Positions 1 through 64,000 of a stretch of DNA of 64,000 nt are shown here, in pieces. Within the stretch, counting starts at the first letter, position 1, and each line of letters begins with the position of its first letter. Made by a program: the position numbers and the translations under genes. The stretch is taken from the NCBI RefSeq assembly GCF_000237805.1, contig NZ_CM001376.1:1168349-1232348 (forward strand), read 5' to 3'. A model generated the notes under the pieces. The model saw only the letters and a program-made list of their open reading frames with translations. It was not told where the DNA came from and did no database searches. Source of the DNA: Jonquetella anthropi DSM 22815 (GTDB taxonomy: Bacteria; Synergistota; Synergistia; Synergistales; Dethiosulfovibrionaceae).

Positions 1-1833
1 GTCCAAGTAGTTGATCTGCTCGCGCGGCACTTCGACGATCTGGCCCTGATACCGGGCGTACACCGTCGACTCCAGCAATTTGCCGGTTTTCGGATCGTGC
101 GGCGTGTTGGCCCGGCCGACGTAGCAATTGTCCTCTTCGTCGGCGGCCAGATAGACGACCTTATCGGCGCCCAGCTCAACGTAGCCGTTTTTCACCGGCC
201 GGCGGGGCGTCATCAGGAAGCCGTATTCGTTGACCTTGGCATAGGTCCCCAAGGACGTCACCAGACCGATGTTCGGGCCTTCCGGCGTCTCAATGGGACA
301 AATTCGGCCGTAGTGGGTGGCGTGCACGTCTCTGGCTTCAAATCCGGCTCTGTCTCGGGTCAGCCCGCCGGGGCCCAGCGCGGAAAGGCGCCGCCGGTGC
401 GTCAGCCCGGCCAACGGGTTGTTCTGGTCCATGTACTGGGACAGCTGTCCTGAGCCGAAGAACTCTCGGATTTCCGACGTGACAGGACGAACGTTAATCA
501 GGTCGCGGGCCGTAGCTTTGTACAGATCCGGAACGGTGGTCATCCGTTCCTTCACGTTCCGCTCCATGCGCAGCATGCCCTTGCGGAGTTCGCTCTGAAG
601 CAACTCCCCGACCGACCGGACGCGCCGGTTGCCGAGGTGGTCAATGTCGTCGGTGTGAGCGTCGGTTATCTCCGGGAACCACGGGTCATCCCGCTGCTCT
701 TCTTTGTCCCGCAGGGCCACGATTCCCTTGACGATGAGAATGAGGTCTTCCAGCGTGAGCAACCGGTTTGTCTCAGGAATTTTGAGCCCCAGACGACGGT
801 TCACCTTGTAGCGGCCGACCCGCCCCAAGGTGTAGCGGTTCGGATCGGCAAACGTCTTGTTAAAGTAGTCTCTGGCGCTTTCGATTCGAGCCGGCTCGGA
901 CGGCCGCATGAGCCGAAAGATCTCCAGCATAGCTCCTTCGATGTTGTCCGCCTGTCCCTTCTCGCGTTCCGTCGCGATGGACGCGGCGATGACCGGGCAG
1001 ACGTGCCACACTTTGAGCGCCGTGCGGCCTTGATCGAACAGACGCTGGATTTTTTCCTGCGTCAGAGTTTCGCCGGACGAGATCAGCTCATTGCCTTCCG
1101 AGTCGGTGACCGTCTCGGCGGAGAGGCGTCCGGACAGCCCGTCGCCGGTCAGGGAGACCATCTCTTCCGAGCCGCCGAAGGCCTTGATCAGCGTCTCGTT
1201 GTCGCCCAGACCAAACGCCTTGAGCAGCAGCGTCGCCGGCAGCTTCTTGCGGCTGTCCACGTTGACCATCAGCTTGTCACCGGTCATGACAAACTCCAGC
1301 CAAGCCCCCCGTTCCGGGATGATTTTGGCTGAATAGTTGTCGTTGCCCGACACGCTGGACTCGATCTTGTAGTAGCAGCCGGCACTGCGGGCGAGCTGGT
1401 TGACGACCACCCGTTCGGTGCCGTTGATAATAAAGGTTCCACGAGGCGTCATGACCGGGAAGTCGCCAAGGAATACCTGCTCCACAGCGATTTCCTGCGT
1501 CTTGCGGTTCACCAGACGGACGGTCAGACGAACCGGGCGGCTCCAGTTGCTGTCGCGCCGCTCCGCTTCCTCCTCGGTCATAGACGGCTCGTCGATGTCG
1601 TATTTGACGAATTCCAGTGCGAAGGTGCCGTCGTGGTTCTCAATAGGGAAGATCTCCGTCAGAAGCTCCTGAAGCCCTGTTTTTTCCCGCTGTTCCGGGT
1701 CAACGTCCTCCTGAAAAAACGACCGGTAGGAAACTCGCTGCACATCCACCATATCGGGGATTGGAATGAGATCATGCGCCCGGCCAAATGTCAGGCGCTG
1801 CCGGTTCTTTCCGACAGGGACGAACTCCGCCAT
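1..1833 (-). CDS. rpoB: RNA polymerase beta subunit (N-terminal half, cut by window edge)
   Basis: Catalytic beta subunit of RNA polymerase. The minus strand reads an open frame of 611 codons from an ATG at 1833 to the left window edge, about half of the usual length near 1,200. Diagnostic segments seen in translation include NGTERVVVNQL near residue 135 and the rifampicin region (LSQYMDQNNPL followed by THRRRLSALGPGGL) near residues 458-490, which looks rifampicin-sensitive by sequence. The start is supported by an AAAGGTG ribosome-binding site. Upstream lies a terminator and a tRNA-Leu instead of rplJ-rplL, so rpoB is detached from its usual ribosomal-protein partners. No clear promoter was identified in the short gap after the terminator. 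The overlapping plus-strand frames are shadows. Confidence 0.97.
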   Translation of the reverse strand, partial: MAEFVPVGKNRQRLTFGRAHDLIPIPDMVDVQRVSYRSFFQEDVDPEQREKTGLQELLTEIFPIENHDGTFALEFVKYDIDEPSMTEEEAERRDSNWSRPVRLTVRLVNRKTQEIAVEQVFLGDFPVMTPRGTFIINGTERVVVNQLARSAGCYYKIESSVSGNDNYSAKIIPERGAWLEFVMTGDKLMVNVDSRKKLPATLLLKAFGLGDNETLIKAFGGSEEMVSLTGDGLSGRLSAETVTDSEGNELISSGETLTQEKIQRLFDQGRTALKVWHVCPVIAASIATEREKGQADNIEGAMLEIFRLMRPSEPARIESARDYFNKTFADPNRYTLGRVGRYKVNRRLGLKIPETNRLLTLEDLILIVKGIVALRDKEEQRDDPWFPEITDAHTDDIDHLGNRRVRSVGELLQSELRKGMLRMERNVKERMTTVPDLYKATARDLINVRPVTSEIREFFGSGQLSQYMDQNNPLAGLTHRRRLSALGPGGLTRDRAGFEARDVHATHYGRICPIETPEGPNIGLVTSLGTYAKVNEYGFLMTPRRPVKNGYVELGADKVVYLAADEEDNCYVGRANTPHDPKTGKLLESTVYARYQGQIVEVPREQINYLD

Positions 1834-1880
1834 GCGTACCACACCTTTCTTGTCGCTTAATTGCCCACACTGGAGACAGT

Positions 1881-1920
1881 AAAAAGGGCTGCATCCTGTC
1901 GTCTGACATGATGCAGCCCT
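1881..1920 (-). terminator. Rho-independent terminator after tRNA-Leu
   Basis: An 11-bp stem (AGGGCTGCATC with GATGCAGCCCT) is followed on the minus strand by a T run (plus-strand AAAAA at 1881-1885). It lies between tRNA-Leu and rpoB. It most simply ends the tRNA transcript, though it could act as an attenuator if rpoB is read through from the tRNA promoter. Confidence 0.8.
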
Positions 1921-1957
1921 CGCGTTCGGTGACGAATTCTTCCTGATACTGGAAGAA

Positions 1958-2044
1958 TGGTGCCCAGGAGGAGACTTGAACTCCTACAGGCTAATGCCCA
2001 CTAGAACCTGAATCTAGCGCGTCTACCAATTCCGCCACCCGGGC
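1958..2044 (-). tRNA. tRNA-Leu (anticodon CAG), CCA encoded
   Basis: Minus-strand cloverleaf with acceptor GCCCGGG pairing CCTGGGC (one G-U), discriminator A and genomic CCA at 1960-1958. The anticodon stem is CTAGA/TCTAG around loop TTCAGGT, giving anticodon CAG (reads CUG). A long variable arm, GGCGGAATTGGTAGACGCG in the D arm and GTTCAAGTC in the T arm are typical of leucine tRNA. Single gene with its own promoter just upstream. Confidence 0.96.
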
Positions 2045-2064
2045 ACTTCTTAACCGCGGGGTTC

Positions 2065-2093
2065 ATTATAATCGTCCGAGAAAAATTTTGCAA
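2065..2093 (-). promoter_or_regulatory. Sigma-70 type promoter for tRNA-Leu
   Basis: On the minus strand a TTGCAA -35 (2088-2093) is separated by 17 bp from a perfect TATAAT -10 (2065-2070), about 20 bp before the tRNA 5' end. The spacing and quality of the -10 make this a strong candidate. Confidence 0.75.
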
Positions 2094-2170
2094 CTGGGAA
2101 AAAGATATTTCTCAGCGAAAAACTTTCGTCCTGTCTCATACCTTTTCCCCATCCCACGGACAATTCGGGG

Positions 2171-2206
2171 ATAAATAAAGCGGCCTTCGGAAACCGAAGG
2201 CCGCTT
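2171..2206 (-). terminator. Terminator of the Fe-alcohol dehydrogenase gene
   Basis: A 13-bp perfect stem (AAGCGGCCTTCGG / CCGAAGGCCGCTT) with a 3-nt loop lies directly after the stop at 2217. The minus-strand tail TTTATTTAT is moderately U-rich. Confidence 0.85.
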
Positions 2207-2216
2207 CGTGCAGCTC

Positions 2217-3434
2217 TTATCCGCGGCGGCGCAGCGACGTGCGGTAGATGCGCCCCACCAGCTCAGGGGTCGCCTCGACGGGCGAGAGGTCAAGCAGGCC
2301 GCCCAGCGACGGCGTCTCTCTGGTCAGGCGAACGAGCGTGTCAATGTCAGCCTCGGTGTACCCTTCGTCGATCAGCTTGTGCGTGGCGCCCATCTTGAAC
2401 AGCCAAGCTTCCACGTGATCGGCCGCCTCTTTGGCCTTGGTCGGGCACGCGGGGAAGTCCGCCGGAAGCATCGGGGCCAGAACACGGCGAAGCGTCTCGG
2501 CCCGGGCAGGCCAAATTTCCTCAATGACCGACGGAAGCAGCATAGCCAGCCCCAAACCGTGGGTCAGATCGGGCTTCACTGCCGACAGCGGGTGCTCCAG
2601 CGCGTGGGTCAGGTGAAGCATGCCGTTGTCGAACGCAATGCCGGCGATCATGGACGCGTAAAGCAGGAAGTAGCGAGCCTGCAGGTCCTTCGGGTCCTTC
2701 AAGGCAACCGGCAGCCAGCGGTCTACCAGCTCGATCGTCTCGGCAGCCATCATAATGCTGTACGGGCTGCTAAAAATCTTCGTCGTCGCGGCTTCGATGA
2801 CGTGGTTGCACGCGTCGATGGACACGTAGCGGGTCTGGAAGGCCGACAGGCCGGTCATCAGAGCCGGATCGTCGATGGCGAAGACAGGATAGATGCAGTC
2901 ATAAGCAATGGCCGGTTTGTACTTCTTGGAAACGATCGAGGCGACGGCAAACCGATCGACTTCGGTGCCTGTGCCGTGGGTCAGGTTAATCGCCACAAGC
3001 GGCGCCGCTTTTGTCGGCGTAAAGATCAGCTCGTACAGCTCGGTCGCGTTCTTGTCCGGGTACGACAACAGGATGGCCGCGCTCTTGCCGGCGTCAATCG
3101 GGCTGCCGCCGCCGATAGCCACAACCGCCGACGCTCCCTTGGCTCGTCCCATCGCGACAGCCTCGTCGATGTCCTCAACCTTCGGGTTCGGCGTGATCTT
3201 GTCATACAGAACGTAGTCCATACCGTGAGCAGCAAACGCCTTCGTCACGTGATCCCACGCGCCAGTCGTCTTATAGGCGCCGTGACCGGTCACGCAAAGG
3301 ACGTGGCGCACGCCCCGCGAAGCAAGGTCAGCGCAGATCGCGTCGATCTTCTCGATGGCGCCAACTCCCAGGTATGCCACGTTGCGAGTGCGGATCTCCT
3401 GAACGTTACGAATGTCGATTTCCTTTTCCCACAT
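2217..3434 (-). CDS. Iron-containing alcohol dehydrogenase
   Basis: A 405-residue group III (Fe-type) NAD(P)-dependent alcohol dehydrogenase, a cytosolic enzyme that interconverts aldehydes or ketones and alcohols. The nucleotide-binding signature GGGSPIDAGK sits at residues 108-117. Probable metal ligands are D207 and H211 (SIDACNH), H274 (GMLHLTH) and H292 (LTHG), all present. The ATG at 3434 follows an AGAGAGGGGG ribosome-binding site. The gene stands alone between its own candidate promoter and a strong terminator. The exact substrate cannot be told from sequence; a role in fermentative redox balance is inference. Confidence 0.93.
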   Translation of the reverse strand: MWEKEIDIRNVQEIRTRNVAYLGVGAIEKIDAICADLASRGVRHVLCVTGHGAYKTTGAWDHVTKAFAAHGMDYVLYDKITPNPKVEDIDEAVAMGRAKGASAVVAIGGGSPIDAGKSAAILLSYPDKNATELYELIFTPTKAAPLVAINLTHGTGTEVDRFAVASIVSKKYKPAIAYDCIYPVFAIDDPALMTGLSAFQTRYVSIDACNHVIEAATTKIFSSPYSIMMAAETIELVDRWLPVALKDPKDLQARYFLLYASMIAGIAFDNGMLHLTHALEHPLSAVKPDLTHGLGLAMLLPSVIEEIWPARAETLRRVLAPMLPADFPACPTKAKEAADHVEAWLFKMGATHKLIDEGYTEADIDTLVRLTRETPSLGGLLDLSPVEATPELVGRIYRTSLRRRG

Positions 3435-3579
3435 GCAAATCGTCCCCCTCTCTAATAATAACCGGCATCAGTCGGTCTCGTGCCTCATTTAGCTGAACCC
3501 GCCGCTTCCCCGCGGCGGAAGGACAGAACCCCAATTCTGCCCGCTTCAGATTGTGAAAGCGTTCTTTTTCTTTACGAAT

Positions 3580-3608
3580 ATTGTACAACCGATGGCAGGA
3601 CAATTCAA
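3580..3608 (-). promoter_or_regulatory. Candidate promoter of the Fe-ADH gene
   Basis: Minus-strand TTGAAT (3603-3608), a 17-bp spacer, then TACAAT (3580-3585). It would give a leader of about 140 nt containing two hairpins (CAGAA/TTCTG near 3527-3542 and a GC-rich one around 3500-3520). No known riboswitch consensus was recognised there. Confidence 0.5.
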
Positions 3609-3613
3609 CGGCC

Positions 3614-3662
3614 TTTTCAGTCGTTTTCTCTTTTCAGTCGTTTTCTCTTCTCAGTCTTTTTC
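3614..3662. repeat. Short tandem repeat, 17-bp unit, about 2.9 copies
   Basis: TTTTCAGTCGTTTTCTC occurs at 3614-3630 and exactly again at 3631-3647, followed by a diverged 15-nt copy at 3648-3662. It is intergenic, between the ADH promoter and the terminator of the next operon, and strongly pyrimidine-biased on the plus strand. Confidence 0.85.
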
Positions 3663-3667
3663 GCCGA

Positions 3668-3696
3668 CAAAAAACGCCGGAGCTCCCGCTCCGGCG
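3668..3696 (-). terminator. Terminator of the 3.7-7.3 kb operon
   Basis: Perfect 9-bp stem CGCCGGAGC/GCTCCGGCG with loop TCCC. The minus-strand tail TTTTTTGTC follows. It lies 12 bp beyond the stop of the C_GCAxxG_C_C gene and marks the end of the leftward operon. Confidence 0.9.
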
Positions 3697-3708
3697 CAAA
3701 ACGACTAG

Positions 3709-4158
3709 CTATTCCCGGCCGTCCGGCCGGCATGACAGGTCAATTCCTCCCTCTTGAAGAAGCGTCCACAGCCTTTCGACGGCCCAGAGGGAAAACGTGG
3801 GACAGACCTCCCGGCGGCGCGCGTGTTCTGCCGGGGCTAAGTCTCGGCAGTTGAGCGAGCCGAAATGGTCTTCAAATTCTTCGTACAGCGCAGCCGACAG
3901 GGCCTTGAGCCGATCGTCCCGGCTTTCGAGTTCGCCCCCTTTGCCGAGCCAGCACCCCAACGCGGCGAGACAGCCAGAAAGGACGCCGCAGGTGGCTCCG
4001 GTTCCCATGCCTCCGCAGAAGGCGTTCAGCGCCCGCAAAGTTTGAGGAACCGGACGTCCGAGCGGCGACACGGCCATTCCAAACGTCGCCGGCGCACAGC
4101 AATACCCTTGCGTCCACCACGTTCGGTTGAGTTTTGCCAGTTCCTCCGGGGAGATCAC
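3709..4158 (-). CDS. C_GCAxxG_C_C family redox-type protein
   Basis: A 149-residue cysteine-rich protein of the C_GCAxxG_C_C family, proposed redox proteins of anaerobes with no assigned reaction. Visible motifs are GYCCAPATFGM near residues 16-26 and AFCGGMGTGATCGVLSGC near 46-63. The start is a GTG at 4158 that overlaps the TGA of the TrxR-like gene (GTGA), preceded by GGGGGA inside that gene, so the two are translationally coupled. A longer frame reaching 4311 is only an artefact reading Arg-rich sequence antisense-like through the upstream gene. The coupling to a flavoprotein that has lost its own cysteines suggests an electron donor/acceptor pair (inference). Confidence 0.85.
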   Translation of the reverse strand: MISPEELAKLNRTWWTQGYCCAPATFGMAVSPLGRPVPQTLRALNAFCGGMGTGATCGVLSGCLAALGCWLGKGGELESRDDRLKALSAALYEEFEDHFGSLNCRDLAPAEHARRREVCPTFSLWAVERLWTLLQEGGIDLSCRPDGRE

Positions 4159-5069
4159 TTTAATCCCCCGTGAGCGCGAGCCCACCCGGCGGCGGCGATG
4201 CCGGCTACAGCACCGTCGCGAACCGCCCCGGCAACTTGACGCAGAGCGCCGTCTCTCATGTCTCCGGCGACGAATACGCCGGGCAGTGACGTGGCCATGT
4301 CTGGGGCGCACTTCGCCCAGCCTTCGCTCGTCTTTTCGGGAGCCAAGTCGGCCTGAGGAAGCCGGCCGGCGCAGACGAACAGCGGAATTTCGTCGTCACA
4401 GCGCAGGACGGTCTGAGCGCCGTCGTCGGACGCGATGACGACCCGCTGAACCTTTTCTCCGCCGGAGATGGAAGTCACCCGACTGGCCGGGTAGGTCCGC
4501 ACGTTCGGCAGCTTCTCGATGGCGAGGCGGAACTCGCTGACGGCAGCCAGCTCTCGTTCGATGAAAACGAGGTGAACTTCTTTTGTCCGGCCGGCGAGGT
4601 GAATCGCCTCTTTCGCCGCGCCGTCGCTGCCGCCGACGACGACGATTTCCTTTGCAGACAGGTCGTCCAGCCGGTCAAGCCCCAAGCCGCAGACGCCCAG
4701 TTCATCTTCCCCCGACAGGCCAAGCCGCCGCGGTTTTGTTCCAGTGGCGAGAACTGCCGCCGACGCCTCCCACTGGCCTTTCCGTCCGGACAGGTGAATC
4801 TGACCGTTCTGAACTTCAAGGCGAAGCACTTCGTCGACTGCCGCTTCAACCCCAGCCCGCTCAAGCTGGCCGGCCATCAGTTTGGCAAACTGTGGGCCGC
4901 TCAGCCCTTCTGAGACTCCGAGAAAGTGACTGACCAGCGACACCCGGCTGATTAAGCCGCCGATGCCGTTTTTGTCCAGGACCACAATCTTCGCTCCCCG
5001 CGCCCGAGCGTACAGGGCCGCGCTGACGCCGGCCGGACCGCCGCCGACAATCGCAACGTCGTATTTCAT
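4155..5069 (-). CDS. Thioredoxin-reductase-like FAD/NAD(P) flavoprotein lacking the CxxC
   Basis: A 304-residue two-dinucleotide-binding flavoprotein. The FAD motif GGGPAG is at residues 10-15, the NAD(P) motif VVVGGSDGAAKEA near 144-156, and the terminal FAD motif GVFVAGDMRDG near 261-271. In true TrxB a CATCDG-type motif precedes the NADPH motif. Here the equivalent stretch reads GVCGLGLDRLDD with only one cysteine, so it cannot act as a classical thioredoxin reductase. It may resemble TrxR-like ferredoxin-NADP reductases. Start chosen at the ATG at 5069 (MKYDVAIVGGG) after AAAGGCGGTG; an in-frame ATG 33 nt upstream is less likely. It overlaps the C_GCAxxG_C_C gene by 4 nt. Confidence 0.88.
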   Translation of the reverse strand: MKYDVAIVGGGPAGVSAALYARARGAKIVVLDKNGIGGLISRVSLVSHFLGVSEGLSGPQFAKLMAGQLERAGVEAAVDEVLRLEVQNGQIHLSGRKGQWEASAAVLATGTKPRRLGLSGEDELGVCGLGLDRLDDLSAKEIVVVGGSDGAAKEAIHLAGRTKEVHLVFIERELAAVSEFRLAIEKLPNVRTYPASRVTSISGGEKVQRVVIASDDGAQTVLRCDDEIPLFVCAGRLPQADLAPEKTSEGWAKCAPDMATSLPGVFVAGDMRDGALRQVAGAVRDGAVAGIAAAGWARAHGGLK

Positions 5070-5098
5070 CCACTTCACCGCCTTTGGTATAGGTCGAA

Positions 5099-5818
5099 TC
5101 ACTTCATCTGAATGGAACCGGTCACTGAAAGCTGAACTCTTGCCGTTCCGGGCTCAACGGTCTCAGGAGCGGCCAACTCCGCTGACTTCATGTTGCTGAA
5201 GTTCCGGCAGTTGGTCACCGGGGTTTCCCCGTTCATATCCACAACTGAGATCGTACCAATTGAATATGAAGAGAACCCCAGATGTTTGGCGATCATATCG
5301 GCTTTTGCTTTGAACCGATCGAGCGCGCTCTTGACCAGCTGATCTTCAATTTCCGCCAGCCGAGAGCGGGAGACCCGACACTGAATTGACTCGACGGCGG
5401 CAATTTGGGAGACGTCGGCTGTCAGCTTGGAAAGCGCGTCAAAGTCCTTGCTGGAGACGGTGAAGCGAGCCGTGTCATACCACGCCTGCTTGCCTGAAAT
5501 CGAGGACGACACGCCCGGAAGAGCCTGCCAGAAGCCTTCCCGGGTCGACGTCTGAAGCTGGACTTCTTTGACCTCGCGGATCGCCTGAGCGAGCTTGTTC
5601 GCTTTTTCGGTCACTTCAGCCGCGGCTTTTTGACGGTCGGGGTCGTGAGCTGACACGACAAAATCGACTTCCATTAAGTCTCTAGCTACCAGCTGGTCGG
5701 CCGTGGCCGACAGGTTCACCACGTTTTGATCCAATTCCGCTTGGGCCGCGCTGGCAAATGACGCCGCCAAAACGAAGGCCGCCAACAGTCCTTTGAGTTT
5801 ACCGCTCACTCTTCTCAT
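5099..5818 (-). CDS. SIMPL-domain (DUF541) exported protein
   Basis: A 239-residue protein with an N-terminal signal peptide (KGLLAAFVLAASFASAAQA, cleavage near residue 27) followed by a SIMPL/DUF541 domain. The family is periplasmic or secreted, often linked to oxidative or envelope stress, with no established biochemical activity. The ATG at 5818 has an AAAGGAGAG ribosome-binding site lying within the end of the upstream S-component gene, so translation is probably coupled. A further in-frame ATG at 5836 is less well placed. Confidence 0.8.
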   Translation of the reverse strand: MRRVSGKLKGLLAAFVLAASFASAAQAELDQNVVNLSATADQLVARDLMEVDFVVSAHDPDRQKAAAEVTEKANKLAQAIREVKEVQLQTSTREGFWQALPGVSSSISGKQAWYDTARFTVSSKDFDALSKLTADVSQIAAVESIQCRVSRSRLAEIEDQLVKSALDRFKAKADMIAKHLGFSSYSIGTISVVDMNGETPVTNCRNFSNMKSAELAAPETVEPGTARVQLSVTGSIQMK

Positions 5819-6416
5819 AGCTTTCTCTCCTTTCACAGGGACAAGTCCTGAACCGAGCGCTCAACCCGCCAATGACGAGGAATGCCAGCGCCGAATTGGA
5901 CAGCGACTTTATCAGATTAAACGGTATGATTGCCGGCACGAGCATGGAGACGACCACCTGCCGGGGCACGCCGAGAAACCACACGGTCATGACGAGGTTC
6001 AGCGGAATCATCAGCAGCGTCATGACCAATGAGCCGAGAAGAAGCCCTTTAGCAAGGCTCCCGGAGCTGCACCGCCGCCGGTACAAGAACGACGGAATGG
6101 CTACGAGAGCGCTGGTCGCCACGATGTGCATGACAAGGCCGATTGGGCCCGACCCCGAGCTGACCGTCAAAGTCTGAATCAGCGAAGCAGCAACCGTGAC
6201 GGCGAGGCCGGCGCCGGGACCGTACAACAGCCCGGCGAGGATCATCGGCACGTCGCCGGGCTCGTATTCAAGAAACGGCGCCTGCGGCAGGATAGGGAAA
6301 CGAATCGCTAGGATGAGTATGACGCTCAGGCAGGTCAAAAAAGCGAGCCGAGTCAGCTTGTGGACGCGAAACGACGCGCCGTTTTCCTCTCTGCCCTCGG
6401 GAAGAAACGTCTTCAT
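5799..6416 (-). CDS. ECF transporter S component, RibU-like
   Basis: A 205-residue integral membrane substrate-binding (S) subunit of an energy-coupling-factor vitamin transporter. About six hydrophobic helices are visible. The loop FPILPQAPFLEYEPGDVPMI and following GLLYGPGAG resemble riboflavin-specific RibU. It needs a shared EcfAA'T module, which is not in the window. The gene starts immediately after the stop of the upstream dehydrogenase (6417). No FMN riboswitch was seen upstream because it is an internal operon gene. Riboflavin specificity is by motif resemblance only; a flavin substrate would fit the flavoprotein encoded downstream. Confidence 0.78.
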   Translation of the reverse strand: MKTFLPEGREENGASFRVHKLTRLAFLTCLSVILILAIRFPILPQAPFLEYEPGDVPMILAGLLYGPGAGLAVTVAASLIQTLTVSSGSGPIGLVMHIVATSALVAIPSFLYRRRCSSGSLAKGLLLGSLVMTLLMIPLNLVMTVWFLGVPRQVVVSMLVPAIIPFNLIKSLSNSALAFLVIGGLSARFRTCPCERRESYEKSER

Positions 6417-7322
6417 TCAGCTTTTCAGCCGCCGGGCGACAAGGTACCGATCGTACAGCTTGAACAGCGCCTGAGTCCCGTCGTTTTCTCCCCCGTCCTC
6501 GGCCAGCTGGCGGTACAACTTGTCGGCCAGCTCAAGCCCGGGCAGCTGGAGGTTCATCTCCCGGGCGGACTGGAGGGCGATCCCCATGTCCTTGATGAAG
6601 TGCTTGACGTAAAAGCCCGGCTTGTAGTTGCCCGAAAGCATCTGAGGCCACCGGTTGTCCAGCGTCCAACTGGCGGCAGCGCCCTTCGACACACTGGCCA
6701 TGACCGACTCGGGATCAAGCCCCGCGGCCTTGGCATAACAAAGCGCTTCCGAGACGGCGACCATGCCGGAGGCGATCAGAATCTGGTTGACCATCTTCGT
6801 GTGCTGACCCATTCCCGCACCGCCTTGGCGGTGAACCTCCGTCCCCATGGCGCTCAAAAGCCCGCGCGCCTTTTCAAACGCCTCCTCCGTCCCACCGACC
6901 ATAATCGACAGCGTTCCTTTGGCGGCGCCGGTGTCGCCGCCGGAGACCGGCGCGTCCAAGCAGAACAGTCCGCGCTGGGCTCCATCGTGGGCGATCTGAG
7001 CGGCCAGCGTTGGGCTGGACGTGGTCATATCCACCAAAAGCGTTCCTGGCGCGGCCGCCTCAATGAGTCCGCTGGGACCAAGGTAAATTTCCTTTACGTC
7101 GGCCGGGAAGCCGACCATCGTGATGACGGCGTCGCTGCCCTGAGCCGTTTGGGCCGGGCTGTCACACCAGACGGCGCCGCTTTCCAAGGGTTTTTTAGCG
7201 GTCTCTTTCCTGCGGGTGAAGACCCGAAGGCTGTACCCCGCTTTCAGCAAATTCGACGCCATTCCCCGTCCCATGACGCCAATACCGATGAAGCCTACTG
7301 TGCGAATTGAACTCTGTGTCAA
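6417..7322 (-). CDS. 3-hydroxyisobutyrate dehydrogenase family oxidoreductase
   Basis: A 301-residue beta-hydroxyacid dehydrogenase (3-hydroxyisobutyrate dehydrogenase / tartronate semialdehyde reductase family), cytosolic, NAD(P)-dependent. The Rossmann motif GFIGIGVMGRGMA is at residues 10-22, the substrate motif DAPVSGGDTGA near 124-134, and the catalytic lysine in GMGQHTKMVNQ near 174-184. It starts with TTG at 7322 behind GGGAGG. It is the first gene of the leftward operon that continues into the S component, SIMPL protein, flavoprotein and C_GCAxxG_C_C gene. Substrate is not decidable from sequence. Confidence 0.88.
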   Translation of the reverse strand: MTQSSIRTVGFIGIGVMGRGMASNLLKAGYSLRVFTRRKETAKKPLESGAVWCDSPAQTAQGSDAVITMVGFPADVKEIYLGPSGLIEAAAPGTLLVDMTTSSPTLAAQIAHDGAQRGLFCLDAPVSGGDTGAAKGTLSIMVGGTEEAFEKARGLLSAMGTEVHRQGGAGMGQHTKMVNQILIASGMVAVSEALCYAKAAGLDPESVMASVSKGAAASWTLDNRWPQMLSGNYKPGFYVKHFIKDMGIALQSAREMNLQLPGLELADKLYRQLAEDGGENDGTQALFKLYDRYLVARRLKS

Positions 7323-7354
7323 TGGAATGCCTCCCCGTCGCTGTGTATATGTTT

Positions 7355-7360
7355 ATTATA
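7355..7360 (-). promoter_or_regulatory. Candidate -10 for the leftward 7.3-3.7 kb operon
   Basis: A perfect TATAAT on the minus strand 33 bp before the TTG start. No good -35 is visible at 16-18 bp. Confidence 0.4.
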
Positions 7361-7462
7361 CCGAGGAACGAAAAAACCATATCGGTTCGTTGACGGCTTT
7401 AAGCTCCCCGTACCCCTAAGGTACAATATCACCGTTATGCCGAACTTTCCTGAAAGGTCGAG

Positions 7463-8641
7463 ATGATCATGAACCGTTTTTTGAGCGCTCAAGCCAACCG
7501 ACTGAGACCGACGACGATTGCCCGCTACACCGGGGGGCTATCGGCCGAGACGGGAAACTTTACGTCCGGGCAGCCGTCGCCAGAGGCCCTGCCGCTTGAC
7601 GACCTCAAGCCGATTTTCGACAGTCTGCTTGAAACGGAGCCTGCCCTGTTCGGGTACGGGGTGCCACGGGGGGACTCGGAACTTCTTGCGTACTTGTCAA
7701 GTTTGGGGCCATCAATTGGCCTTTCCGGCCCGATCCCCGAACGTCAGATCATGATCACTCAGGGCGCGATGGGCGCGGCTCATATCGCCGCCGCCGGCCT
7801 GATCGACCCGGGCGACGTGGTGTTGGCCGAGGATCCGTCGTACCCGGAGACGCTCGACGCGTTCGCCAAAAGCGGCGCCCGCATCGTCGGCATCTCTTCC
7901 GACGCTGACGGCGTCAACCCAAAAGAGCTCGAACGGCTGTGCCGTCTGCTGTCGCCGAAGGTCCTCTACGTGATCCCTCATTTTCAAAACCCCCGGGGAA
8001 CCTGCACGTCCCTCGAGCGTCGGCGGCTGATCGCCGAGACGGCCCGACGGTACGATCTGCTGGTCTTCGAGGACGACCCGTACCGGGATCTGTACTTCGA
8101 CGAGAAGCCTCTGCCGTCAATTTTTTCGATGGCTCCCGAGCGGACGCTGTTTGCCGGCAGTTTTTCCAAGACGGTGGCGCCCGGGTTCCGCTGCGGGTGG
8201 CTCGCCGGACCGGATGAGCTGATCGAACGGTTCGTCAATATTCAGGCTCAGACGGTAGTCGCGCTGCCGACTTTTATCCATCGGGCCATTGCCCGGTTTG
8301 CCGGATCTCCCCAGTTCGCCGTCCATATGGACGCGTTTCGGTCTGACCTAGCGCGGCGCTGCAGGATCCTCTGCGACGCTCTGACCGAATGGAGCGGCCG
8401 ACGGGTCATTTTCAGCGAGCCGAAGGGCGGGATGTTCTTGTGGTGCCGGCTGCCCGGTCAGGACGGCGTTCAGGTCCAAAAGCGGCTTCTTGAGCAGTTC
8501 AACCTGGCGGTCATTCCTGGGACCGCGTTCAGCTGCCAAGGCGAATGCCTCGACTGCATCCGGCTCACCTACAGCCGCCAGCCGATCGAACGGTTAAAAG
8601 CCGACGCCAAAAAACTTGCCCAAGCGCTCGGGGCATTCTGA
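7463..8641 (+). CDS. PLP-dependent aminotransferase, LysN/2-aminoadipate type
   Basis: A 392-residue fold-type I class I/II aminotransferase of the subgroup also fused to MocR regulators (2-aminoadipate aminotransferase/LysN-like); no HTH domain is present here. PLP lysine lies in AGSFSKTVAPGFRCGW near residues 231-246; the DDPY motif (FEDDPYRDLYF) is near 200. It transfers amino groups between an amino acid and 2-oxoglutarate, typically in branched-chain, aromatic or aminoadipate metabolism. The ATG at 7463 follows GAAAGGTCGAG; a second ATG two codons on is equally usable. It is divergent from the leftward operon and apparently monocistronic. Confidence 0.88.
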   Translation: MIMNRFLSAQANRLRPTTIARYTGGLSAETGNFTSGQPSPEALPLDDLKPIFDSLLETEPALFGYGVPRGDSELLAYLSSLGPSIGLSGPIPERQIMITQGAMGAAHIAAAGLIDPGDVVLAEDPSYPETLDAFAKSGARIVGISSDADGVNPKELERLCRLLSPKVLYVIPHFQNPRGTCTSLERRRLIAETARRYDLLVFEDDPYRDLYFDEKPLPSIFSMAPERTLFAGSFSKTVAPGFRCGWLAGPDELIERFVNIQAQTVVALPTFIHRAIARFAGSPQFAVHMDAFRSDLARRCRILCDALTEWSGRRVIFSEPKGGMFLWCRLPGQDGVQVQKRLLEQFNLAVIPGTAFSCQGECLDCIRLTYSRQPIERLKADAKKLAQALGAF

Positions 8642-8648
8642 GCGAGCG

Positions 8649-8678
8649 TTGCATGTGGCAGGACAGAATATTTATGAT
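8649..8678 (+). promoter_or_regulatory. Candidate promoter for the Cys/His-rich membrane protein
   Basis: TTGCAT (8649-8654), 18-bp spacer, TATGAT (8673-8678), then a leader of about 50 nt to the ATG at 8736. Confidence 0.5.
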
Positions 8679-8735
8679 AGACTTACATTCAGGATTATCC
8701 TATTTATGACCCCACCCTGAAGGAGCTGAACTGTA

Positions 8736-9341
8736 ATGGACGAACAGAACCTGCACGCTCACGATCACGAGAATGAAGAGCACCCCGTGGAAAGCTGCTG
8801 CTGCGAGGGCGATCAGCACGATCACGACGAAGGTTGCTGCTGCGGCGGCGACGAACACGATGATGATGGGTGCTGCTGCGACTGCGATATGCCCGCTGAC
8901 GATTCTTCCTGCCGAGTCAAAAAAATCGTCGCGATTGCCGTCGGAGCGATTGTCCTCTTGGCCTTGTTCGCCGGCATTCTCATGCGCAGCGACGCCGTCC
9001 TCACCGAAGTCCGCGGACTGAGAGACGAGATCGTCAATTCCCAGAGGGACACTCAGGCCGTCGTCTCTGAAGTCGCCGCGCTTCTCGGCAAGGCGCAGGC
9101 TTCCTTGGCCGCCATCGAGAACAAGGTGAACAGCGACTCCGCTTCCAGCGAGGACGTTTCCGCCGCTTTGAACGAGATCCGCGAGATGTACAAACAGACG
9201 AACGTTTCCCTGAACCAAGCGCTGGAGTCAAAGGACAGCATGATCCGCCAGCTGATCGGCGATTTCGGGGCCAAACGTCCGAGCACGCAGCCGGTTCCTC
9301 CGGCCGCTGCGCCCGAATCAGCTCCTCAGAAAACCGAGTAA
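8736..9341 (+). CDS. Single-pass membrane protein with Cys/His/Asp-rich metal-binding-like head
   Basis: I do not recognise this 201-residue protein. The first 58 residues are extremely rich in His, Asp, Glu and Cys. Three CCC triplets (CCCEGDQHDHDEG, CCCGGDEHDDDG, CCCDCDMP) form about three imperfect 12-13-residue repeats, preceded by HAHDHENEEH. A transmembrane helix follows at about residues 63-84 (IVAIAVGAIVLLALFAGILM), then a predicted coiled coil (about 85-170) and a Pro/Ala-rich tail. With no signal peptide the head would be cytosolic. Binding of a soft or transition metal is inference from composition. Start: ATG at 8736 after GAAGGAGC. It has its own promoter and terminator. Confidence 0.8.
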   Translation: MDEQNLHAHDHENEEHPVESCCCEGDQHDHDEGCCCGGDEHDDDGCCCDCDMPADDSSCRVKKIVAIAVGAIVLLALFAGILMRSDAVLTEVRGLRDEIVNSQRDTQAVVSEVAALLGKAQASLAAIENKVNSDSASSEDVSAALNEIREMYKQTNVSLNQALESKDSMIRQLIGDFGAKRPSTQPVPPAAAPESAPQKTE

Positions 9342-9366
9342 TTATTCAGCTCCAACAAGACAAGAA

Positions 9367-9400
9367 ACGGCGGCTCCCGATCGGGAGCCGCCGTTTTTGT
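9367..9400 (+). terminator. Strong terminator between convergent genes
   Basis: A 14-bp perfect palindromic stem (ACGGCGGCTCCCGA / TCGGGAGCCGCCGT) followed by TTTTTGTCTTTT. It ends the rightward gene and might also slow leftward readthrough. Confidence 0.92.
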
Positions 9401-9419
9401 CTTTTCAACCCGTGGAGAC

Positions 9420-10541
9420 CTAAATCACTTCAACTTGAGCGGACAGCTTTCCCAGCCCGATGGCCTGTCCGTGGTTCAGTTGGGATTCCGGCTCCGTTTT
9501 GGGGTGAATGTGGGAGAACTTTTCGCACCCGCTTGGCAGGGCAGAGCCGACTGCCTCTGTGACCTTATCGAGACAGAACTTGTCCAGCGCGACCGGGTCA
9601 ATTGACGCGGCAATCCCGATCGGCGGGACGATCGCGTTGTCGCTCCAGCCGCAGCAGTCGCACAGCGGCGTGATGTCGGTCATGACGTTGACGTAAACGA
9701 CCCGGCGTTTGTCTCTCACAGCCCCAAGCGCGTACTCGGCCATGCGCTCGCCGAAGGCGCTCCGGTCCTCTTCTGATCCCCAGTCGATGGAGATAGCGCT
9801 GACCGGGCAGTGGGTCATGCACTCGCTGCAGCCGATGCACTTCGACTGGTCGATGAACGCTTTATTCGCCCCGGCGGGGTTTTTCATCGAGATGGCGCGA
9901 ACAGGACAGTTGCGGGCGCACCGGCCGCAGGCGATGCACTCTTCAGGGGCCACAGACAGGTTGGCGGCGTGCTGGTCTTTTTTCCCCAACGCGCAGGCAC
10001 AGCCCATGGCCAAGTTCTTCACCGCCCCGCCGAATCCGGCCCTCACGTGCCCCTTGAAGTGGCTCAGCACGACCATCGAATCGGCGTCTGCGATGCTCCC
10101 GGCAATCTTGACCTCTGAAAAGTGTTTTCCGGCAACCGCCACGGGCCGCCAGTCGTTGCTCTTCAGCCCGTCAGCGATGACGACCGGCGCGCCGGTGACC
10201 TCAGGGCCGAACCCGTGGCGAACGGCCAAGTTGAGGTGGTCAACGGCGTTGCGCCGGCAGCCCGTATAAAGGGTCGTCGAGTCGCAGAGAAACGGCTTGC
10301 CGCCGGCCTCTTTGACCGCGTCGACGATCAGACGGGCGTACTCGGGCCTCAGGTACGTGTCGTTTCCTTCCTCGCCGAAGTGGAGCTTCACCGCCACCAA
10401 GTCCCCCTCGGACACGGTCCGCTTCATCTCCACTCGGTTGAGCACGTCCCTCATTCGGTCGAACTTGCTCGTGCCGTTCGCAAACGGCGCGAACCAGATG
10501 ACCGCATCTTCAACGTTTTCCCTCTTTTTACACGCAGACAC
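9420..10541 (-). CDS. DUF362 domain protein with two [4Fe-4S] ferredoxin motifs
   Basis: A 373-residue DUF362 protein. The N-terminal DUF362 region is followed by two ferredoxin clusters, CIACGRCARNCP and CIGCSECMTHCP, near residues 190-235, each CxxCxxCxxxCP. A further CDCCGW lies near 290. The family is common in anaerobes and its biochemical role is not established. Start chosen at GTG 10541, preceded by GGAGGGGG at 8 nt spacing. The longer frame from ATG 10583 would overlap the TATAAT at 10582-10587 that is likely its promoter -10. Confidence 0.88.
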   Translation of the reverse strand: MSACKKRENVEDAVIWFAPFANGTSKFDRMRDVLNRVEMKRTVSEGDLVAVKLHFGEEGNDTYLRPEYARLIVDAVKEAGGKPFLCDSTTLYTGCRRNAVDHLNLAVRHGFGPEVTGAPVVIADGLKSNDWRPVAVAGKHFSEVKIAGSIADADSMVVLSHFKGHVRAGFGGAVKNLAMGCACALGKKDQHAANLSVAPEECIACGRCARNCPVRAISMKNPAGANKAFIDQSKCIGCSECMTHCPVSAISIDWGSEEDRSAFGERMAEYALGAVRDKRRVVYVNVMTDITPLCDCCGWSDNAIVPPIGIAASIDPVALDKFCLDKVTEAVGSALPSGCEKFSHIHPKTEPESQLNHGQAIGLGKLSAQVEVI

Positions 10542-10581
10542 CTGACATTCCCCCTCCTTGAAAAATCCCCTGCGTTCATTC

Positions 10582-10587
10582 ATTATA
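10582..10587 (-). promoter_or_regulatory. Candidate -10 for the DUF362 gene
   Basis: Perfect TATAAT on the minus strand, about 40 bp before the GTG start; no convincing -35. Confidence 0.4.
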
Positions 10588-10633
10588 ATAGTCGTTAACG
10601 AAGAAATTCTCTAAAAACCTTCGAGGTGATCCT

Positions 10634-12880
10634 ATGAACTTTCGGAAGCTCGCTTTTCTTCTTGTAGCCATCGGCCTGTCCGCCGCCCCGGCGGGAGCGA
10701 TCGACCTGACAAGCGTTCTGCCGGGCCTGTCGTCGGACAGTCAGCCGTCGTCGGCCGGTGACGCGGAAATTTTCAAGCCCTCTGACTCCGATCAGGCAAT
10801 CAACGCCGAACGGTTGGCGTCGATTACCAAACGGTTGAACGGCTTGGCCGGTACTCCCCTAGACGAAGTCGCTGCCAGCAACGGCGTCACGGCTGACGAC
10901 GTCAAGGACAGAATTTCACTGCTCAATAACTTGAAGCTGAGTTACGAGCGAATCGCGGCGACTGCGAAAAATATCCCCGGCGCCGAAGCGCAACTTCAGG
11001 CGCTCAAGAGCGTGCCGGAAGAAAACGCGCTGCCAAAGGAGAAACCGCCCTTTGACATCGCCACGTACGAGCGGGCGCTGGACGAATCAGATGACTTGGC
11101 CGTTTCCCAAGAGCTCAAGGAGGCCGACTTGCGCAACGCCAAGCTGGCGCTGAGCTACGCCCAGTCGAGCCAGCAGGCGGCAGAAAGCAGCTACCGCAGC
11201 GCCAAAAGCACGCCGGCAGCCGCGTCAAACGCGTGGAAGATGGAAAACTTAGCTCTGACTGCCGAAGCCGCCAGAGCGGACGTGCTGCTCCGTCAGCTGC
11301 TCATCAAGCAATTGACCGCTGAATCCCAGTCGCTGGCAATTCAGATCAACTCGGCGAATAAAAAAACATCTTGGATTGAGTCGAACCTCAAGTTCACCGA
11401 AGAGGACTACCGGGACATCTTGAAGTCCCTCGATGCCAACGCGGCTTCGCTGCAAAACAAACTGCAGGAAGCCGAGCGCGAGGCCCCCACGGCAGCTGCC
11501 CCTCAATCCGACAGCCAGGATCCAACGATCAAAGAACTGGCCGACTCTCTGTCGTCCCAGAAGAAGAGCTTCACGATGAACCGCATTGAACGGCTTCACG
11601 CCGCACTGGCTCGCCTTGCCGCCTGCCGGCAGATGTGGGACCAGCGTTACAAGCTGTTTAACGGCGGCGTGCAGCAGGAAAACATGCCGGTCATCATTGA
11701 CTCTTTGGGAAAGAACCGGAATTCGATCGAATCAGCACAGGCCTCTCAGCAAAAGCTCATGCTGGCCGTTCAAAAAAGGCTCTCCAGCTTGAACGACCAG
11801 ACAGCAGGGAAGCAAGGCGGAGAAGCGCAAGAACTCAAAAAACAGATGATCGCCCTGACCAACGCCGAACTGGCTGACTTGGACGCCGACGCGGCCAGCA
11901 TCGCGTCATTGCTCCGCTTAACCAGCCGCACCCTGCAGGAGTACAAAGCCCGGTACAACGTCGTCCCGGTCACCGAAAAAGTGGCCGGCATGTGGAAAGT
12001 GAAGACCGCCGAAATCCTCAACACCGAACTGTGGACCAGCGGCGACTACACGGTTCACCTCAAATCCCTGCTGGGCGCTCTGGTGATCCTTCTGCTGGGC
12101 GTGTTCGGCAGCCACAGGGCGACGCGTTTTGTCATGAAGTGGGTTCGCCGCCGGGCTAAAATTGACGAGACGACCGCCGCGACCATCAGCCGGTTCGTCC
12201 TCTACCTGTTGTTCTTCATCTGCTTCCTCATCGCCCTCAAACTGGTCAGCATCCCACTCACCGCGTTCGCGTTCCTCGGCGGTGCCTTCGCCATCGCCAT
12301 TGGGTTCGGCGCTCAGACGCTGTTCACCAACGTCATCTCCGGGATCATGTTGGCGGTCAACCGGCCGTTCCGACTGGGCGACACGCTAGAAATTGACGAC
12401 GTCCTCGGCGAGGTGAAAGAGATCGGCACCCGAAGCACTCGGCTCAAGACGCCGGACGGACGGGACGTCGTCGTCCCCAACAGCAAGCTGCTGGACAGCC
12501 GGCTAATCAACTGGAACCTGACCGACTATTTGAACCGCCGAACGATCACCATCGGTCTGAGCTACGACAGTGACCCCAACAAGGCGATTGAGGTGATGAA
12601 CCAGGTCGTCAGGACAAATCCTCAGGTGCTTCCCTACCCTGAGCCGGCCATCTACTTCAGCGCGTTCGGCGACAGCTCGCTGAACTTCACCATTTACTAC
12701 TGGGTCAACCTGAGAGTCGCCTCAGGCCTGAAAGTCGACAGCGACGTCCGGCTGGCCCTGTTCAAGGCTCTTTCCGAATCCGGCTTGGCGATCCCGTTCC
12801 CGCGGGTGGACGTCAGCCTGTTGGGGGGCGCTCTTCCTCAACAGACGTCGCCTGTCGAAAACGGCCGGCCGAACAGCTAA
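10634..12880 (+). CDS. Large MscS-family mechanosensitive channel
   Basis: A 748-residue envelope protein. It begins with a signal peptide (about residues 1-22, ending PAGAIDL), then a long mainly helical, coiled-coil-prone extracytoplasmic region (about 30-460). Three membrane helices follow near 477-495, 516-538 and 540-573, then the conserved MscS beta/C-terminal domain (about 575-735, with VNRPFRLGD and VVVPNSKLL). The pore-lining helix is the Gly/Ala-rich AFLGGAFAIAIGFGAQTLFTN. The organisation resembles MscK/MscM-type channels. It should release osmolytes under hypo-osmotic shock. RBS GAGGTGAT precedes the ATG; terminator follows. Confidence 0.92.
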   Translation: MNFRKLAFLLVAIGLSAAPAGAIDLTSVLPGLSSDSQPSSAGDAEIFKPSDSDQAINAERLASITKRLNGLAGTPLDEVAASNGVTADDVKDRISLLNNLKLSYERIAATAKNIPGAEAQLQALKSVPEENALPKEKPPFDIATYERALDESDDLAVSQELKEADLRNAKLALSYAQSSQQAAESSYRSAKSTPAAASNAWKMENLALTAEAARADVLLRQLLIKQLTAESQSLAIQINSANKKTSWIESNLKFTEEDYRDILKSLDANAASLQNKLQEAEREAPTAAAPQSDSQDPTIKELADSLSSQKKSFTMNRIERLHAALARLAACRQMWDQRYKLFNGGVQQENMPVIIDSLGKNRNSIESAQASQQKLMLAVQKRLSSLNDQTAGKQGGEAQELKKQMIALTNAELADLDADAASIASLLRLTSRTLQEYKARYNVVPVTEKVAGMWKVKTAEILNTELWTSGDYTVHLKSLLGALVILLLGVFGSHRATRFVMKWVRRRAKIDETTAATISRFVLYLLFFICFLIALKLVSIPLTAFAFLGGAFAIAIGFGAQTLFTNVISGIMLAVNRPFRLGDTLEIDDVLGEVKEIGTRSTRLKTPDGRDVVVPNSKLLDSRLINWNLTDYLNRRTITIGLSYDSDPNKAIEVMNQVVRTNPQVLPYPEPAIYFSAFGDSSLNFTIYYWVNLRVASGLKVDSDVRLALFKALSESGLAIPFPRVDVSLLGGALPQQTSPVENGRPNS

Positions 12881-12889
12881 ACAACAGAA

Positions 12890-12936
12890 GAATCGCCCCG
12901 CCCGAGAAATTTGGGCGGGACGATTCATTCTTTTTC
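12890..12936 (+). terminator. Terminator of the MscS-type gene
   Basis: Long imperfect stem (GAATCG + CCCGCCC pairing GGGCGGG + CGATTC) followed by TTCTTTTT. Confidence 0.88.
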
Positions 12937-12994
12937 CGGCGAATAGCTTAGCGAAGTAGCTCGACTTACTGCACCAAAAACGATATTGGCCAGC

Positions 12995-13129
12995 TATAAT
13001 GTAAAAACCTTCAAATTGGGGGCGTCATCAGGGCGTGCCGGCGTGTGCATGTCAGGCGTTCGTCCTGAGCGCAGCAAGTGATGCTGCAGCAGCTTATGGA
13101 CCAACTTATTACTTCAAGAGGTGACCGTT
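12995..13129 (+). promoter_or_regulatory. Promoter -10 and about 120-nt structured leader of the DegT-like gene
   Basis: Perfect TATAAT at 12995-13000 without a clear -35. The transcript would carry a leader of about 120 nt. It contains hairpins TCAGG/CCTGA (13052-13068) and GCAGCA/TGCTGC (13071-13087). I do not recognise a known riboswitch class; the RBS AAGAGGTG is at 13115-13122. Confidence 0.45.
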
Positions 13130-14290
13130 ATGACTCAACGAGCGTTTCTCCCCTTTGCCCTGCCGGACATCGGACAGAGCGAGATCGACGAAGTTCTCGA
13201 CTCTTTAAAATCTGGATGGCTGACAACCGGCCCAAAAACTCAGCGGTTTGAAAAGGACTTTGCCCAATACCTCGGCGGCGGCGTTCACGCGATGGCTGTC
13301 AACTCAGCGACTGCCGGGCTGCACTTGGCGCTTGAAGCCTGCGGCGTCGGCCCGGGTGATGAGGTCATCACCACGTCGTACACCTTTACGTCGTCGGCAG
13401 AAGTCGCCCGATATTTGGGCGCCGAACCGGTTCTGGTAGACGTCCTGCCGGACTCACTGGAAATTGACCTGGCGGCAATTGAGCGGGCGATCTCTCCCAA
13501 AACGAAAGTCATTATCCCGGTCCATCTGGCTGGGTTGGCCTGTGACATGAAGCCTCTCCTTGAGCTCGCCCACCGCCACGGCATCAAAGTGGTTGAAGAC
13601 GCGGCTCACTGCTTCCCGGTTAAGTATCGCGGAGACTTCATCGGCACGCTCGATTCTGACTGCACGGTGTTCAGCTTCTACGCCACGAAGACCATGACGA
13701 CCGGCGAAGGCGGCATGATCGTCACAAAAGATGCGGAGATTGCCAAGCGCTGCCGGTGCATGAGACTTCACGGCATCGACCGGGACGCGTTCGACCGGTA
13801 CACATCCGAACGTCCTGCGTGGTACTACGAAATTGTCGCGCCGGGTTTCAAGTACAACATGACCGACATCGCCGCGTCCATCGGTATTCACCAGCTGGAG
13901 CGGGCCAAAGGGTTCATGAGCCGCCGAAGCGCCATCGCCCAAAAGTACCTCCAGGCGTTCGCCGACCTTCCCGTCCAGCTGCCGATGGGCCCTACTCCCG
14001 AAAGAGAGCACTCTTGGCACCTGTTCATGCTGCGGCTGTCCGACGACGCCCCCATCTGCCGGGACAATTTCATTCAGGAAATGTCGAACGCCAAGATAGG
14101 GTGCAGCGTTCACTACATTCCCCTTCACGCCCAGCCGTACTGGAAGCAGCGTTACAACTTGCAGCCCCAAGACTTCCCTGTGGCGGAAGACGCGTGGAAA
14201 CGGGAAGTGAGTCTGCCGATTTTCACGGCCATGAAAGACAGCGACGTGGACTACGTCATCGAACAGGTGCGCCGGCTCTTGAGCCGCTGA
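13130..14290 (+). CDS. DegT/DnrJ/EryC1 sugar aminotransferase
   Basis: A 386-residue PLP aminotransferase of the DegT/DnrJ/EryC1 family, which aminates 4-keto (or 3-keto) nucleotide sugars. The PLP lysine is in [14 protein letters not shown] near residues 183-196; the motif VVEDAAHCF is near 155. The ATG at 13130 follows AAGAGGTG; an in-frame GTG at 13121 overlaps that RBS and is rejected. It is followed by a phosphoglycosyl transferase, the same pair seen in bacillosamine-type (PglE + PglC) glycan pathways. That suggests making and loading of an amino sugar onto a lipid carrier (inference). Confidence 0.9.
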
Positions 14291-14390
14291 GGCGCCTGCA
14301 ACCGACAAAATTCACAGGAACATACGTCCTGTTTGGCCTGCCTCTAAAAGCTTGGCAGGTCAGCCACTCATACAAGAGAGGAATCTTCTC

Positions 14391-14984
14391 ATGACCTCCA
14401 AGCGATTTATGGACCTGCTCTTTACAATTCCCGGCATTATCCTGCTGAGTCCCATCATGCTGGTTATCGCCGTCTGGATTAAATGCGATTCCAAAGGGCC
14501 GATCATTTACAAGCAGAAACGGGTCGGGTTGGGCGAGCGTTTGTTCAACGTGTACAAGTTCCGGTCGATGGTTACTGACGCCGACAAGGCTTCCCTGCTG
14601 ACAGTCCGGGCCGACGACCGGGTAACGAGAGCCGGCCGCTTTCTTCGAAAAACCAAACTTGACGAGCTGCCCCAGCTTTTTAACGTGTTGATCGGAAACA
14701 TGAGCCTTGTGGGGCCACGCCCTGAAGTCGCCAAATATGTGGCGTTTTACCCGCCCGAGGCGAAAAAGCTGATCTTTTCGGTAAAGCCCGGGATCACAGA
14801 ACGGGCGTCAGTTGAGTACAAAGACGAAAACGACCTGCTGGACTGCGCCGACGATCCAGAAAAAACGTACATCGAAAAAATTTTGCCGGTGAAAATCCGC
14901 TACTCCGTCGCCTACGCTAAATCGCACACCGTTTTAGATGATCTAAAAATCATCATGGCGACAATCAAAGCGATTGTTTCGTAA
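14391..14984 (+). CDS. Sugar phosphotransferase (bacterial sugar transferase, PglC/WcaJ-like)
   Basis: A 197-residue monotopic phosphoglycosyl transferase that moves a sugar-1-phosphate from a UDP-sugar to undecaprenyl phosphate. An N-terminal re-entrant hydrophobic helix (LLFTIPGIILLSPIMLVIAVWI) is followed by the signature VYKFRSM, then RKTKLDELPQLFNV (catalytic Asp-Glu pair) and SLVGPRPE. Its length is that of the minimal PglC-like core. Start ATG 14391 after AGAGAGGAATC. It lies 100 bp after the DegT-like gene, probably in one transcript, and is followed by a terminator. Confidence 0.93.
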   Translation: MTSKRFMDLLFTIPGIILLSPIMLVIAVWIKCDSKGPIIYKQKRVGLGERLFNVYKFRSMVTDADKASLLTVRADDRVTRAGRFLRKTKLDELPQLFNVLIGNMSLVGPRPEVAKYVAFYPPEAKKLIFSVKPGITERASVEYKDENDLLDCADDPEKTYIEKILPVKIRYSVAYAKSHTVLDDLKIIMATIKAIVS

Positions 14985-15013
14985 GTCAAGTTCATAGTCC
15001 CCAGAACATAATG

Positions 15014-15050
15014 GAAGCCCCGACACCTCGCGGTGTCGGGGCTTTCGTTT
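15014..15050 (+). terminator. Terminator between convergent glycan genes and pgk
   Basis: 14-bp stem GAAGCCCCGACACC/GGTGTCGGGGCTTTC with TCGC tetraloop; T-rich tail on the plus strand. It probably also serves pgk from the other side. Confidence 0.9.
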
Positions 15051-15055
15051 GTCTT

Positions 15056-16246
15056 TTATCGTTTGAGAAGAGGCACGACTGCCGGCAGGTCTTTGCCCTC
15101 GCAGAACTCTAAACTGGCCCCGCCGCCCGTGGACAGGTGGCTGACCAAAGAGCCGACGCCGAACTTCTTCGCCGCGGACGCCGAATCCCCGCCGCCCACC
15201 ACTGTGAACGTGCCGGTTCGGGTCGCCTCAGCCAAAGCGTTCGCCACAGCCTTCGTGCCGCTGGCAAACGCCTCGCTTTCAAACACGCCCATCGGTCCAT
15301 TCCACAGAACCGTCCGAGCTCCCTTGATCGCCTCGGCAAAAAGCTTTTCCGTCCGAGGCCCAATGTCAAGCCCCATGCAATCGGAAGATATCTCCTCCGC
15401 CGGGACGACCCGCGCCGTCTCGGGCTCCTCAATCGCATGGGCCTCGACGACGTCAACCGGCAGCAGGACGCGGACGCCCCGTTCCTTTGCCCGAGCGAGC
15501 ATTGACCGGGCAAAGTCAGCGTGTTCTGCGTCGTACAGCGAACGGCCGACGTTCAAGCCTTTCTCGGCCAAGAACGTGAATGCCATGCCGCCGCCGATCA
15601 GAAGGGAGTCGGCCTTCTCGATCATCCGTTCGATGACGGCGATCTTGTCGGCGACTTTTGCCCCGCCCAATACGACGACGTACGGCGGGACCGGCTCGTC
15701 GCGCACGACAGACAGCGCGTCGATTTCCTTTTGAAGAAGGAACCCCGCCGCGCTCGGCAGCGAGTCTCCGACGCCGACCGTCGAGCTGTTGGCCCGGTGC
15801 GCCGCGCTGAAGGCGTCCATCACGAACGCGTCGAACGGCTTCGCCATCAGAGCGCTAAACGCGGGATCGTTCTTTTCCTCCTCCGGGTGAAAACGGGAGT
15901 TCTCCAGCAAAAGGACTTCTCCCGCCTTTTGAGAGGAAACGGCTTTGGCGACTTCAGGGCCGACGCAGTCAGCGACGAAGCGAACAGGCACGCCGTAGAT
16001 TTTTTCCACGTCCGCTCGAATTTGGCCGAGGGACAGTTCAGGCACGACCTTCCCCTTCGGCCGGCCAAAATGGGACACCAAAGTCACCAACGCGCCCTGA
16101 GCCAACAAGGCGTCGATCGTTTCTTTGTGAGCAGCGATACGGGTCGTGTCTGTGACCTTTCCGCCTTTAAACGGCACGTTGAAGTCCACCCGGACAAGGA
16201 CTTTTTTGCCGGACAGATCGAGCGAATCAATGCCCCGAAGTTTCAT
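15056..16246 (-). CDS. pgk: Phosphoglycerate kinase
   Basis: A 396-residue phosphoglycerate kinase that interconverts 1,3-bisphosphoglycerate + ADP with 3-phosphoglycerate + ATP in glycolysis. Signature VLVRVDFNVPF is near residues 15-25. The substrate-binding SHFGRPKG is near 58-65, and the nucleotide-loop glycine cluster VVGGGDSA near 352-359. Full length for the family. The ATG at 16246 abuts the gap stop (TAAATG), so gap and pgk are coupled in the rapZ-yvcK-whiA-gap-pgk run. Confidence 0.98.
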   Translation of the reverse strand: MKLRGIDSLDLSGKKVLVRVDFNVPFKGGKVTDTTRIAAHKETIDALLAQGALVTLVSHFGRPKGKVVPELSLGQIRADVEKIYGVPVRFVADCVGPEVAKAVSSQKAGEVLLLENSRFHPEEEKNDPAFSALMAKPFDAFVMDAFSAAHRANSSTVGVGDSLPSAAGFLLQKEIDALSVVRDEPVPPYVVVLGGAKVADKIAVIERMIEKADSLLIGGGMAFTFLAEKGLNVGRSLYDAEHADFARSMLARAKERGVRVLLPVDVVEAHAIEEPETARVVPAEEISSDCMGLDIGPRTEKLFAEAIKGARTVLWNGPMGVFESEAFASGTKAVANALAEATRTGTFTVVGGGDSASAAKKFGVGSLVSHLSTGGGASLEFCEGKDLPAVVPLLKR

Positions 16247-17269
16247 TTAAAATCCCTTCTCGATCATGTAGTTGGCCAGATCGATGCAGCGGCATGAATA
16301 GCCCCACTCGTTGTCGTACCAAGCGAGAACTTTTGCCAAGTTGCCGATAACCATCGTCTGGGACGGCGCAAACACGGCCGAGCGGGGATCGTGAGTGAAG
16401 TCCACCGACACGCAGTCGTCGGTCTCATAGCCCAAGTAGCCTTTGAGCGTCGATTCGGAGGCTTCCTTCATGGCCTGGTTAATCGACTCGACGGTCACGG
16501 GCTTGGCCGCAACGAACGTCAGGTCGACCAGCGACACGTCCGGCGTGGGGACGCGGATTGAAAGGCCGCTCAGCTTGCCGTTCAGCTCAGGAATGACCTT
16601 GCCGACAGCCTTGGCGGCGCCAGTGGTCGTCGGAACCATGGACAGCGCGGCGGCCCGGGCGCGGAAATTGTTCTTGTGGGACTTGTCGTGAAGTCTCTGG
16701 TCGCTGGTGTAGCTGTGCTCGGTCGTCATCAAGCCTGAAACGATGCCGAACTGCTCGTGAAGGACCTTGGCCACAGGAGCGAGGCAGTTGGTCGTGCAGG
16801 AGGCGTTCGAGACGATGTGATGCGACGCCGGGTCGTACGTTTTCTCATTGACACCCATGACAAAGGTCGCGATGTCGTCGCTCTTTCCCGGAGAGGTGAG
16901 AAGGACCTTTTTTGCGCCGGCCTGAAGGTGCCAAGACGCTTTATCGCTCTTCGTGTAAGCGCCGCTCGCCTCAATGATCAAGTCGACGCCCAGTTTCTTC
17001 CACGGCAGTTCTTCGGCCGTGTCGGCGCGAAGGACTTCCATCGAGTGGCCGTCCACAATCAAGTGAGAATCGTCGTAGGAGATCTGAGCGTCGAATCTCC
17101 GATGAACCGAATCGTACTTGAGCAAATAGGCCATCTGGTCCACCGCCGCATTATGGCGCTGAAGCGCGACAACTTCCATGAGCCCTTTGGTGTCGTACTC
17201 TTTGAGTCCCCGAAGTACAAGTCTTCCGATCCGACCAAAACCGTTAATTGCCACACGAACCTTCGACAT
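16247..17269 (-). CDS. gap: Glyceraldehyde-3-phosphate dehydrogenase
   Basis: A 340-residue phosphorylating GAPDH. The Rossmann motif INGFGRIGR is at residues 8-16 and the catalytic cysteine is C158 in SNASCTTNCLAP. After the second strand, where NAD-specific enzymes have a VND-type acidic residue, this protein reads VALQRHN (about 34-40). The NAD-ribose aspartate appears replaced, which would favour NADP(H). RBS AGGAGGTAGG precedes the ATG. It follows whiA by 50 bp, with a small hairpin in the gap, and overlaps no gene. Confidence 0.96.
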   Translation of the reverse strand: MSKVRVAINGFGRIGRLVLRGLKEYDTKGLMEVVALQRHNAAVDQMAYLLKYDSVHRRFDAQISYDDSHLIVDGHSMEVLRADTAEELPWKKLGVDLIIEASGAYTKSDKASWHLQAGAKKVLLTSPGKSDDIATFVMGVNEKTYDPASHHIVSNASCTTNCLAPVAKVLHEQFGIVSGLMTTEHSYTSDQRLHDKSHKNNFRARAAALSMVPTTTGAAKAVGKVIPELNGKLSGLSIRVPTPDVSLVDLTFVAAKPVTVESINQAMKEASESTLKGYLGYETDDCVSVDFTHDPRSAVFAPSQTMVIGNLAKVLAWYDNEWGYSCRCIDLANYMIEKGF

Positions 17270-17319
17270 TGCCTACCTCCTCGCGTCAGACGCGCACCGT
17301 CATGAGCTGAAAGCTCCCT

Positions 17320-18198
17320 TTAAGCTTCCTCAAGCGGGGAAAAGCCCCGCTCTTCCGCCAGTTGCTGAAGTCTGTGCCAACGATATTTTATCGTAGACTT
17401 GCTCATCTGTGGATCCAAAAGCGTCCCTAATTCGCCCAAGCTGGCCGCCGGATAGGAGAGGCGAAGCCGGAGTACCTGAGAAAGGGCTTCGGGCAGGTCA
17501 ATCTCCTGATCGAGAAAAAAACGAGCCAGCTCAACCTGCCGTCTTGCCGCCGCAACCGACCGGCGAATATTCGCCTCATCGCAGTTAGCCTGCCTGTTGG
17601 CCTGATCCCTTAAAAACCTGACAAGTCCTCTGTTCTGCAGGACCTGAACGGTCTGAGGCAGTTTGAGGTTGTGGCACAGCTGGATGATCCCGTCCAAGTC
17701 CCGCAGGATCAGCTCCGTCCGACCGCCTTTGACTCGGCTGGATGCCTTGATTCCCGCCGCCGCCAGCGAGTCCATCACCCGCCCGGCTAAAACTGGCTGT
17801 GCCAGCCGCATCAGACAATAGTACCCGCTTTTCGGAGCGTACAGGCCGCCGCAGACGCCGAACACGCCTCTCATCCACGCCCAGCGCAAAAACTCCGGGC
17901 GATCCTGCACCGCAAGAATTGCCCGATACCCCTCTGTGGGCAGCGCTAAGGCCACTTGGCCCCGCCCAAGGCAGAGCTGCTCCCCCAGAGGAAGCCCCTC
18001 ACAGATCGGACACTTGGGCCAAAGGCGTCGAACCCGGCGAAATGTCCAGAACCGCCCGCAGGACAGGAGAACTTTTTCGTCCGCGGCCGCGCGAACGCCC
18101 ATCGAGGAAACAAGGCCTGCAAGTTCCGACTCGGCGGAAACAGGGTCGGGTATCTCCCCGGTGAGCCACTCGTCCCAGAGTCGGTTGGATATCTTCAT
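17320..18198 (-). CDS. whiA: DNA-binding protein WhiA
   Basis: A 292-residue WhiA-family protein. It has a divergent LAGLIDADG-endonuclease-like N domain (RGVFGVCGGLYAPKSGYYCLM near residues 109-129) and a C-terminal WhiA helix-turn-helix. In Firmicutes and Actinobacteria WhiA binds DNA and affects division, nucleoid segregation and sporulation. The ATG overlaps the yvcK stop (ATGA), and the order rapZ-yvcK-whiA matches the widely conserved cluster. The C domain contains LRLSYPAASLGELG and SKSTIKYRWHRL. Confidence 0.93.
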   Translation of the reverse strand: MKISNRLWDEWLTGEIPDPVSAESELAGLVSSMGVRAAADEKVLLSCGRFWTFRRVRRLWPKCPICEGLPLGEQLCLGRGQVALALPTEGYRAILAVQDRPEFLRWAWMRGVFGVCGGLYAPKSGYYCLMRLAQPVLAGRVMDSLAAAGIKASSRVKGGRTELILRDLDGIIQLCHNLKLPQTVQVLQNRGLVRFLRDQANRQANCDEANIRRSVAAARRQVELARFFLDQEIDLPEALSQVLRLRLSYPAASLGELGTLLDPQMSKSTIKYRWHRLQQLAEERGFSPLEEA

Positions 18199-19316
18199 GA
18201 CAGGGGCCGAAAATGGCGAAGCGCCCGCATAAGGACTTCTGCCAACCGCGCGCTGTGATGCCTGATGACGGTTCCGTCTTTGACTTGAAGAAGCAGTTCT
18301 CTGTAAACGTTACAGCCCAGCGAGACCAGCTCTTCTTCTTCCGCCTCAGACAGGGTCAAAGGGACTGAGCCTCTTTCCTCATACCGATCACGAAGAGCGG
18401 GAACAATCGGAGCTTGGTTGACCACGACGCCGTCAGGGAAGCGCCCCAGCGTTTTAGCAATCCACCGGACGTGATCCATCAAACTCAAAGCGCTGGTTTC
18501 ACCCGGCTGGGTCATCAAGTTCGCCACGTAAATGACCGGCGCCGCTCCGTCCCTGACCGCGTCAGCAAAGCCAGGAACTAAAAGGTTGGGGATAACGCTT
18601 GTGAACAGGCTTCCAGGACCTAAAACGATCATATCCGCGCCCTCAACGGCCTGAATGGTCTCGCGTTCCGGCTCGGCGTCCTTCGGTTCAAGCCAAATTT
18701 CTTCGATTTTGTCGCCGTGTTGGGAGACTTCCAACTCTCCTCGGACAATGCCGCCGTCTTCCAGTTTGGCCGCCAAAGTGACAACCTCCGTCGTGATCGG
18801 CAGCACCCTACCTCGGACCGACAACAGGCGGTTCATCAGCTGGACACCGTTTTTAAAATCGCCGGTCTGCTCGATCGCGGCGAGAAGCATCAGATTCCCT
18901 AAGCTGTGTCCCTTCAGGTCTCCTCGGTCAAAACGAAAGTCGAGAAATGAGCTCAAGTGGCTGTCGTTTTCGCTCAGGGCAACCAAACAGTTCCGAATGT
19001 CGCCGGGCGGAAGGACGCCCCAATCCCGAATCAGCCGACCGGAACTTCCGCCTTCGTCCGTCACGGTCACAACAGCTGAAAGATTCTTCGTGTAGGCCTT
19101 CAGTCCCAGCAAAAGAGACGAAAGCCCCGTGCCGCCGCCGACAGCGACAATTGACGGCCCCATCGCCAGACGAATTTGAACCGCCGCCTGCGTCCGGGCC
19201 TCTTGACTCTTGCCCGGGAACTGGCCCCGGCCTTTCAGGCCCCGCCGTCTTCTGAAAAGAACCGCGCCAGCGCCGGACAGGACCCCAACTGCGAAGGCAG
19301 CAATCAGCCAGATCAT
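18195..19316 (-). CDS. yvcK: YvcK-type gluconeogenesis factor (CofD/UPF0052 family)
   Basis: A 373-residue CofD-like fold protein. The signature VAVGGGTGLSSLLLGLK is near residues 53-69, with TDEGGSSGRL, PPGDIRNCL, and GPGSLFTSVIPNLLVPG further on. An N-terminal hydrophobic segment (IWLIAAFAVGVLSGAGAVLF) suggests a membrane anchor. YvcK homologues bind UDP-sugars and balance carbon flow between gluconeogenesis and peptidoglycan precursors. Start chosen at ATG 19316, which overlaps the rapZ TGA. The longer frame to 19412 reads inside rapZ. Confidence 0.93.
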   Translation of the reverse strand: MIWLIAAFAVGVLSGAGAVLFRRRRGLKGRGQFPGKSQEARTQAAVQIRLAMGPSIVAVGGGTGLSSLLLGLKAYTKNLSAVVTVTDEGGSSGRLIRDWGVLPPGDIRNCLVALSENDSHLSSFLDFRFDRGDLKGHSLGNLMLLAAIEQTGDFKNGVQLMNRLLSVRGRVLPITTEVVTLAAKLEDGGIVRGELEVSQHGDKIEEIWLEPKDAEPERETIQAVEGADMIVLGPGSLFTSVIPNLLVPGFADAVRDGAAPVIYVANLMTQPGETSALSLMDHVRWIAKTLGRFPDGVVVNQAPIVPALRDRYEERGSVPLTLSEAEEEELVSLGCNVYRELLLQVKDGTVIRHHSARLAEVLMRALRHFRPLS

Positions 19317-20200
19317 CCTGAAATCAGCTCCGATCCGGAACCGCGCTTTAGATCCCGGTGATTGACGTTCACCGTTACGCCCGGCAGCTGAGAAAGGCGC
19401 TCGGCCAGCCACTCCGCGGCAAAGACCGAACGATGTCGGCCGCCGGTGCAGCCCAGCGCCACGTGAATATAGTTTTTCCCGCTGTTGTGACAGACGTGAA
19501 GGATCGACGCCAGCAGGTCATAGCACGAACACAAGAACTCGTTTGCCGGGCTGCGCTCGAAAATATACTGCCGAACAGGCTCGTCAAGCCCCGACTTGTC
19601 TTTGAGCTCTGGCTCGTAGTAGGGATTAGCAAGAAAACGAACGTCAAACAGAAAATCAGCGTCAGCCGGGTTGCCGTACTTGAACCCAAACGACGTGACC
19701 AACACGTCGACGCTTTCCTTCCCCTTATCGATCAGGGACAGGACGTGTCGTTTCAGCTCAGCGGCGTCAAATCTGGTGGTGTCGATGACCAAGTCCGCCA
19801 GCTGACGAACCGCATGAAGCATCTGCCGCTCGGCTCGAATACCGTCCAGCAAGGACTCTTTAAACCCAAAAGGATGCCGTCGCCTTGTAAACCGATACCG
19901 ACGGATGAGCGTCTCTTCGGAAGCCTCCATAAAAAGCACCGTCAGCCGTACGCCCTGATCCCGCAAAGCCCTGATAGCGCTCGGCAGCTCGGTTAGAAGA
20001 GCTTCGCTTCTGGCGTCCACGACGGCTGCCACGTCCCGTTCCTCGCTGCTGCGCCCGCCCACAAGAGACGCAAGAGCCGGCAGCATCGGTGCAGGCAGGT
20101 TATCGACGGTAAAAAAGCCCTGATCTTCTAGGGCATCCAAGACACAGCTTTTTCCGCTCCCGGACTGGCCAGTAACGACAAAGACCCTTCCTACAGGCAT
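19313..20200 (-). CDS. rapZ: RNase adapter/nucleotide-binding protein RapZ (YvcJ)
   Basis: A 295-residue P-loop protein. Walker A GQSGSGKS is at residues 11-18. The C-terminal domain carries TSFGFKYG (about 196-203) and CTGGRHRSV (about 254-262). In E. coli RapZ directs RNase E to the GlmZ sRNA and senses glucosamine-6-phosphate; in Bacillus YvcJ is an ATP/GTPase. No strong ribosome-binding site is seen at ATG 20200, which lies 6 nt after the SPOR gene stop, so translation is probably coupled. Confidence 0.95.
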   Translation of the reverse strand: MPVGRVFVVTGQSGSGKSCVLDALEDQGFFTVDNLPAPMLPALASLVGGRSSEERDVAAVVDARSEALLTELPSAIRALRDQGVRLTVLFMEASEETLIRRYRFTRRRHPFGFKESLLDGIRAERQMLHAVRQLADLVIDTTRFDAAELKRHVLSLIDKGKESVDVLVTSFGFKYGNPADADFLFDVRFLANPYYEPELKDKSGLDEPVRQYIFERSPANEFLCSCYDLLASILHVCHNSGKNYIHVALGCTGGRHRSVFAAEWLAERLSQLPGVTVNVNHRDLKRGSGSELISG

Positions 20201-20206
20201 GTCAGA

Positions 20207-20905
20207 TCACTGGTTTTTCACGACTAAAACAGGGTAGCCGGCGCTTTGCAGCTTATCAGCCACAGCCTGAGCCGACTCGGCGCTCGAACCGCCGGCGACA
20301 AACACCCTGAAGAACGTCCGTCCTTTGACCTCCGCCCGCCGGACGACGGTCGCATATCCTTTCGACTTCAGCTCGGCCGATACTGTCGACGCTCCCTTGT
20401 CGTCGGTAAACGAGCCGCTCTGCACCAGGTAATTGCTCTTTTCAATCGTCGCCCCACGGTCCGGCGCTGAGACCGCCGGACGCGCGACAGGTGCGGGCGC
20501 CGCAGAAACAGCCGGGCGCACAGCAGGAGCCGGTTTAGCGGCAGGCTTTTTGGCCGGAGGGGCCGTTTTGACAGGAGCGACAGCAACCGCAGTCTGACCA
20601 TTTTTGTCAGTCGCAGGTTCGGCAACTAAAGGCCTGGCATCAGCGGGAACCACGTCTGCCTGAACTGGGACAGGCTCGACAACGGCTGACCGCTGGGGAA
20701 GCTCCGAGTGAACAGGAGCCGGCTGAACCGTCCGTGCCGGGCTGTTGACGACAATCGGAGTCTTTGAGGCTTGGGCGGGAAAGAACAGCACCTTGATCCC
20801 GATGATCAAAATTGCTAAAAATACGATTCCCAGAACAGGAAGCATTAAGTCACCAAAATTCAGCGCTGGTTTCTGTTTGAATCGGTTCGTCGATCGACTG
20901 GGCAT
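20207..20905 (-). CDS. Membrane-anchored SPOR-domain protein
   Basis: A 232-residue bitopic protein: basic N-terminus, one transmembrane helix (about residues 19-40, DLMLPVLGIVFLAILIIGIK), a long Pro/Ala/Val linker (about 50-150), and a C-terminal SPOR domain (about 157-232, NYLVQSGSFTDDKGASTVSA). SPOR domains bind denuded peptidoglycan glycans at division septa. The location, just after ftsZ and before rapZ, fits a division-site role. A terminator separates it from ftsZ, so it probably heads its own transcript. RBS AATGAGGTG. Confidence 0.88.
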   Translation of the reverse strand: MPSRSTNRFKQKPALNFGDLMLPVLGIVFLAILIIGIKVLFFPAQASKTPIVVNSPARTVQPAPVHSELPQRSAVVEPVPVQADVVPADARPLVAEPATDKNGQTAVAVAPVKTAPPAKKPAAKPAPAVRPAVSAAPAPVARPAVSAPDRGATIEKSNYLVQSGSFTDDKGASTVSAELKSKGYATVVRRAEVKGRTFFRVFVAGGSSAESAQAVADKLQSAGYPVLVVKNQ

Positions 20906-20930
20906 GAAAACACCTCATTTCTTGCTGCAA

Positions 20931-20962
20931 TTTAAAAGAAAAGGGGACAGATACCTGTCCCC
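20931..20962 (-). terminator. Terminator ending the dcw cluster after ftsZ
   Basis: Perfect 8-bp stem GGGGACAG/CTGTCCCC with a 4-nt loop; the minus-strand tail reads TTTTCTTTT. Confidence 0.9.
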
Positions 20963-20969
20963 ACATCGG

Positions 20970-22142
20970 TCACTTTTTTCTGGCACGGCGGCTGATAGCC
21001 GGCGTGTCATAACTGTCGTCGCCCCCAACGTTCAGGAAATCGTCCTCATCATCGGAGACCAAGTCGGCAGGGTTCAGGTTCAAGCCGCTCCGTCGCTGGC
21101 CAGCCCCCCGCGGGCTGTCAAAGTGAGCTGAGCTGACCTGACGGTTCTGCCGACGAATCGCGCCGGTTCCGTTAAAGCCAGTCGCAATAATCGTGAAACG
21201 AACCCGATCCTCCATCGCCGGATCCGGAGCCCATCCCCAAATGATGTTGGCGTTCTCCTGAGCAGCCTGAGCGATGACTTGGTTGGCCTCGTTGATCTCA
21301 TGCAGTCCGACTTCCGGGCTGACCTCGATAAAATACAGCAGGCCAGTGGCACCGCTCATCGGGGCCGTCATCATCGGTCCGCTCATAGCGGCCCGGGCAG
21401 CGGCAACCGTGCGCCCCTCGCCCTTCGCTTCGCCGATACCCATGATGGCCGTTCCGGCACCTCTCATGATGGTGCAGACGTCGGCGAAGTCCACGTGAAC
21501 CAGAGCTGCCTTGCGGATCATTCCGGTAACGCCGGCCACAGCCTGACGCAGCACGTCATCGGCAACTTGGAAGGCCTCAAAGAACGACGTGCCCTTGTCG
21601 CAGACTTCCAGCAGCTTATCGTTCTCGATGATGATCAGAGCGTCAACCTTGTCTCGGAGCTCGTTAACACCCCGCTGGGCGTTTTGAGCCCGCATGGGGC
21701 CTTCCCAAGAGAACGGCATGGTGACGACTGCGACCGTCAGGGCTCCCAGCTCTTTAGCGATCTCAGCGATGATCGGAGAGGCACCAGTTCCAGTCCCGCC
21801 GCCCATGCCGGCGGTGATGAACACCATGTCCGCACCCTCAAGAACCGCTTTAAGGTCTTCTGTCGACTCCTGAGCCGCCTCTTTGCCGCGGGCGGGGTCC
21901 GCTCCAGCGCCGCGTCCGCCGGTCAGCTTTGTCCCTAAGGCTATCTTCGTCGGGGCCTTGGAGAGCTCGAGGGCCACCACGTCAGTGTTGACGGCGATAA
22001 AATCTACGTCCACAACTTCGCTGGCAATGATGTTGTTCAGCGCGTTGCCGCCGCCGCCGCCAACTCCTACAACCTTGATGACCTCTCGCGGAGGCATCGC
22101 CTGCGTCGTGCTGGGCTTAAAAACTTCGTTATTCATTGTCAT
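20970..22142 (-). CDS. ftsZ: Cell division GTPase FtsZ
   Basis: A 390-residue tubulin-like GTPase forming the Z ring. The GTP-binding motif GGGTGTG is near residues 115-121, with [14 protein letters not shown] near 23-36 and the T7 synergy loop around FADVCTIM. A short Asp-rich linker ends in [13 protein letters not shown], a divergent version of the conserved C-terminal peptide that binds FtsA. RBS AGGAGG precedes ATG 22142. It is the last gene of the dcw cluster, 12 bp after ftsA. Confidence 0.98.
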
Positions 22143-22154
22143 CCCCGTTGCCTC

Positions 22155-23450
22155 CTAAAAAAGCTCTTTCAGCGATTTCAGCATTTTCTTAAAAAGCCCT
22201 TCGCCTAAGCGTCGGGACGATTGAGGCGCCTGTTCCACGTCGACAGAGAAGAAGCCCGACATGATCGAATCAACAGTGGAATCAAGATACTTGTATCTGT
22301 TCCGACGTTTTTCCAGCAAGTAGAAGATAATGCCCATCAGCAGGCAGTACTGGCTCGTGTCACAGCCAGGACGAAGTTTCTGAATCGGAGCTGCCGGCGC
22401 CCGACGAACAGGCAGGTTCAAAATGGACGAGGCAAACGTCTCAATCCCGTCTGTTTGAGCGACACCGCCGGTCAGAACGACCCCGGACGGGAACTGATGC
22501 TTCGAGTTCTCCGCGATAAACGGCGCGACCTTCTCCTCCAAAAGCTCTTCAATTCGACAGGCAACTGTCTGCCGTATCAGGTCGCCGTCCAGTTTTCGGG
22601 TCTGTCCTTGAATAGAGGCCGTTACTTCTTTAGCCGGTTCAGCGCCTGAATCAAGTGAAACGGCCTTCTTAACCTCTTCGGCGGCCCCCATGGGTATCTT
22701 CAGCATCTGGGAGACGTCGCTGGTGACGTAATCCCCGCCTATCGGGAACACCGTAAACGCCACCGGCCGATCTTCGTTGAAGATCGCCACGCTGGTTGTG
22801 CCTCCGCCGAGGGAAAGAGAGACCGCGCCGACGCTTTTCTCCTCTTGGTTGAGCGACCCGAGCGCCGCCGCCAGCGGTTTGTAAACCAACCCGCGAACTT
22901 GAACCCCAGCGTGCTGAACGCAGTTAACGACGTTCTGCACAATCGAACGGGGCATGATGACTGCCTGCAGTTCGACCTCAAGGCGGATGCCGGTCATGCC
23001 GAGCGGATCGTCTATGCCGCTATTGCCGTCAATGGAGTACTTGATAGGAAGCAGGTGGACGACGCAGTGATCTGACGGAACGGACAGGCCGCTCAACGCC
23101 GACTCAATAACCCGCATCACGTCGTCGTCAGCAACTTGACGAGGCGTTCGACTAAGGGAAATCATTCCCCAGACTGATTTAGTGTACGCATCGACCCCGC
23201 TGAAAGCAACCGTCACAGCACGGATATCAAACCCCACCATGGACTCCGCGTCGGCAATAGCAGCTGCAACCGAGTCCGTGGCTCGGTCAAGGTTCACAAT
23301 CAGACCCTTGCGGACTCCTCGGGAAGGAGCCTGGCCGATGCCGATGATCTGTACTTCGTCACCGGAGAACATGTCCCATTCAGCGACAACCGCTGAAATT
23401 TTCGATGTTCCGAGATAAAGACCAACGAGAATCTCGGCATCCTTTCCCAT
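22155..23450 (-). CDS. ftsA: Cell division protein FtsA
   Basis: A 431-residue actin-like ATPase that tethers FtsZ to the membrane. LVGLYLGTSKISAVVAEWD (phosphate 1) is near residues 8-26, and VSLSLGGGTTSVAIF (phosphate 2) near 206-220. VVLTGGVAQTDGIE lies near 330-343. The C-terminal amphipathic helix is LGEGLFKKMLKSLKELF. Start chosen at ATG 23450 after AAAGGAGTG; the frame extending to 23483 overlaps ftsQ. Confidence 0.97.
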   Translation of the reverse strand: MGKDAEILVGLYLGTSKISAVVAEWDMFSGDEVQIIGIGQAPSRGVRKGLIVNLDRATDSVAAAIADAESMVGFDIRAVTVAFSGVDAYTKSVWGMISLSRTPRQVADDDVMRVIESALSGLSVPSDHCVVHLLPIKYSIDGNSGIDDPLGMTGIRLEVELQAVIMPRSIVQNVVNCVQHAGVQVRGLVYKPLAAALGSLNQEEKSVGAVSLSLGGGTTSVAIFNEDRPVAFTVFPIGGDYVTSDVSQMLKIPMGAAEEVKKAVSLDSGAEPAKEVTASIQGQTRKLDGDLIRQTVACRIEELLEEKVAPFIAENSKHQFPSGVVLTGGVAQTDGIETFASSILNLPVRRAPAAPIQKLRPGCDTSQYCLLMGIIFYLLEKRRNRYKYLDSTVDSIMSGFFSVDVEQAPQSSRRLGEGLFKKMLKSLKELF

Positions 23451-23475
23451 TGAAAACACTCCTTTGCTCACTACA

Positions 23476-24252
23476 TCACTCAAACGAGCTGTCCAACTGC
23501 CTCAAGATGACTTTATCCTTGTATGTCGCGTCAAACAGGCTGTATCCCTTGGTCGCGCCGTCGAGCAAAAGCCTGTGGGCGACCGGAAGCGTCTTGTCAA
23601 GATACGGCAGACTTCCTAAAAACGAAATGGACGTTCCTTTCGTTCTGCTCGTCAAAAAGCACTGCACCACGTCTTCGCCGCCACGCCTCCGAAGCACGAT
23701 GTTGCTCGCTGTCATATCTGGCATTCCGGACAGGTGGGCCAACAAATCACGCACCCACTGAGCTGACAGGTCGCTTTTTCCCATATGTTCCAAGGTCCCG
23801 TCAGTCGAAAGAACCGACACGGGGAAGCTGTCATCAATGTGGAGCGCCGGCAGTCCCTGAGGCGATCCGAGCATGTACTGGTCGGACAGCTTTTTCGTCC
23901 AGATGTGGCCGTCCTCGGCAAGGAAAAGATTCTCGCCGTGCCAAATCAGCTCAATGGCCGGACTCAAGCTTTCAACGAAGACTTCAATGCTCTGCCCCAT
24001 GTGGGACGAAGAAACTGTCAGATGAACGGGCAGACCGTCTTCCCATTCCCTCATTTGGTCCCAATGGAAACACCACATCGGGCCGAAGAATGAAAAGCTC
24101 TCGCTCCACGCGTGAATCTGAGCCTCCGTGGCCGGCGTGCCATTTCTGACTATCAGACTTCTTAGACGAAACGGTTCGTACAGCTCACCGACTTTCATCA
24201 GCGCCCCTGAGCCAAGGGCCAGCAGGAGCGCCGCAACGCCCCGCCAATTCAT
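23476..24252 (-). CDS. ftsQ: FtsQ/DivIB-like division protein
   Basis: A 258-residue bitopic protein. It has a short N-terminal membrane helix (residues 4-20) followed by a POTRA-like extracytoplasmic start (FRLRSLIVRNGTPATEAQIHAW) and a beta-rich domain. Similarity is weak by eye, as usual for FtsQ. The assignment rests on topology, size and position between murC and ftsA. Its neighbours normally found here, murB and ddl, are missing. No good ribosome-binding site is visible. Confidence 0.75.
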   Translation of the reverse strand: MNWRGVAALLLALGSGALMKVGELYEPFRLRSLIVRNGTPATEAQIHAWSESFSFFGPMWCFHWDQMREWEDGLPVHLTVSSSHMGQSIEVFVESLSPAIELIWHGENLFLAEDGHIWTKKLSDQYMLGSPQGLPALHIDDSFPVSVLSTDGTLEHMGKSDLSAQWVRDLLAHLSGMPDMTASNIVLRRRGGEDVVQCFLTSRTKGTSISFLGSLPYLDKTLPVAHRLLLDGATKGYSLFDATYKDKVILRQLDSSFE

Positions 24253-24271
24253 TGTCCGCAGAAGAAGACCA

Positions 24272-25705
24272 TTACGCGGTTGCGGAGCAGGGCGCTTTCA
24301 GGTTCTGAAGGATCAGGTCGCCGATGACGCAGACGTCCCCAGCTCCGGCCGTCAACAGCAGGTCTCCCGGCTGAAGCACCGACATGACACACGCCTCGGC
24401 GTCCACTTTATCGCGAACGAGATGACAGAGCCCCGGATGCCGCTCGTGGATCTTATCCTGAATGAGAGAACTGGACACGCCGGGAATCTGCTGTTCGTCA
24501 GCGGCGTAGATGGGTAGCAAAATCACCTGATCAGCCTGAGAAAGGACTTGGGCGAACTGCTCATACAGAGCCGCCGTGCGGGTGTATCGGTGCGGCTGAA
24601 AGACCACCACAAGCCGCCGTTTGGGGAACATCTGCCCCAAAGCGGTGAGAGTGGCCTTCAACTCGTTCGGGTGGTGGCCGTAGTCGTCATAGACAAGGAT
24701 ATCATCTCCGGCGTTGCCCTTCTGCTGAAGACGCCGCTTGACGCCGTGGAACTCGTTCAGCGCGGAAACCATCAGGTCAAACGAGATGCCCAAGCGGGAA
24801 CCGGCCGCCAGAGCTGCCAGAGAGTTGAGCAGATTATGTGTTCCTGAAACCGTCAGCCTGACCCGGCCAACCTGACGGCCAAATCGGTTGAGGGTGTAGC
24901 TCATGCCGCCGCCGGGATACTGCTCAAGGTTTGTCGGATAGAAGTCGTTCCCCTTTTCCAGCCCGTAGGTGACCCGATTCTGACAGTTTTGGCCTTCCAG
25001 ACGTCCCAACAGAGCTCTGACGCCCGGATCGTCGCCGCAGAGAACCTCGAATCCATCGCTTGGAACGTTGGCAAGGAACGAAACGAACGCGTCAACAACC
25101 GACTGCCGGGATGGGTAATAGTTCACGTGATCCCAGTCAACGTTCGTCACAACGGCTACTGAAGGCTGGAAAAACTGGAACGAGCCGTCGCTTTCGTCCA
25201 ATTCAGCCACCATGACGTTGCCGTTGCCTAATTTAGCATTGCAACCGATATCGCACAGTTCGCCGCCGATGGCAACCGTAGGCTCCAGGCCGGCCCGCTC
25301 AGCTATCAAACTGATCATGGATGTGGTGGTCGTTTTCCCGTGCGTTCCAGCCACGCCGACGCCACACCGACTGTTAAAAAGAAGGCTCAAGAGTTCAGCC
25401 CGCTGTACCACAGGAATGCCGCGCTCTCTTGCCGTTACAAGCTCCGGATTGTCTGAGGGAATAGCACTGCTGTAAGCCAAGATATCCGCTTTGTGGTCGT
25501 CTAAGTGATGCGGGTCGTGCCCTAAGTACACTGGAACCCCCGCTTCTCTGACCTTGGTCGTGTAGCAGCTGTTTCCCATATCGCATCCCGTCACTTGAAA
25601 GCCGAGAGCTTTGTACAGCAGAGCCAAGCCGCTCATGCCGGCGCCGCCAACTCCCATCAGATGAATGCTTCTGACCCGTGACAGATCAAGGCTTGTCGAT
25701 GCCAC
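24272..25705 (-). CDS. murC: UDP-N-acetylmuramate--L-alanine ligase
   Basis: A 477-residue Mur ligase adding L-Ala to UDP-MurNAc. Nucleotide-sugar loop HLMGVGGAGMSGLA is near residues 15-28; ATP-binding GVAGTHGKTTTTSM near 112-125. DDYGHHPNELKATL and VVFQPHRYTRTAAL lie in the C domain. Start chosen at GTG 25705, 4 nt after the murG stop, behind AAGGGAGATAG within the murG end. The frame extending to 25951 covers murG sequence. Confidence 0.97.
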   Translation of the reverse strand: MASTSLDLSRVRSIHLMGVGGAGMSGLALLYKALGFQVTGCDMGNSCYTTKVREAGVPVYLGHDPHHLDDHKADILAYSSAIPSDNPELVTARERGIPVVQRAELLSLLFNSRCGVGVAGTHGKTTTTSMISLIAERAGLEPTVAIGGELCDIGCNAKLGNGNVMVAELDESDGSFQFFQPSVAVVTNVDWDHVNYYPSRQSVVDAFVSFLANVPSDGFEVLCGDDPGVRALLGRLEGQNCQNRVTYGLEKGNDFYPTNLEQYPGGGMSYTLNRFGRQVGRVRLTVSGTHNLLNSLAALAAGSRLGISFDLMVSALNEFHGVKRRLQQKGNAGDDILVYDDYGHHPNELKATLTALGQMFPKRRLVVVFQPHRYTRTAALYEQFAQVLSQADQVILLPIYAADEQQIPGVSSSLIQDKIHERHPGLCHLVRDKVDAEACVMSVLQPGDLLLTAGAGDVCVIGDLILQNLKAPCSATA

Positions 25706-25709
25706 TGCT

Positions 25710-26738
25710 CTATCTCCCTTCAGCGTTAACGCTCTGCAGAGCATCCCACAGAGCCTCGGACCCGCCGGAACGACCTTCCGGCCAACGAAGTTCCCGACCG
25801 GCCGCCCGTGAAAAAGCGTCGGAGAGGCCCTCGTCTCCAGTCCAGTATGGAGTTCCCGTCTCTTTGTTGAAAAGCTGAGCGTTGGCCAACTGGTGGCCGC
25901 CGGCCGACCCTTCCCACGGGACAACCAAAGCCCGCAGCCTGAGCGCCTCAATCTCCGCCAGAGTCGCCCCTCCTGCCCGGCTGATGACCAGATCAGCCGC
26001 GGAGTAGGCCAAGGTCATGTTCCACTGAGGCTCAACGGTCAGGGCGTTATCAAATGAAACCGACCCAGATGCCGCCCCGACGAACAGGAAAAACCACGCC
26101 TTTGATTCTACCATATTCGACAGTCGTTCGAGGTCTTCTCCGATGCCTCGGCTGCCAAGAGACCCGCCGACGACAACAGCTAGTTTTTTCCCTTTTTCGA
26201 GAGGCTTTTTCAATAGAAGGCGCTGAGCTTCGGCACGGTCAGTCAGCGACATCGCACGCACCGGGATGCCAGTATATTGGAATCTGCTGATGCCCCGACA
26301 TTCAGACCAGCCTGAGGCGACAGGGCAGCCGAGGCGCGCCAGCATTCTGTTCCCTCGGCCGGCGATTACGTTCTGCTCGTGGGTCATCGTCCTGATCCCA
26401 GCCTGACGAGCCGCCCAAAAGACCGGCAGCGACAAATACCCTCCGAACAGCAGACACGCCGTCGAAGCTTCTTCTCGAATAAGCTTCTTCGCGGCTCGAT
26501 AAGTTCTCACCAGATCAAGAGTCCTGCCGGGCGCTTTCTTCAACCCGCCGCCCAACGGGGACCCCACGATGGGCAGATAGTGGGCATGAACCCCGTGAGC
26601 CTCGCAGATCTGCCGTTCCAGAGGCCGGGATCCTGTCGCCAAGCTCCAGCTGACGTGATGACTTGACAGCCATTGTCCGAACGCTATCGCCGGGATCAGA
26701 TGACCGCCTGTTCCCCCGGCAACCAACAGGATTTTCAG
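25710..26738 (-). CDS. murG: Lipid II synthase glycosyltransferase MurG (probable CUG start)
   Basis: GT28 transferase adding GlcNAc to lipid I at the cytosolic membrane face. AGGTGGHLIPAIAFG lies near the N-terminus and VVGGSLGSRGIGED near the domain junction; VPWEGSAGGHQ and ADLVISRAGGATLAEIEAL mark the donor site. The family N-terminus reads xKILLVAGGTGGH. Here that corresponds to a CTG codon at 26738 overlapping the ftsW TGA, with GGAGGTGA 7 nt upstream. The nearest conventional start (TTG 26726) would sit 19 nt from the RBS. So initiation at CUG, 342 residues, is the better reading. Confidence 0.93.
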   Translation of the reverse strand: MKILLVAGGTGGHLIPAIAFGQWLSSHHVSWSLATGSRPLERQICEAHGVHAHYLPIVGSPLGGGLKKAPGRTLDLVRTYRAAKKLIREEASTACLLFGGYLSLPVFWAARQAGIRTMTHEQNVIAGRGNRMLARLGCPVASGWSECRGISRFQYTGIPVRAMSLTDRAEAQRLLLKKPLEKGKKLAVVVGGSLGSRGIGEDLERLSNMVESKAWFFLFVGAASGSVSFDNALTVEPQWNMTLAYSAADLVISRAGGATLAEIEALRLRALVVPWEGSAGGHQLANAQLFNKETGTPYWTGDEGLSDAFSRAAGRELRWPEGRSGGSEALWDALQSVNAEGR

Positions 26739-27802
26739 GACTCGTCACCTCCCTGCGCCGACTTGCGGGCAACTCTCGCGAGAATGCCGACTCTCATCCA
26801 CATAAAAAGCAGAGATGTTCCGCCGTAGCTCACAAACGGAAGAGGCATGCCGCTGAGCGGGATAAGTTTTGTCACGCCGCCGATATTGATAAACAGCGGA
26901 AGAATCACCGAAACGCAACACCCCCAAGCGAACTGCTTTGAAATCCCAACAGAGCGCCGGTACACCTGAAGGGCCACAAACGACCAAATGATGAAACACC
27001 CTAAAAGGACCATCGTCCCAATGAGGCCAAACTGCTCGCCCATGGCAGGAAAGATGAAGTCGTTGTGAACCTCGGGGAGGAAGTCTTGAGACCGGTTGAC
27101 CCCGATGCCCGACAGTCCGCCGTTGGCAAACGCGATCAGCCCTTGGATTACTTGGTAGCCAGAGCCCATTGGATCGCTCCACGGATCAAGCCAAACCGCA
27201 ATTCGCTCCTGCCGGTACCCTTGGTGCATGACCACCAGATACATGAGCGGCGTCAGTACTGCCAGAGCTCCAGCCGGAAGCAAAAAACCGTACCGATCGA
27301 CGAGCAGAGCGCCGGACAGCGCGACGATCAGCAGGACGCTGCCGAAGTCCGGCTGCCGAAGAAGAAACACAGCGCACAGGAACACGATTCCACCGGTCAC
27401 AGCCAGCGCCTTAAGCTGACGGGCGTTGCGCTGATACAGCCGAACGAGCAGCAGGAGCAGGGCAAAGCTCAGGGCTTCGGCGGGCTGAAAGCTGAACGAG
27501 CCGAAATGAATCCACCGGGACGCGCCTTTGATGGTTACCCCGATTCCCGGCGCCAAGGTGAGGCCGAGAAACAGAAACGAGGCGGCGAAAGCACCCCACG
27601 CGACGCGAGTCCAAACGGTCAGCGGAATCGACATGACGGCTAAAAAGCAGATGAACGATACAGAAAGCCACAACAGCTGCTTAAACGCCGGCGAGTGTCC
27701 GGACCAGCCGGTCATGGCAGCAATGACAACGAGCCCGCAAAATGAAAGAAGCATTGGAATTAACCAGATCAGAAGCGAGCTCAGATCTCCCTTTCGCTCC
27801 AT
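26735..27802 (-). CDS. ftsW: SEDS peptidoglycan polymerase FtsW
   Basis: A 355-residue polytopic membrane protein of the SEDS (FtsW/RodA/SpoVE) family, the septal glycosyltransferase partner of FtsI. About ten hydrophobic helices are visible. Family motifs include RWIHFGSFSFQPAEALS, QPDFGSVLLI, and SYGGTSLLFMWMRVGIL near the C-terminus. The signature GLTLAPGIGVTIKGASRW precedes the periplasmic loop. It overlaps murG by 4 nt and starts 1 nt after the murD stop, arguing for tight coupling. Confidence 0.96.
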   Translation of the reverse strand: MERKGDLSSLLIWLIPMLLSFCGLVVIAAMTGWSGHSPAFKQLLWLSVSFICFLAVMSIPLTVWTRVAWGAFAASFLFLGLTLAPGIGVTIKGASRWIHFGSFSFQPAEALSFALLLLLVRLYQRNARQLKALAVTGGIVFLCAVFLLRQPDFGSVLLIVALSGALLVDRYGFLLPAGALAVLTPLMYLVVMHQGYRQERIAVWLDPWSDPMGSGYQVIQGLIAFANGGLSGIGVNRSQDFLPEVHNDFIFPAMGEQFGLIGTMVLLGCFIIWSFVALQVYRRSVGISKQFAWGCCVSVILPLFINIGGVTKLIPLSGMPLPFVSYGGTSLLFMWMRVGILARVARKSAQGGDES

Positions 27803-27803
27803 C

Positions 27804-29120
27804 TCAGTCCGGCAGAGCCATGACGAGGCGCTTGAAGTGATCTCCCCGCTGTTCGTAACTCTGGTACATATCCCAGCTGGTGCATGCCGGCGAGAGAAGA
27901 ACCGTGTCTCCCGGGCGGGCCAATCCGTCGGCCGTCGAAACTACTTCTTCCATGCAGCTTGTCCTGTGAATTGACTGGACTCCAGCTTCCCGAAGGGCAG
28001 CCTCAATTTTGTCCGACTCCGCGCCGATGAGAATGACGTTCCTAGCTCGAGCTTTGACGGTCTGCGCCAGCGTCTCGTACTTCTCGCCTTTGCCCTTGCC
28101 GCCGAGGATGATGATTTTCGGCCCATCGATGCCCTCAAGAGCAGTGCGGGTCGACGCTACGTTCGTACCTTTTGAGTCGTCCACCCACGTAACGCCTCGA
28201 CGAACTCTCACCAGCTGACACCGATGCGGCGGCGGAAGGAAATCGGAAAGCCCCTGAAGCGGCGCGAACGATTTGTCGATCAGTGCCAGAGCCGCACCGG
28301 CCATCGCCGCGTTTTCCAAGTTGTGCTGTCCCACCAGCGACAGCTGAGACCGATCGAACAGCTTTTCCCGGCCCGAATCCCGTTCAAGCCACACGGCCTG
28401 ATCGTCCCAGTAAATTCGCGTTCCTTCGGTGCCGCCCAAGGTACAGACCGATCCGCCCGACGGGACAAGGGCAGCATCCCGAGCCTGAACGATCTCCCAG
28501 TTGCCCTTTCCCGGCCGGCCGAACACTTTCAGTTTGTCGGCCACGTAGTTCTCATAGCTTCCGTGCCAGTCGATGTGATCCGGAGCCAGGTTGGTCAACA
28601 GGGCGACTTGAGGCGTAAACGACTTGTTCCAGTGCAGCTGAAAGCTGCTCAGCTCCATCACTGTGTAGTCAACCGCCGTTCCCGCCGCGTTTGCTAGAGG
28701 CTCACCAATATTGCCGACCACCGCGACGCTTTGACCGCGGCAACGGAGCAAATGCCCCAACAGCGCAGTCGTGGTCGTCTTGCCGTTCGTTCCAGTGACG
28801 GCAATCGTTTTGCCGGGAAGCCATGGGGCGAGAAATTCCAGCTCTCCGACGACGGGTATCCCCCGCCCTTCTGCCTGTTTGACAGCTTCGGAGGCAGGAG
28901 AGACGCCACTGCTGACCACCATCTGGTCACATTCACAGCAGCGCGGGGAATGGCCGCCCGTTTCCCATTCAATTCCGGCGTTTCGGAAGCCGAGGCAGAT
29001 CTCCGGCGCCAGTTCCTTTTTCATATCGGTCACAAAGACGCTGGCTCCGAGTTTTTTAGCCCATAAGGCTATTGCCTGACCGCTCACGCCAGCACCGACA
29101 ACTGTTATTCTCCCCGCCAT
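27804..29120 (-). CDS. murD: UDP-N-acetylmuramoylalanine--D-glutamate ligase
   Basis: A 438-residue Mur ligase adding D-Glu. GITVVGAGVSGQAIALW-type N domain (here RITVVGAGVSGQ), ATP motif AVTGTNGKTTTTALLGHLL near residues 107-125, WVDDSKGTNVASTRTAL near 305-321, and C-terminal VLLSPACTSWDMYQSYEQRG are all classic. Start chosen at ATG 29120 behind AAAAGGGGAGAG; the frame to 29225 runs into mraY. Confidence 0.97.
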   Translation of the reverse strand: MAGRITVVGAGVSGQAIALWAKKLGASVFVTDMKKELAPEICLGFRNAGIEWETGGHSPRCCECDQMVVSSGVSPASEAVKQAEGRGIPVVGELEFLAPWLPGKTIAVTGTNGKTTTTALLGHLLRCRGQSVAVVGNIGEPLANAAGTAVDYTVMELSSFQLHWNKSFTPQVALLTNLAPDHIDWHGSYENYVADKLKVFGRPGKGNWEIVQARDAALVPSGGSVCTLGGTEGTRIYWDDQAVWLERDSGREKLFDRSQLSLVGQHNLENAAMAGAALALIDKSFAPLQGLSDFLPPPHRCQLVRVRRGVTWVDDSKGTNVASTRTALEGIDGPKIIILGGKGKGEKYETLAQTVKARARNVILIGAESDKIEAALREAGVQSIHRTSCMEEVVSTADGLARPGDTVLLSPACTSWDMYQSYEQRGDHFKRLVMALPD

Positions 29121-29134
29121 GCATCTCTCCCCTT

Positions 29135-30088
29135 TTAGAAAAGCAGATCTCCAATGAACAGGCACCCGGCAAGTCCGATGAGGTGAACGACCATAAACCG
29201 CCACGTAATCAGATTTTCCGGCCACCCTTTCAGCTGAAAATGGTGATGGATCGGCGCCATGAGGAACACTTTTTTCCCCCTGCCGTGAATTGAAACCAGC
29301 TGAATCACCACAGAAATCATCTCAACGCCGAACAGGAACCCGACGGGAACCAATGTCAGAATCGGCATACCGGACACGAGGACGATGGACACCAGGAGCC
29401 CAGCCAGAAAATGGCTTCCTCCGTCTCCCATGAACACTTGAGCCGGATGGGCGTTATGCCACAGAAACCCCGCGCAGAGCGCCGCGCCGGCGCAGGACGC
29501 CAAAAACGGCTCAGTTCCAGGGGCTAAAAAACACAGAGCGCTGAACGAGATTAAGGACGCTCCCGCCGCCAGCCCGTCCAATCCATCGGTAACGTTCAAG
29601 GCGTTCTGAGCGCCGACCGCGAGGAAGAAGGCCAGAAGCCACCACAGCACGCCAGCCCAAATACTTGAGGACGGGGAACCGGACAGACCGTAGGCCTGCA
29701 GCTGGGCAAACCAGACGATCGTCACAGCCATCTGCACAAGAAACTTTCCCTTACTGGAAAATCCTTCGCTGGAACCGCGCCGGAACTTCAGGACGTCATC
29801 GGTCAGTCCAATCGCCCCGCAAAGTACCGGATAGACCCACAGCGCGACGGCAGTCAAATTGCGCGTCACAAGCCCGCTGATTAAAAAACCAGAGCCGATC
29901 AGCATAAACACGACGCCGCCCATTGATGGAACCTTGGCTTTGACGGCCTCGTCAACTTTGGGCCCGTAGGCTTTCTGGACCTGAGACACGCCTTTTGTCC
30001 GCATGACGCTGATCCAGCTTTGCTGCGCCAAAATCTCACCGATTGCTACCACGATAAAGGTGACCAGTCCGAGAGCGAGGAAACTCAT
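29135..30088 (-). CDS. mraY: Phospho-N-acetylmuramoyl-pentapeptide transferase MraY
   Basis: A 317-residue polytopic enzyme making lipid I from UDP-MurNAc-pentapeptide and undecaprenyl phosphate. The catalytic aspartate motif NVTDGLDGLAAG, and FMGDGGSHFLAGLL, are present. The C-terminal PIHHHFQLKGWPE is a MraY hallmark. Around ten membrane helices. The ATG overlaps the murF stop (ATGA). Confidence 0.97.
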   Translation of the reverse strand: MSFLALGLVTFIVVAIGEILAQQSWISVMRTKGVSQVQKAYGPKVDEAVKAKVPSMGGVVFMLIGSGFLISGLVTRNLTAVALWVYPVLCGAIGLTDDVLKFRRGSSEGFSSKGKFLVQMAVTIVWFAQLQAYGLSGSPSSSIWAGVLWWLLAFFLAVGAQNALNVTDGLDGLAAGASLISFSALCFLAPGTEPFLASCAGAALCAGFLWHNAHPAQVFMGDGGSHFLAGLLVSIVLVSGMPILTLVPVGFLFGVEMISVVIQLVSIHGRGKKVFLMAPIHHHFQLKGWPENLITWRFMVVHLIGLAGCLFIGDLLF

Positions 30089-31464
30089 CGCCCGCCTGCC
30101 TCCTGACCTTTCAGCTCTTTGACCAACCGCTCCAGCCCGCAGGCGTGAGACCCTTTCACCAACAGCACGTCGCCGGAGCGAAGATTCAATCCGGCGACGG
30201 CTCGCCGGACCTCTTCCCAGTCCGTCAGCAGGTTGTCAGTCGCTTTCGCGCCGCTCTGCCAGTCCGAGCCGTAGGCGCCCCACCAATCGAAGCCCTGTCC
30301 TCGGGCCACTTCCATCACCTGCTGGTGCGCGGCGCTTGCCCCGGCTCCCAATTCGCCCATAGAACCCAGCAGGGCGAACTTCCTGCCCCGGATCTGAACT
30401 TCGCCGAGGCTCTGAATTGCCGCCGTCATGGACTTGGGCGACGCGTTGTAGCTTTCGTCAATCAAAAACGCCCCGTTTTGAAGCCTGACGACTTCGCCCC
30501 GCCCCGGCAGAGACTCGAAAGAAACTGCTTCCCTGACTGCCTGCCGGAAAGGAACTCCCATCCGCACCGCTAGGGCGAGGGCACAGCACAGCGGGTACAA
30601 GCCATGTTTTCCGGACAGCCGGACGCTGACGGGAACTCGATCACCGCTGTAACAAAGCCTTGCCGACACCTTGAAGCCTTCGTCCCACTCGAGCCGATCG
30701 TCCTCAAAGGACAGGCTGCCGTCTCGGCCGAACGTGGTGACCGGCGTATTGATTTGCGACGCCAACTCAGCCAACAGCGGATTATCAGCGTTTAAGACCG
30801 CGTCCTTGAGACGGCCGCCGCCAAAAATTCCAGCCTTTTCCCTGAGGACGCCCTGAACCGAGCCGAACCCCTCCAAGTGCGCCGGAGCCACCTCCGTGAT
30901 AGCCGCCGCCGTCGGCGGGAAGAAGCTTACCATCTGGGCGATTTCTCCCGGGTGGTTCGCCCCCATTTCCAGCACGAGGCACTGGACGTCAAACGGCGCC
31001 GACAGCACGGCAACCGAGCAGCCGATCAGCGTATTGTAATTGCCCGACGCGGCATGGGTCCTTTGGGACGCCGACATGATGCGGGCGAGAAAGCTCCGCG
31101 TCGTCGTCTTTCCTACGCTCCCTGTGACGGCAGCCACGTGCTTCAAGTCGGGCAAACGGACCAAGTACGCCCGCGCGAGTTCAGCCAAAGCCGTCTCGCT
31201 TCGATGGCCGAAAATGAACGTGACCTGAGGCCACTGAGCAGGAAGTTTCTCAGAGACCCGCCCCCGCTCCGCTAAGACGACGGATGCGCCGCGGGCCAAA
31301 GCCGACTCGATGTACAGGTGTCCGTCGGTTGACTCCCCCTGAAACGCCGCAAATCCGTCGCCCGGCTCAACCGCACGGCTGTCCACCCGAAAGGTCAGAG
31401 GTAGCGGCCGATCCGGCCCTGTCACGTCCAGACCGTTGGGAAGAAGATCTTTTAAGCTCAGCAC
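30085..31464 (-). CDS. murF: UDP-MurNAc-tripeptide--D-Ala-D-Ala ligase
   Basis: A 459-residue Mur ligase adding the D-Ala-D-Ala dipeptide. FRVDSRAVEPGDGFAAF is near residues 25-41, the ATP motif AVTGSVGKTTTRSFLA near 105-120, and DESYNASPKSMTAAI near 323-337. Start chosen at GTG 31464 inside the murE stop region (caGTGcTGA), so murE and murF overlap by 7 nt. The frame to 31491 is longer but lacks a ribosome-binding site. Confidence 0.96.
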   Translation of the reverse strand: MLSLKDLLPNGLDVTGPDRPLPLTFRVDSRAVEPGDGFAAFQGESTDGHLYIESALARGASVVLAERGRVSEKLPAQWPQVTFIFGHRSETALAELARAYLVRLPDLKHVAAVTGSVGKTTTRSFLARIMSASQRTHAASGNYNTLIGCSVAVLSAPFDVQCLVLEMGANHPGEIAQMVSFFPPTAAAITEVAPAHLEGFGSVQGVLREKAGIFGGGRLKDAVLNADNPLLAELASQINTPVTTFGRDGSLSFEDDRLEWDEGFKVSARLCYSGDRVPVSVRLSGKHGLYPLCCALALAVRMGVPFRQAVREAVSFESLPGRGEVVRLQNGAFLIDESYNASPKSMTAAIQSLGEVQIRGRKFALLGSMGELGAGASAAHQQVMEVARGQGFDWWGAYGSDWQSGAKATDNLLTDWEEVRRAVAGLNLRSGDVLLVKGSHACGLERLVKELKGQEAGGR

Positions 31465-32951
31465 TGCCCCACGCCCCTTGAAGCGCTCCACTCGCCCACG
31501 ACGTCCCTGTCGCTGTACGGGTATTTGACGCCTTTAATTTCTAAATACGGCTCGGCCCCTTTGCCCGAAATAACCACCACGTCGCCGCGCTCCGCCTCGT
31601 CAAGCGCGGCAAAGACGGCGTCACGGCGGGAGAGAACCGTCGAAAACGACGCTTTTCCGCCCTCCAGCCCGGCGACTATCGCCCGGGCAATTTCGGCTGG
31701 GTCCTCGTTCCTCGGATTGTCCATCGTGACAATAACCCGATCGGCGGTCTGTCCGGCAATTTTTCCAAGCTCCGGCCGGGCGCCCGCAAACCGCTCGCCG
31801 CCATGCCCGAACACGCTGATCAGGCGCTTTGCCAGAGGGCGAAGCGTCGCCAGCAAGTTAGTCAAGGCAATTTCCGTGTGGGCGAAGTCGACGATGACCG
31901 TCACGCCGTTGGACAGGTTGATTCGCTCCATTCGGCCGGGGACCTGCGGCATCGTTTCCAACCCCTTCACAACCGCCTCGGGACTGCACCCCAAGCCGAT
32001 GCAAAGAGACGCCGCACCCAGCGCGTTTTCAACGTTGAACCGCCCTGTCATGGGCAAAGCGACCCGACCGAGAAACTGGCCGTCAACCTGCAGGTCAAAG
32101 TCCGAGCCGCCGGCTTTCATCGTCAGACGGTCTGCTTTCACACGGACGTCGGCACCGTCCCCAAGCCCCCACGTCAGGCTTGACGGGAAACGGGCCGCGA
32201 GCTTTTGCCCCCACGGGTCACAGCCGTTGACCGAAATGACGGCGTTCGGCTTCAGGTGTTCGGTAAACAGCAGGGACTTGGCGGCAAAGTACTCTTCCAT
32301 CGTGCCGTGGTAGTCCAAGTGCTCGGGCGAAAGGTTGGTAAACAGGGCCCCGTCGTAAGTCGAGCCGGAAATTCTGCCTTGTACCAGCCCATGCGATGAG
32401 CACTCCATCACGCAGGCACCGCACCCGTTGGCAATCATCGACTCGTACAGCCTTTGAAGGGCTGTGCTTTCAGGCGTCGTCCGATCGGCCACAGTTTCTT
32501 TGTCGCCGTCGTGGTAGACGACCGTGCCAATCAGGCCGGTTTTTATCCCGCAGGCACTCAGGACGCTTCGAATCATGTAGCTGGACGTGCTCTTGCCGTT
32601 CGTTCCGGTCACGGCGACCATCTTCAGCCGATCGCACGGAGAGCCGGCCAGTCGGGCGGCTAAAAACCCCATGGCGGCCCGCACGTCAGTGACCTGAATC
32701 CAGTTGTCCAAGCCGTCCGTCGGCCGCTCAATCATGAACCCAGCGACGCCAAGCCGCAGGCCTTCCATGATAAAACTGTGGCCGTCAAAATGACGGCCAC
32801 AGACGCACGCAAAAACATCTCCCGGCTTCACTAACCGGGAATCACTGCAGAGCCGGCTCGTCTCTTTCAGGCCGTTCCAGTCTCCGCCCCAGCCCAGAAG
32901 GAAACCAGCACGTTTAAGGTCATCCAAAGCCTGAACTATCCGTCCGTCCAT
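31458..32951 (-). CDS. murE: UDP-MurNAc-tripeptide synthetase MurE (meso-DAP type)
   Basis: A 497-residue Mur ligase adding the third stem residue. ATP motif AVTGTNGKSTSSYMIRSVL near residues 114-132. The C-terminal DNPRNEDP (about 400-407) is the motif of meso-diaminopimelate-adding enzymes; lysine-adding enzymes have DDPNxxDP. Thus an m-DAP type peptidoglycan is predicted. Start chosen at ATG 32951 after AAGGGCGGGAG. Confidence 0.96.
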   Translation of the reverse strand: MDGRIVQALDDLKRAGFLLGWGGDWNGLKETSRLCSDSRLVKPGDVFACVCGRHFDGHSFIMEGLRLGVAGFMIERPTDGLDNWIQVTDVRAAMGFLAARLAGSPCDRLKMVAVTGTNGKSTSSYMIRSVLSACGIKTGLIGTVVYHDGDKETVADRTTPESTALQRLYESMIANGCGACVMECSSHGLVQGRISGSTYDGALFTNLSPEHLDYHGTMEEYFAAKSLLFTEHLKPNAVISVNGCDPWGQKLAARFPSSLTWGLGDGADVRVKADRLTMKAGGSDFDLQVDGQFLGRVALPMTGRFNVENALGAASLCIGLGCSPEAVVKGLETMPQVPGRMERINLSNGVTVIVDFAHTEIALTNLLATLRPLAKRLISVFGHGGERFAGARPELGKIAGQTADRVIVTMDNPRNEDPAEIARAIVAGLEGGKASFSTVLSRRDAVFAALDEAERGDVVVISGKGAEPYLEIKGVKYPYSDRDVVGEWSASRGVGQC

Positions 32952-32997
32952 TCTTCTCCCGCCCTTTATTTCCGTCCGGCCCAAGGGATCTTGCGCG

Positions 32998-34698
32998 TCA
33001 AATTTGTCCCTTCAGCCGCATAATTTCTTCGACGATGTTTTTGAACACCGGGGCAACTATCTGTCCCCCGTAGTACCTCTGTCCCGTCACGTCGCCTAGG
33101 ACGATCAGCATGGTGTACTCCGGCCGGTCAGACGGCCAGAAACCGATCATCGACGCGTTGTATCGGCCTTTGACGTATACGCCTTTGTCAGCCACCTGAG
33201 CGGTTCCCGTCTTGGCCGCGATCGGCACAAGAGAAGAGTTCGCTCCCTTTCCGGTCCCCTGGGTTACCACCTGCCGAAGGACCGTTCGGAGCCATCGGGC
33301 TGTCCGCGACGAAAGAACGCGGGTAATTTCTTGTGGTTTCTGGAGAACTACTTCGTTTCCCTGAGCGTCTACGGCCCGCTGGACGATGAAGGGCCTCATC
33401 AGAACGCCGCCATTAACGATGGCGTTGAACGCCGTAACTAACTGCAAAGGCGTCAGAGCAAATCCTTGGCCGATCGCCACGTTGGCCGGGATAACCCCGT
33501 ACCACTGTTCGGGAGACCGAAGCAGCCCGGACTCCTCGCCGCTCAGCATGATGCCGGTTTGACGCTCAATCCCCCAGTTTTTCATGTCGCTGTGGGTCTT
33601 GTAGGGGTCGCACCTCATGCCGATCTGCGCCATGCCGACGTTCGATGACTTCTCAAGGATCTGATCAACCGACAGCGTGCCGTTGTCCTTCGGCGTGGCA
33701 TCGCTCATCACAGCGTCGGCGATCTGTATCCGAGCCGGACAGCGAAACGCGCTGTTAGTCTTGATGGCCCCATTCTCAAGGGCAATGCCCACCATGATGG
33801 GCTTAAAGGTCGATCCCGGCTCATACACTCGGCTAATAACGTTGTTCCTGAGCGCTTCTGGGTGAAGGAACGTCGAACGAACGTTCGGGTCGAACGACGG
33901 CCAGCTGGCCATGCCGAGGACCTCACCAGTTGAGCTGTGAAGGCAGACTGCCGCCGCCCACTTGACCTTGTTCTGAACCGCCGCTTGGCCGAGGAACTCC
34001 TCAAGGGCGTACTGCACCTGTGAGTCAACGGTCAGGTACAGTCCCTGCTCTTGGGTCGGATCCTCTTCGGTGGGTTCCGACAGAGGCCGGGCACCCCGGT
34101 AGTTAACCAACGAACGTTCAGGGATATAGAGCACGTTGTTCCACGTCAGCTCAATGCCCGAAAGGCCCCAACTGTCGTTGTCGCAGAACCCCAACAGGTG
34201 GGAAAAGATCTTCCCTTTCGGATAAACCCGCTTGCGTTCCGAGCGAACGAACACGCCCTTGCCGCCGGCTTGACGGATCTCTTCCGCCTGTTCTTCCGTC
34301 AGGTAGCGTTTCAGCCAGTAGAACCGTTTCGTCAGGGGTTTGGAGAGCTGAGACAGCATCTTTTTGTCCAGAAACGGGGCCAGCTGCTTCAGCCTCGAGC
34401 CGTCCCATCCCTCGACGCCCGGATCCAGAAAAACGCTCCAAGCGGGAACCGACATGGCCAAGGGAGCACCTGACCGGTCGTACACCGCCGCCCGATCGAG
34501 GGAGCGCCGCACCGTCTGCCGGTACTGCCCTGTCAGCTGAGAGAGCGTTCGGGGATCAGGATAGAGCTGGACGTTCACGACCCGAAACACCAACAGCCCC
34601 AAAATGCCGAACAGACAGAGCCACTCAAGCCGCTGTGAAAACGTCAGCCGTTTCCCGCGCTCCGGCTCGCTGGGCAAGCCGAGACGACGAAGCTCCAT
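32998..34698 (-). CDS. ftsI: Septal class B penicillin-binding protein FtsI (PBP3)
   Basis: A 566-residue class B PBP with one N-terminal membrane helix (about residues 25-45), a dimerisation domain, and a transpeptidase domain. Active-site motifs: STFKPI (SxxK) near residue 300, SSNVG (SxN) near 354 and KTGTAQ (KTG) near 500. No C-terminal PASTA domain. It cross-links septal peptidoglycan with FtsW. It sits between ftsL and murE as usual. Confidence 0.96.
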   Translation of the reverse strand: MELRRLGLPSEPERGKRLTFSQRLEWLCLFGILGLLVFRVVNVQLYPDPRTLSQLTGQYRQTVRRSLDRAAVYDRSGAPLAMSVPAWSVFLDPGVEGWDGSRLKQLAPFLDKKMLSQLSKPLTKRFYWLKRYLTEEQAEEIRQAGGKGVFVRSERKRVYPKGKIFSHLLGFCDNDSWGLSGIELTWNNVLYIPERSLVNYRGARPLSEPTEEDPTQEQGLYLTVDSQVQYALEEFLGQAAVQNKVKWAAAVCLHSSTGEVLGMASWPSFDPNVRSTFLHPEALRNNVISRVYEPGSTFKPIMVGIALENGAIKTNSAFRCPARIQIADAVMSDATPKDNGTLSVDQILEKSSNVGMAQIGMRCDPYKTHSDMKNWGIERQTGIMLSGEESGLLRSPEQWYGVIPANVAIGQGFALTPLQLVTAFNAIVNGGVLMRPFIVQRAVDAQGNEVVLQKPQEITRVLSSRTARWLRTVLRQVVTQGTGKGANSSLVPIAAKTGTAQVADKGVYVKGRYNASMIGFWPSDRPEYTMLIVLGDVTGQRYYGGQIVAPVFKNIVEEIMRLKGQI

Positions 34699-34701
34699 TC
34701 T

Positions 34702-35055
34702 TTACTGGAAAACTTGAAGCGGCATTCCCGGCAGAGCGGCGGTCTGAACAGAAGACCCCGCCTCTCCGACGCGAATCGTGCCGGCCAGCGAAACCTTCTG
34801 CATCCCAAGTCCCCCAATGGCCCGAGCGTAAACTGCCGCCGGCGCGGTCAGCCCTGCGCTTTCCCGCTCTAAGCTCTGAATGGACTGTCTGGACTGGACG
34901 ATTTGCCGGTCCACCTGCATTGCCTGCCGCTCCAATGCGCTCGTCTCCGCCCGCATGTTGGAGATTTTCGCAAAGCAGAATACCGAAAGGGCAGCCATTA
35001 CTAAGACAAGAGGTGCAACCTTCATCGCTCCCCTGCATGCTCTCACCGCCGCCAT
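34702..35055 (-). CDS. ftsL: FtsL-like bitopic division protein
   Basis: A 117-residue protein. An N-terminal hydrophobic helix (VAPLVLVMAALSVFCFA, about residues 12-29) is followed by a coiled-coil stretch (about 33-70, rich in Glu, Gln, Arg) and a short extracytoplasmic tail. FtsL sequences hardly conserve; the assignment rests on size, topology and position between rsmH and ftsI. ATG 35055 follows GGGGAGG and overlaps the rsmH end by 13 nt. Confidence 0.75.
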   Translation of the reverse strand: MAAVRACRGAMKVAPLVLVMAALSVFCFAKISNMRAETSALERQAMQVDRQIVQSRQSIQSLERESAGLTAPAAVYARAIGGLGMQKVSLAGTIRVGEAGSSVQTAALPGMPLQVFQ

Positions 35056-35978
35056 GGTCCTAGCCTCCCCTGTTCGATCTGATAGTTGTCCCGTCGTTCA
35101 AACGCCCTAAGCCTTGCGCTTCGAGACTTAGGATTCGATAAAACCTCGTCCTCGCTGGGCGTCAGGCCTCGGCGGGAAACCGGAATCCCCAGCCACTGAC
35201 CTTCCCATTCCCTCATCGCCCACTTGACCAGCCGGTCTTCCAGCGAGTGATAGGTCACCGCCACGAAAACTCCGCCGTCGGCCAACAGGCCGCAGACCTG
35301 AGACAGCAGATCCTCCAGAGCTCCAAGCTCGTCGTTCACCGCAATCCGCAGGGCCTGAAAGACCCGTCTAGCCGGGTGTCCGTTCGCTTTTCGCTGCGCC
35401 GCGGCGGGCATTCCCTCCCGAATCACTTCGACAAGCTGCCCGGTCGTCTCAATCGACGACTGGCCCCGCCGGCGGGCGATGGCCCGGGCAATTGACCGGG
35501 CAAACCGCTCTTCGCCGTAGCGGAAGAAAATCCCCGCCAGCTCGTCTTCGGTCATCTGATTGACCAGTTGGCTCGCCGTCAACCCTTCCGAAGCGTTCAT
35601 CCGCATGTCAAGCGGACCGTCCTCGCGAAAAGAGAACCCTCTCTCGCCTTCGGTGATCTGCAGGTTCGACACTCCCAGATCAACCACGACGCCTGCGGCT
35701 TCCTTTTCGCCGTGACTCGCCATCAGGTCGTTGAGTCGGCGGAAGTTCCCCGGCCATACGGCAAACCGATCAGCCCATCGAGCCAGCCGCTCCTGTGCGA
35801 TGGCACGAGCCTGCCCGTCCTGGTCGATTCCCGCCACCCGGCACTCGGGCCAGCGGCTTAGGAAAGCCTCGCTGTAACCGCCAAGCCCCAGCGTCGCGTC
35901 GACCACCAAACCAACCGGCGGCCGAGGGAACGAGTCCATGACCTCCTGAAGCATGACGGGGCGGTGTTCAAACGCCAA
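35043..35978 (-). CDS. rsmH: 16S rRNA m4C1402 methyltransferase RsmH
   Basis: A 311-residue SAM-dependent methyltransferase (old name MraW). HRPVMLQEVMD is at residues 5-15, SAM motif DATLGLGGYSEAFL near 28-41, VVVDLGVSNLQI near 98-109, GFSFREDGPLDMRM near 115-128, and the C-terminal TYHSLEDRLVKW. It overlaps mraZ by 11 nt, as in many dcw clusters. Confidence 0.97.
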   Translation of the reverse strand: MAFEHRPVMLQEVMDSFPRPPVGLVVDATLGLGGYSEAFLSRWPECRVAGIDQDGQARAIAQERLARWADRFAVWPGNFRRLNDLMASHGEKEAAGVVVDLGVSNLQITEGERGFSFREDGPLDMRMNASEGLTASQLVNQMTEDELAGIFFRYGEERFARSIARAIARRRGQSSIETTGQLVEVIREGMPAAAQRKANGHPARRVFQALRIAVNDELGALEDLLSQVCGLLADGGVFVAVTYHSLEDRLVKWAMREWEGQWLGIPVSRRGLTPSEDEVLSNPKSRSARLRAFERRDNYQIEQGRLGPWRR

Positions 35979-36399
35979 AGTCCCCGACCCCTTCAGCCAA
36001 GCTTTCGAAGTCTTTCAGGATATCGTCCCGGCCGGCGTTCCAGCGCTCGCTGTTCCACAGCTCCACGTGATCGCTGACACCGACGATCGTGACCTGCTCT
36101 CCTAATCCGGCGTAGTCCTTGAGGAAAGCTCCCACCAAAATGCGTCCCGCGCCGTCTACCGGCAGTTCGTCTGCCGAGCCGAGCACGACCCGCATAAAGC
36201 GCCGAGCGCTTTCCTTGGCAAACGGCAGCGTCTGCAGTTTTGCCAAGTACTTCTCCCACCCGTCGGTGGAATACACGGCGACGCACCGATCCAGTCCTAC
36301 AGTGCATACCACTGTAGAACCCAGTTCAGATCTGAATTTGGCCGGAAGGACGAGCCGTCCCTTGCTGTCCAGTCGGTGCTCACACGTGCCCATCAACAT
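35968..36399 (-). CDS. mraZ: Transcriptional regulator MraZ
   Basis: A 143-residue protein with two SpoVT-AbrB-like halves. Each has a DxxxR motif: DSKGRLVLPAKFR near residues 12-24 and DGAGRILVGAFLKDYAG near 88-104. MraZ binds direct repeats in front of the dcw operon and represses it. Start chosen at ATG 36399 after AAGTGGGTG; another ATG two codons later is possible. The longer GTG at 36414 lies in the operator itself. Confidence 0.95.
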   Translation of the reverse strand: MLMGTCEHRLDSKGRLVLPAKFRSELGSTVVCTVGLDRCVAVYSTDGWEKYLAKLQTLPFAKESARRFMRVVLGSADELPVDGAGRILVGAFLKDYAGLGEQVTIVGVSDHVELWNSERWNAGRDDILKDFESLAEGVGDFGV

Positions 36400-36404
36400 G
36401 GTAA

Positions 36405-36434
36405 ATTCACCCACTTAATGACACTTTATCCCAC
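36405..36434 (-). promoter_or_regulatory. Probable MraZ operator: three 10-bp direct repeats
   Basis: Minus strand reads GTGGGATAAA, GTGTCATTAA, GTGGGTGAAT in tandem with a 10-bp period; the outer two share GTGGG and the middle is degenerate. This matches the TGGGN-N5 repeat arrangement known for MraZ boxes. It lies between the predicted start site and mraZ. Confidence 0.7.
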
Positions 36435-36443
36435 GTAGCGTTA

Positions 36444-36472
36444 ACATTAACCTTTTTCTGCCTTCCGGTCAA
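36444..36472 (-). promoter_or_regulatory. Promoter of the dcw cluster
   Basis: TTGACC (36467-36472), 17-bp spacer, TAATGT (36444-36449). Transcription would start near 36437, at the edge of the MraZ repeats, which fits repression by MraZ. Confidence 0.65.
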
Positions 36473-36637
36473 GGGGGAGAAAAAAATATCTTCCTGAGCT
36501 TGAATCATCAGCTCTTCGCCGTTTATGAAACGAATCCGAAAACGCGGGAAGATACTTCACATTTAGAATTCTTGTTGACAGATTTGTCCATCTATATGAA
36601 GCTGTTTGTTATCAAAAAATCCAATCCCGCTTCAAAA

Positions 36638-36671
36638 ACAAAAAAACGACAGCCCCACCGCGGGCTGTCGT
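36638..36671 (-). terminator. Terminator, probably of rnpB
   Basis: Perfect 10-bp stem ACGACAGCCC/GGGCTGTCGT with T run on the minus strand (plus-strand AAAAAA before it). It lies 65 nt beyond the rnpB 3' end. The AT-rich stretch 36473-36637 between it and the dcw promoter shows nothing else recognisable. Confidence 0.85.
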
Positions 36672-36735
36672 ATCTAATATTCATAATAGAGAAAAAACTA
36701 TTTACTTTTTTGAAACCGATTAAAAAAGGGGAATC

Positions 36736-37087
36736 CAGTGGTCCATAAGCCGGGTTCTGTCGTGGGAAGTCATTTCTCTAGGAGCCGATTTGCACCGGCC
36801 CTCAAGCGACCATACCCGGAGGTCAGCGGGCAGCCTCAACCCTCCCTATTTGATCTTGCTCCAGACGGGGTTTGCCTAGCACGTTCGTCGCCGAACGCCC
36901 GGTGGGCTCTTACCCCACCCTTTCACCCTTACCGCTGCGGGGACCGCAGGCGGCGGTCTGCTCTCTGTGGCACTATCCTGTGGATCGCTCCAACTGGACG
37001 TTATCCAGCGTCTTGCCCTGTGGAGCCCGGACTTTCCTCTCCCCTGCCCGGCAAAGCCCGGCAGGGCGGCGACTTCCTGTACCGCTG
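36736..37087 (-). ncRNA. rnpB: RNase P RNA, bacterial type A
   Basis: Catalytic RNA of RNase P, which matures tRNA 5' ends. The minus strand has the universal 5' segment GAGGAAAGTCCGGGCTCC (about 37045-37024) and the 3' segment ACAGAACCCGGCTTA (about 36762-36748). These two form the P4 core. P1 can be drawn from CAGCGGTACA (37087-37078) with TGGACCACTG (36745-36736), two mismatches. Length about 352 nt fits. All frames called across this region are spurious. Ends are accurate to a few nucleotides. Confidence 0.95.
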
Positions 37088-37101
37088 AATTCCCGTCCGT
37101 C

Positions 37102-37110
37102 AGTATATCA
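37102..37110 (-). promoter_or_regulatory. Extended -10 promoter of rnpB
   Basis: Minus strand TGATATACT: TATACT at 37102-37107 with an upstream TG. It would start transcription about at the RNA 5' end. Confidence 0.55.
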
Positions 37111-37140
37111 CACCTTGTTTTTCAACAACCTATAGCCACA

Positions 37141-37175
37141 AAGAAGGCCCCGGGAAGAATTGTCTTCCCGGGGCC
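37141..37175 (-). terminator. Terminator of glyA
   Basis: 13-bp perfect stem GGCCCCGGGAAGA/TCTTCCCGGGGCC, tetraloop, minus-strand tail TTCTTTG; 22 bp after the glyA stop. Confidence 0.9.
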
Positions 37176-37197
37176 GGATGTCTTTATTTCCTCAGAC

Positions 37198-38457
37198 TTA
37201 GTACAGTCCAGGGTACAGCGGCTTAGCATTGCAGAGCTCGTTGATTTCGCCCCGAACCTGCTGATGAACTTTCGCGTCGTCGATGTGGCCCACGACCCGG
37301 TCAATCCAGTCGGCGATCTGGTCCATCTCGCTGAAGCCGAAGCCGCGGGTGGTCACGGCGGGGGTTCCGATACGAAGTCCGCTGGTGATCATCGGGCTGA
37401 GAGTCTCAAACGGGACGGTGTTCTTGTTGGCGGTGATGCCGGCTTCGTCCAGAGCGAGCTGAGCCTGTTTGCCGGTGACGCCCTTATTGGTCAGGTTGAT
37501 CAGCATCAGGTGGTTGTCCGTTCCGCCGGAAACGAGGTGGAAGCCTCTTTCCATCAGTTTTTCGGCCAGCCGCGCGGCGTTGGCCACGATCCGCTTCTGG
37601 TAGTCGGCAAACTCAGGCTTCAGCGCCTCGCCAAAGGCGACCGCCTTGGCCGCGATGATGTGCATCAGCGGGCCGCCCTGCATGCCAGGGAAGATGGCGC
37701 TGTCAATTTTCTTCGCCCACTCTTCCTTGCACATGATCATGCCGCCGCGAGGGCCGCGCAGCGTCTTGTGGGTCGTGGTGGTGACGAAATCGCACCACGG
37801 CACAGGATCCTTGTGGAGGTGAGCCGCCACGAGCCCGGCGATGTGGGCGATGTCGAACATCAAAACCGCGCCGACTTTGTCCGCGATGGCCCGGAACTTC
37901 TCCGCGTCGATGACGCGCGGGTACGCGGACGCGCCGCAGATGATCATCTTGGGTTTGTGCTGGAGCGCCAGCCGCTCTAATTCGTCAAAGTCAATCTGCT
38001 CCGTCTTCTTGTTAACGCCGTAGGGAACGATGTTGTACAGTTTCCCGGAGAAGTTGACCGGTGAACCGTGGGTCAAGTGCCCGCCGTCGGTCAGGTTCAT
38101 GGCAAGCACGGTGTCGCCGGGCTTGACGGCGGCAAAATAGCACGCCATATTCGCTTGGCTGCCGGCGTGGGGCTGAACGTTGACGTGATCGCAGCCAAAC
38201 AGTTTCCTGGCCCGCTCGCGAGCCAGCTCTTCGGCCTTGTCGACCACTTCACAGCCGCCGTAGTACCGCTTTCCCGGGTACCCTTCGGCGTATTTGTTCG
38301 TCAGCACCGACCCCATGGCGGCCATCACAGCCCGAGAAGTGAAATTCTCCGACGCGATCAGTTCAATCTGATCGTTCTGACGGCGGTACTCCTCGACGAT
38401 AATATCGGCGATCTCTGGATCAACTGAACGCAACAGCGAGTCTGCACAATTGCTCAC
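37198..38457 (-). CDS. glyA: Serine hydroxymethyltransferase
   Basis: A 419-residue PLP enzyme converting serine + tetrahydrofolate to glycine + methylene-THF. [20 protein letters not shown] is near residues 30-49, [11 protein letters not shown] near 60-70, PLP-lysine motif [15 protein letters not shown] near 225-239. Start chosen at GTG 38457 behind AAAGGTGGAG; the longer frame to 38577 covers promoter DNA. It is monocistronic. Together with folD and grdA in this window it points to active serine/glycine one-carbon metabolism. Confidence 0.98.
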
Positions 38458-38497
38458 GACAACTCCACCTTTCCGAGGACCGATTTTTTGCTTTTTT

Positions 38498-38506
38498 ATT
38501 ATAGCA
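38498..38506 (-). promoter_or_regulatory. Extended -10 promoter of glyA
   Basis: Minus strand TGCTATAAT, a perfect -10 (38498-38503) with extended TG; no good -35. About 40 nt of leader. Confidence 0.6.
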
Positions 38507-38558
38507 AAAGTTGTCCCTTTTGCGGATAAAATGCGTTCTTTTTTGCAAACCCTTTCGC

Positions 38559-38587
38559 TTGACAGCTTACGAAACAAAAGTCATACT
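38559..38587 (+). promoter_or_regulatory. Promoter of the opp operon
   Basis: Perfect TTGACA (38559-38564), 17-bp spacer, CATACT (38582-38587). Predicted start near 38594, leaving a leader of about 215 nt before oppB. Confidence 0.6.
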
Positions 38588-38616
38588 AAACACAGTTCAT
38601 ACGTATTTTTGATTAG

Positions 38617-38808
38617 CCTGATCCGAAGGCTTGCGCCGCCTTTGGCACAGGGACCCTACAAACGAATGGAGCTGATGAGAGCAGCTGAAAGAACGCTTTT
38701 GACGTCCCGAGGTCGGGACTGATGAGGCGTTCTTCTTGTGGGGACGTTTCACCCAGCGTCCGGCTTGGGCCGGCGGAGCGAGGGCTTCGGCTCTTTGGAG
38801 GGGGAAGA
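38617..38808 (+). promoter_or_regulatory. Highly structured 5' leader of the opp operon (unrecognised class)
   Basis: Hairpins by eye: CCTG-CCGAAGGC/GCCTTTGG-CAGG (38617-38651); AGCTG/CAGCT (38670-38686); AGAACGC/GCGTTCT enclosing GTCCCGA/TCGGGAC (38690-38733), followed by TTCTTG; then GGACG/CGTCC and CCGGC/GCCGG nearer the RBS. No T-box (no GGGTGGNACCGCG) or common riboswitch consensus was recognised. No protein is convincingly encoded. Confidence 0.5.
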
Positions 38809-39738
38809 ATGGGAAAATACATCTTTCAACGCATATGGACCAGTCTCGTCACGCTTCTGGTCGTCATCACCCTGACGTTTTTCATGATGCGGGCAATTCC
38901 CGGCGGACCGTTCACCGACGAAAAGGGGATTCCGCCTCAGATTCTCGCCAAGATGATGGATCGGTATCGGCTCAACGATCCTCTGATCTCCCAGTACAGC
39001 CGTTATCTGTTCGACGTGCTGAAGTGTGACCTCGGTCCTTCGTACCGATACGAAGGCATGACAGTAAACCAGCTGATCGCTGACAGTTTCCCCGTGTCGC
39101 TGGCGGTTGGGTCTCTGGCCTTGGCGCTATCGCTGGCCATTGGGATTCCAACCGGCATCTTAAGCGCCCTGCGGCGCGGCAAGTGGCAGGACCGAGTCGC
39201 AATGGTCATCGCTACTCTGGGGATTACGATACCAAACTACGTTATCGCGACGATATTCGTTTACGTCTTCGCCTACCGTCTGGGCTGGGTAACTGTCGGC
39301 TTCTGGCAGGGGTTTTCCACGTCCATTCTGCCGGCGATCACGCTAGCTGGCTACCCGATGGCGTTTATCTCCCGGCTGACCAGAAGCAGCATGCTTGAAG
39401 TCATCCAGCAGGATTACATTCGGACCGCCTACTCAAAGGGACTGAAGGAACGGACTGTGGTCTACATCCACGGGCTCCGCAACGCGGTCATTCCCGTGCT
39501 GACCTATTTGGGACCTTTGGCGGCGGGCATTCTCACCGGCAGTTTCGTCGTCGAGCAGATTTACAGTCTTCCGGGACTGGGAACGTTCTTTGTGACCAGC
39601 ATTCAGAATCGGGACTACACCACCGTTATGGGCGTGACGATTTTCTACAGCGCCCTGCTCATCTTCCTCAACTTGGCCGTGGACGTGTGCTTGGGATTCG
39701 TCGATCCGCGGATCAAGCTGGACAACAAAACCCATTGA
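38809..39738 (+). CDS. oppB: Oligopeptide/dipeptide ABC transporter permease (OppB/DppB)
   Basis: A 309-residue inner-membrane permease with six helices; family N-terminus (YIFQRIWTSLVTLLVVITLTF). The EAA-type cytosolic loop is YIRTAYSKGLKERTVVYIHGLRN near residues 201-223, which contacts the ATPases. The C-terminus LPGLGTFFVTSIQNRDY is typical. Start chosen at ATG 38809 behind TTGGAGGGGG; the frame to 38722 covers leader hairpins. First gene of oppBCDFA. Confidence 0.95.
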   Translation: MGKYIFQRIWTSLVTLLVVITLTFFMMRAIPGGPFTDEKGIPPQILAKMMDRYRLNDPLISQYSRYLFDVLKCDLGPSYRYEGMTVNQLIADSFPVSLAVGSLALALSLAIGIPTGILSALRRGKWQDRVAMVIATLGITIPNYVIATIFVYVFAYRLGWVTVGFWQGFSTSILPAITLAGYPMAFISRLTRSSMLEVIQQDYIRTAYSKGLKERTVVYIHGLRNAVIPVLTYLGPLAAGILTGSFVVEQIYSLPGLGTFFVTSIQNRDYTTVMGVTIFYSALLIFLNLAVDVCLGFVDPRIKLDNKTH

Positions 39739-39748
39739 GGAGGCAGGC

Positions 39749-40717
39749 ATGATGAAGCAGACTTTTCCATCGACACTGTCCCCTCTGTTTCCCCAGTCCA
39801 TTCCTTGGGATGACCCGGACCTGTACCGGACTGTAGACAAAGAGGAGCGTTCCCAGTCCGAGTTCGTTCGCCCGTCCATCAGCTACTGGAAGGACGCTTG
39901 GCAGCGCTTGTACCACGATAAACTGGCTATCGCCGGGCTGATCGTTGTCTTGGCGGTCTCCCTTTTGGCGATCTTCGGCCCCATGTGCTCCGAGTGGACC
40001 TACGACGCGCAGGACTTTCTGGCGGCCAACGAGCCGCCGTCGTGGGAGCACCTATTCGGCACCGATATGTTCGGCCGGGATATTTACATCCGCGTCCTGT
40101 ACGGTGCCCGCATTTCCTTGGCGGTCGGTTTTGTCGCCAGTTTCATTAACCTGACGATCGGCGTCATCTACGGCGGCATCGCCGGGTTCGTCGGCGGCCA
40201 AATGGACAACCTGATGATGAGAATCGTGGACATCATTTACAGTATCCCGATGATCATTTACGTTATCCTGCTGATGGTCGTCATCGGTCCGGGGCTAAAG
40301 AGCATTTTCATCACGCTGGGCATCGCTTATTGGGCGTCAATGGCCCGTATCGTCCGAAGCGAGATCATGCGCCTCCGCAACGAAGAGTTCGTGCTGGCCG
40401 CCCGCGTGGTCGGAGCCTCTCCGCGGCGAATGTTGCTTCGGCACCTGATCCCCAACGCGATGGGGCCGATTCTCGTCACGTTGACGCTGTCGATCCCGTC
40501 GGCTATTTTCACCGAGGCGTTCTTGAGCTTCGTCGGCTTGGGCGTCAGCGCGCCGATGGCCAGCTGGGGCGTGATGAGCAACGACGCGTTAGGCACTTTG
40601 GCAATTTATCCTTGGCAGCTGTTCTTCCCTGCGGCGGCCATTTCGATCACCATCCTGGGATTCAACTTCCTCGGCGACGGGCTTCGGGACGCTCTCGACC
40701 CGCGGCTGCGCAAGTAA
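39749..40717 (+). CDS. oppC: Oligopeptide/dipeptide ABC transporter permease (OppC/DppC)
   Basis: A 322-residue partner permease with an N-terminal cytosolic extension (about residues 1-60), OppC N-domain, six helices and the EAA loop EFVLAARVVGASPRRMLLRHLIPN near residues 212-235. FGTDMFGRDIYIRVLYGARISL is the family signature. It lies 10 bp after oppB. Confidence 0.95.
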   Translation: MMKQTFPSTLSPLFPQSIPWDDPDLYRTVDKEERSQSEFVRPSISYWKDAWQRLYHDKLAIAGLIVVLAVSLLAIFGPMCSEWTYDAQDFLAANEPPSWEHLFGTDMFGRDIYIRVLYGARISLAVGFVASFINLTIGVIYGGIAGFVGGQMDNLMMRIVDIIYSIPMIIYVILLMVVIGPGLKSIFITLGIAYWASMARIVRSEIMRLRNEEFVLAARVVGASPRRMLLRHLIPNAMGPILVTLTLSIPSAIFTEAFLSFVGLGVSAPMASWGVMSNDALGTLAIYPWQLFFPAAAISITILGFNFLGDGLRDALDPRLRK

Positions 40718-40730
40718 GGGGGCGCGGACG

Positions 40731-41762
40731 ATGAGCGAACTTTCTCGGAAAGAGCGTCTTGCACTCGCCGAAGACCTTCTGGTCGTCGACGACCTGCACA
40801 CATCGTTTTTTACGCCAGTCGGCGAGGTCAAGGCGGTCGGCGGCGTGTCGTTCAACCTCAAGCGCGGCGAAGTCTTAGGCATTGTTGGTGAGTCGGGCAG
40901 CGGCAAGAGCGTCACGATGCTGTCGGTGCTCCACCTGTTGGGAACGTCGGGCAAAGTCGTCTCCGGCTCGCTGAAGTTCCAAGGGCAGGAACTGACCGAG
41001 CTGACCACGTCGCAGCTGACGGATATTCGGGGCAACAAGATCTCGATGATATTCCAAGACCCGATGACCAGCCTGAACCCGGTTCTGACCGTCGGGTATC
41101 AGCTCTGCGAGCCGCTCAAACGGCACAGACACCTGTCAGACGAAGAAGCAACCCGTCAGGCCGTGTCCATGCTGCGGCGGGTCGGCATCGAGCCGGCGGA
41201 GCAGCGGATCAAGCAGTACCCTCACGAGTTCTCCGGCGGTCAGCGTCAGCGCATCATGATCGCCATGTCGCTGGTGTGCCATCCTGAGCTTCTCATCGCC
41301 GACGAGCCGACGACGGCCCTCGACGTGACGGTTCAGGCTCAGATCTTGGAGCTGATGAAGGACCTGCAAGATCAGTTCGGCACCTCAATCATCTTGATCA
41401 CCCACGACTTGGGCGTCATTGCCGGCATGGCCGACCGGGTAGTCGTCATGTACGGCGGCCGCATCATGGAAGAGGGATCCCGACAGGATATTTTCTACCG
41501 GCCGGCTCACCCGTACACGAAAGGGCTGCTTCAGTCGGTGCCGAACCCGGAGTCGCTGGTAAAAACGCGGCTGATTCCTATCGAAGGCCAACCGCCTGAC
41601 CTGCTGAACCCGCCGGCCGGCTGCCGGTACGCGCCCCGTTGCCCTCTGGCGAAGGGAATATGCCTGAACTATCCGCCTCGGGAAACTGTGGTCGGCGAGG
41701 GACACCGCACTTCCTGCTGGCTGGTTGACGAAGAATTTGCGGCGAAGGGGGGGAACCGCTGA
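40731..41762 (+). CDS. oppD: Peptide ABC transporter ATP-binding protein (OppD/DppD)
   Basis: A 343-residue ATPase. Walker A GESGSGKS is near residues 52-59, signature FSGGQRQR near 166-173, Walker B LLIADEPTTALD near 186-197, and H-loop ITHDLG. The C-terminal OppD/F domain has CRYAPRCPLAKGIC, with cysteines usually ligating an Fe-S cluster or metal in this family. It overlaps oppF by 1 nt (TGATG). Confidence 0.95.
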   Translation: MSELSRKERLALAEDLLVVDDLHTSFFTPVGEVKAVGGVSFNLKRGEVLGIVGESGSGKSVTMLSVLHLLGTSGKVVSGSLKFQGQELTELTTSQLTDIRGNKISMIFQDPMTSLNPVLTVGYQLCEPLKRHRHLSDEEATRQAVSMLRRVGIEPAEQRIKQYPHEFSGGQRQRIMIAMSLVCHPELLIADEPTTALDVTVQAQILELMKDLQDQFGTSIILITHDLGVIAGMADRVVVMYGGRIMEEGSRQDIFYRPAHPYTKGLLQSVPNPESLVKTRLIPIEGQPPDLLNPPAGCRYAPRCPLAKGICLNYPPRETVVGEGHRTSCWLVDEEFAAKGGNR

Positions 41763-42724
41763 TGGCCGTTTCCTATGACGCTGCACCCCTTGTCCGTATC
41801 GAGCACCTGAAGAAGTACTTCCACGTGTCCCGCGGCACGGTCAAGTCGGTTGACGACGTTTCGTTCGACATTTGGCCCGGGGAGACGCTTGGGCTTGTCG
41901 GCGAGTCGGGCTGCGGCAAGACGACCACCGGCCGGACCATCGTCCGGCTCTACGAGCCCACCGAGGGGAAGATCCTGTTCGAGGGCCAAGACCTGGCTTC
42001 CATGAACCAAAGAAGCCTGCTGCCGTGGCGCAAGAAGATCCAGATGATCTTCCAAGACCCGTACGCGTCCCTGAACCCGCGCATGACCGTCGGCGACATC
42101 GTGAAGGAGCCGATGATCATTCATGGTTTTCCCAAGGACGAGTGGAGCGACCGGGTCCGCCACCTGCTGAGAACGGTGGGGCTGAACAGCGAGCACGCCA
42201 ACAGGTACCCTCACGAGTTCTCAGGCGGCCAGCGCCAGAGAATCGGCATTGCCAGAAGTCTGGCAGTCGAGCCTGAGTTCATCATCTGCGATGAGCCGAT
42301 TTCCGCTCTGGACGTGTCGATTCAGGCACAGATCGTCAACACCCTTGAGGACCTGCAGAAGGAACTGCAGCTCACCTACCTGTTCATCGCCCACGACCTG
42401 TCGATGGTCAAGCACATTTCCGACCGAATCGCCGTCATGTACTTGGGCGCCATCGTCGAGCTGGCAGAAAGCAACGAGTTGTACACCAACCCGCTTCACC
42501 CCTACACCCGGTCTCTGCTGTCGGCGATTCCAGTGCCGGATCCTGACAAGTCGGACGCCCGCAAGAGGATTATCCTGCAGGGCGAAATTCCCAGTCCTCT
42601 GAACCCTCCGTCCGGCTGCAAGTTCCACACCCGCTGCCCGCATGCCACCGAGCGGTGTTCTGTTGAAACCCCGGCGTTCGTCGATCGGGGCGGCGGACAC
42701 TTCAGCGCGTGCCACAACATGTAG
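41762..42724 (+). CDS. oppF: Peptide ABC transporter ATP-binding protein (OppF/DppF)
   Basis: A 320-residue second ATPase. Walker A GESGCGKT is near residues 48-55, signature FSGGQRQR near 153-160, Walker B FIICDEPISALD near 173-184, and H-loop IAHDLS. The C-terminal CKFHTRCPHATERC is the family Cys motif. It completes the OppBCDF translocator. The 93-bp gap to the binding protein gene holds a GC-rich inverted repeat (CGGCCG/CGGCCG near 42731-42752) that may tune relative expression. Confidence 0.95.
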   Translation: MAVSYDAAPLVRIEHLKKYFHVSRGTVKSVDDVSFDIWPGETLGLVGESGCGKTTTGRTIVRLYEPTEGKILFEGQDLASMNQRSLLPWRKKIQMIFQDPYASLNPRMTVGDIVKEPMIIHGFPKDEWSDRVRHLLRTVGLNSEHANRYPHEFSGGQRQRIGIARSLAVEPEFIICDEPISALDVSIQAQIVNTLEDLQKELQLTYLFIAHDLSMVKHISDRIAVMYLGAIVELAESNELYTNPLHPYTRSLLSAIPVPDPDKSDARKRIILQGEIPSPLNPPSGCKFHTRCPHATERCSVETPAFVDRGGGHFSACHNM

Positions 42725-42817
42725 GCTTCACCGGCCGTCCGACCGGCGGCCGTGCGTCCCATAGGTAGAACCTAGGCGCTTCACGAATCGGGAATTCTCA
42801 AAAGGAGGAACAGATTC

Positions 42818-44410
42818 ATGTCGAGTCGTAAGCTATTGGCAGCACTTGCAGCGTTGACGCTGTGCGCTTCCGGAGCCTTGGCGGGCGAGAAGATTCTCAC
42901 CTACAACCTGGGCGTTGAACCCCGCACCATTGACCCGGTCCTCAACAACGCGGTTGACGGATCCACCGTTGACTACAACGTTTTCGAGGGCCTTGTCCGT
43001 CCCGACGAGAACGGCGTCATCGCCCCCGGCTGCGCTGAGAAGTGGGACGTGTCCGAAGACGGCCTGACTTGGACGTTCCATCTTCGCGACGGTCTGAAAT
43101 GGTCCGACGGTTCTCCTCTGACAGCCGCCGACTTCAAGTTCGGGTTCCTGCGCATTCTAATTCCTGAGAACGCCGCCCCGTACGGCTATCTGGCCTACAT
43201 GATCAAGAACGGCAAGGAGTTCTTCGAAGGCAAGTGCAAGGCTGAGGACGTGGGCATTGAGGCGCCGGACGACAAGACGCTGGTTCTGCATATGGCTGAG
43301 AAGTCCCCGCTGGTCCTTCAGTACCTGTCGTTCAACCCCTTCGTGCCGGCCAAGCGCGAGCTGGTTGAGGCCAACCCCCGCGGCTGGACCATCGCGTCCA
43401 TGCCGATGCTCTCCAACGGCCCGTTCTACGTGGCGGAGTGGAAGCACAACAGCGAAATGCTGCTGAAGAAAAACCCCAACTATTGGGACGCAGCCAACGT
43501 GAAGCTTGACGGCGTCCGCCTTCTGATGATCGTCGACAGCAACACCGCTCTGGCCGCTTTCAAGGCGAAGAACGTCGACGTGAACGACCACCTGCCCCCG
43601 CTGATGGTGGCTCAGCTCATCAAGAGCGGCGAAGCCAAGGTCCTGCCCACGCTGGGCACGGCGTTCACCGTGTTCAACGTCACCAAGAAGCCCTTCGACG
43701 ACCCGCGGGTCCGCAAGGCGTTCTCTCTGGCAATTGACCGCAAGGCCATCGTCGAAAAGGTCACCCAGGGCGGCCAGCACCCGGCCAACGGCTTTATCCC
43801 CGAAAAGATCCCCGGCGCCGTCGTCGGCGGACCCGACTTCCGTTCTGAGGATTCCAACGTGTACCTGACGCCCAACGCGGACGTTGAGACCGCCAAGAAA
43901 CTGCTGGCCGAAGCCGGTTATCCGGACGGCAAGGGCTTCCCGTCGGTCAGCTACACCTACAACGGCAACCCGGGCAACAAGGCCATCGCCGAAGTCCTTC
44001 AGGCCATGTGGAAGAAGAACCTGGGCGTCGACGTCGAGCTGGTTCAGCAGGAGTGGAAGGTCTTCATCGACACCCGCAACCAGAAGAACTACCAGATCGC
44101 CCGTCACGCTTGGATCGCTGACTTCAACGACGCGCAGGGCATGCTCGCTCTGTGGACCAGCGACAACTTCGAGAACTGCACCGGCTGGAAGAACGCCGAG
44201 TACGACAAGCTGATCAACGCCGCTGTGACGATGACCGACATGGCCAAGCGCGCTGAGGATATGCACAAAGCCGAAAAGATCCTGATGGACGAAATGCCCG
44301 TCATGCCGATCTACTACTACGCCACCCCGTACCTGATGCAGCCCAACGTCAAGGGCGTCTATCAGTCGCCGTTCCTCTGGTTGCTGTTCAGAGACGCGGA
44401 CATCGAGTAG
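42818..44410 (+). CDS. oppA: Extracytoplasmic peptide-binding protein (SBP family 5), copy 1
   Basis: A 530-residue family 5 solute-binding protein. Signal peptide about residues 1-22 (LLAALAALTLCASGALAG); no lipobox cysteine at the cleavage site. Core motifs YNLGVEPRTIDPVLNNAVDG, WTFHLRDGLKWSDGSPLTAADFKFG, SNGPFYVAEWKHN and KNPNYWDA are present. RBS AAAAGGAGGAA is very strong. Last gene of the opp operon, followed by a strong terminator. A close paralogue lies at 45408-47006. Confidence 0.95.
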   Translation: MSSRKLLAALAALTLCASGALAGEKILTYNLGVEPRTIDPVLNNAVDGSTVDYNVFEGLVRPDENGVIAPGCAEKWDVSEDGLTWTFHLRDGLKWSDGSPLTAADFKFGFLRILIPENAAPYGYLAYMIKNGKEFFEGKCKAEDVGIEAPDDKTLVLHMAEKSPLVLQYLSFNPFVPAKRELVEANPRGWTIASMPMLSNGPFYVAEWKHNSEMLLKKNPNYWDAANVKLDGVRLLMIVDSNTALAAFKAKNVDVNDHLPPLMVAQLIKSGEAKVLPTLGTAFTVFNVTKKPFDDPRVRKAFSLAIDRKAIVEKVTQGGQHPANGFIPEKIPGAVVGGPDFRSEDSNVYLTPNADVETAKKLLAEAGYPDGKGFPSVSYTYNGNPGNKAIAEVLQAMWKKNLGVDVELVQQEWKVFIDTRNQKNYQIARHAWIADFNDAQGMLALWTSDNFENCTGWKNAEYDKLINAAVTMTDMAKRAEDMHKAEKILMDEMPVMPIYYYATPYLMQPNVKGVYQSPFLWLLFRDADIE

Positions 44411-44437
44411 TTCATCCCCAAGCAGATTCAAGAACGC

Positions 44438-44475
44438 AACAAAGCCGCCCAATCGGGCGGCTTTGTTATTTTGCG
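44438..44475 (+). terminator. Terminator of the opp operon
   Basis: 13-bp perfect stem AACAAAGCCGCCC/GGGCGGCTTTGTT, tetraloop AATC, T-rich tail. Confidence 0.92.
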
Positions 44476-44499
44476 TTTGATTCTGCGTCCGTTAAACGG

Positions 44500-45300
44500 C
44501 TACTTCATAATGCACGATTGGTGCGCTTTTTCCAGCGACACGCGGAGGAACTCGTCCACGAAGTCAATGCAGTAGGCCGTCACGCCCTCAAAAATCTCTT
44601 TGCCCCACTGGGGATCGGCCTTCGCGCAGCTGTCATCGCCGCCGCCGAACGTGCCGGTCGCCGTGTAGGCGTCGGCCTTGCGGACGATCCGAACCGTCGC
44701 GCCCTTGAACGTCGTCGCCTCGCCGTAGGTGCTCTTGAGGGCGTCAGACAGGTGGACGATTTTTTCAGGGACAAAGTTCTTTTTCTTGTTCACCCAGTCG
44801 GGCCGAACTGCCATGCTGACCGCCGCTTCTTGGCCGCCGCCGTGGCCGCCGCCCCATTCGGGCTTCAGTTCCCGGGCAACCTTCCACCAGTCCAACATCG
44901 CGCCCAGTCCGCCAAGGTCCCATGCCTTTGCGCAGGCCCGCTCCATCGGCAGGGTGTTGCCGCCGTGTCCGTTCAGGAAGATAAACCGTTTAACGCCGTG
45001 CCGTGACAGGTCGCGGACGACGCTTGTCAGAATCGTCGCCAGCGCCTCGTCCCCGATGTCGATCGAGCCGGCGAACGACTCAAAGCTGGGGCAGACGCCG
45101 TAGGGAATCGTCGGCAGAAGGACGACTTTGTCTGGAAATTGAGCTTCTACTCTTCTGGCCATTTCGTGAGGGATGATGAAGTCGGTCCCTAATGGGCCTA
45201 TCGAACCGTGCTGTTCCGTGCTCCCGAGAGGCTGGAGGGCGACAAGGTCGTCCTTCGCCGCTTCCTGAAACTCGTGCCAAGTCATGGCAGGCAAATACAT
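44500..45300 (-). CDS. Creatininase-family amidohydrolase
   Basis: A 266-residue cytosolic metal hydrolase of the creatininase/MftE/FAPy-deformylase superfamily. QPLGSTEQHGSIGPLGTD is near residues 23-40, with metal ligands expected in STEQHG, GTD and LNGHGGN (about 109-115) plus a Glu in GGGQEAA. No signal peptide. Members hydrolyse cyclic amides or peptide-like bonds; the substrate here is unknown. It sits divergently between two peptide-binding-protein genes. RBS GGAGGGGTTC. Confidence 0.9.
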   Translation of the reverse strand: MYLPAMTWHEFQEAAKDDLVALQPLGSTEQHGSIGPLGTDFIIPHEMARRVEAQFPDKVVLLPTIPYGVCPSFESFAGSIDIGDEALATILTSVVRDLSRHGVKRFIFLNGHGGNTLPMERACAKAWDLGGLGAMLDWWKVARELKPEWGGGHGGGQEAAVSMAVRPDWVNKKKNFVPEKIVHLSDALKSTYGEATTFKGATVRIVRKADAYTATGTFGGGDDSCAKADPQWGKEIFEGVTAYCIDFVDEFLRVSLEKAHQSCIMK

Positions 45301-45345
45301 GCGAACCCCTCCTCTATCCCGGGTTATCTCACCCGCTGTGTTCTG

Positions 45346-45355
45346 TGCTATTATA
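45346..45355. promoter_or_regulatory. Overlapping divergent -10 elements
   Basis: Minus strand TATAAT at 45350-45355 (for the creatininase gene) overlaps plus strand TGCTATTAT at 45346-45354 (for the second binding protein). Both lack clear -35 boxes. The overlap implies mutually exclusive use. Confidence 0.45.
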
Positions 45356-45407
45356 TCATTACTTCATTGTCTCACATCACCACAAATTACATGGAGGGGA
45401 GATACTC

Positions 45408-47006
45408 ATGAGAAGAACGAGACTATGGGGAGTTCTGTTTGCGGCGATCCTCTGCGCTCTGCCGTCGGTTGCACTGGCTGAAATGAAGGTGACGTACAAC
45501 CTAGGCGTCGAGCCGCGCACAGTTGACCCGGCGAGGGCAAACGCCAATGACCAGCAGATCGTCATCTTCAACACCTACGAAGGCCTTGTCCGCCCGGACC
45601 AAGGCGGCGAGATGCAGCCCGGCGCAGCCGAGAAGTGGGAAGTTTCCGATGACCAGCTGACTTGGACTTTCCACTTGAGAGAAGGACTCAAGTGGTCCGA
45701 CGGCAAGCCCCTGTCTGCCGGCGACTTCCGCTACGGATTCATCCGCGCCATGTCCGCTGACACAGCCTGTCCGTACGCCACAACAACGTTCTTCATCAAA
45801 AACGCAGAAAAACTCTTCAAGGGCAAATGCTCTCCCGATGAGGTGGGCATCGAGGCGCCTGATGACCGGACCCTTGTGCTTCACCTGGAGTACCCGTCGC
45901 CGTTGATTCTCAACTACCTGTCGTTCATCACCTTCATGCCGTCCCGTCAGGACATCGTCGAGAAGGACCCGACCGGCTGGACGAGCGCCATGCCGATCGT
46001 CTCGAACGGACCGTTCTACGTCAGCGAGTGGCGCCACAACAGCCAGATGACGCTGAAGAAGAACCCCAACTACTGGGACGCGGCGGACGTGAAGCTGGAT
46101 GAGCTGCGCTTCCTGATGATCGTCGACACCAACACGGCCCTGACGGCTTTCAAGGCCGGCGACGTGGACCTGCTTTCCACCCTGCCGGCGATGATGACTC
46201 CGTCGCTGCTGGCTTCCGGCGAGGCCAAGACCCTGCCGTCGCTGGGAACGTACTTCGTCATCTTCAACACAAAACAGGAGCCGTTCAATAACCCGAAGGT
46301 CCGTCGCGCGTTCGCTCTGGCCCTCGACCGCAAGACGTTGGTCGAGAAGGTCACCCAAGGCGGTCAGCGGCCAGCTGTAGCCTTTATTTCCGACGGCATT
46401 CCCGGCGCAGACCCAAAGGGCGCCGATTTCCGCGGAGAGGATCCGACCAAGTACCTGCCCGTCTCGGCTGACGCCGACCAGGCCAAGAAGCTCCTCGCCG
46501 AGGCAGGGTACCCGGACGGAAAGGGCTTCCCGCATGTCACGTTCATGTACAACACCAACCCGCTCAACAAGAGCTTGGCCGAGGCTTTCCAAGCCATGTG
46601 GAAGAAGAACCTGGGCATCGACGTGGAGCTGCAGAACCAAGAGTGGAAAGTCTACTTGGAGACGACCCACTCTCACCACTTCCAGATGGGACGCATGGCG
46701 TGGACGCCTGACTTCAACGACCCGACTGACATGATGGAACTCTGGACGACCCAGAACTACGAGAACACCCCGGCATGGAGCAACGCCGAGTACGACAAGG
46801 CGATGAGCGCCGCCCGGGGCGAGATGAACCGGGCAAAGCGCTTCAGTCTGCTCCACGAGGCGGAAAAGGTCCTGATGGACGAGCTGCCGATTTCGCCGGT
46901 GTACTTCTACTCGATCAACTACATGCTGAAAGACTACGTCAAGGGCGTGTACCTGTCCCCGCTGGCTTGGATCCTGTTCCGGGACGCGTACGTGGTCGAA
47001 CATTAA
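45408..47006 (+). CDS. Extracytoplasmic peptide-binding protein (SBP family 5), copy 2
   Basis: A 532-residue paralogue of the opp binding protein, visibly similar over its whole length (shared SNGPFYV, KKNPNYWDAA, LAEAGYPDGKGFP, MWKKNLG, VDVEL-type segments). Signal peptide about residues 1-24 (ending SVALA), no lipobox. It has its own promoter and terminator and no permease or ATPase of its own, so it probably feeds the OppBCDF translocator 3-6 kb upstream. Start chosen at ATG 45408 after GGAGGGGAG. Confidence 0.94.
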   Translation: MRRTRLWGVLFAAILCALPSVALAEMKVTYNLGVEPRTVDPARANANDQQIVIFNTYEGLVRPDQGGEMQPGAAEKWEVSDDQLTWTFHLREGLKWSDGKPLSAGDFRYGFIRAMSADTACPYATTTFFIKNAEKLFKGKCSPDEVGIEAPDDRTLVLHLEYPSPLILNYLSFITFMPSRQDIVEKDPTGWTSAMPIVSNGPFYVSEWRHNSQMTLKKNPNYWDAADVKLDELRFLMIVDTNTALTAFKAGDVDLLSTLPAMMTPSLLASGEAKTLPSLGTYFVIFNTKQEPFNNPKVRRAFALALDRKTLVEKVTQGGQRPAVAFISDGIPGADPKGADFRGEDPTKYLPVSADADQAKKLLAEAGYPDGKGFPHVTFMYNTNPLNKSLAEAFQAMWKKNLGIDVELQNQEWKVYLETTHSHHFQMGRMAWTPDFNDPTDMMELWTTQNYENTPAWSNAEYDKAMSAARGEMNRAKRFSLLHEAEKVLMDELPISPVYFYSINYMLKDYVKGVYLSPLAWILFRDAYVVEH

Positions 47007-47025
47007 CCCCCAAAGGTACTTGCAC

Positions 47026-47067
47026 AAAAAGCAGGCAGGCTCTCGTCACGAGAACCCGCCTGCTTTT
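47026..47067 (+). terminator. Terminator of the second binding-protein gene
   Basis: Outer stem AAAAGCAGGC/GCCTGCTTTT enclosing TCTCG/CGAGA; T run on the plus strand, A run on the other side, so possibly bidirectional with the convergent 47105 gene. Confidence 0.88.
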
Positions 47068-47104
47068 ACGTTTGATGCCGTCCTTTTATCGGACCGAATG
47101 CCAG

Positions 47105-48805
47105 TTACTCCCCTTTCCTGCCCTCGGCACGAGACAGCCCCTCGCCGATCAGAAACGCCCAGTTTCCCGGCGCGGCGCTCGCTTCCCCGCTGTAGCGGCG
47201 CAGGACCGCGTCGCCGACATCACCCCACTCGTCCCCACGCCCGCCGTCGGCCATTTTAAAGCAGCCACGGACGAACAGCCCCTGCGGGGACGGGCTGGAC
47301 GAGTCGCCGACCTGCCAAATGCCCGGGAGCCTGTCGTCGAGCGCGGCGGCAACCATACCGGTCTCGTCGAAAAACAGCTCTTTTGCCTGGACCATCAGCT
47401 CAGCGGCCCAATCGCCCCACTCGGCCAGCCCCGCTGACGCTAAATCAAAGGCAGCCAGGGCGCAGGAACAGTAATCAGCGGCCGTTCCGCTTCCAACTGG
47501 CAGACCGTCGCAGAGCCCGTGGGACAGCTCACCGTCCCAGACGGCCGACTTGAGGGCGCTCATCAGTTCCCGAGCTGAAACAACGCTCTCGGCGCCGCTG
47601 CGGCACAGGGCAGCAGCGAAAAGCGCCGACGGTGACGTCAAAGTCCAACGGCTGACCGGCGGTTCCTCGGCGGGCTTCAGCCTGTTCAGACCGTCGGCGA
47701 TGGCGCGGGCCAGTTCTTCGGCTGTGAGCCCGTGGCGTTCCGCCACCTCGCCCGGGTCGGTCAGGGTAGGCACGGACCCGCCGGTCCTGCGGCCGGTCAC
47801 CGGGTCGCTGTACCAGCCTTCCGCTGAGACCGACAGACCATCGCACACCGCTTCCCCTCTGTCGGCCAGAAGACTGCAGACTTGAGCTCTCTCCAGCAGG
47901 TACTTGCTCCAGCCGCCGCGGCTGTCAAAGAGCACTCGGCCGGCTCGAGGGAGCGAGCCGCGGATCAGGTTTTGTCCGCCCAGTACGGCGTTTTTCGCGA
48001 CGCTGGCCCCGAGCGAGCTTTCTTGTTCCACCGCCAGAGTCAACGACGCCTGAAGGTCAAGCGGCGCGCCGAGACGAGGCGTCAGGAACTGGCGATCTAA
48101 GCTGTAGGCGTGAAAGCCGCCCCAGAACCGATCGTTGAGCCCGCCGGTCAGCAGGGCCAGCAGCGTCCTGTCGGCCAGCTTCCGAAACGCCGGATCCCGC
48201 AGGGCCAAGCGCAGCCGCCAAGGCCACGGGAACTTATGCTCCGTTCCCCAACCGCCGAACTCCTCGTCAGCGTCCTCACTCACGGCTCGGCTGACCAACT
48301 CATTCCAGTCGGCTGGCTCGGAAGAAGCCGGCAGCGGCGCTAAGGCCCGCTTCCAGTTCGCCCAGTTTGCCAGCCCGGCCGACTCGACTTCGGCCCGCTT
48401 CATCAACCAAAGCCACTTGATTCGGGGCAGGTAGTCGGCCAACTTGGCGCCCTTGCGAGGCGGCAGCCACGAGGTGGCGAAAATCGGCCGCAGTTCGGGC
48501 GTCAAAATGAGAATCAGCGGCCACCCGGGCGCGTCAAAGAGCCGGCAGAGGGCTTGACCTGCCAGAGCAAGGGCGGGATAGGCGTTCGCGTCGGCAAAGA
48601 CGGGAATGAAATCTTTTGCCAGCATACCGGCAACCTCGGAGCCGGCTAGGACGTCGGCTTCGGCCCAGCTCCACGGGCTGGTCTCGTCGTGAACGAGGAC
48701 GAACAGCGGGACGTTTTTAGCCCGCGCCTCGTCCAGAGCTTGGTCGTCGAAGGCCCGCCACGAGACGGCGCGGCCGAACTCTTCCGGAACTGAGCAGCCG
48801 GTCAT
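47105..48805 (-). CDS. YyaL/DUF255-type thioredoxin-fold + (alpha/alpha)6-barrel protein, cysteine motif lost
   Basis: A 566-residue relative of the YyaL/SSP411 family: an N-terminal thioredoxin-like domain (about residues 1-150) followed by a large alpha-barrel like N-acylglucosamine epimerases. In the family the thioredoxin part carries a CHWC-type motif; here the aligned stretch reads DETSPWSWAEADV with no cysteines. The family function is unknown. Start chosen at ATG 48805 overlapping the HAD stop (ATGA). The protein is also shorter than the usual family length of about 650. Confidence 0.78.
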   Translation of the reverse strand: MTGCSVPEEFGRAVSWRAFDDQALDEARAKNVPLFVLVHDETSPWSWAEADVLAGSEVAGMLAKDFIPVFADANAYPALALAGQALCRLFDAPGWPLILILTPELRPIFATSWLPPRKGAKLADYLPRIKWLWLMKRAEVESAGLANWANWKRALAPLPASSEPADWNELVSRAVSEDADEEFGGWGTEHKFPWPWRLRLALRDPAFRKLADRTLLALLTGGLNDRFWGGFHAYSLDRQFLTPRLGAPLDLQASLTLAVEQESSLGASVAKNAVLGGQNLIRGSLPRAGRVLFDSRGGWSKYLLERAQVCSLLADRGEAVCDGLSVSAEGWYSDPVTGRRTGGSVPTLTDPGEVAERHGLTAEELARAIADGLNRLKPAEEPPVSRWTLTSPSALFAAALCRSGAESVVSARELMSALKSAVWDGELSHGLCDGLPVGSGTAADYCSCALAAFDLASAGLAEWGDWAAELMVQAKELFFDETGMVAAALDDRLPGIWQVGDSSSPSPQGLFVRGCFKMADGGRGDEWGDVGDAVLRRYSGEASAAPGNWAFLIGEGLSRAEGRKGE

Positions 48806-49434
48806 TCCAGCCCCGCCAACAGATCCGGCAGTTCGACGACGGAAGAAAGCACGTGCCGAGCCCCGGCCTTCTGCAAATCGGCGGCCGAGTGGTTGCCAGT
48901 CGTGACGCCGATGGGCATGCACCCGGCGTTCGCCGCCGCGATCATGTCGATGTCTGTGTCGCCCACGTAGGCCGAGCTCTGGGGATCGACGCCCAAAAGC
49001 CGAAAGGCCTCCGAGATGATGGCCCCTGACGGCTTGGACGGCAGCGTCCTGATTCCCACGATCACCGAGCAGACGGCACCCACGCCGGAAGCGTTGACGA
49101 CGTCGTCGGGCGACAGGCGGTTTGTGGCCACCGCCACGCCGATTCCGCGGCTCTTTAGGGTTTTGAGCGTCTCAATGACGCCCGGCAGAGGAACGACGCC
49201 TTGGTAGTGCTGGGCGGCAAAGATCTCCCGATACCGTTCGACCCAACCGTCGCCCAAACGCCCCCAGAACCCGGCCATGGCGTCTTTGAGAGAATAGCCG
49301 ATCGTCGCCTTCACCTCGTCGAGCGACGGCTTTCTCAGCCCCAGTTCGTCCGCCAAGGCGCAGATGGTCGCCCAAATGCCTTGACTGCTGTCCACCAGCG
49401 TCAAATCAAAATCAAAGGCCACAGCCTCAATCAC
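48802..49434 (-). CDS. HAD-superfamily phosphatase, Gph-like
   Basis: A 210-residue haloacid dehalogenase-fold hydrolase. Motif I DFDLTLVDS is near residues 8-16, VATNRLSPDD (motif II region) near 108-117, and motif IV YVGDTDIDMIAA near 161-172. It resembles phosphoglycolate phosphatase and pyrophosphatase-type HADs. Start chosen at GTG 49434 behind AAAGGGTG; the longer frame to 49491 has no RBS. It is followed, with 4-nt overlap, by the YyaL-like gene. Confidence 0.85.
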   Translation of the reverse strand: MIEAVAFDFDLTLVDSSQGIWATICALADELGLRKPSLDEVKATIGYSLKDAMAGFWGRLGDGWVERYREIFAAQHYQGVVPLPGVIETLKTLKSRGIGVAVATNRLSPDDVVNASGVGAVCSVIVGIRTLPSKPSGAIISEAFRLLGVDPQSSAYVGDTDIDMIAAANAGCMPIGVTTGNHSAADLQKAGARHVLSSVVELPDLLAGLE

Positions 49435-49517
49435 GCCAACACACCCTTTCACAATCAAAGAAGCGGCTTCGCTTTTGGAATTATACCCCACATCTCACGT
49501 ACTTTTTGTCCTCAGCA

Positions 49518-49546
49518 TTGACAAGTTGAGGGAACCAGAGTACCTT
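49518..49546 (+). promoter_or_regulatory. Promoter of the cobalamin-riboswitch transcript
   Basis: Perfect TTGACA (49518-49523), 17-bp spacer, TACCTT (49541-49546, weak). It would start transcription near 49553, just before the aptamer. Confidence 0.5.
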
Positions 49547-49559
49547 AACACAGTAATGT

Positions 49560-49710
49560 TAAACGTCTTGAGGAGCGGGGAATCCGGTTTGAATCCGGAG
49601 CGGAGCCGCCACTGTGAACCTGACGACGGGATAAAAGCCACGGCAGTCACCTGCCCGGAAGGCGTCCCGCCGGTTGAAGGAAGCCAGGATACCCACCACA
49701 AGATGAGACA
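49560..49710 (+). ncRNA. Cobalamin (B12) riboswitch aptamer
   Basis: Matches the Cbl aptamer core in order: GGGGAATCCGGTTTGAATCC (49577-49596), GCCGCCACTGTGA (49605-49617) and the B12-box segment AGCCAGGATACC (49682-49693). A closing P1 can be formed by GTCTTG (49565-49570) with CAAGAT (49699-49704). Ligand-bound aptamer normally turns expression off. The downstream gene is a single small membrane protein. Confidence 0.93.
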
Positions 49711-49781
49711 CACGACCGCCCGCGGGATTTCGGGAGTCCGGTGACAGGCCGCTGTAAAGCGGTCAGTTATTCGTGTTCCGC

Positions 49782-49812
49782 GGGAAGAGCTGAGGCTCTT
49801 CCCTCTTTTTTT
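49782..49812 (+). terminator. Riboswitch expression platform: intrinsic terminator
   Basis: Perfect 8-bp stem GGGAAGAG/CTCTTCCC with 6-nt loop then TCTTTTTTT, located between the aptamer and the ATG at 49845. It indicates control by premature termination. A CCGCGGGA sequence at 49779-49786, including the first terminator bases, has a near copy (CCGCGGGA in CGCCCGCGGGAT at about 49718-49728) that may form an antiterminator. Confidence 0.85.
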
Positions 49813-49844
49813 GGGACACGACAAATTCAAAGGGGGTTTCCTAA

Positions 49845-50168
49845 ATGTCGTTGGTGAACGTGTTGGAGACGGTTATGTTGATCTGTTTTGGCTGCGCCTG
49901 GCCCCTGTCCATTTACAAGAGCTGGACGTCCCGAACGGTCGGCGGCAAGAGCCTGATGTTCCTCATCGTCATCCTTGTGGGTTACGCGGCTGGCATTTCC
50001 AAGTGTCTGATGGATCCGGCCGGGTACAGCGTCGCCGTCTTGACCATGTACGCGGTGAACATCATCATGGTGACCATTGACCTCGTCCTGTTCTTCCGCA
50101 ACCGCCGGTTCGACCAGAAACGGCTCGCCGTCGCCGAAGAGCTTTTCGACGAAACTGACAACCTTTGA
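49845..50168 (+). CDS. PQ-loop/SemiSWEET-like small membrane protein under B12 control
   Basis: A 107-residue protein with three hydrophobic helices (about residues 4-26, 33-54, 62-85). It carries a PQ-loop-type motif CAWPLSIYKSWTSRTVGGKS in the first helix/loop, where the Pro-Gln is Pro-Leu. Size and three-helix layout match SemiSWEETs, which dimerise to form a small-molecule pore; PnuC vitamin transporters share the same fold. The C-terminus is charged (RRFDQKRLAVAEELFDETD). It is the sole gene downstream of a cobalamin riboswitch/terminator, so transport of cobalamin-related material is inferred. RBS AGGGGG at 49831; its own terminator follows. Confidence 0.8.
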   Translation: MSLVNVLETVMLICFGCAWPLSIYKSWTSRTVGGKSLMFLIVILVGYAAGISKCLMDPAGYSVAVLTMYAVNIIMVTIDLVLFFRNRRFDQKRLAVAEELFDETDNL

Positions 50169-50271
50169 GAACTTCGGAGCGTCCGCGCTCCGGTTCAACC
50201 TTTGAATTCTTCCGCTCCGGTTCCCCCCTAAGAAATCGACGCGTTCACGCATTGCGGAAGATTCATGCTCC

Positions 50272-50316
50272 AGCGCAGGCCGTTCCCTTCAGCAAGGAAC
50301 GGCCTGCGCTTTTTCT
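50272..50316 (+). terminator. Terminator of the PQ-loop gene transcript
   Basis: 15-bp perfect stem AGCGCAGGCCGTTCC/GGAACGGCCTGCGCT with T run. The 103-bp stretch before it (50169-50271) shows only a GGAGCG/CGCTCC hairpin. Confidence 0.92.
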
Positions 50317-50320
50317 CACG

Positions 50321-50362
50321 AAAAATCAGCGACCTGCCTTGAATAGGCAGGCCGCTGATTCG
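50321..50362 (-). terminator. Terminator of the first C69 dipeptidase gene
   Basis: Stem AATCAGCG/CGCTGATT plus CCTGCC/GGCAGG, with T run on the minus strand; 22 bp after the stop. Confidence 0.85.
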
Positions 50363-50384
50363 TTTTTGTGGATCGTGCGTCCCG

Positions 50385-52022
50385 TTACTTGCCGGGCCTC
50401 CACGTCGAGCCGAACCCGACTTCCCGCAGGTAGTCGATCGGGTAGCCCAAGTTCTCTTGGCTCACGCCTTCGGTGACTTTCATGCCGCTGTGATACTGGC
50501 CGACCAGCTGCCAGCAGAGAGCCCACCACCGGCGCGACAGGTCGCTCAGACAGGTCGAGCTGTAGCCGGTAAGGAACGTCCGCGCCGACTCAACGCTCGT
50601 CTCCGCAATTTCGGCCGCCAGACGCTCTAGGCCGGGCTGAGCGTCAAAGTACGACTGCTCGAGCTTCTGCCGAGCCTCAGTGATCTCCTTAAACATCGCA
50701 TCCCACCGCAGGCACGCCCAGTTGCGGGCGAACTCAAACGCCCACCACGCGCTGTTCGGGTCAAACCGGTCTCTTGCGCCCCGGGACCACTCCTCCGGCA
50801 GGGATGTGGCGCCGCAGTAAATCGGCGCGTAGACGGTCGTGTCCGTCGCCCCAAGGCCCAGCCACAGGAGGGCCTTCAGCGGCTCGGGCAGCCAAGCCCG
50901 GCACTGAGCCACGAAACTGTACGAACAGCGGAAAATCGAAATCGGTCGCTCCCAATCGAGGCCTTTCAGGTCGTCGGGCAGGGCCTTCTGCTCCACCGTC
51001 CAACGGCTCGGGTTGCCAAACGGCCCGGCGGCCGGACCTTTGGTTAGGTCGTAGGGCGTCCCTTCCATGTGGTCCCCGTAGAGCTTCATCAGGTCCTGAA
51101 CCGTCAGCTTAGCATCCGGCTTGACGAAAATAGGATAGGCAACCGCGTCGTTTTGTACCGGCCAGTTGCCCGACGGGCTGAGAATGCTCATCGCTCTCCA
51201 CTCCCGCCGAGCCGAGTAGGCCTTCGGGCTGTCGGCCGGCCGGGGATCAAATGTCTTCGCAAAGCTGAACGGCTCTCTGCCGTCCCACCAGCCCTTTTCT
51301 TTCGCGTAGTCGGTCAGTCCGGAAGACGTCATGACGTTGGAGCTGTCGGAGAAGTCCACCGCGCCGATCCGCGCCCGGTTCGCGCCGACGAAGTACGCGT
51401 CGTCGGGCATCCGAACGGCCACCCAGTGAGCGCCGCTTCTGCCGCTTTCCGGCGTCCAGTCTGCGCCAGGCCCGGCGATCTCAAAAATCCAGACTTCCTG
51501 TCCGTCGCCGACGATCAGCCCTTCGCCGATGTCCCGGTACCCCCACCGCTCGGCCAGCTCGCCCATGACCTTGACGGCTTCCCGGGCCGTGCTGGCCCGC
51601 TGAAGGCCCAGCGCCTGCAGGTTGGCGATGTGCATCATTCCGGCCTTGCAGACCGCGTTCTCCCGGCCCACCCACGTGTGCTCGCCGATGACGACGCCCT
51701 TTTCGTTCATGAACGGGTACCCGACGTGAAAATATCCCCACGTCCGCTTGGCCTGAGGAATTTCTCCGAACTTCTCGTACGGCACCCCGGGCCGGGTTTG
51801 AATGCACGGGTCTCCCCAAATTTCCGTCGTCTGACCGGCCTCGAACCGACCGCCGGGGACGAACTTAACCCTGTGGTCGTACCACCCGTCAACCGAATGG
51901 CTGACGAGAACCGAACCGTCAGCCGTCGCCGCCCTTCCTACTCCGAACGACGTGCACGCCTCAGCCCTCCGGGCAAACAGAAGGGCAAGTCCCGCGACAA
52001 CCGCCAACGCACAGAAAACCAT
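50385..52022 (-). CDS. Secreted C69-family dipeptidase (PepD-like), copy 1
   Basis: A 545-residue Ntn-hydrolase of peptidase family C69. A hydrophobic signal segment (FCALAVVAGLALLFARRAEA) is followed directly by CTSFGVGRAATADGSVLVSH. The cysteine after the signal would be the N-terminal nucleophile once the leader is removed. Conserved blocks: HVGYPFMNEKGVVIGEHTW, LQRASTAREAVKVMGEL and GPFGNPSRW. Start chosen at ATG 52022 behind GAAAGGTGTG; the frame to 52097 has no signal-like start. A close paralogue lies immediately upstream in transcription order, each with its own terminator. Confidence 0.93.
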   Translation of the reverse strand: MVFCALAVVAGLALLFARRAEACTSFGVGRAATADGSVLVSHSVDGWYDHRVKFVPGGRFEAGQTTEIWGDPCIQTRPGVPYEKFGEIPQAKRTWGYFHVGYPFMNEKGVVIGEHTWVGRENAVCKAGMMHIANLQALGLQRASTAREAVKVMGELAERWGYRDIGEGLIVGDGQEVWIFEIAGPGADWTPESGRSGAHWVAVRMPDDAYFVGANRARIGAVDFSDSSNVMTSSGLTDYAKEKGWWDGREPFSFAKTFDPRPADSPKAYSARREWRAMSILSPSGNWPVQNDAVAYPIFVKPDAKLTVQDLMKLYGDHMEGTPYDLTKGPAAGPFGNPSRWTVEQKALPDDLKGLDWERPISIFRCSYSFVAQCRAWLPEPLKALLWLGLGATDTTVYAPIYCGATSLPEEWSRGARDRFDPNSAWWAFEFARNWACLRWDAMFKEITEARQKLEQSYFDAQPGLERLAAEIAETSVESARTFLTGYSSTCLSDLSRRWWALCWQLVGQYHSGMKVTEGVSQENLGYPIDYLREVGFGSTWRPGK

Positions 52023-52121
52023 GGGCCCATCACACCTTTCTCCGCTCACTTCTCTCTGAACGGACGTCTCAGCGTACCACCGACCAACGCTCGGCACAAC
52101 AGAAATTTTCTAAGACACCGC

Positions 52122-52152
52122 AAAAAAGGCGGACGCCCTTGGGCGCCCGCCT
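52122..52152 (-). terminator. Terminator of the second C69 dipeptidase gene
   Basis: Stem AGGCGG/CCGCCT + CGCCC/GGGCG with one mismatch, minus-strand tail TTTTTT. Confidence 0.88.
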
Positions 52153-52165
52153 GTGGAGACAGTTT

Positions 52166-53824
52166 TTACTTTTTCTTGGCGTTTTCCAGATCCCGACGGG
52201 ACATGGCGCCAAATCCGACCTTGCGAAGGTACTCGGCCGGGTAACCGGGGCGGAACTTGGCTCCGTCCGGCTTAATCTGCAGGCCGTCCTGGTACCGGCC
52301 GATAAGGTACCACGCGAAGTCCCACCAGCCCTTGAACACTTCGTCCATGACCGAGTCGGTGTACTTGGTCAAGTAAGCGACTGCCTTGGCAGGACTCTGC
52401 TTGTAGAGCTTTTGGGCCTCGGCTTCAATCTTGGGCTGATCGGCGAAGAATCGATCCTCGTACTCGACCTTCTTCGCTCGAATTTCCTTGTACATGGCGT
52501 CCCAGCGAAGGTTGGCCCAGTTGTTGACTAGGTTGAACGCCCAGTAAGCGCAGGTCGGGTCATAGACGTGCCGCTTGCCGGTGCTCCACGCTTCGGGAAC
52601 CTTCGTCACGCCGCAGTACACCGGGACGTACACGGTGGTGTCCGGGGCGTCTTCGCCGAACCACAGCACGCCGCCGATCGGGTCGGGCAGCCAGCTACGG
52701 CTCTGGGACACAAAGCTGTAGGAGCAGCGGTACAGGGCGATAGGACGCTCCCAGTCCTGCCCCTTCAGGTCGTCAGGCAGGTCGGCCTGTTCCTGCTGCC
52801 AGCGGTTCGGGCAGCCAAACGCGCCGGACGCTGGGTCCTTGGTCATGTCATAGTCGGTGCCTTCAAGATGGTCGCTGTAAATCAGCATGATATCGCGGGG
52901 CGTCAGCTTCTTGTCCGGCTTGATGCTGAACGGGTACGCCTCGTACCGGTCCTTCACCGGGAACTTCTCGCTGGGCTTCAGCAGCGAGAACGCCCGCCAC
53001 TCGCGCCGAGACTGATAGTGCGGATAGCCGTAGGGCTCGGGGTCGAAAATTTTCGAGTAGTTGAACGGCTCGCCCTTCTTCCACCAGCCCATTTTCTCCG
53101 GCAGGTCGGTCAGGTTCGTCGACCACATGAAGTTCTCTTTGTCGTTGAAGTCGACCTCGCAGATGCGCGAACGGTTGGCACCGACGAAGATCTCGTCGTC
53201 GGGAATGCGCCGAGCTACCCAGTGAGCGCCCGGCAGACCGCTGGTCGGGGTCCAAATAGCTCCGCCGCCGCAGATCTCAAATACCCACGCCTCGTGCTTG
53301 TCGCCGACGATGAGCGTCTCGCCCCAGTCTCCGTAACCGTACTTCTCGGCCAGCTCACCCATCACCTTGATGGCTTCCCTTGCAGTCGAAGCCCGCTGAA
53401 GGCCAAAGATTTCCAAGTTGGCAATGTAAAGCATGCCGGCGGCGTTGTACACTTCGTCCCGACCGAGCCAAGTGAACTCGCCGATCATCACCTGCTTGTC
53501 GTTCATGAACGGATAGCCCACGTGGAAGTAGGTGTTCGTCTCGGGAACCTGCGGAATCGAGCCGGACTTGTAAATTTTGAGCTCCGGCCGCGTGTCGGTG
53601 CACACGTCCACGTAGACGTCCACCATCTCGCCCGGCTTGTGCTTGCCGCCCGGGACGATCTTGATCCGCTGGTCATACCAATCGTCTACCGTGTGACTGA
53701 CAAGAACCGAACCGTCCGCCGTCGCCTTGCAGCCGGCTCCCATGCTGGTGCATGCAGCCGCCGAAGCAGCCATACAGGCCAGTGCACCTGCCGCAAGAAG
53801 GGTTTTGTGCAGCGCTTTCTGCAT
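52166..53824 (-). CDS. Secreted C69-family dipeptidase (PepD-like), copy 2
   Basis: A 552-residue paralogue of the preceding enzyme. Signal peptide about residues 1-24 (LLAAGALACMAASAAA) then CTSMGAGCKATADGSVLVSH with the predicted catalytic Cys25. Shared blocks: HVGYPFMNDKQVMIGEFTW, LQRASTAREAIKVMGELAEK, AFGCPNRW, and C-terminal YLRKVGFGAMSRRDLENAKK. It cleaves dipeptides outside the cytosol, feeding amino acid/peptide import. RBS AGGGAGGCAATGGAG; well-formed promoter upstream. Confidence 0.94.
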   Translation of the reverse strand: MQKALHKTLLAAGALACMAASAAACTSMGAGCKATADGSVLVSHTVDDWYDQRIKIVPGGKHKPGEMVDVYVDVCTDTRPELKIYKSGSIPQVPETNTYFHVGYPFMNDKQVMIGEFTWLGRDEVYNAAGMLYIANLEIFGLQRASTAREAIKVMGELAEKYGYGDWGETLIVGDKHEAWVFEICGGGAIWTPTSGLPGAHWVARRIPDDEIFVGANRSRICEVDFNDKENFMWSTNLTDLPEKMGWWKKGEPFNYSKIFDPEPYGYPHYQSRREWRAFSLLKPSEKFPVKDRYEAYPFSIKPDKKLTPRDIMLIYSDHLEGTDYDMTKDPASGAFGCPNRWQQEQADLPDDLKGQDWERPIALYRCSYSFVSQSRSWLPDPIGGVLWFGEDAPDTTVYVPVYCGVTKVPEAWSTGKRHVYDPTCAYWAFNLVNNWANLRWDAMYKEIRAKKVEYEDRFFADQPKIEAEAQKLYKQSPAKAVAYLTKYTDSVMDEVFKGWWDFAWYLIGRYQDGLQIKPDGAKFRPGYPAEYLRKVGFGAMSRRDLENAKKK

Positions 53825-53867
53825 TCTCCATTGCCTCCCTTGGAATAATGTTAGAATTACTTAATTC

Positions 53868-53895
53868 ATTCTACTCTGCAGGGCGGAGAAGTCAA
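53868..53895 (-). promoter_or_regulatory. Promoter of the second C69 dipeptidase gene
   Basis: Minus strand TTGACT (53890-53895), 16-bp spacer, TAGAAT (53868-53873). Leader of about 35 nt. The sequence from 53896 to 54035 holds nothing else recognisable. Confidence 0.65.
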
Positions 53896-54035
53896 TTTAT
53901 TCTATAAAAGTTTGGATAATTCGTCTCAAAATCTCCCTATTTTGCGCCGCTTCAAGTCGTGTGCCTCACCAGCCTATAATCCGACAGGCTCTTACGCGGG
54001 CAAAGGGCCATCGCCGCGCTGAAAACTTCTTCGGA

Positions 54036-54086
54036 AGAAAAAACGAGAGGGCGGCCGCCGACTTAACGTCAGCGGCCGCCCTCTCG
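54036..54086 (-). terminator. Terminator of the 54.1-54.7 kb hypothetical gene
   Basis: 15-bp perfect stem CGAGAGGGCGGCCGC/GCGGCCGCCCTCTCG with minus-strand tail TTTTTTCTTCC. Confidence 0.92.
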
Positions 54087-54105
54087 TCGAAAGCAGCGCA
54101 GCAAA

Positions 54106-54666
54106 TTAAACGAGCCGGCGAAGGCCGCCCAACAGACCGAACAGGCTGTCAAAGCAATCCAACGCGCGCAGAACCGCCAATGCCGAAGTGATTCCGGCGC
54201 GCGACGGGTCATCCCCAATTCGGTCCATCACCTGACAGCGAAGCCCGGCCAGGTCCTTAGCCTCGAACTTTGGGACCTTACGTTTCGGCCCCAACAGGAC
54301 AGCGCCGTTCATGTCCTCTAGGAACGAGCTCAGCAGCTCGGCGAACCACAGGCGGCTCCCGTCAAACGCGCTGAGCTCACAGGCTCCCCATCGGCCTAGG
54401 TCTTCTAACGGGCTCTGGAACGCCTTTGTCAGGTCTGCCGCCGTCAGGATCTCAAGGCGGGCAGCGGCGTCCAGAGACGGCACGCCGCACACAGCTTCGC
54501 GCCGCGCCCCGTCAGCCAGCTCTCCCAAAACAGCGGCACGCCGTCCGGCCTGAAGAATTGCCCCGCGGTCGCCGCTTCGGAGGGCCGCCATCATGCCCTC
54601 GACAAGGGAACGAATCATTTCAGACAGCTGGCCGGCTATCCGCCGCATCGTCGTCTCTTTACTCAT
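54106..54666 (-). CDS. Hypothetical helical protein
   Basis: I do not recognise this 186-residue protein. It is soluble and mainly alpha-helical by composition, Leu/Ala/Arg-rich, with no signal peptide or membrane helix. The N-terminal half (RRIAGQLSEMIRSLVEGMMA then LQAGRRAAVLGELADGARRE) vaguely resembles PhoU-type helical bundles, but that is weak. Start chosen at ATG 54666 after AGAGGTGG; the frame to 54723 runs through a promoter-like region. Monocistronic and divergent from the 2-hydroxyacid dehydrogenase. Confidence 0.65.
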   Translation of the reverse strand: MSKETTMRRIAGQLSEMIRSLVEGMMAALRSGDRGAILQAGRRAAVLGELADGARREAVCGVPSLDAAARLEILTAADLTKAFQSPLEDLGRWGACELSAFDGSRLWFAELLSSFLEDMNGAVLLGPKRKVPKFEAKDLAGLRCQVMDRIGDDPSRAGITSALAVLRALDCFDSLFGLLGGLRRLV

Positions 54667-54714
54667 CCGCACCACCTCTGTCATAATGCTGTGTGAAAGC
54701 ACAGCCCGTCTTTT

Positions 54715-54720
54715 TATAAT
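54715..54720 (+). promoter_or_regulatory. Candidate -10 of the 2-hydroxyacid dehydrogenase/xth operon
   Basis: Perfect TATAAT; weak TGTGAA at the -35 position (17 bp). About 25 nt before the TTG start. Confidence 0.45.
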
Positions 54721-54750
54721 CATAACATTCCCCGCAGAGGAGGACTCACT

Positions 54751-55731
54751 TTGGCAAAAATCTGTCTGGCCGTGAAAAGAAAACCCGAGTACGAGGCCGT
54801 CGTGAACGCGAAACTGCCCGGTTACCGGCTGACTTGGCTTGAAGATCTGTCCGAACAGGAGCGCCGTCAGGAGATTCTCGGCTGTGATGCCTTAGTGGTC
54901 ACCATGCTGACCAAAGAGCTGACCTTCGACGAGAAGGGACTGCTGAACCGCGTCCCGTTCGTTCAGACCATCGCGGCCGGCGCGGACCAGTTCGACTTTT
55001 CCGCTGTGCCCCACGACGCTTTGATCTGTTCCAACATCGGCGGCTGGGCTCCCACGATGGCGGAACACGCGCTCGCGATGGCCTTTTCCTGCCTCCGCAA
55101 GCTGGGCGACCAAAAAGAAGCCATGAAGGACGGAACGTATCACCGTTTAGGCTGGGGGCTGCGGCGAATCCGGGGGAAACGAGTCCTAATCGTCGGCTAC
55201 GGGGGCATCGGCAGAGCCTGCCGAGAGGTCTTCGCGGCCCAAGGTTGCTTGGTCGCGGCGGTCTCCCGCCACAAGCCGACCGATCCCCTTCTGGACGGCG
55301 GCGCTTGGGACATGAGCGGCTTTCTCCCCGCCCTGTCTCAGGCCGATATCATCATCGCCTGCCTGCCCTCCACGACCGCAACGGCCGAGCTGTTCGGCCA
55401 ACCGCCCTTTCAGGCCATGAAGGAGAACGCCACGTTCATCAACTTGGCGCGCGCCGCGCTGGTCGACCGGCAAGCGCTCCTGAAAAAACTGCTCGACTGC
55501 CCGGAGTTTCACGCCGCGATCGATCCGTGGTGGGAGGAAGAACACGTCTGGGACGGCTCGGATCCGCTGATACGCCTGCCCAACGTGGTGGCGTCCTGCC
55601 ACACGTCCTTTGACTCGGAAACGTCGTGGCCCGAGGCCATAGGCATGGCGCTGGACAACCTGATCAAGTACCTGAACGGCGAGCCGTATGTCGGTCGGGT
55701 CAATTTCAGCGAGTACGTCAAGGAGGCGTAA
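54751..55731 (+). CDS. D-isomer-specific 2-hydroxyacid dehydrogenase family protein
   Basis: A 326-residue NAD(P)-dependent dehydrogenase. Rossmann motif VLIVGYGGIGRACREVF near residues 147-163. The catalytic Arg is in INLARAALVD (about 231-240), followed by the expected Asp/Glu region (HAAIDPWWEEEHVW) and the catalytic His in VASCHTSF (about 282-289). It reduces 2-oxoacids or oxidises D-2-hydroxyacids; substrate unknown. It starts with TTG at 54751 behind GGAGGA, and is followed 1 nt later by xth. Confidence 0.9.
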   Translation: MAKICLAVKRKPEYEAVVNAKLPGYRLTWLEDLSEQERRQEILGCDALVVTMLTKELTFDEKGLLNRVPFVQTIAAGADQFDFSAVPHDALICSNIGGWAPTMAEHALAMAFSCLRKLGDQKEAMKDGTYHRLGWGLRRIRGKRVLIVGYGGIGRACREVFAAQGCLVAAVSRHKPTDPLLDGGAWDMSGFLPALSQADIIIACLPSTTATAELFGQPPFQAMKENATFINLARAALVDRQALLKKLLDCPEFHAAIDPWWEEEHVWDGSDPLIRLPNVVASCHTSFDSETSWPEAIGMALDNLIKYLNGEPYVGRVNFSEYVKEA

Positions 55732-55732
55732 G

Positions 55733-56512
55733 ATGACCTTTAGAGTTGGAACGTTCAACGTCAACTCGCTCCGAAGCCGCCTGCCGGTTCTGGAACGGTG
55801 GCTGCCGACAGCGGGGGTGGACGTGCTGTGCGTTCAAGAGACCAAGGTGACCGACGACCAGTTCCCAGTCGCAGAAGTCGAGGCGATGGGATATCACGCC
55901 GTCTTCGCCGGGCAGAAGTCATACAACGGCGTGGCCGTCCTCTCCCGCCGCGCGCCCGACGAGAGCGTTTCAGGGTTCAACGACTCGCAGGAGCCGAACG
56001 CCGATTCTCGGCTGCTGGCCGTCCGCTTCGGCGATCTGTGGATTTTTAACTCCTACGTCCCTCAAGGCAAGGCGATCGATCACCCAGACTACCAGTACAA
56101 AAAAGAGTTCCTTTCCCGCCTGTCGGGGCTGGTTGCCGCCCGGCTGCCCGGAAACGTCCTGTGGGTCGGCGATTTGAACGTTGCCCCCACGCCGCTGGAC
56201 GTGACCAACCCGACCAACAAAAAAGATCACGTGTGTTTCATCCAAGAGCTCCGGGACCTGTACGCGCTGAAAACGTCCGCCCTCGTCGACCTGCTCCGCC
56301 GGTTCCACGACGGCGAAGAGCTGTACTCATTCTTCGATTACCGGGTCAAAAACGCGCTGGAGCGCAACATCGGCTGGAGAATCGACCACATGCTCGCCTC
56401 GCCGGCTCTCGCCGGGCTCTGCCGGAACTGCTGGATCGACAAGGAACCCAGAGGCTGGGAAAAACCGTCGGACCACACACCGATGCTAGCCGACTTCGAC
56501 TTGGAGCTTTGA
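55733..56512 (+). CDS. xthA: Exonuclease III (AP endonuclease)
   Basis: A 259-residue Mg-dependent Xth/ExoIII-type enzyme cutting abasic sites and degrading dsDNA 3'-5'. GTFNVNSLRSRL is near residues 6-17, LCVQETKV (catalytic Glu) near 32-39, WVGDLNVAP near 144-152, RIDHMLAS near 220-227 and SDHTPMLADF at the end (general base His). Start ATG 55733 after AAGGAGGCG. Confidence 0.95.
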   Translation: MTFRVGTFNVNSLRSRLPVLERWLPTAGVDVLCVQETKVTDDQFPVAEVEAMGYHAVFAGQKSYNGVAVLSRRAPDESVSGFNDSQEPNADSRLLAVRFGDLWIFNSYVPQGKAIDHPDYQYKKEFLSRLSGLVAARLPGNVLWVGDLNVAPTPLDVTNPTNKKDHVCFIQELRDLYALKTSALVDLLRRFHDGEELYSFFDYRVKNALERNIGWRIDHMLASPALAGLCRNCWIDKEPRGWEKPSDHTPMLADFDLEL

Positions 56513-56513
56513 T

Positions 56514-58007
56514 GTGGAATACGTCCGCTTTCTCAGCCGAGAGCTGTTCCCCCTGACCGGCAAACGCCCGGCAAAACTGCACGACCCAGACCTAGCCACG
56601 TTAGCGGCAGCGGGATTTGGCCTGTGGAACCCCAACGCGGGCGCCCTCATGCTCCTGCCCCTTGGACTTGGCGCGGCAGATGATGTTTGCCGGTCCTTTC
56701 TCCAAGGTCTTGAGCGGACCGGGCTCCAGCCCTTCCCGGTCCAGTCTTTGTCCGAACGCGGGCCGCTGGAATTTGCCGTCCGGCTGCTCAAGCGTCCGGG
56801 GGATCTTCCCCGGCTTTTTGCCGAACGGACGAACGACCGGTTGACCCTCCAAGGGTTTGCCGAGGACGCGGGAAGCGCCGCAGACATGGCGTCCTGCGCC
56901 CTGCGGGCCCTAGGTCAGACGCTTGCCGCGTGGGGAATCAACGTCCGGCGGGTTGAGCGGCTGACCGACGACGGCTTCGCCGTCGATTTAGGCGTCCCAG
57001 CCGACGCGGGCGAAGAGGACGGCTTGATCTCGCCGACCGGGAGCCTCTACGCCCCCGACAGCCCGCTGGCCGCCGAGCCGTGGCAGGAAGCGTCGGAAGA
57101 GGCCCAAGACCTCGCCACGCCGAACTGCTCGACTATCGACGAACTCGCCGCGTTCTTGTCCATCAGTCCGAAAAGGACCGTCAAGTCCATGTGCTACACC
57201 GTCGGCGGCAAGCTCGCCGTCGTCATCTGCCGGGGCGACCGGCAGATCGACGCGTCAAAGCTCAAAGCCGCCTTCGGCGGCGCGCCGTTTGCCCCGGCGT
57301 CAGACGTCGAACTGCGCGCCGCGCTGGGAGAGACGGCCGGCTACATCGGCCCAGCCGGCCTGCCGGATGCCGTTCGCCTTTTGGCTGACTTCAGCGCCTG
57401 CGAGTGCCGAAACGTCGTCATCGGCGCGAACCGAAAGGGGTATCACCGAACGGGAGCCGAGTGGGGCCGGGACTTTAAAACCGACTGGACAGCCGACGTC
57501 ACATCCGTCCAAATCGGCGACGAAACACCGGACGGGCCGCTGTCGGCCTGCCGGTGGCGGCGCCTCGTCAGGGTCCGGCCGATTGACCCGGCCGCGGCGG
57601 GCGAACCGTCGCTCGTAACCAGCTCCGCTCAGGGTAAGCGGCGAATCTTTCCTTGGCGCGCCGACGTTCGTCTGACGTCAGTTTTGGCGTCGGCGGCCGC
57701 CTGCGGGAAGTTGGCCCGGTTCGTGCCGTTTGATCTAGTTCTCGTCTCGGATGACGACGTTGCCCGGACTCAATTCGTCAGCGTTCTGACCGAACAGAAC
57801 GTCCGAATCCTGGAAGATGACAGGCCGTCCCCGCTGACGGCGCGAGCCGCCAGCTGCAGTCCATTAGGACTTCCGATTCTCACCGTCTCAGGCGGCGAAG
57901 CCGAACTGACCTTCCCCGACGGAACTCGCCGACCGATTGGACTGACGGAAATCAGTGATTTAGCCGACCTTCTGGCCAACTCTCGGAATCAGTTTTCGTC
58001 CCTTTAA
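56514..58007 (+). CDS. Degenerate prolyl-tRNA synthetase-like protein retaining an INS-type editing domain
   Basis: A 497-residue protein with the domain order of bacterial ProRS but a decayed synthetase core. LLPLGLG near residues 47-53 recalls the ProRS YLPLGLR block. The YbaK/INS editing domain (about 200-340) is recognisable: SPKRTVKSM, AVVICRGDRQIDASKLKAA, GPAGLPDAVRLL and GANRKGYHRTGAEWGRDF parallel ProRS TVKT, RGDHELN, GxxxP and GANxxxYHxxNxxWGRD. The C-terminal part (PFDLVLVSDDD, VRILEDDRPSP, LGLPILTV) resembles the anticodon-binding domain. Class II motif 2 (FRxE) and motif 3 (GIGVSR) are not found. GTG start 56514 follows GGAG. Likely not an active synthetase. Confidence 0.7.
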   Translation: MEYVRFLSRELFPLTGKRPAKLHDPDLATLAAAGFGLWNPNAGALMLLPLGLGAADDVCRSFLQGLERTGLQPFPVQSLSERGPLEFAVRLLKRPGDLPRLFAERTNDRLTLQGFAEDAGSAADMASCALRALGQTLAAWGINVRRVERLTDDGFAVDLGVPADAGEEDGLISPTGSLYAPDSPLAAEPWQEASEEAQDLATPNCSTIDELAAFLSISPKRTVKSMCYTVGGKLAVVICRGDRQIDASKLKAAFGGAPFAPASDVELRAALGETAGYIGPAGLPDAVRLLADFSACECRNVVIGANRKGYHRTGAEWGRDFKTDWTADVTSVQIGDETPDGPLSACRWRRLVRVRPIDPAAAGEPSLVTSSAQGKRRIFPWRADVRLTSVLASAAACGKLARFVPFDLVLVSDDDVARTQFVSVLTEQNVRILEDDRPSPLTARAASCSPLGLPILTVSGGEAELTFPDGTRRPIGLTEISDLADLLANSRNQFSSL

Positions 58008-58072
58008 AGGAATCTTCAACTGGCTGAGAATATTTTTTCATCCATTTGGCCTCTTTTCATAACAAAGAAAAA

Positions 58073-58081
58073 TGTTATAAT
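58073..58081 (+). promoter_or_regulatory. Extended -10 promoter of grdA
   Basis: TGTTATAAT, perfect -10 with TG extension, no clear -35. Leader about 40 nt with RBS AGAGGAGGTG before ATG 58127. Confidence 0.6.
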
Positions 58082-58126
58082 ACTTCCATAGGTTCATCAT
58101 TAATTGTTCAAGAGGAGGTGCAACGC

Positions 58127-58603
58127 ATGGGGAAACTGGCTGGAAAGAAGTTAGTCTTCCTCGGCGAGCGGGACGGCGTCCCGGCCCCGGCGATGGAAGC
58201 CTGCTTCAAAAACAGCGGAGCCGAAGTGGTATTTGAAGCCACCGAGTGCTTTGTCTGAACGGCAGCTGGAGCCATGGACCTGCAGAACCAGCAGCGTGTC
58301 AAAGACGTTGCTGAGAAGTACGGTGCGGAAAACGTCGTCGTGATTTTCGGTTCTTCCGACGCAGAGGGCGCGGAGATTTACGCCGAAACCGTGACGAACG
58401 GGGATCCCACCTATGCAGGACCGCTGGCCGGCGTCCCGTTGGGACTTGCCGTTTACGATATTTTCGAAGAGGAAATTCGGGCCGAAGCTGACCCCGCAGC
58501 TTGGGAAGAGAACATTTCCATGATGGAAATGGTTCTTGATCCTGAGGCGCTTGCGGCGGCCGTCAAGGGCATTCGCGAACAGTACTCAAAGTTCACACTG
58601 TAA
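58127..58603 (+). CDS. grdA: Glycine/sarcosine/betaine reductase selenoprotein A (UGA = selenocysteine)
   Basis: A 158-residue selenoprotein. The frame runs [20 protein letters not shown]... to ECFV, meets TGA at 58256-58258, and continues uninterrupted as [14 protein letters not shown] to the stop at 58603. This is GrdA: Sec44 follows Cys41 in the CFVU motif, and length and both halves match the family. GrdA receives a carboxymethyl group from GrdB and passes it to GrdC/D, giving acetyl phosphate; thioredoxin regenerates it. No other grd gene is adjacent: folD follows after a terminator. Two separate small frames (58127-58258 and 58274-58603) are therefore one gene. The organism must have SelA/B/C/D. 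Confidence 0.95.
58259..58296 (+). promoter_or_regulatory. Candidate bacterial SECIS hairpin of grdA
   Basis: Immediately after the UGA, GCAGCTGG (58262-58269) can pair with CCAGCAGC (58288-58295) with one A-A mismatch. The apical region of 18 nt contains GG. Position fits bSECIS elements that recruit SelB; the fold was made by eye. Confidence 0.55.
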
Positions 58604-58609
58604 GCTTAT

Positions 58610-58645
58610 AAGAGGCGTTGCCATATGGCAGCGCCTCTTTTATTT
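58610..58645 (+). terminator. Terminator of grdA
   Basis: Stem AAGAGGCG/CGCCTCTT plus TGCC/GGCA, T-rich tail TTTTATTT. Confidence 0.85.
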
Positions 58646-58722
58646 CCGAGCATTTCAGCCAGATTGTGCTACCATAAAAGAAACCGCCTCACAGGAGGCC
58701 AATTTTTTTCAGGAGGTCTTTC

Positions 58723-59568
58723 ATGAACGCGAAAATTGTTGACGGCAAGGCGCTGGCGGCAAAACTTAAAAGTTCCTACAGCGCACAGATTGAAGACCTG
58801 AAAGCTCGCGGCGTCGAGCCGAAACTGGCAGTACTGATGGTTGGCGACGATCCCGCCTCCGAAGTCTATGCGGGACAGAAGAAGAAGAACTGCGAGAAGC
58901 TGGGCATCGCGTTTGAAATGGACCGGCTGTCCGCCTCATCGACAGAAGAACAGGTTCTTGCCGCCCTTCAAACGCTGAACGACGACCCAACGGTCACGGC
59001 CATCATGGTGGAGATGCCCCTGCCGAAAGGGCTGGACAACAACAAGGTCCAAGCGGCCATCTGCCCTGAAAAGGACATTGACGGCGCGAACCCGGTAAAC
59101 CTTGGCCTGCTGGCTTCCGGCCTGCCTTGCATGAGGGCCTGCACCCCGTCCGCCGCTATCGCGCTGGCCGAAGAGGCCGGCGTGGACTTTAAGGGCAAGA
59201 AGGTGGTCGTGCTGGGCCGAAGCGTCACGGTCGGCAAGCCCGCGGCGCTGATCGCGCTGGAAAAACACGCCACCGTCACGGTCTGCCACAGCCGAACCGT
59301 CGACTTGGCAGGGGAAACCCGACAGGCCGACGTGCTCATCGCGGCCATCGGGAAGCCCAAGTTCGTCACCGCCGACATGGTCAAGCCAGGAGCCGTCGTC
59401 ATCGACGTGGGCATTAACAGCACGCCTGACGGTCTTGTGGGCGACTGCGACACCGAGGCCCTGATGTCAGTGGCCAGCGCCATCACTCCCGTTCCCGGCG
59501 GCGTCGGACCAGTTACCAACGCGAAGCTGATCGGAAACATCGTCGAAGCCGCGTCCCGCAGAGGATAG
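58723..59568 (+). CDS. folD: Methylenetetrahydrofolate dehydrogenase/cyclohydrolase
   Basis: A 281-residue bifunctional enzyme interconverting methylene-, methenyl- and formyl-THF. YAGQKKKNCEKLGI (catalytic Tyr/Lys) is near residues 47-60, MPLPKGLD near 98-105, VLGRSVTVGKPAALI near 163-177, and PVPGGVGP near 259-266. RBS AGGAGG. It is downstream of grdA but beyond a terminator. The small hypothetical gene follows 3 nt after its stop, so those two form an operon. Confidence 0.97.
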   Translation: MNAKIVDGKALAAKLKSSYSAQIEDLKARGVEPKLAVLMVGDDPASEVYAGQKKKNCEKLGIAFEMDRLSASSTEEQVLAALQTLNDDPTVTAIMVEMPLPKGLDNNKVQAAICPEKDIDGANPVNLGLLASGLPCMRACTPSAAIALAEEAGVDFKGKKVVVLGRSVTVGKPAALIALEKHATVTVCHSRTVDLAGETRQADVLIAAIGKPKFVTADMVKPGAVVIDVGINSTPDGLVGDCDTEALMSVASAITPVPGGVGPVTNAKLIGNIVEAASRRG

Positions 59569-59571
59569 ACG

Positions 59572-60033
59572 ATGTCGGAACCTCTCAGCCCGACAGATAA
59601 AGTTCGGCTCGCGAAGGAAATCAGCGACGGCGTCAAGCGGTATATCGCCATTCAAAACGGCCTGCTCAAGTTCTCGTTTGCCAAAGCCCTAGGCTTCCGC
59701 TCGTCGGACCCGACCGCCGCGGCAAACGCCGCGTCCGATCTTCGCGGCGAGCTGTCACCGCTGCTTGACCAGCTGAGAGCCCACGAGCTTTCCGACCAGT
59801 TCTCCATCACCCTTCGCGGGTACCTTCGCCAGCTGCTTCAAGCGATGGACGTTTTCTTGGCTCTGTGCGGCCGGTTGGCCGAGGCTCGGGCGGCAAAGGA
59901 CAAAGCCTACTTGAGAAAGGGCGGCTTCAAGGCCGACTTGGAGAAGCTCCAAGAGGCAGAACGCGCCTATTTGGTCCTTGGCGCCAAGCTGAACGAACTC
60001 GCCGCCGCCGAAGGGCTTCGGAAGAAAAACTGA
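59572..60033 (+). CDS. Hypothetical helical protein downstream of folD
   Basis: Not recognised. 153 residues, mainly charged alpha-helix, no signal peptide, membrane helix or cysteine pair; one Cys near residue 102. Start ATG 59572 is 3 nt after the folD stop, so it is co-transcribed and probably coupled. A strong terminator follows. Confidence 0.6.
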   Translation: MSEPLSPTDKVRLAKEISDGVKRYIAIQNGLLKFSFAKALGFRSSDPTAAANAASDLRGELSPLLDQLRAHELSDQFSITLRGYLRQLLQAMDVFLALCGRLAEARAAKDKAYLRKGGFKADLEKLQEAERAYLVLGAKLNELAAAEGLRKKN

Positions 60034-60066
60034 CCCTGCCCGTTTGAGGCGCTGAACCAGCAAGAC

Positions 60067-60107
60067 AAAAAAAGCCGGCCTCCGCTAACGCGGAGGCCGG
60101 CTTTTTA
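60067..60107. terminator. Bidirectional terminator between convergent genes
   Basis: Stem GCCGGCCTCCGC/GCGGAGGCCGGC with loop TAAC, A run before and T run after, so it can work both ways. Confidence 0.93.
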
Positions 60108-60112
60108 TTTGG

Positions 60113-61582
60113 CTATTCCATTTCCCTGAGCTTGCGGCGCAGCACCTTGCCGGCCGGGGAAAGCGGCAGGGACTCGACGAAATCCACCTTGCGGGGAATT
60201 TTGTAGTTTGCCAGACGCCCTTTGCAGAAGCTGATCAGTTCCCGTTCGGTCAGAGAAGTTCCCTCTTTGAGGACAACGAACGCCCGAGGAATTTCCCCGT
60301 TCACCAAGTGCTTCATCGAAACGACCGCACAGCTGGCAACCGCCGGGTGCTCTGCAAGGACCCGCTCGACTTCCTGCGGGTACACGTTGTACCCGCCGAC
60401 GATGATGATGTCAAGCGCCCGGTCAAGGACGGTGATGAACCCGTCCTCGTCGTACTTGACCACGTCGCCGGTATCGTACCAGCCGTCGGGCAGCAGCCTC
60501 TCGGCGGTGATCTCCGGCGACTTGTAGTACCCTTCAAAGACCGACGGACCGCGGACCCAGAGGCGCCCGGGCACTCCTGCCGGCTGGGGCTTCCTTTCTT
60601 CGTCCCGAACCTCCCAGTCGAACCCGGGCAGGATCGGCCCGATGGTCCCGAGCTTACGCCGGTCGTAGGACGGGTTGACGGCGACCACAGGGGAGCACTC
60701 GGTCGTCCCGTAGCCCTCCAGAACCGGCACGCCGAACACCGACTGGCTGGCCTGGTCCAGCATCAAGTTCAGCCGGTCGCCGCCGGTGATGACCAGTCGA
60801 ACGTCCTTGGGCTTCACGTCGTTGTGAGCCGCCGACCGCTTGAAAAACTCCATCATGGCCGGCACAAGGAAAAGGACCGAACAGCGCGCCGCTTCGATGG
60901 CGCGGAGCGTCTCCAGCGGCGGCATGAAGTTCTGCACCACCGCTGTTTTAGCCCCCATGAAGTTGGGCAAAAGCATCGACAAGGTCATGCCGAACGAGTG
61001 AAAGTTCGGCAGGGCCCACAGGTACGTGTCCTTTTGATAGAACGGGACCTGCTGGGTGCAGGACCGAACGTTGCTGATCAGGTTTTCGTGGGTCAATGGA
61101 ACCGATTTGGGCATGCCGGTCGTCCCGGACGTGGTGAAAAAGACCGCCCAGCTGCTCTTGCCCGGCTCTCCTGCCCGGCCGGTGAACGGCGAAAGAGAGC
61201 CTTGAAGGTCCAGCGCCACAATCGGACGGCCCTCGACGCCGAGGGCTGCCTTCTCGTCGCCCGAGGCGATGACGACGGCGAACGGGTCGATAAACTGAAC
61301 CGTAGGAGCGAGAATCGACGACCCGCTCCGCTGGTTCAGCGGGACAAGCGTGCCTTTCAGCTTCCAGACCGCCAAAGCGAGGGCGAAAAGGGCCGGCGTG
61401 TTGGGCAACAGGGTGACAAGCCGCTGTCCTTCGCTGAAGCCAGCTGACTGAAGGACCCGAACGTTCTCTTCGTACCATTCCCAAACGGTCCCGCCGGTGA
61501 TCCAGTGACCGGCAAACCAAAATGCCGGTTCATCCCGGCGGGCCTGTAGCCGAGGCAACAGGATGTCTTCAAGCCGCTCCAT
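60113..61582 (-). CDS. AMP-forming acyl-CoA synthetase/ligase (ANL superfamily)
   Basis: A 489-residue adenylate-forming enzyme. P-loop-like motif FFTTSGTTGMPKSVPLTHENL is near residues 146-166, GYGTTECSPVVAVN near 290-303, YDTGDVVKYDEDGFITVLDR near 367-386 and the catalytic Lys in PLSPAGKVLRRKL at the end (about 473-485). It activates a carboxylic acid (probably a fatty or aryl acid) to an acyl-AMP and thioester. Substrate unknown. RBS GGGGAGG. Own promoter and shared terminator. Confidence 0.92.
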   Translation of the reverse strand: MERLEDILLPRLQARRDEPAFWFAGHWITGGTVWEWYEENVRVLQSAGFSEGQRLVTLLPNTPALFALALAVWKLKGTLVPLNQRSGSSILAPTVQFIDPFAVVIASGDEKAALGVEGRPIVALDLQGSLSPFTGRAGEPGKSSWAVFFTTSGTTGMPKSVPLTHENLISNVRSCTQQVPFYQKDTYLWALPNFHSFGMTLSMLLPNFMGAKTAVVQNFMPPLETLRAIEAARCSVLFLVPAMMEFFKRSAAHNDVKPKDVRLVITGGDRLNLMLDQASQSVFGVPVLEGYGTTECSPVVAVNPSYDRRKLGTIGPILPGFDWEVRDEERKPQPAGVPGRLWVRGPSVFEGYYKSPEITAERLLPDGWYDTGDVVKYDEDGFITVLDRALDIIIVGGYNVYPQEVERVLAEHPAVASCAVVSMKHLVNGEIPRAFVVLKEGTSLTERELISFCKGRLANYKIPRKVDFVESLPLSPAGKVLRRKLREME

Positions 61583-61650
61583 ACAAAACGAACCTCCCCA
61601 AAACTAAATCGGCCAACCCTGATCGGCCGCAAATTCCGCATTTGTCTTTT

Positions 61651-61679
61651 ATTGTACCCGGTCAGGGTTCATGCCGCAA
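61651..61679 (-). promoter_or_regulatory. Promoter of the AMP-forming ligase gene
   Basis: Minus strand TTGCGG (61674-61679), 17-bp spacer, TACAAT (61651-61656). Confidence 0.5.
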
Positions 61680-61681
61680 GA

Positions 61682-61722
61682 CAAGAGGGACCATGCAGCC
61701 TTTGGAGCCGCACGGTCCCTCT
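61682..61722 (-). terminator. Terminator of the Cys-Gly-repeat protein gene
   Basis: Stem AGAGGGACC/GGTCCCTCT plus GC-rich inner part; minus-strand tail TTGTCTTG. Confidence 0.75.
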
Positions 61723-61733
61723 CTTCTTTTAAG

Positions 61734-61928
61734 TTACTTCTCTTCGTTCGTTTCCCCGCTGGCCGAGCCTTCATGCTTGTGCTTTTCGCAGCCGCAGCCG
61801 CAGCCACACCCGCAGCCGCAACCGCCGCCTTTAACCGTTTTTCTGACCTTGCGGGCCACATACCAGACGGCCAGAAGTCCGATCAGGACCACAATCACAA
61901 TTTGAATCACGCTGCTGTTCTGTTCCAC
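61734..61928 (-). CDS. Mini membrane protein with (Cys-Gly) repeat tail
   Basis: A 64-residue protein: one transmembrane helix (about residues 7-24, IQIVIVVLIGLLAVWYVA), a basic stretch ARKVRKTVKGG, then GCGCGCGCGCGCE followed by KHKHEG and an acidic tail. The alternating Cys-Gly run gives six cysteines. The layout resembles small FeoB-associated Cys-rich membrane proteins, but no feo gene is nearby. Start: GTG 61928 sits 7 nt from GGGAGGT; an ATG at 61934 touches the RBS and is less likely. Metal or Fe-S binding is inference. Confidence 0.72.
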   Translation of the reverse strand: MEQNSSVIQIVIVVLIGLLAVWYVARKVRKTVKGGGCGCGCGCGCGCEKHKHEGSASGETNEEK

Positions 61929-62032
61929 GTTCATACCTCCCCGGCGCCTCGAATGATGATTTTAACAGTGTAAACCCGTATTCGTCTGTTCTGTATCGCA
62001 TTTTTACGGGCCGTGCCGGAAGCCGGGCAGGG

Positions 62033-62038
62033 TATAAT
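62033..62038 (+). promoter_or_regulatory. Candidate -10 for the 62.1-63.0 kb pair
   Basis: Perfect TATAAT, about 45 nt before ATG 62084; no clear -35. Confidence 0.4.
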
Positions 62039-62083
62039 GAAGCCGCGATCCCCTTCGACCAGATCTCCCAAGGAGGGATATTG

Positions 62084-62650
62084 ATGAGTGCTTTTTCATT
62101 TTTTGGAGACCACCCGCTCGTTCTCGGCCTGACCATCGGGCTGTGCGGCGTCGTCTTTGTGACGATCAACGGCTGGCTGCGGCTGCATCGGCTCAAACAG
62201 TACCTGCAGACCCACCTGACGATGACGAACAAGGCGCACAGCGAGCTTCTCAAGGAAAACGACGAGCTGAAGACCAAGTGTGCCAACCTCGAAAAATCGC
62301 TGGCCATGCTCTCGCAGAAGACGTCGGCCGCGGAAAAGAAGACCCTTTTAGCCTACGATCAGACGCTTCACCAGCTGTTTCTTAAAATGCCTGGCTTTGC
62401 CACCGCGTGGGAAGAAGCCCTGCGGGAAACTCAGGCGGAGATGGACAAAAGCGAGTCCGGGCTCAAACCGTTGTTGAACCGAATCTTTCACCCGTCGCTG
62501 TTCGCTTCGTCCGCCGACGCCAAGCGCCCGGGAGAAGAAAGTCAAACCGCTGAGACGAATCAGACGGCCGACGCCGAGGTGACGGCCGAAGAGAAAAAAG
62601 AACCGGCCGACCCAGCAGGCCAGCCGGAAGACAGTCAGGAGGAACGATAA
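62084..62650 (+). CDS. Membrane-anchored coiled-coil hypothetical protein
   Basis: Not recognised. 188 residues: one membrane helix (about 11-30, PLVLGLTIGLCGVVFVTIN), a coiled coil (about 45-88, HSELLKENDELKTKCANLEK), a helical segment, and a Glu/Ala/Gln-rich disordered tail (about 145-188). ATG 62084 follows AAGGAGGG. Two nucleotides after its stop lies the GTG of a GNAT gene, so the two form an operon. Confidence 0.65.
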   Translation: MSAFSFFGDHPLVLGLTIGLCGVVFVTINGWLRLHRLKQYLQTHLTMTNKAHSELLKENDELKTKCANLEKSLAMLSQKTSAAEKKTLLAYDQTLHQLFLKMPGFATAWEEALRETQAEMDKSESGLKPLLNRIFHPSLFASSADAKRPGEESQTAETNQTADAEVTAEEKKEPADPAGQPEDSQEER

Positions 62651-62652
62651 CC

Positions 62653-63060
62653 GTGCCGGACTTTGAACTCAAGATCGTGTCGGACGCACCAGTTGAAGAC
62701 GTGATTGAACTTTACAAGGACGCCGGCTGGTGGGAAGAAGGCTGGAGCCGGGACGCGGCAAAGGCGATGATATCCGGCTCGTTCCGTTTCGCCGGCCTGT
62801 TCCGAGACGGGCAGCTGGTCGGCATGGGTCGTGCCCTGTCCGACGGCGTCAGCGACGCGTACATTCAGGACGTGGTCATCCGCAGCGACCTGCGGGAACA
62901 GGGATGGGGCCTTCACCTCGTCCAGCTGCTGATCACCGAGCTGAAATCGGCTGGCATCGACTGGATCGGGCTCATCGGCGTCCCCGGCTCAGAGAACTTC
63001 TACCGCAAGTTGGGCTTCTCCGTCATGAAGGACTTCGTCCCGATGAAGCTCCAGTGCTGA
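62653..63060 (+). CDS. GNAT-family N-acetyltransferase
   Basis: A 135-residue GCN5-related acetyltransferase. The acetyl-CoA segment is DVVIRSDLREQGWGLHLVQL (about residues 74-93, R-x-x-G-x-G/A like), and IGLIGVPGSENFYRKLGF is the typical beta5/alpha4 end. Single domain, cytosolic, acceptor unknown. GTG start 62653 with AGGAGGAA 9 nt before. Confidence 0.85.
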   Translation: MPDFELKIVSDAPVEDVIELYKDAGWWEEGWSRDAAKAMISGSFRFAGLFRDGQLVGMGRALSDGVSDAYIQDVVIRSDLREQGWGLHLVQLLITELKSAGIDWIGLIGVPGSENFYRKLGFSVMKDFVPMKLQC

Positions 63061-63075
63061 GGCCTGCCGAACGTC

Positions 63076-63699
63076 TTATTTCCCTTTCAGCCCTGCCTTC
63101 TCCCGACCAGCCCGCTCGACCTCTTCAAGGCAAATTGCCAGAACCTGCTCGTACGTCTTCTGATCAGGACAGTACAGCCGCTGAATTGCCACCCAGCCGG
63201 AAGAGAGCGTGACCGTCCGGCACCACCGGTGAGGGACCACGGCGCGCACCCGGTGCCACTCGATCCACTTTCCCTTTCCCCAGCCTGACACCGAACCTTC
63301 AGGCACCGGCCACGGCGCGAGGGAAAAGAAGTGCGCCCACGATGTGAAGCTGATCTTCGGCGACGCGCCCTTGGCGGTCTCGCAGTCCGACCCGGAACCG
63401 TTCAGCACGTATCGGGCGAAAAAGCGGTTCCGCAGGAAAAAGACCCCGGCGACAAAAAAGAACCCCAAGAAGATCAACACAATCGCCGCCATCAGCTTGA
63501 AAACCGAAAAGACGACCGCCGGGTCTGCCGGCGGCTCCAGCCAGCTGACGATGACCGAGACGAGCGTAGAAGGAACGAACCACGCCAGCCCGGAAAAGAC
63601 CAGCAGGTCGTACAGGATAAACAGGTTAGTCATCAGAGGCACGCCGGCCTCCCATGTCAGGAAGTTCTCTCCGGCGTACTTGTCCGAACGGTCTTTCAT
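63076..63699 (-). CDS. Two-helix membrane protein, hypothetical
   Basis: Not recognised. 207 residues. Two hydrophobic helices (about residues 24-50, ILYDLLVFSGLAWFVPSTLVS, and 65-89, FSVFKLMAAIVLIFLGFFFVAGVFF), then a Trp-rich soluble C-terminal part (WAHFFSLAPWPVPEGSVSGW). RBS AAAGGGG. It is convergent with the GNAT gene. Confidence 0.65.
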   Translation of the reverse strand: MKDRSDKYAGENFLTWEAGVPLMTNLFILYDLLVFSGLAWFVPSTLVSVIVSWLEPPADPAVVFSVFKLMAAIVLIFLGFFFVAGVFFLRNRFFARYVLNGSGSDCETAKGASPKISFTSWAHFFSLAPWPVPEGSVSGWGKGKWIEWHRVRAVVPHRWCRTVTLSSGWVAIQRLYCPDQKTYEQVLAICLEEVERAGREKAGLKGK

Positions 63700-63748
63700 G
63701 TTTGCGGCCCCTTTCAGCAGGCGGCATCACGTCGCCGCCGTCACAGTC

Positions 63749-63757
63749 ATCATATCA
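63749..63757 (-). promoter_or_regulatory. Extended -10 promoter of the 63.1-63.7 kb gene
   Basis: Minus strand TGATATGAT (TATGAT at 63749-63754 with TG extension). Confidence 0.4.
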
Positions 63758-63832
63758 CGCGGCGGCGGGTTCTGGCTCGCCCTTTCAGAAGCTCTTCCTC
63801 GACAGCTCAGCATCTTTTCTCCGAACGAATTG

Positions 63833-63867
63833 AACGTCCCGGCCTGAAGGCCGGGACGTTTTTTTGC
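63833..63867 (+). terminator. Rightward terminator without an obvious upstream gene
   Basis: 12-bp perfect stem AACGTCCCGGCC/GGCCGGGACGTT, loop TGAA, followed by TTTTTTT. The nearest rightward gene ends at 63060 and a leftward gene intervenes. The stretch 63758-63832 shows no convincing coding sequence. Confidence 0.85.
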
Positions 63868-63920
63868 GCCGCCCTTTCGCCCGCCCTTCAAACGATTTCA
63901 GGGACTTTTATTTTTTGTAG

Positions 63921-63948
63921 TGCAATCGGTTGCATTTCATGTTACAAT
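63921..63948 (+). promoter_or_regulatory. LacI/GalR-type operator and promoter of the next gene
   Basis: TGCAATCGGTTGCA (63921-63934) is a 14-bp inverted repeat with central CG and one mismatch, the classic LacI-family operator layout. TACAAT follows at 63943-63948. An RBS-like GGAAAGGA at 63983-63990 implies a rightward gene starting just beyond the window. Confidence 0.65.
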
Positions 63949-64000
63949 GCGTCGGTCAAAACGATTTTCGCCAAAAATCACCGGAAAGGACTTGATCGAC

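Follow-up and report, generated by a model that had tools for sequence, protein, structure and literature searches.

What is a cobalamin (Cbl) riboswitch doing in front of a single gene for a very small membrane protein? The question is raised by a locus in a genome (G000) of the genus g1, presumably Jonquetella, that lies within the 64,000-nucleotide stretch of DNA analyzed here, which is called the window throughout. An earlier note, made from the letters of this DNA, had described a complete B12 aptamer, an intrinsic terminator as its expression platform, and a lone small gene of 107 residues with a terminator of its own, and all three were borne out. The covariance-model search with RF00174 covered the full length of the model (E 9.6e-14 over the window) with a score well above the gathering score, a terminator stem was located between the aptamer and the open reading frame (ORF), and a second, more stable terminator was located behind the ORF (Table 1). 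The start codon of the mini gene is 130 nt 3' of the aptamer. Because the aptamer, terminator, ribosome-binding site, ORF, and second terminator follow one another in this order, the locus is a one-gene unit behind a Cbl riboswitch. A B12-sensing switch before a lone gene for a mini membrane protein is thus confirmed as a genuine feature of the sequence. Two other features of the window were recorded: on the minus strand, a pair of adjoining genes for peptidases of family C69 (50385–53824) and a bacterial class A RNase P RNA (36731–37088, 293.8 bits).

Table 1. Features of the riboswitch unit, in positions of the window
Feature	Position	Strand	Remarks
Cobalamin riboswitch aptamer	49554–49714	+	RF00174, 64.8 bits (gathering score 31.5)
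Candidate P13-like hairpin, CCCG/CGGG	49719–49734	+	putative role
Candidate antiterminator, 3' strand	49776–49784	+	shares its final three bases with the terminator stem
Intrinsic terminator and U-tract	49782–49812 (stem 49782–49803)	+	9 pairs, then TCTTTTTTT
Ribosome-binding site, AGGGGG	49831–49836	+	read by eye, 8 nt upstream of the ORF
Mini gene ORF	49845–50168	+	107 codons; three-helix membrane protein, WP replacing PQ
Terminator 3' of the mini gene	about 50272–50314	+	-31.4 kcal/mol, z -7.1

How such a switch might operate was considered from the folding of the leader. The stem of the first terminator has a folding energy of -16.7 kcal/mol compared with -10.2 kcal/mol for shuffled sequences (z -2.5), and 2 of 200 shuffles were equally good. 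A pattern scan of both strands from 49300 to 50500 found six terminator-like sites where 2.1 were expected, so the terminator pattern by itself is weak evidence. The 5' part of the P13-like hairpin (49719–49727) is able to pair instead with the candidate antiterminator strand, and when the upstream stretch was shuffled 1000 times, 15 of the shuffles gave an equally good pairing with this arm. The fold with the full terminator was calculated at -44.3 kcal/mol and that with the full antiterminator at -42.9 kcal/mol. In the best fold of the leader, a shortened antiterminator helix sits next to the full terminator, as only three bases are shared, and the two candidate structures are therefore not strictly exclusive. 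Sixteen leaders of the family were tried in the antiterminator test and 14 were scored, the terminator rule having missed two, including that of the window. Among those scored, one pairing was strong (equaled in 1 of 300 shuffles) and two were moderate (21 of 300). The riboswitch L216 of genus g2 (G001:C2:233439-233602), which precedes an aconitase gene, has a candidate antiterminator of that strong kind (1 of 300 shuffles).

Most identified Cbl riboswitches are repressing, according to PMC11575231, and it is from this class membership that we infer an off polarity for the window switch. If corrinoid is plentiful, the bound aptamer would favor the terminator stem at 49782–49803 and the mini gene would be off; if corrinoid is scarce, pairing of 49719–49727 with 49776–49784 would weaken the terminator and the mini protein would be made. 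It is improbable, in our estimate, that cobalamin instead turns the switch on, in a way that would match the B12-dependent propionate metabolism of its regulon neighbors. Such a polarity would suit the Cbl riboswitches of the order that precede genes for the B12-dependent methylmalonyl-CoA mutase, where repression seems odd, and it could draw on the L5-like loop, which has two six-base complements downstream (G-U pairs allowed), one of them being GGCUCU at 49794, within the terminator loop and 3' arm. The prevalence of repression among identified Cbl riboswitches (PMC11575231) and the alternative pairing in the leader, which suits an off switch, both argue against it.

The protein behind the switch has three hydrophobic segments, with hydropathy centers at residues 9–18, 36–50, and 66–79, and its first loop contains three Lys or Arg residues and no Asp or Glu. 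It shares these three segments, the positive first loop, and a length of about 100 residues with the SemiSWEET and PQ-loop half-transporters (PF04193 and NF037968), to which members of the mini family also show weak sequence matches. A PQ-loop-type motif had been read in the protein, but the aligned site is W19-P20 in the window copy and contains no PQ motif. P20 is constant in all 56 rows of alignment A2, which consists of the window copy and 55 of the 80 family loci described below. As the family was collected from a genome collection with the sole pattern M[LIV][IV]CF[GA][AML]AW, the conservation of M11, C14, F15, A18, and W19 in A2 is partly an artifact of a scan that demanded those residues.

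Profile searches placed the family near these half-transporters at varying distance. With the window copy as query, hmmscan against Pfam gave no PQ-loop match and one match far under the cut-off, which we have taken for chance; no PQ-loop or SemiSWEET profile matched this copy above the cut-off, and the NCBIfam and PDB-sequence searches returned zero matches. Among the 56 family members, 29 matched the Pfam PQ-loop family at E values of up to 0.1 (best 9.3e-5), and when ten members were scanned singly, three had PQ-loop matches, one of them above the cut-off (22.3 versus 22 bits). The best PDB sequence match of the family profile was 4x5m (E 0.029), an entry titled uncharacterized protein that we take to be the E. 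coli SemiSWEET. A profile-profile comparison (hhalign) of the family with SemiSWEET_2, for which the comparison set was 21 proteins of another phylum drawn from 22 loci, was weak, with a probability of 5%, and the NCBIfam SemiSWEET_2 model matched in none of 149 genomes of the phylum. The description of a SemiSWEET-like mini membrane protein was supported, with the three segments, the size, and the weak matches of its kin in its favor; the lack of a PQ-loop profile match for the window copy, the WP in place of PQ, and the low hhalign probability are differences from the known half-transporters. We regard the mini protein as SemiSWEET-like but divergent, from a family on the margin of the PQ-loop/SemiSWEET group, and by analogy it may also work in a SemiSWEET-like manner.

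If the association of this family with B12 were general, its genes should repeatedly be found behind Cbl riboswitches, as the earlier note had expected of the homologs. Homologs of the mini protein were found in 39 of the 101 genomes of the relatives set, with the genome of the window counted. In the scan of the genome collection, 253 of 263 pattern matches were confirmed as relatives, a figure that is an undercount because a single search pattern was used; the best 80 were retained, and their records come from many phyla. A further 41 pattern matches were on viral contigs, and none of these was confirmed as a relative. The riboswitch scan at ±1.5 kb took in 30 of the 39 homolog loci and found RF00174 at one of them, namely that of the window itself. 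Of the best 80 loci, L058 of Pyramidobacter sp. C12-8 was the one with RF00174 within up to 5 kb, in a scan in which some loci had less than 1 kb upstream and were thus covered in part, and in which some genomes were shared with the relatives set. L058 is the same locus as that of genome G002, and the genus g3 is Pyramidobacter. In g2, which we take to be Dethiosulfovibrio, the mini gene was near an RF00174 match in none of the six genomes that carry it. The expected regularity was thus mostly missing, with four of the six g3 genomes, described below, as the exception.

Clustering of the neighborhoods of the 80 loci identified no gene family near more than 10 of them and no recurrent partner beyond close kin, as the largest sets of neighbors were either at scattered positions or from close kin. 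The mini gene is near gpsA- and rpoD-like genes (by eye) at three g2 loci, and a thioredoxin-domain gene is near it in g2 as well as in the window, but in a different orientation. Two genomes, G091 and G093, encode the mini protein with no RF00174 match (under stricter filters, among the matches listed) and with no match for methylmalonyl-CoA mutase. The possibility that the mini protein depends on the mutase was considered and rejected, since both of these genomes carry the protein without the mutase. Among the genomes examined, the link to B12 is lineage-specific and is found only in a small anaerobic group.

The genome of the window, a single contig of 1,675,934 bases, contains four RF00174 matches (94, 88.9, 64.8, and 33 bits), and the aptamer studied here scores below two of the other three. 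One of these others precedes a cbiK-like gene followed by B12-synthesis-like genes, and another precedes a btuF-like gene followed by ABC-transporter genes (both genes named by eye), and we read these as B12 synthesis and B12 uptake units, each with its own riboswitch. The third (L001/L055, G000:C1:18506-18668) precedes a gene whose product has the Pfam domain set of an ADP-forming acyl-CoA synthetase. PMC3766115 sorts the targets of Cbl riboswitches into four groups: synthesis of B12, transport of B12 and its precursors, transport of cobalt, and isozymes for enzymes that depend on B12. In its full-model aptamer and its terminator-type platform beside a gene the window unit resembles the cobalamin riboswitches of RF00174; its target, unlike theirs, is outside these four groups unless it is a precursor transporter. 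In the literature searched, outside of which most subscription papers lie, no co-mention was found of a cobalamin riboswitch with a PQ-loop protein, of SemiSWEET with a riboswitch, or of a cobalamin riboswitch with acetyl-CoA hydrolase.

The function first proposed for the mini protein was the dedicated transport of a B12 precursor, a lower-ligand base, or a corrinoid, under repression when B12 is plentiful. The gene is directly 3' of a Cbl riboswitch, and Cbl riboswitches often control transporters of B12 or its precursors (PMC3766115), as this proposal would require. The relatives of the protein in many phyla argue against it, since an aptamer was nearby at one of the best 80 loci (some with short flanks), and so do G091 and G093, which keep the mini gene with neither RF00174 nor the mutase matched, and the separate switching of what we read as the uptake and synthesis units of G000. 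The proposal was therefore not supported, and we regard it as very doubtful.

Elsewhere in the order, of the 29 genomes with a match for the small-subunit type of methylmalonyl-CoA mutase, at least 23 have a Cbl riboswitch about 250–375 nt before it, based on a hand comparison of positions among the matches listed. Examples are L209-L212, L155-L158, G082:C7:42351, and G040:C37:34997. The small-subunit type was defined as the weaker near-full-length mutase match of each genome (416–489 bits), and the split genes of G047 and G084 were excluded. The small-subunit gene has no riboswitch in G000 and G009, and four cases were left undecided (G065, G077, G086, and G100). A B12 riboswitch on an enzyme that needs B12 is unexpected if it is an off switch. 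The link between the mutase and the riboswitch may well be in print already; PMC11575231, PMC9600662, and PMC2667541 are among the papers that mention both a Cbl or B12 riboswitch and the mutase.

The exception among the mini-gene loci is g3. In G002, G004, G006, and G008, the riboswitch is followed on one strand by a gene for an acetyl-CoA hydrolase/transferase, identified from the Pfam domains of the G004 copy, and then by the mini gene, so that the Cbl riboswitch is about 1.66 kb upstream of the latter. In the three g3 loci checked, the mini protein start (MFLK) is 4 nt 3' of the transferase stop. In the remaining two g3 genomes (G010 and G012, drafts 82–83% complete), the mini gene is at another site, next to genes that look by eye like the LysR type, and the contigs in question have no RF00174 match. 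The transferase is also present in four of the seven g2 genomes, and a riboswitch is immediately before each of the four. With start codons picked by eye, the transferase starts 128, 129, 130, and 138 nt 3' of the aptamer in these g2 genomes and 143–145 nt 3' of it in the four g3 genomes. The units of both genera therefore resemble the window in having a Cbl aptamer, a terminator with its closing T-run some 100 nt past the aptamer (91–97 nt in the window), and a start codon 128–145 nt past it, and in g3 the next gene after the transferase is the mini gene itself. They differ from the window in the transferase, for which G000 has no match, and the genes neighboring the mini gene in the window had no matches at the g3 loci.

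Two g2 genomes retain the riboswitch without the gene. In G007, what is left is the leader as far as the start codon (97% identical to that of G003) and the final 100 nt of the transferase; in G005, it is the leader as far as 18 nt short of the start codon (97% identical to that of G011) and the final 21 nt. Behind these orphaned riboswitches (L213 in G007 and L217 in G005), the next good ORF is 339 and 367 nt from the aptamer, respectively. These remnants show that, in this bacterial family, a transferase gene has been lost while its riboswitch survived.

Trees were calculated for the aptamer, from 38 of the 57 listed riboswitches and again from a reduced set of 31 after seven long or odd rows were dropped, and for the protein, with long-branch warnings on the trees of both. 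The window aptamer has its highest similarity to the aptamer ahead of the G009 transferase (159 columns, 69% identity), and it groups with the transferase riboswitches of g2 (92/94 in the full tree and 92/91 in the reduced tree, not starred). This group also includes a cbiM-type riboswitch, L218, and in the full tree the nearest partner of the window row is a cbiK-type riboswitch, L230 (90/54). Constraint tests rejected neither a placement of the window aptamer with the g2 transferase group (p 0.44) nor one with the transferase riboswitches of g3 (p 0.26). The window copy in the protein tree joins g3 with a low support of 38/34; its placement with only the four riboswitch-linked g3 copies was rejected (p 0.02) because two unlinked g3 copies nest among the four linked ones. 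On these tree results, capture of a copied riboswitch at a site of its own and in-place loss of the transferase are equally plausible. A separate observation is that the closest kin of L218 (G009:C15:69455-69619), which precedes a cbiM-like gene, is the riboswitch of the CoA transferase in that genome (96/88), a kinship that suggests that riboswitches can be copied between loci.

Descent of the window switch from a transferase unit is favored because of the 130-nt spacing to the start codon, the kinship of the aptamer, and the documented losses of the transferase. Our preferred explanation, on which we would place an even bet, is that a terminator-type Cbl riboswitch from a CoA-transferase unit now controls a lone SemiSWEET-like half-transporter and that corrinoid turns the gene off. 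The riboswitch would have been taken over from such a unit or left behind by it. A more modest account, which we consider possible but rather unlikely, is that of a near-neutral capture, in which the riboswitch lost its transferase and the mini gene merely happens to be behind it, under a B12 control that has no present function. The two g2 genomes with orphaned riboswitches and distant next ORFs are precedents for such a state, and the relatively low score of the window aptamer within its genome would be in keeping with it. Against near-neutral capture, the aptamer match is full-length and the terminator intact, and the riboswitch and the mini gene also share an operon in four of the six g3 genomes, an association that would not be expected twice by chance unless it was inherited.

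Returning to control of the half-transporter by a switch of transferase origin, we infer that origin, the dimeric transport (by way of the fold family), and the nature of the cargo. The mini protein would, by analogy, probably form a homodimer that passes a small metabolite across the inner membrane. A fermentation acid or a related metabolite would be a likelier cargo than a B12 precursor, because switches of this kind precede genes for acyl-CoA and carboxylate enzymes across this bacterial family. The more specific reading that the SemiSWEET-like half-transporter is a B12-controlled carrier of short fermentation acids is a long shot. If it were true, corrinoid supply, acting through one kind of riboswitch, would govern three things in this bacterial family: the mutase, an acyl-CoA enzyme (the CoA transferase or the acyl-CoA synthetase), and the membrane step for their substrates or products. 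The protein would then be a bacterial analog, in kind, of the mitochondrial pyruvate carrier and other small carboxylate carriers.

The arrangement in the window has the look of a fermentation-enzyme switch that was rewired locally, and not that of a system devoted to B12 transport. With it, a family of mini-transporter-like proteins that is widespread but has no name joins the possible targets of B12 riboswitches. The arrangement also points to a larger pattern in the order, in which B12 riboswitches are found on acyl-CoA and carboxylate metabolism, the B12-dependent mutase included. The orphaned riboswitches of the family illustrate that a regulatory RNA can outlive its own gene and may come to control a new one.
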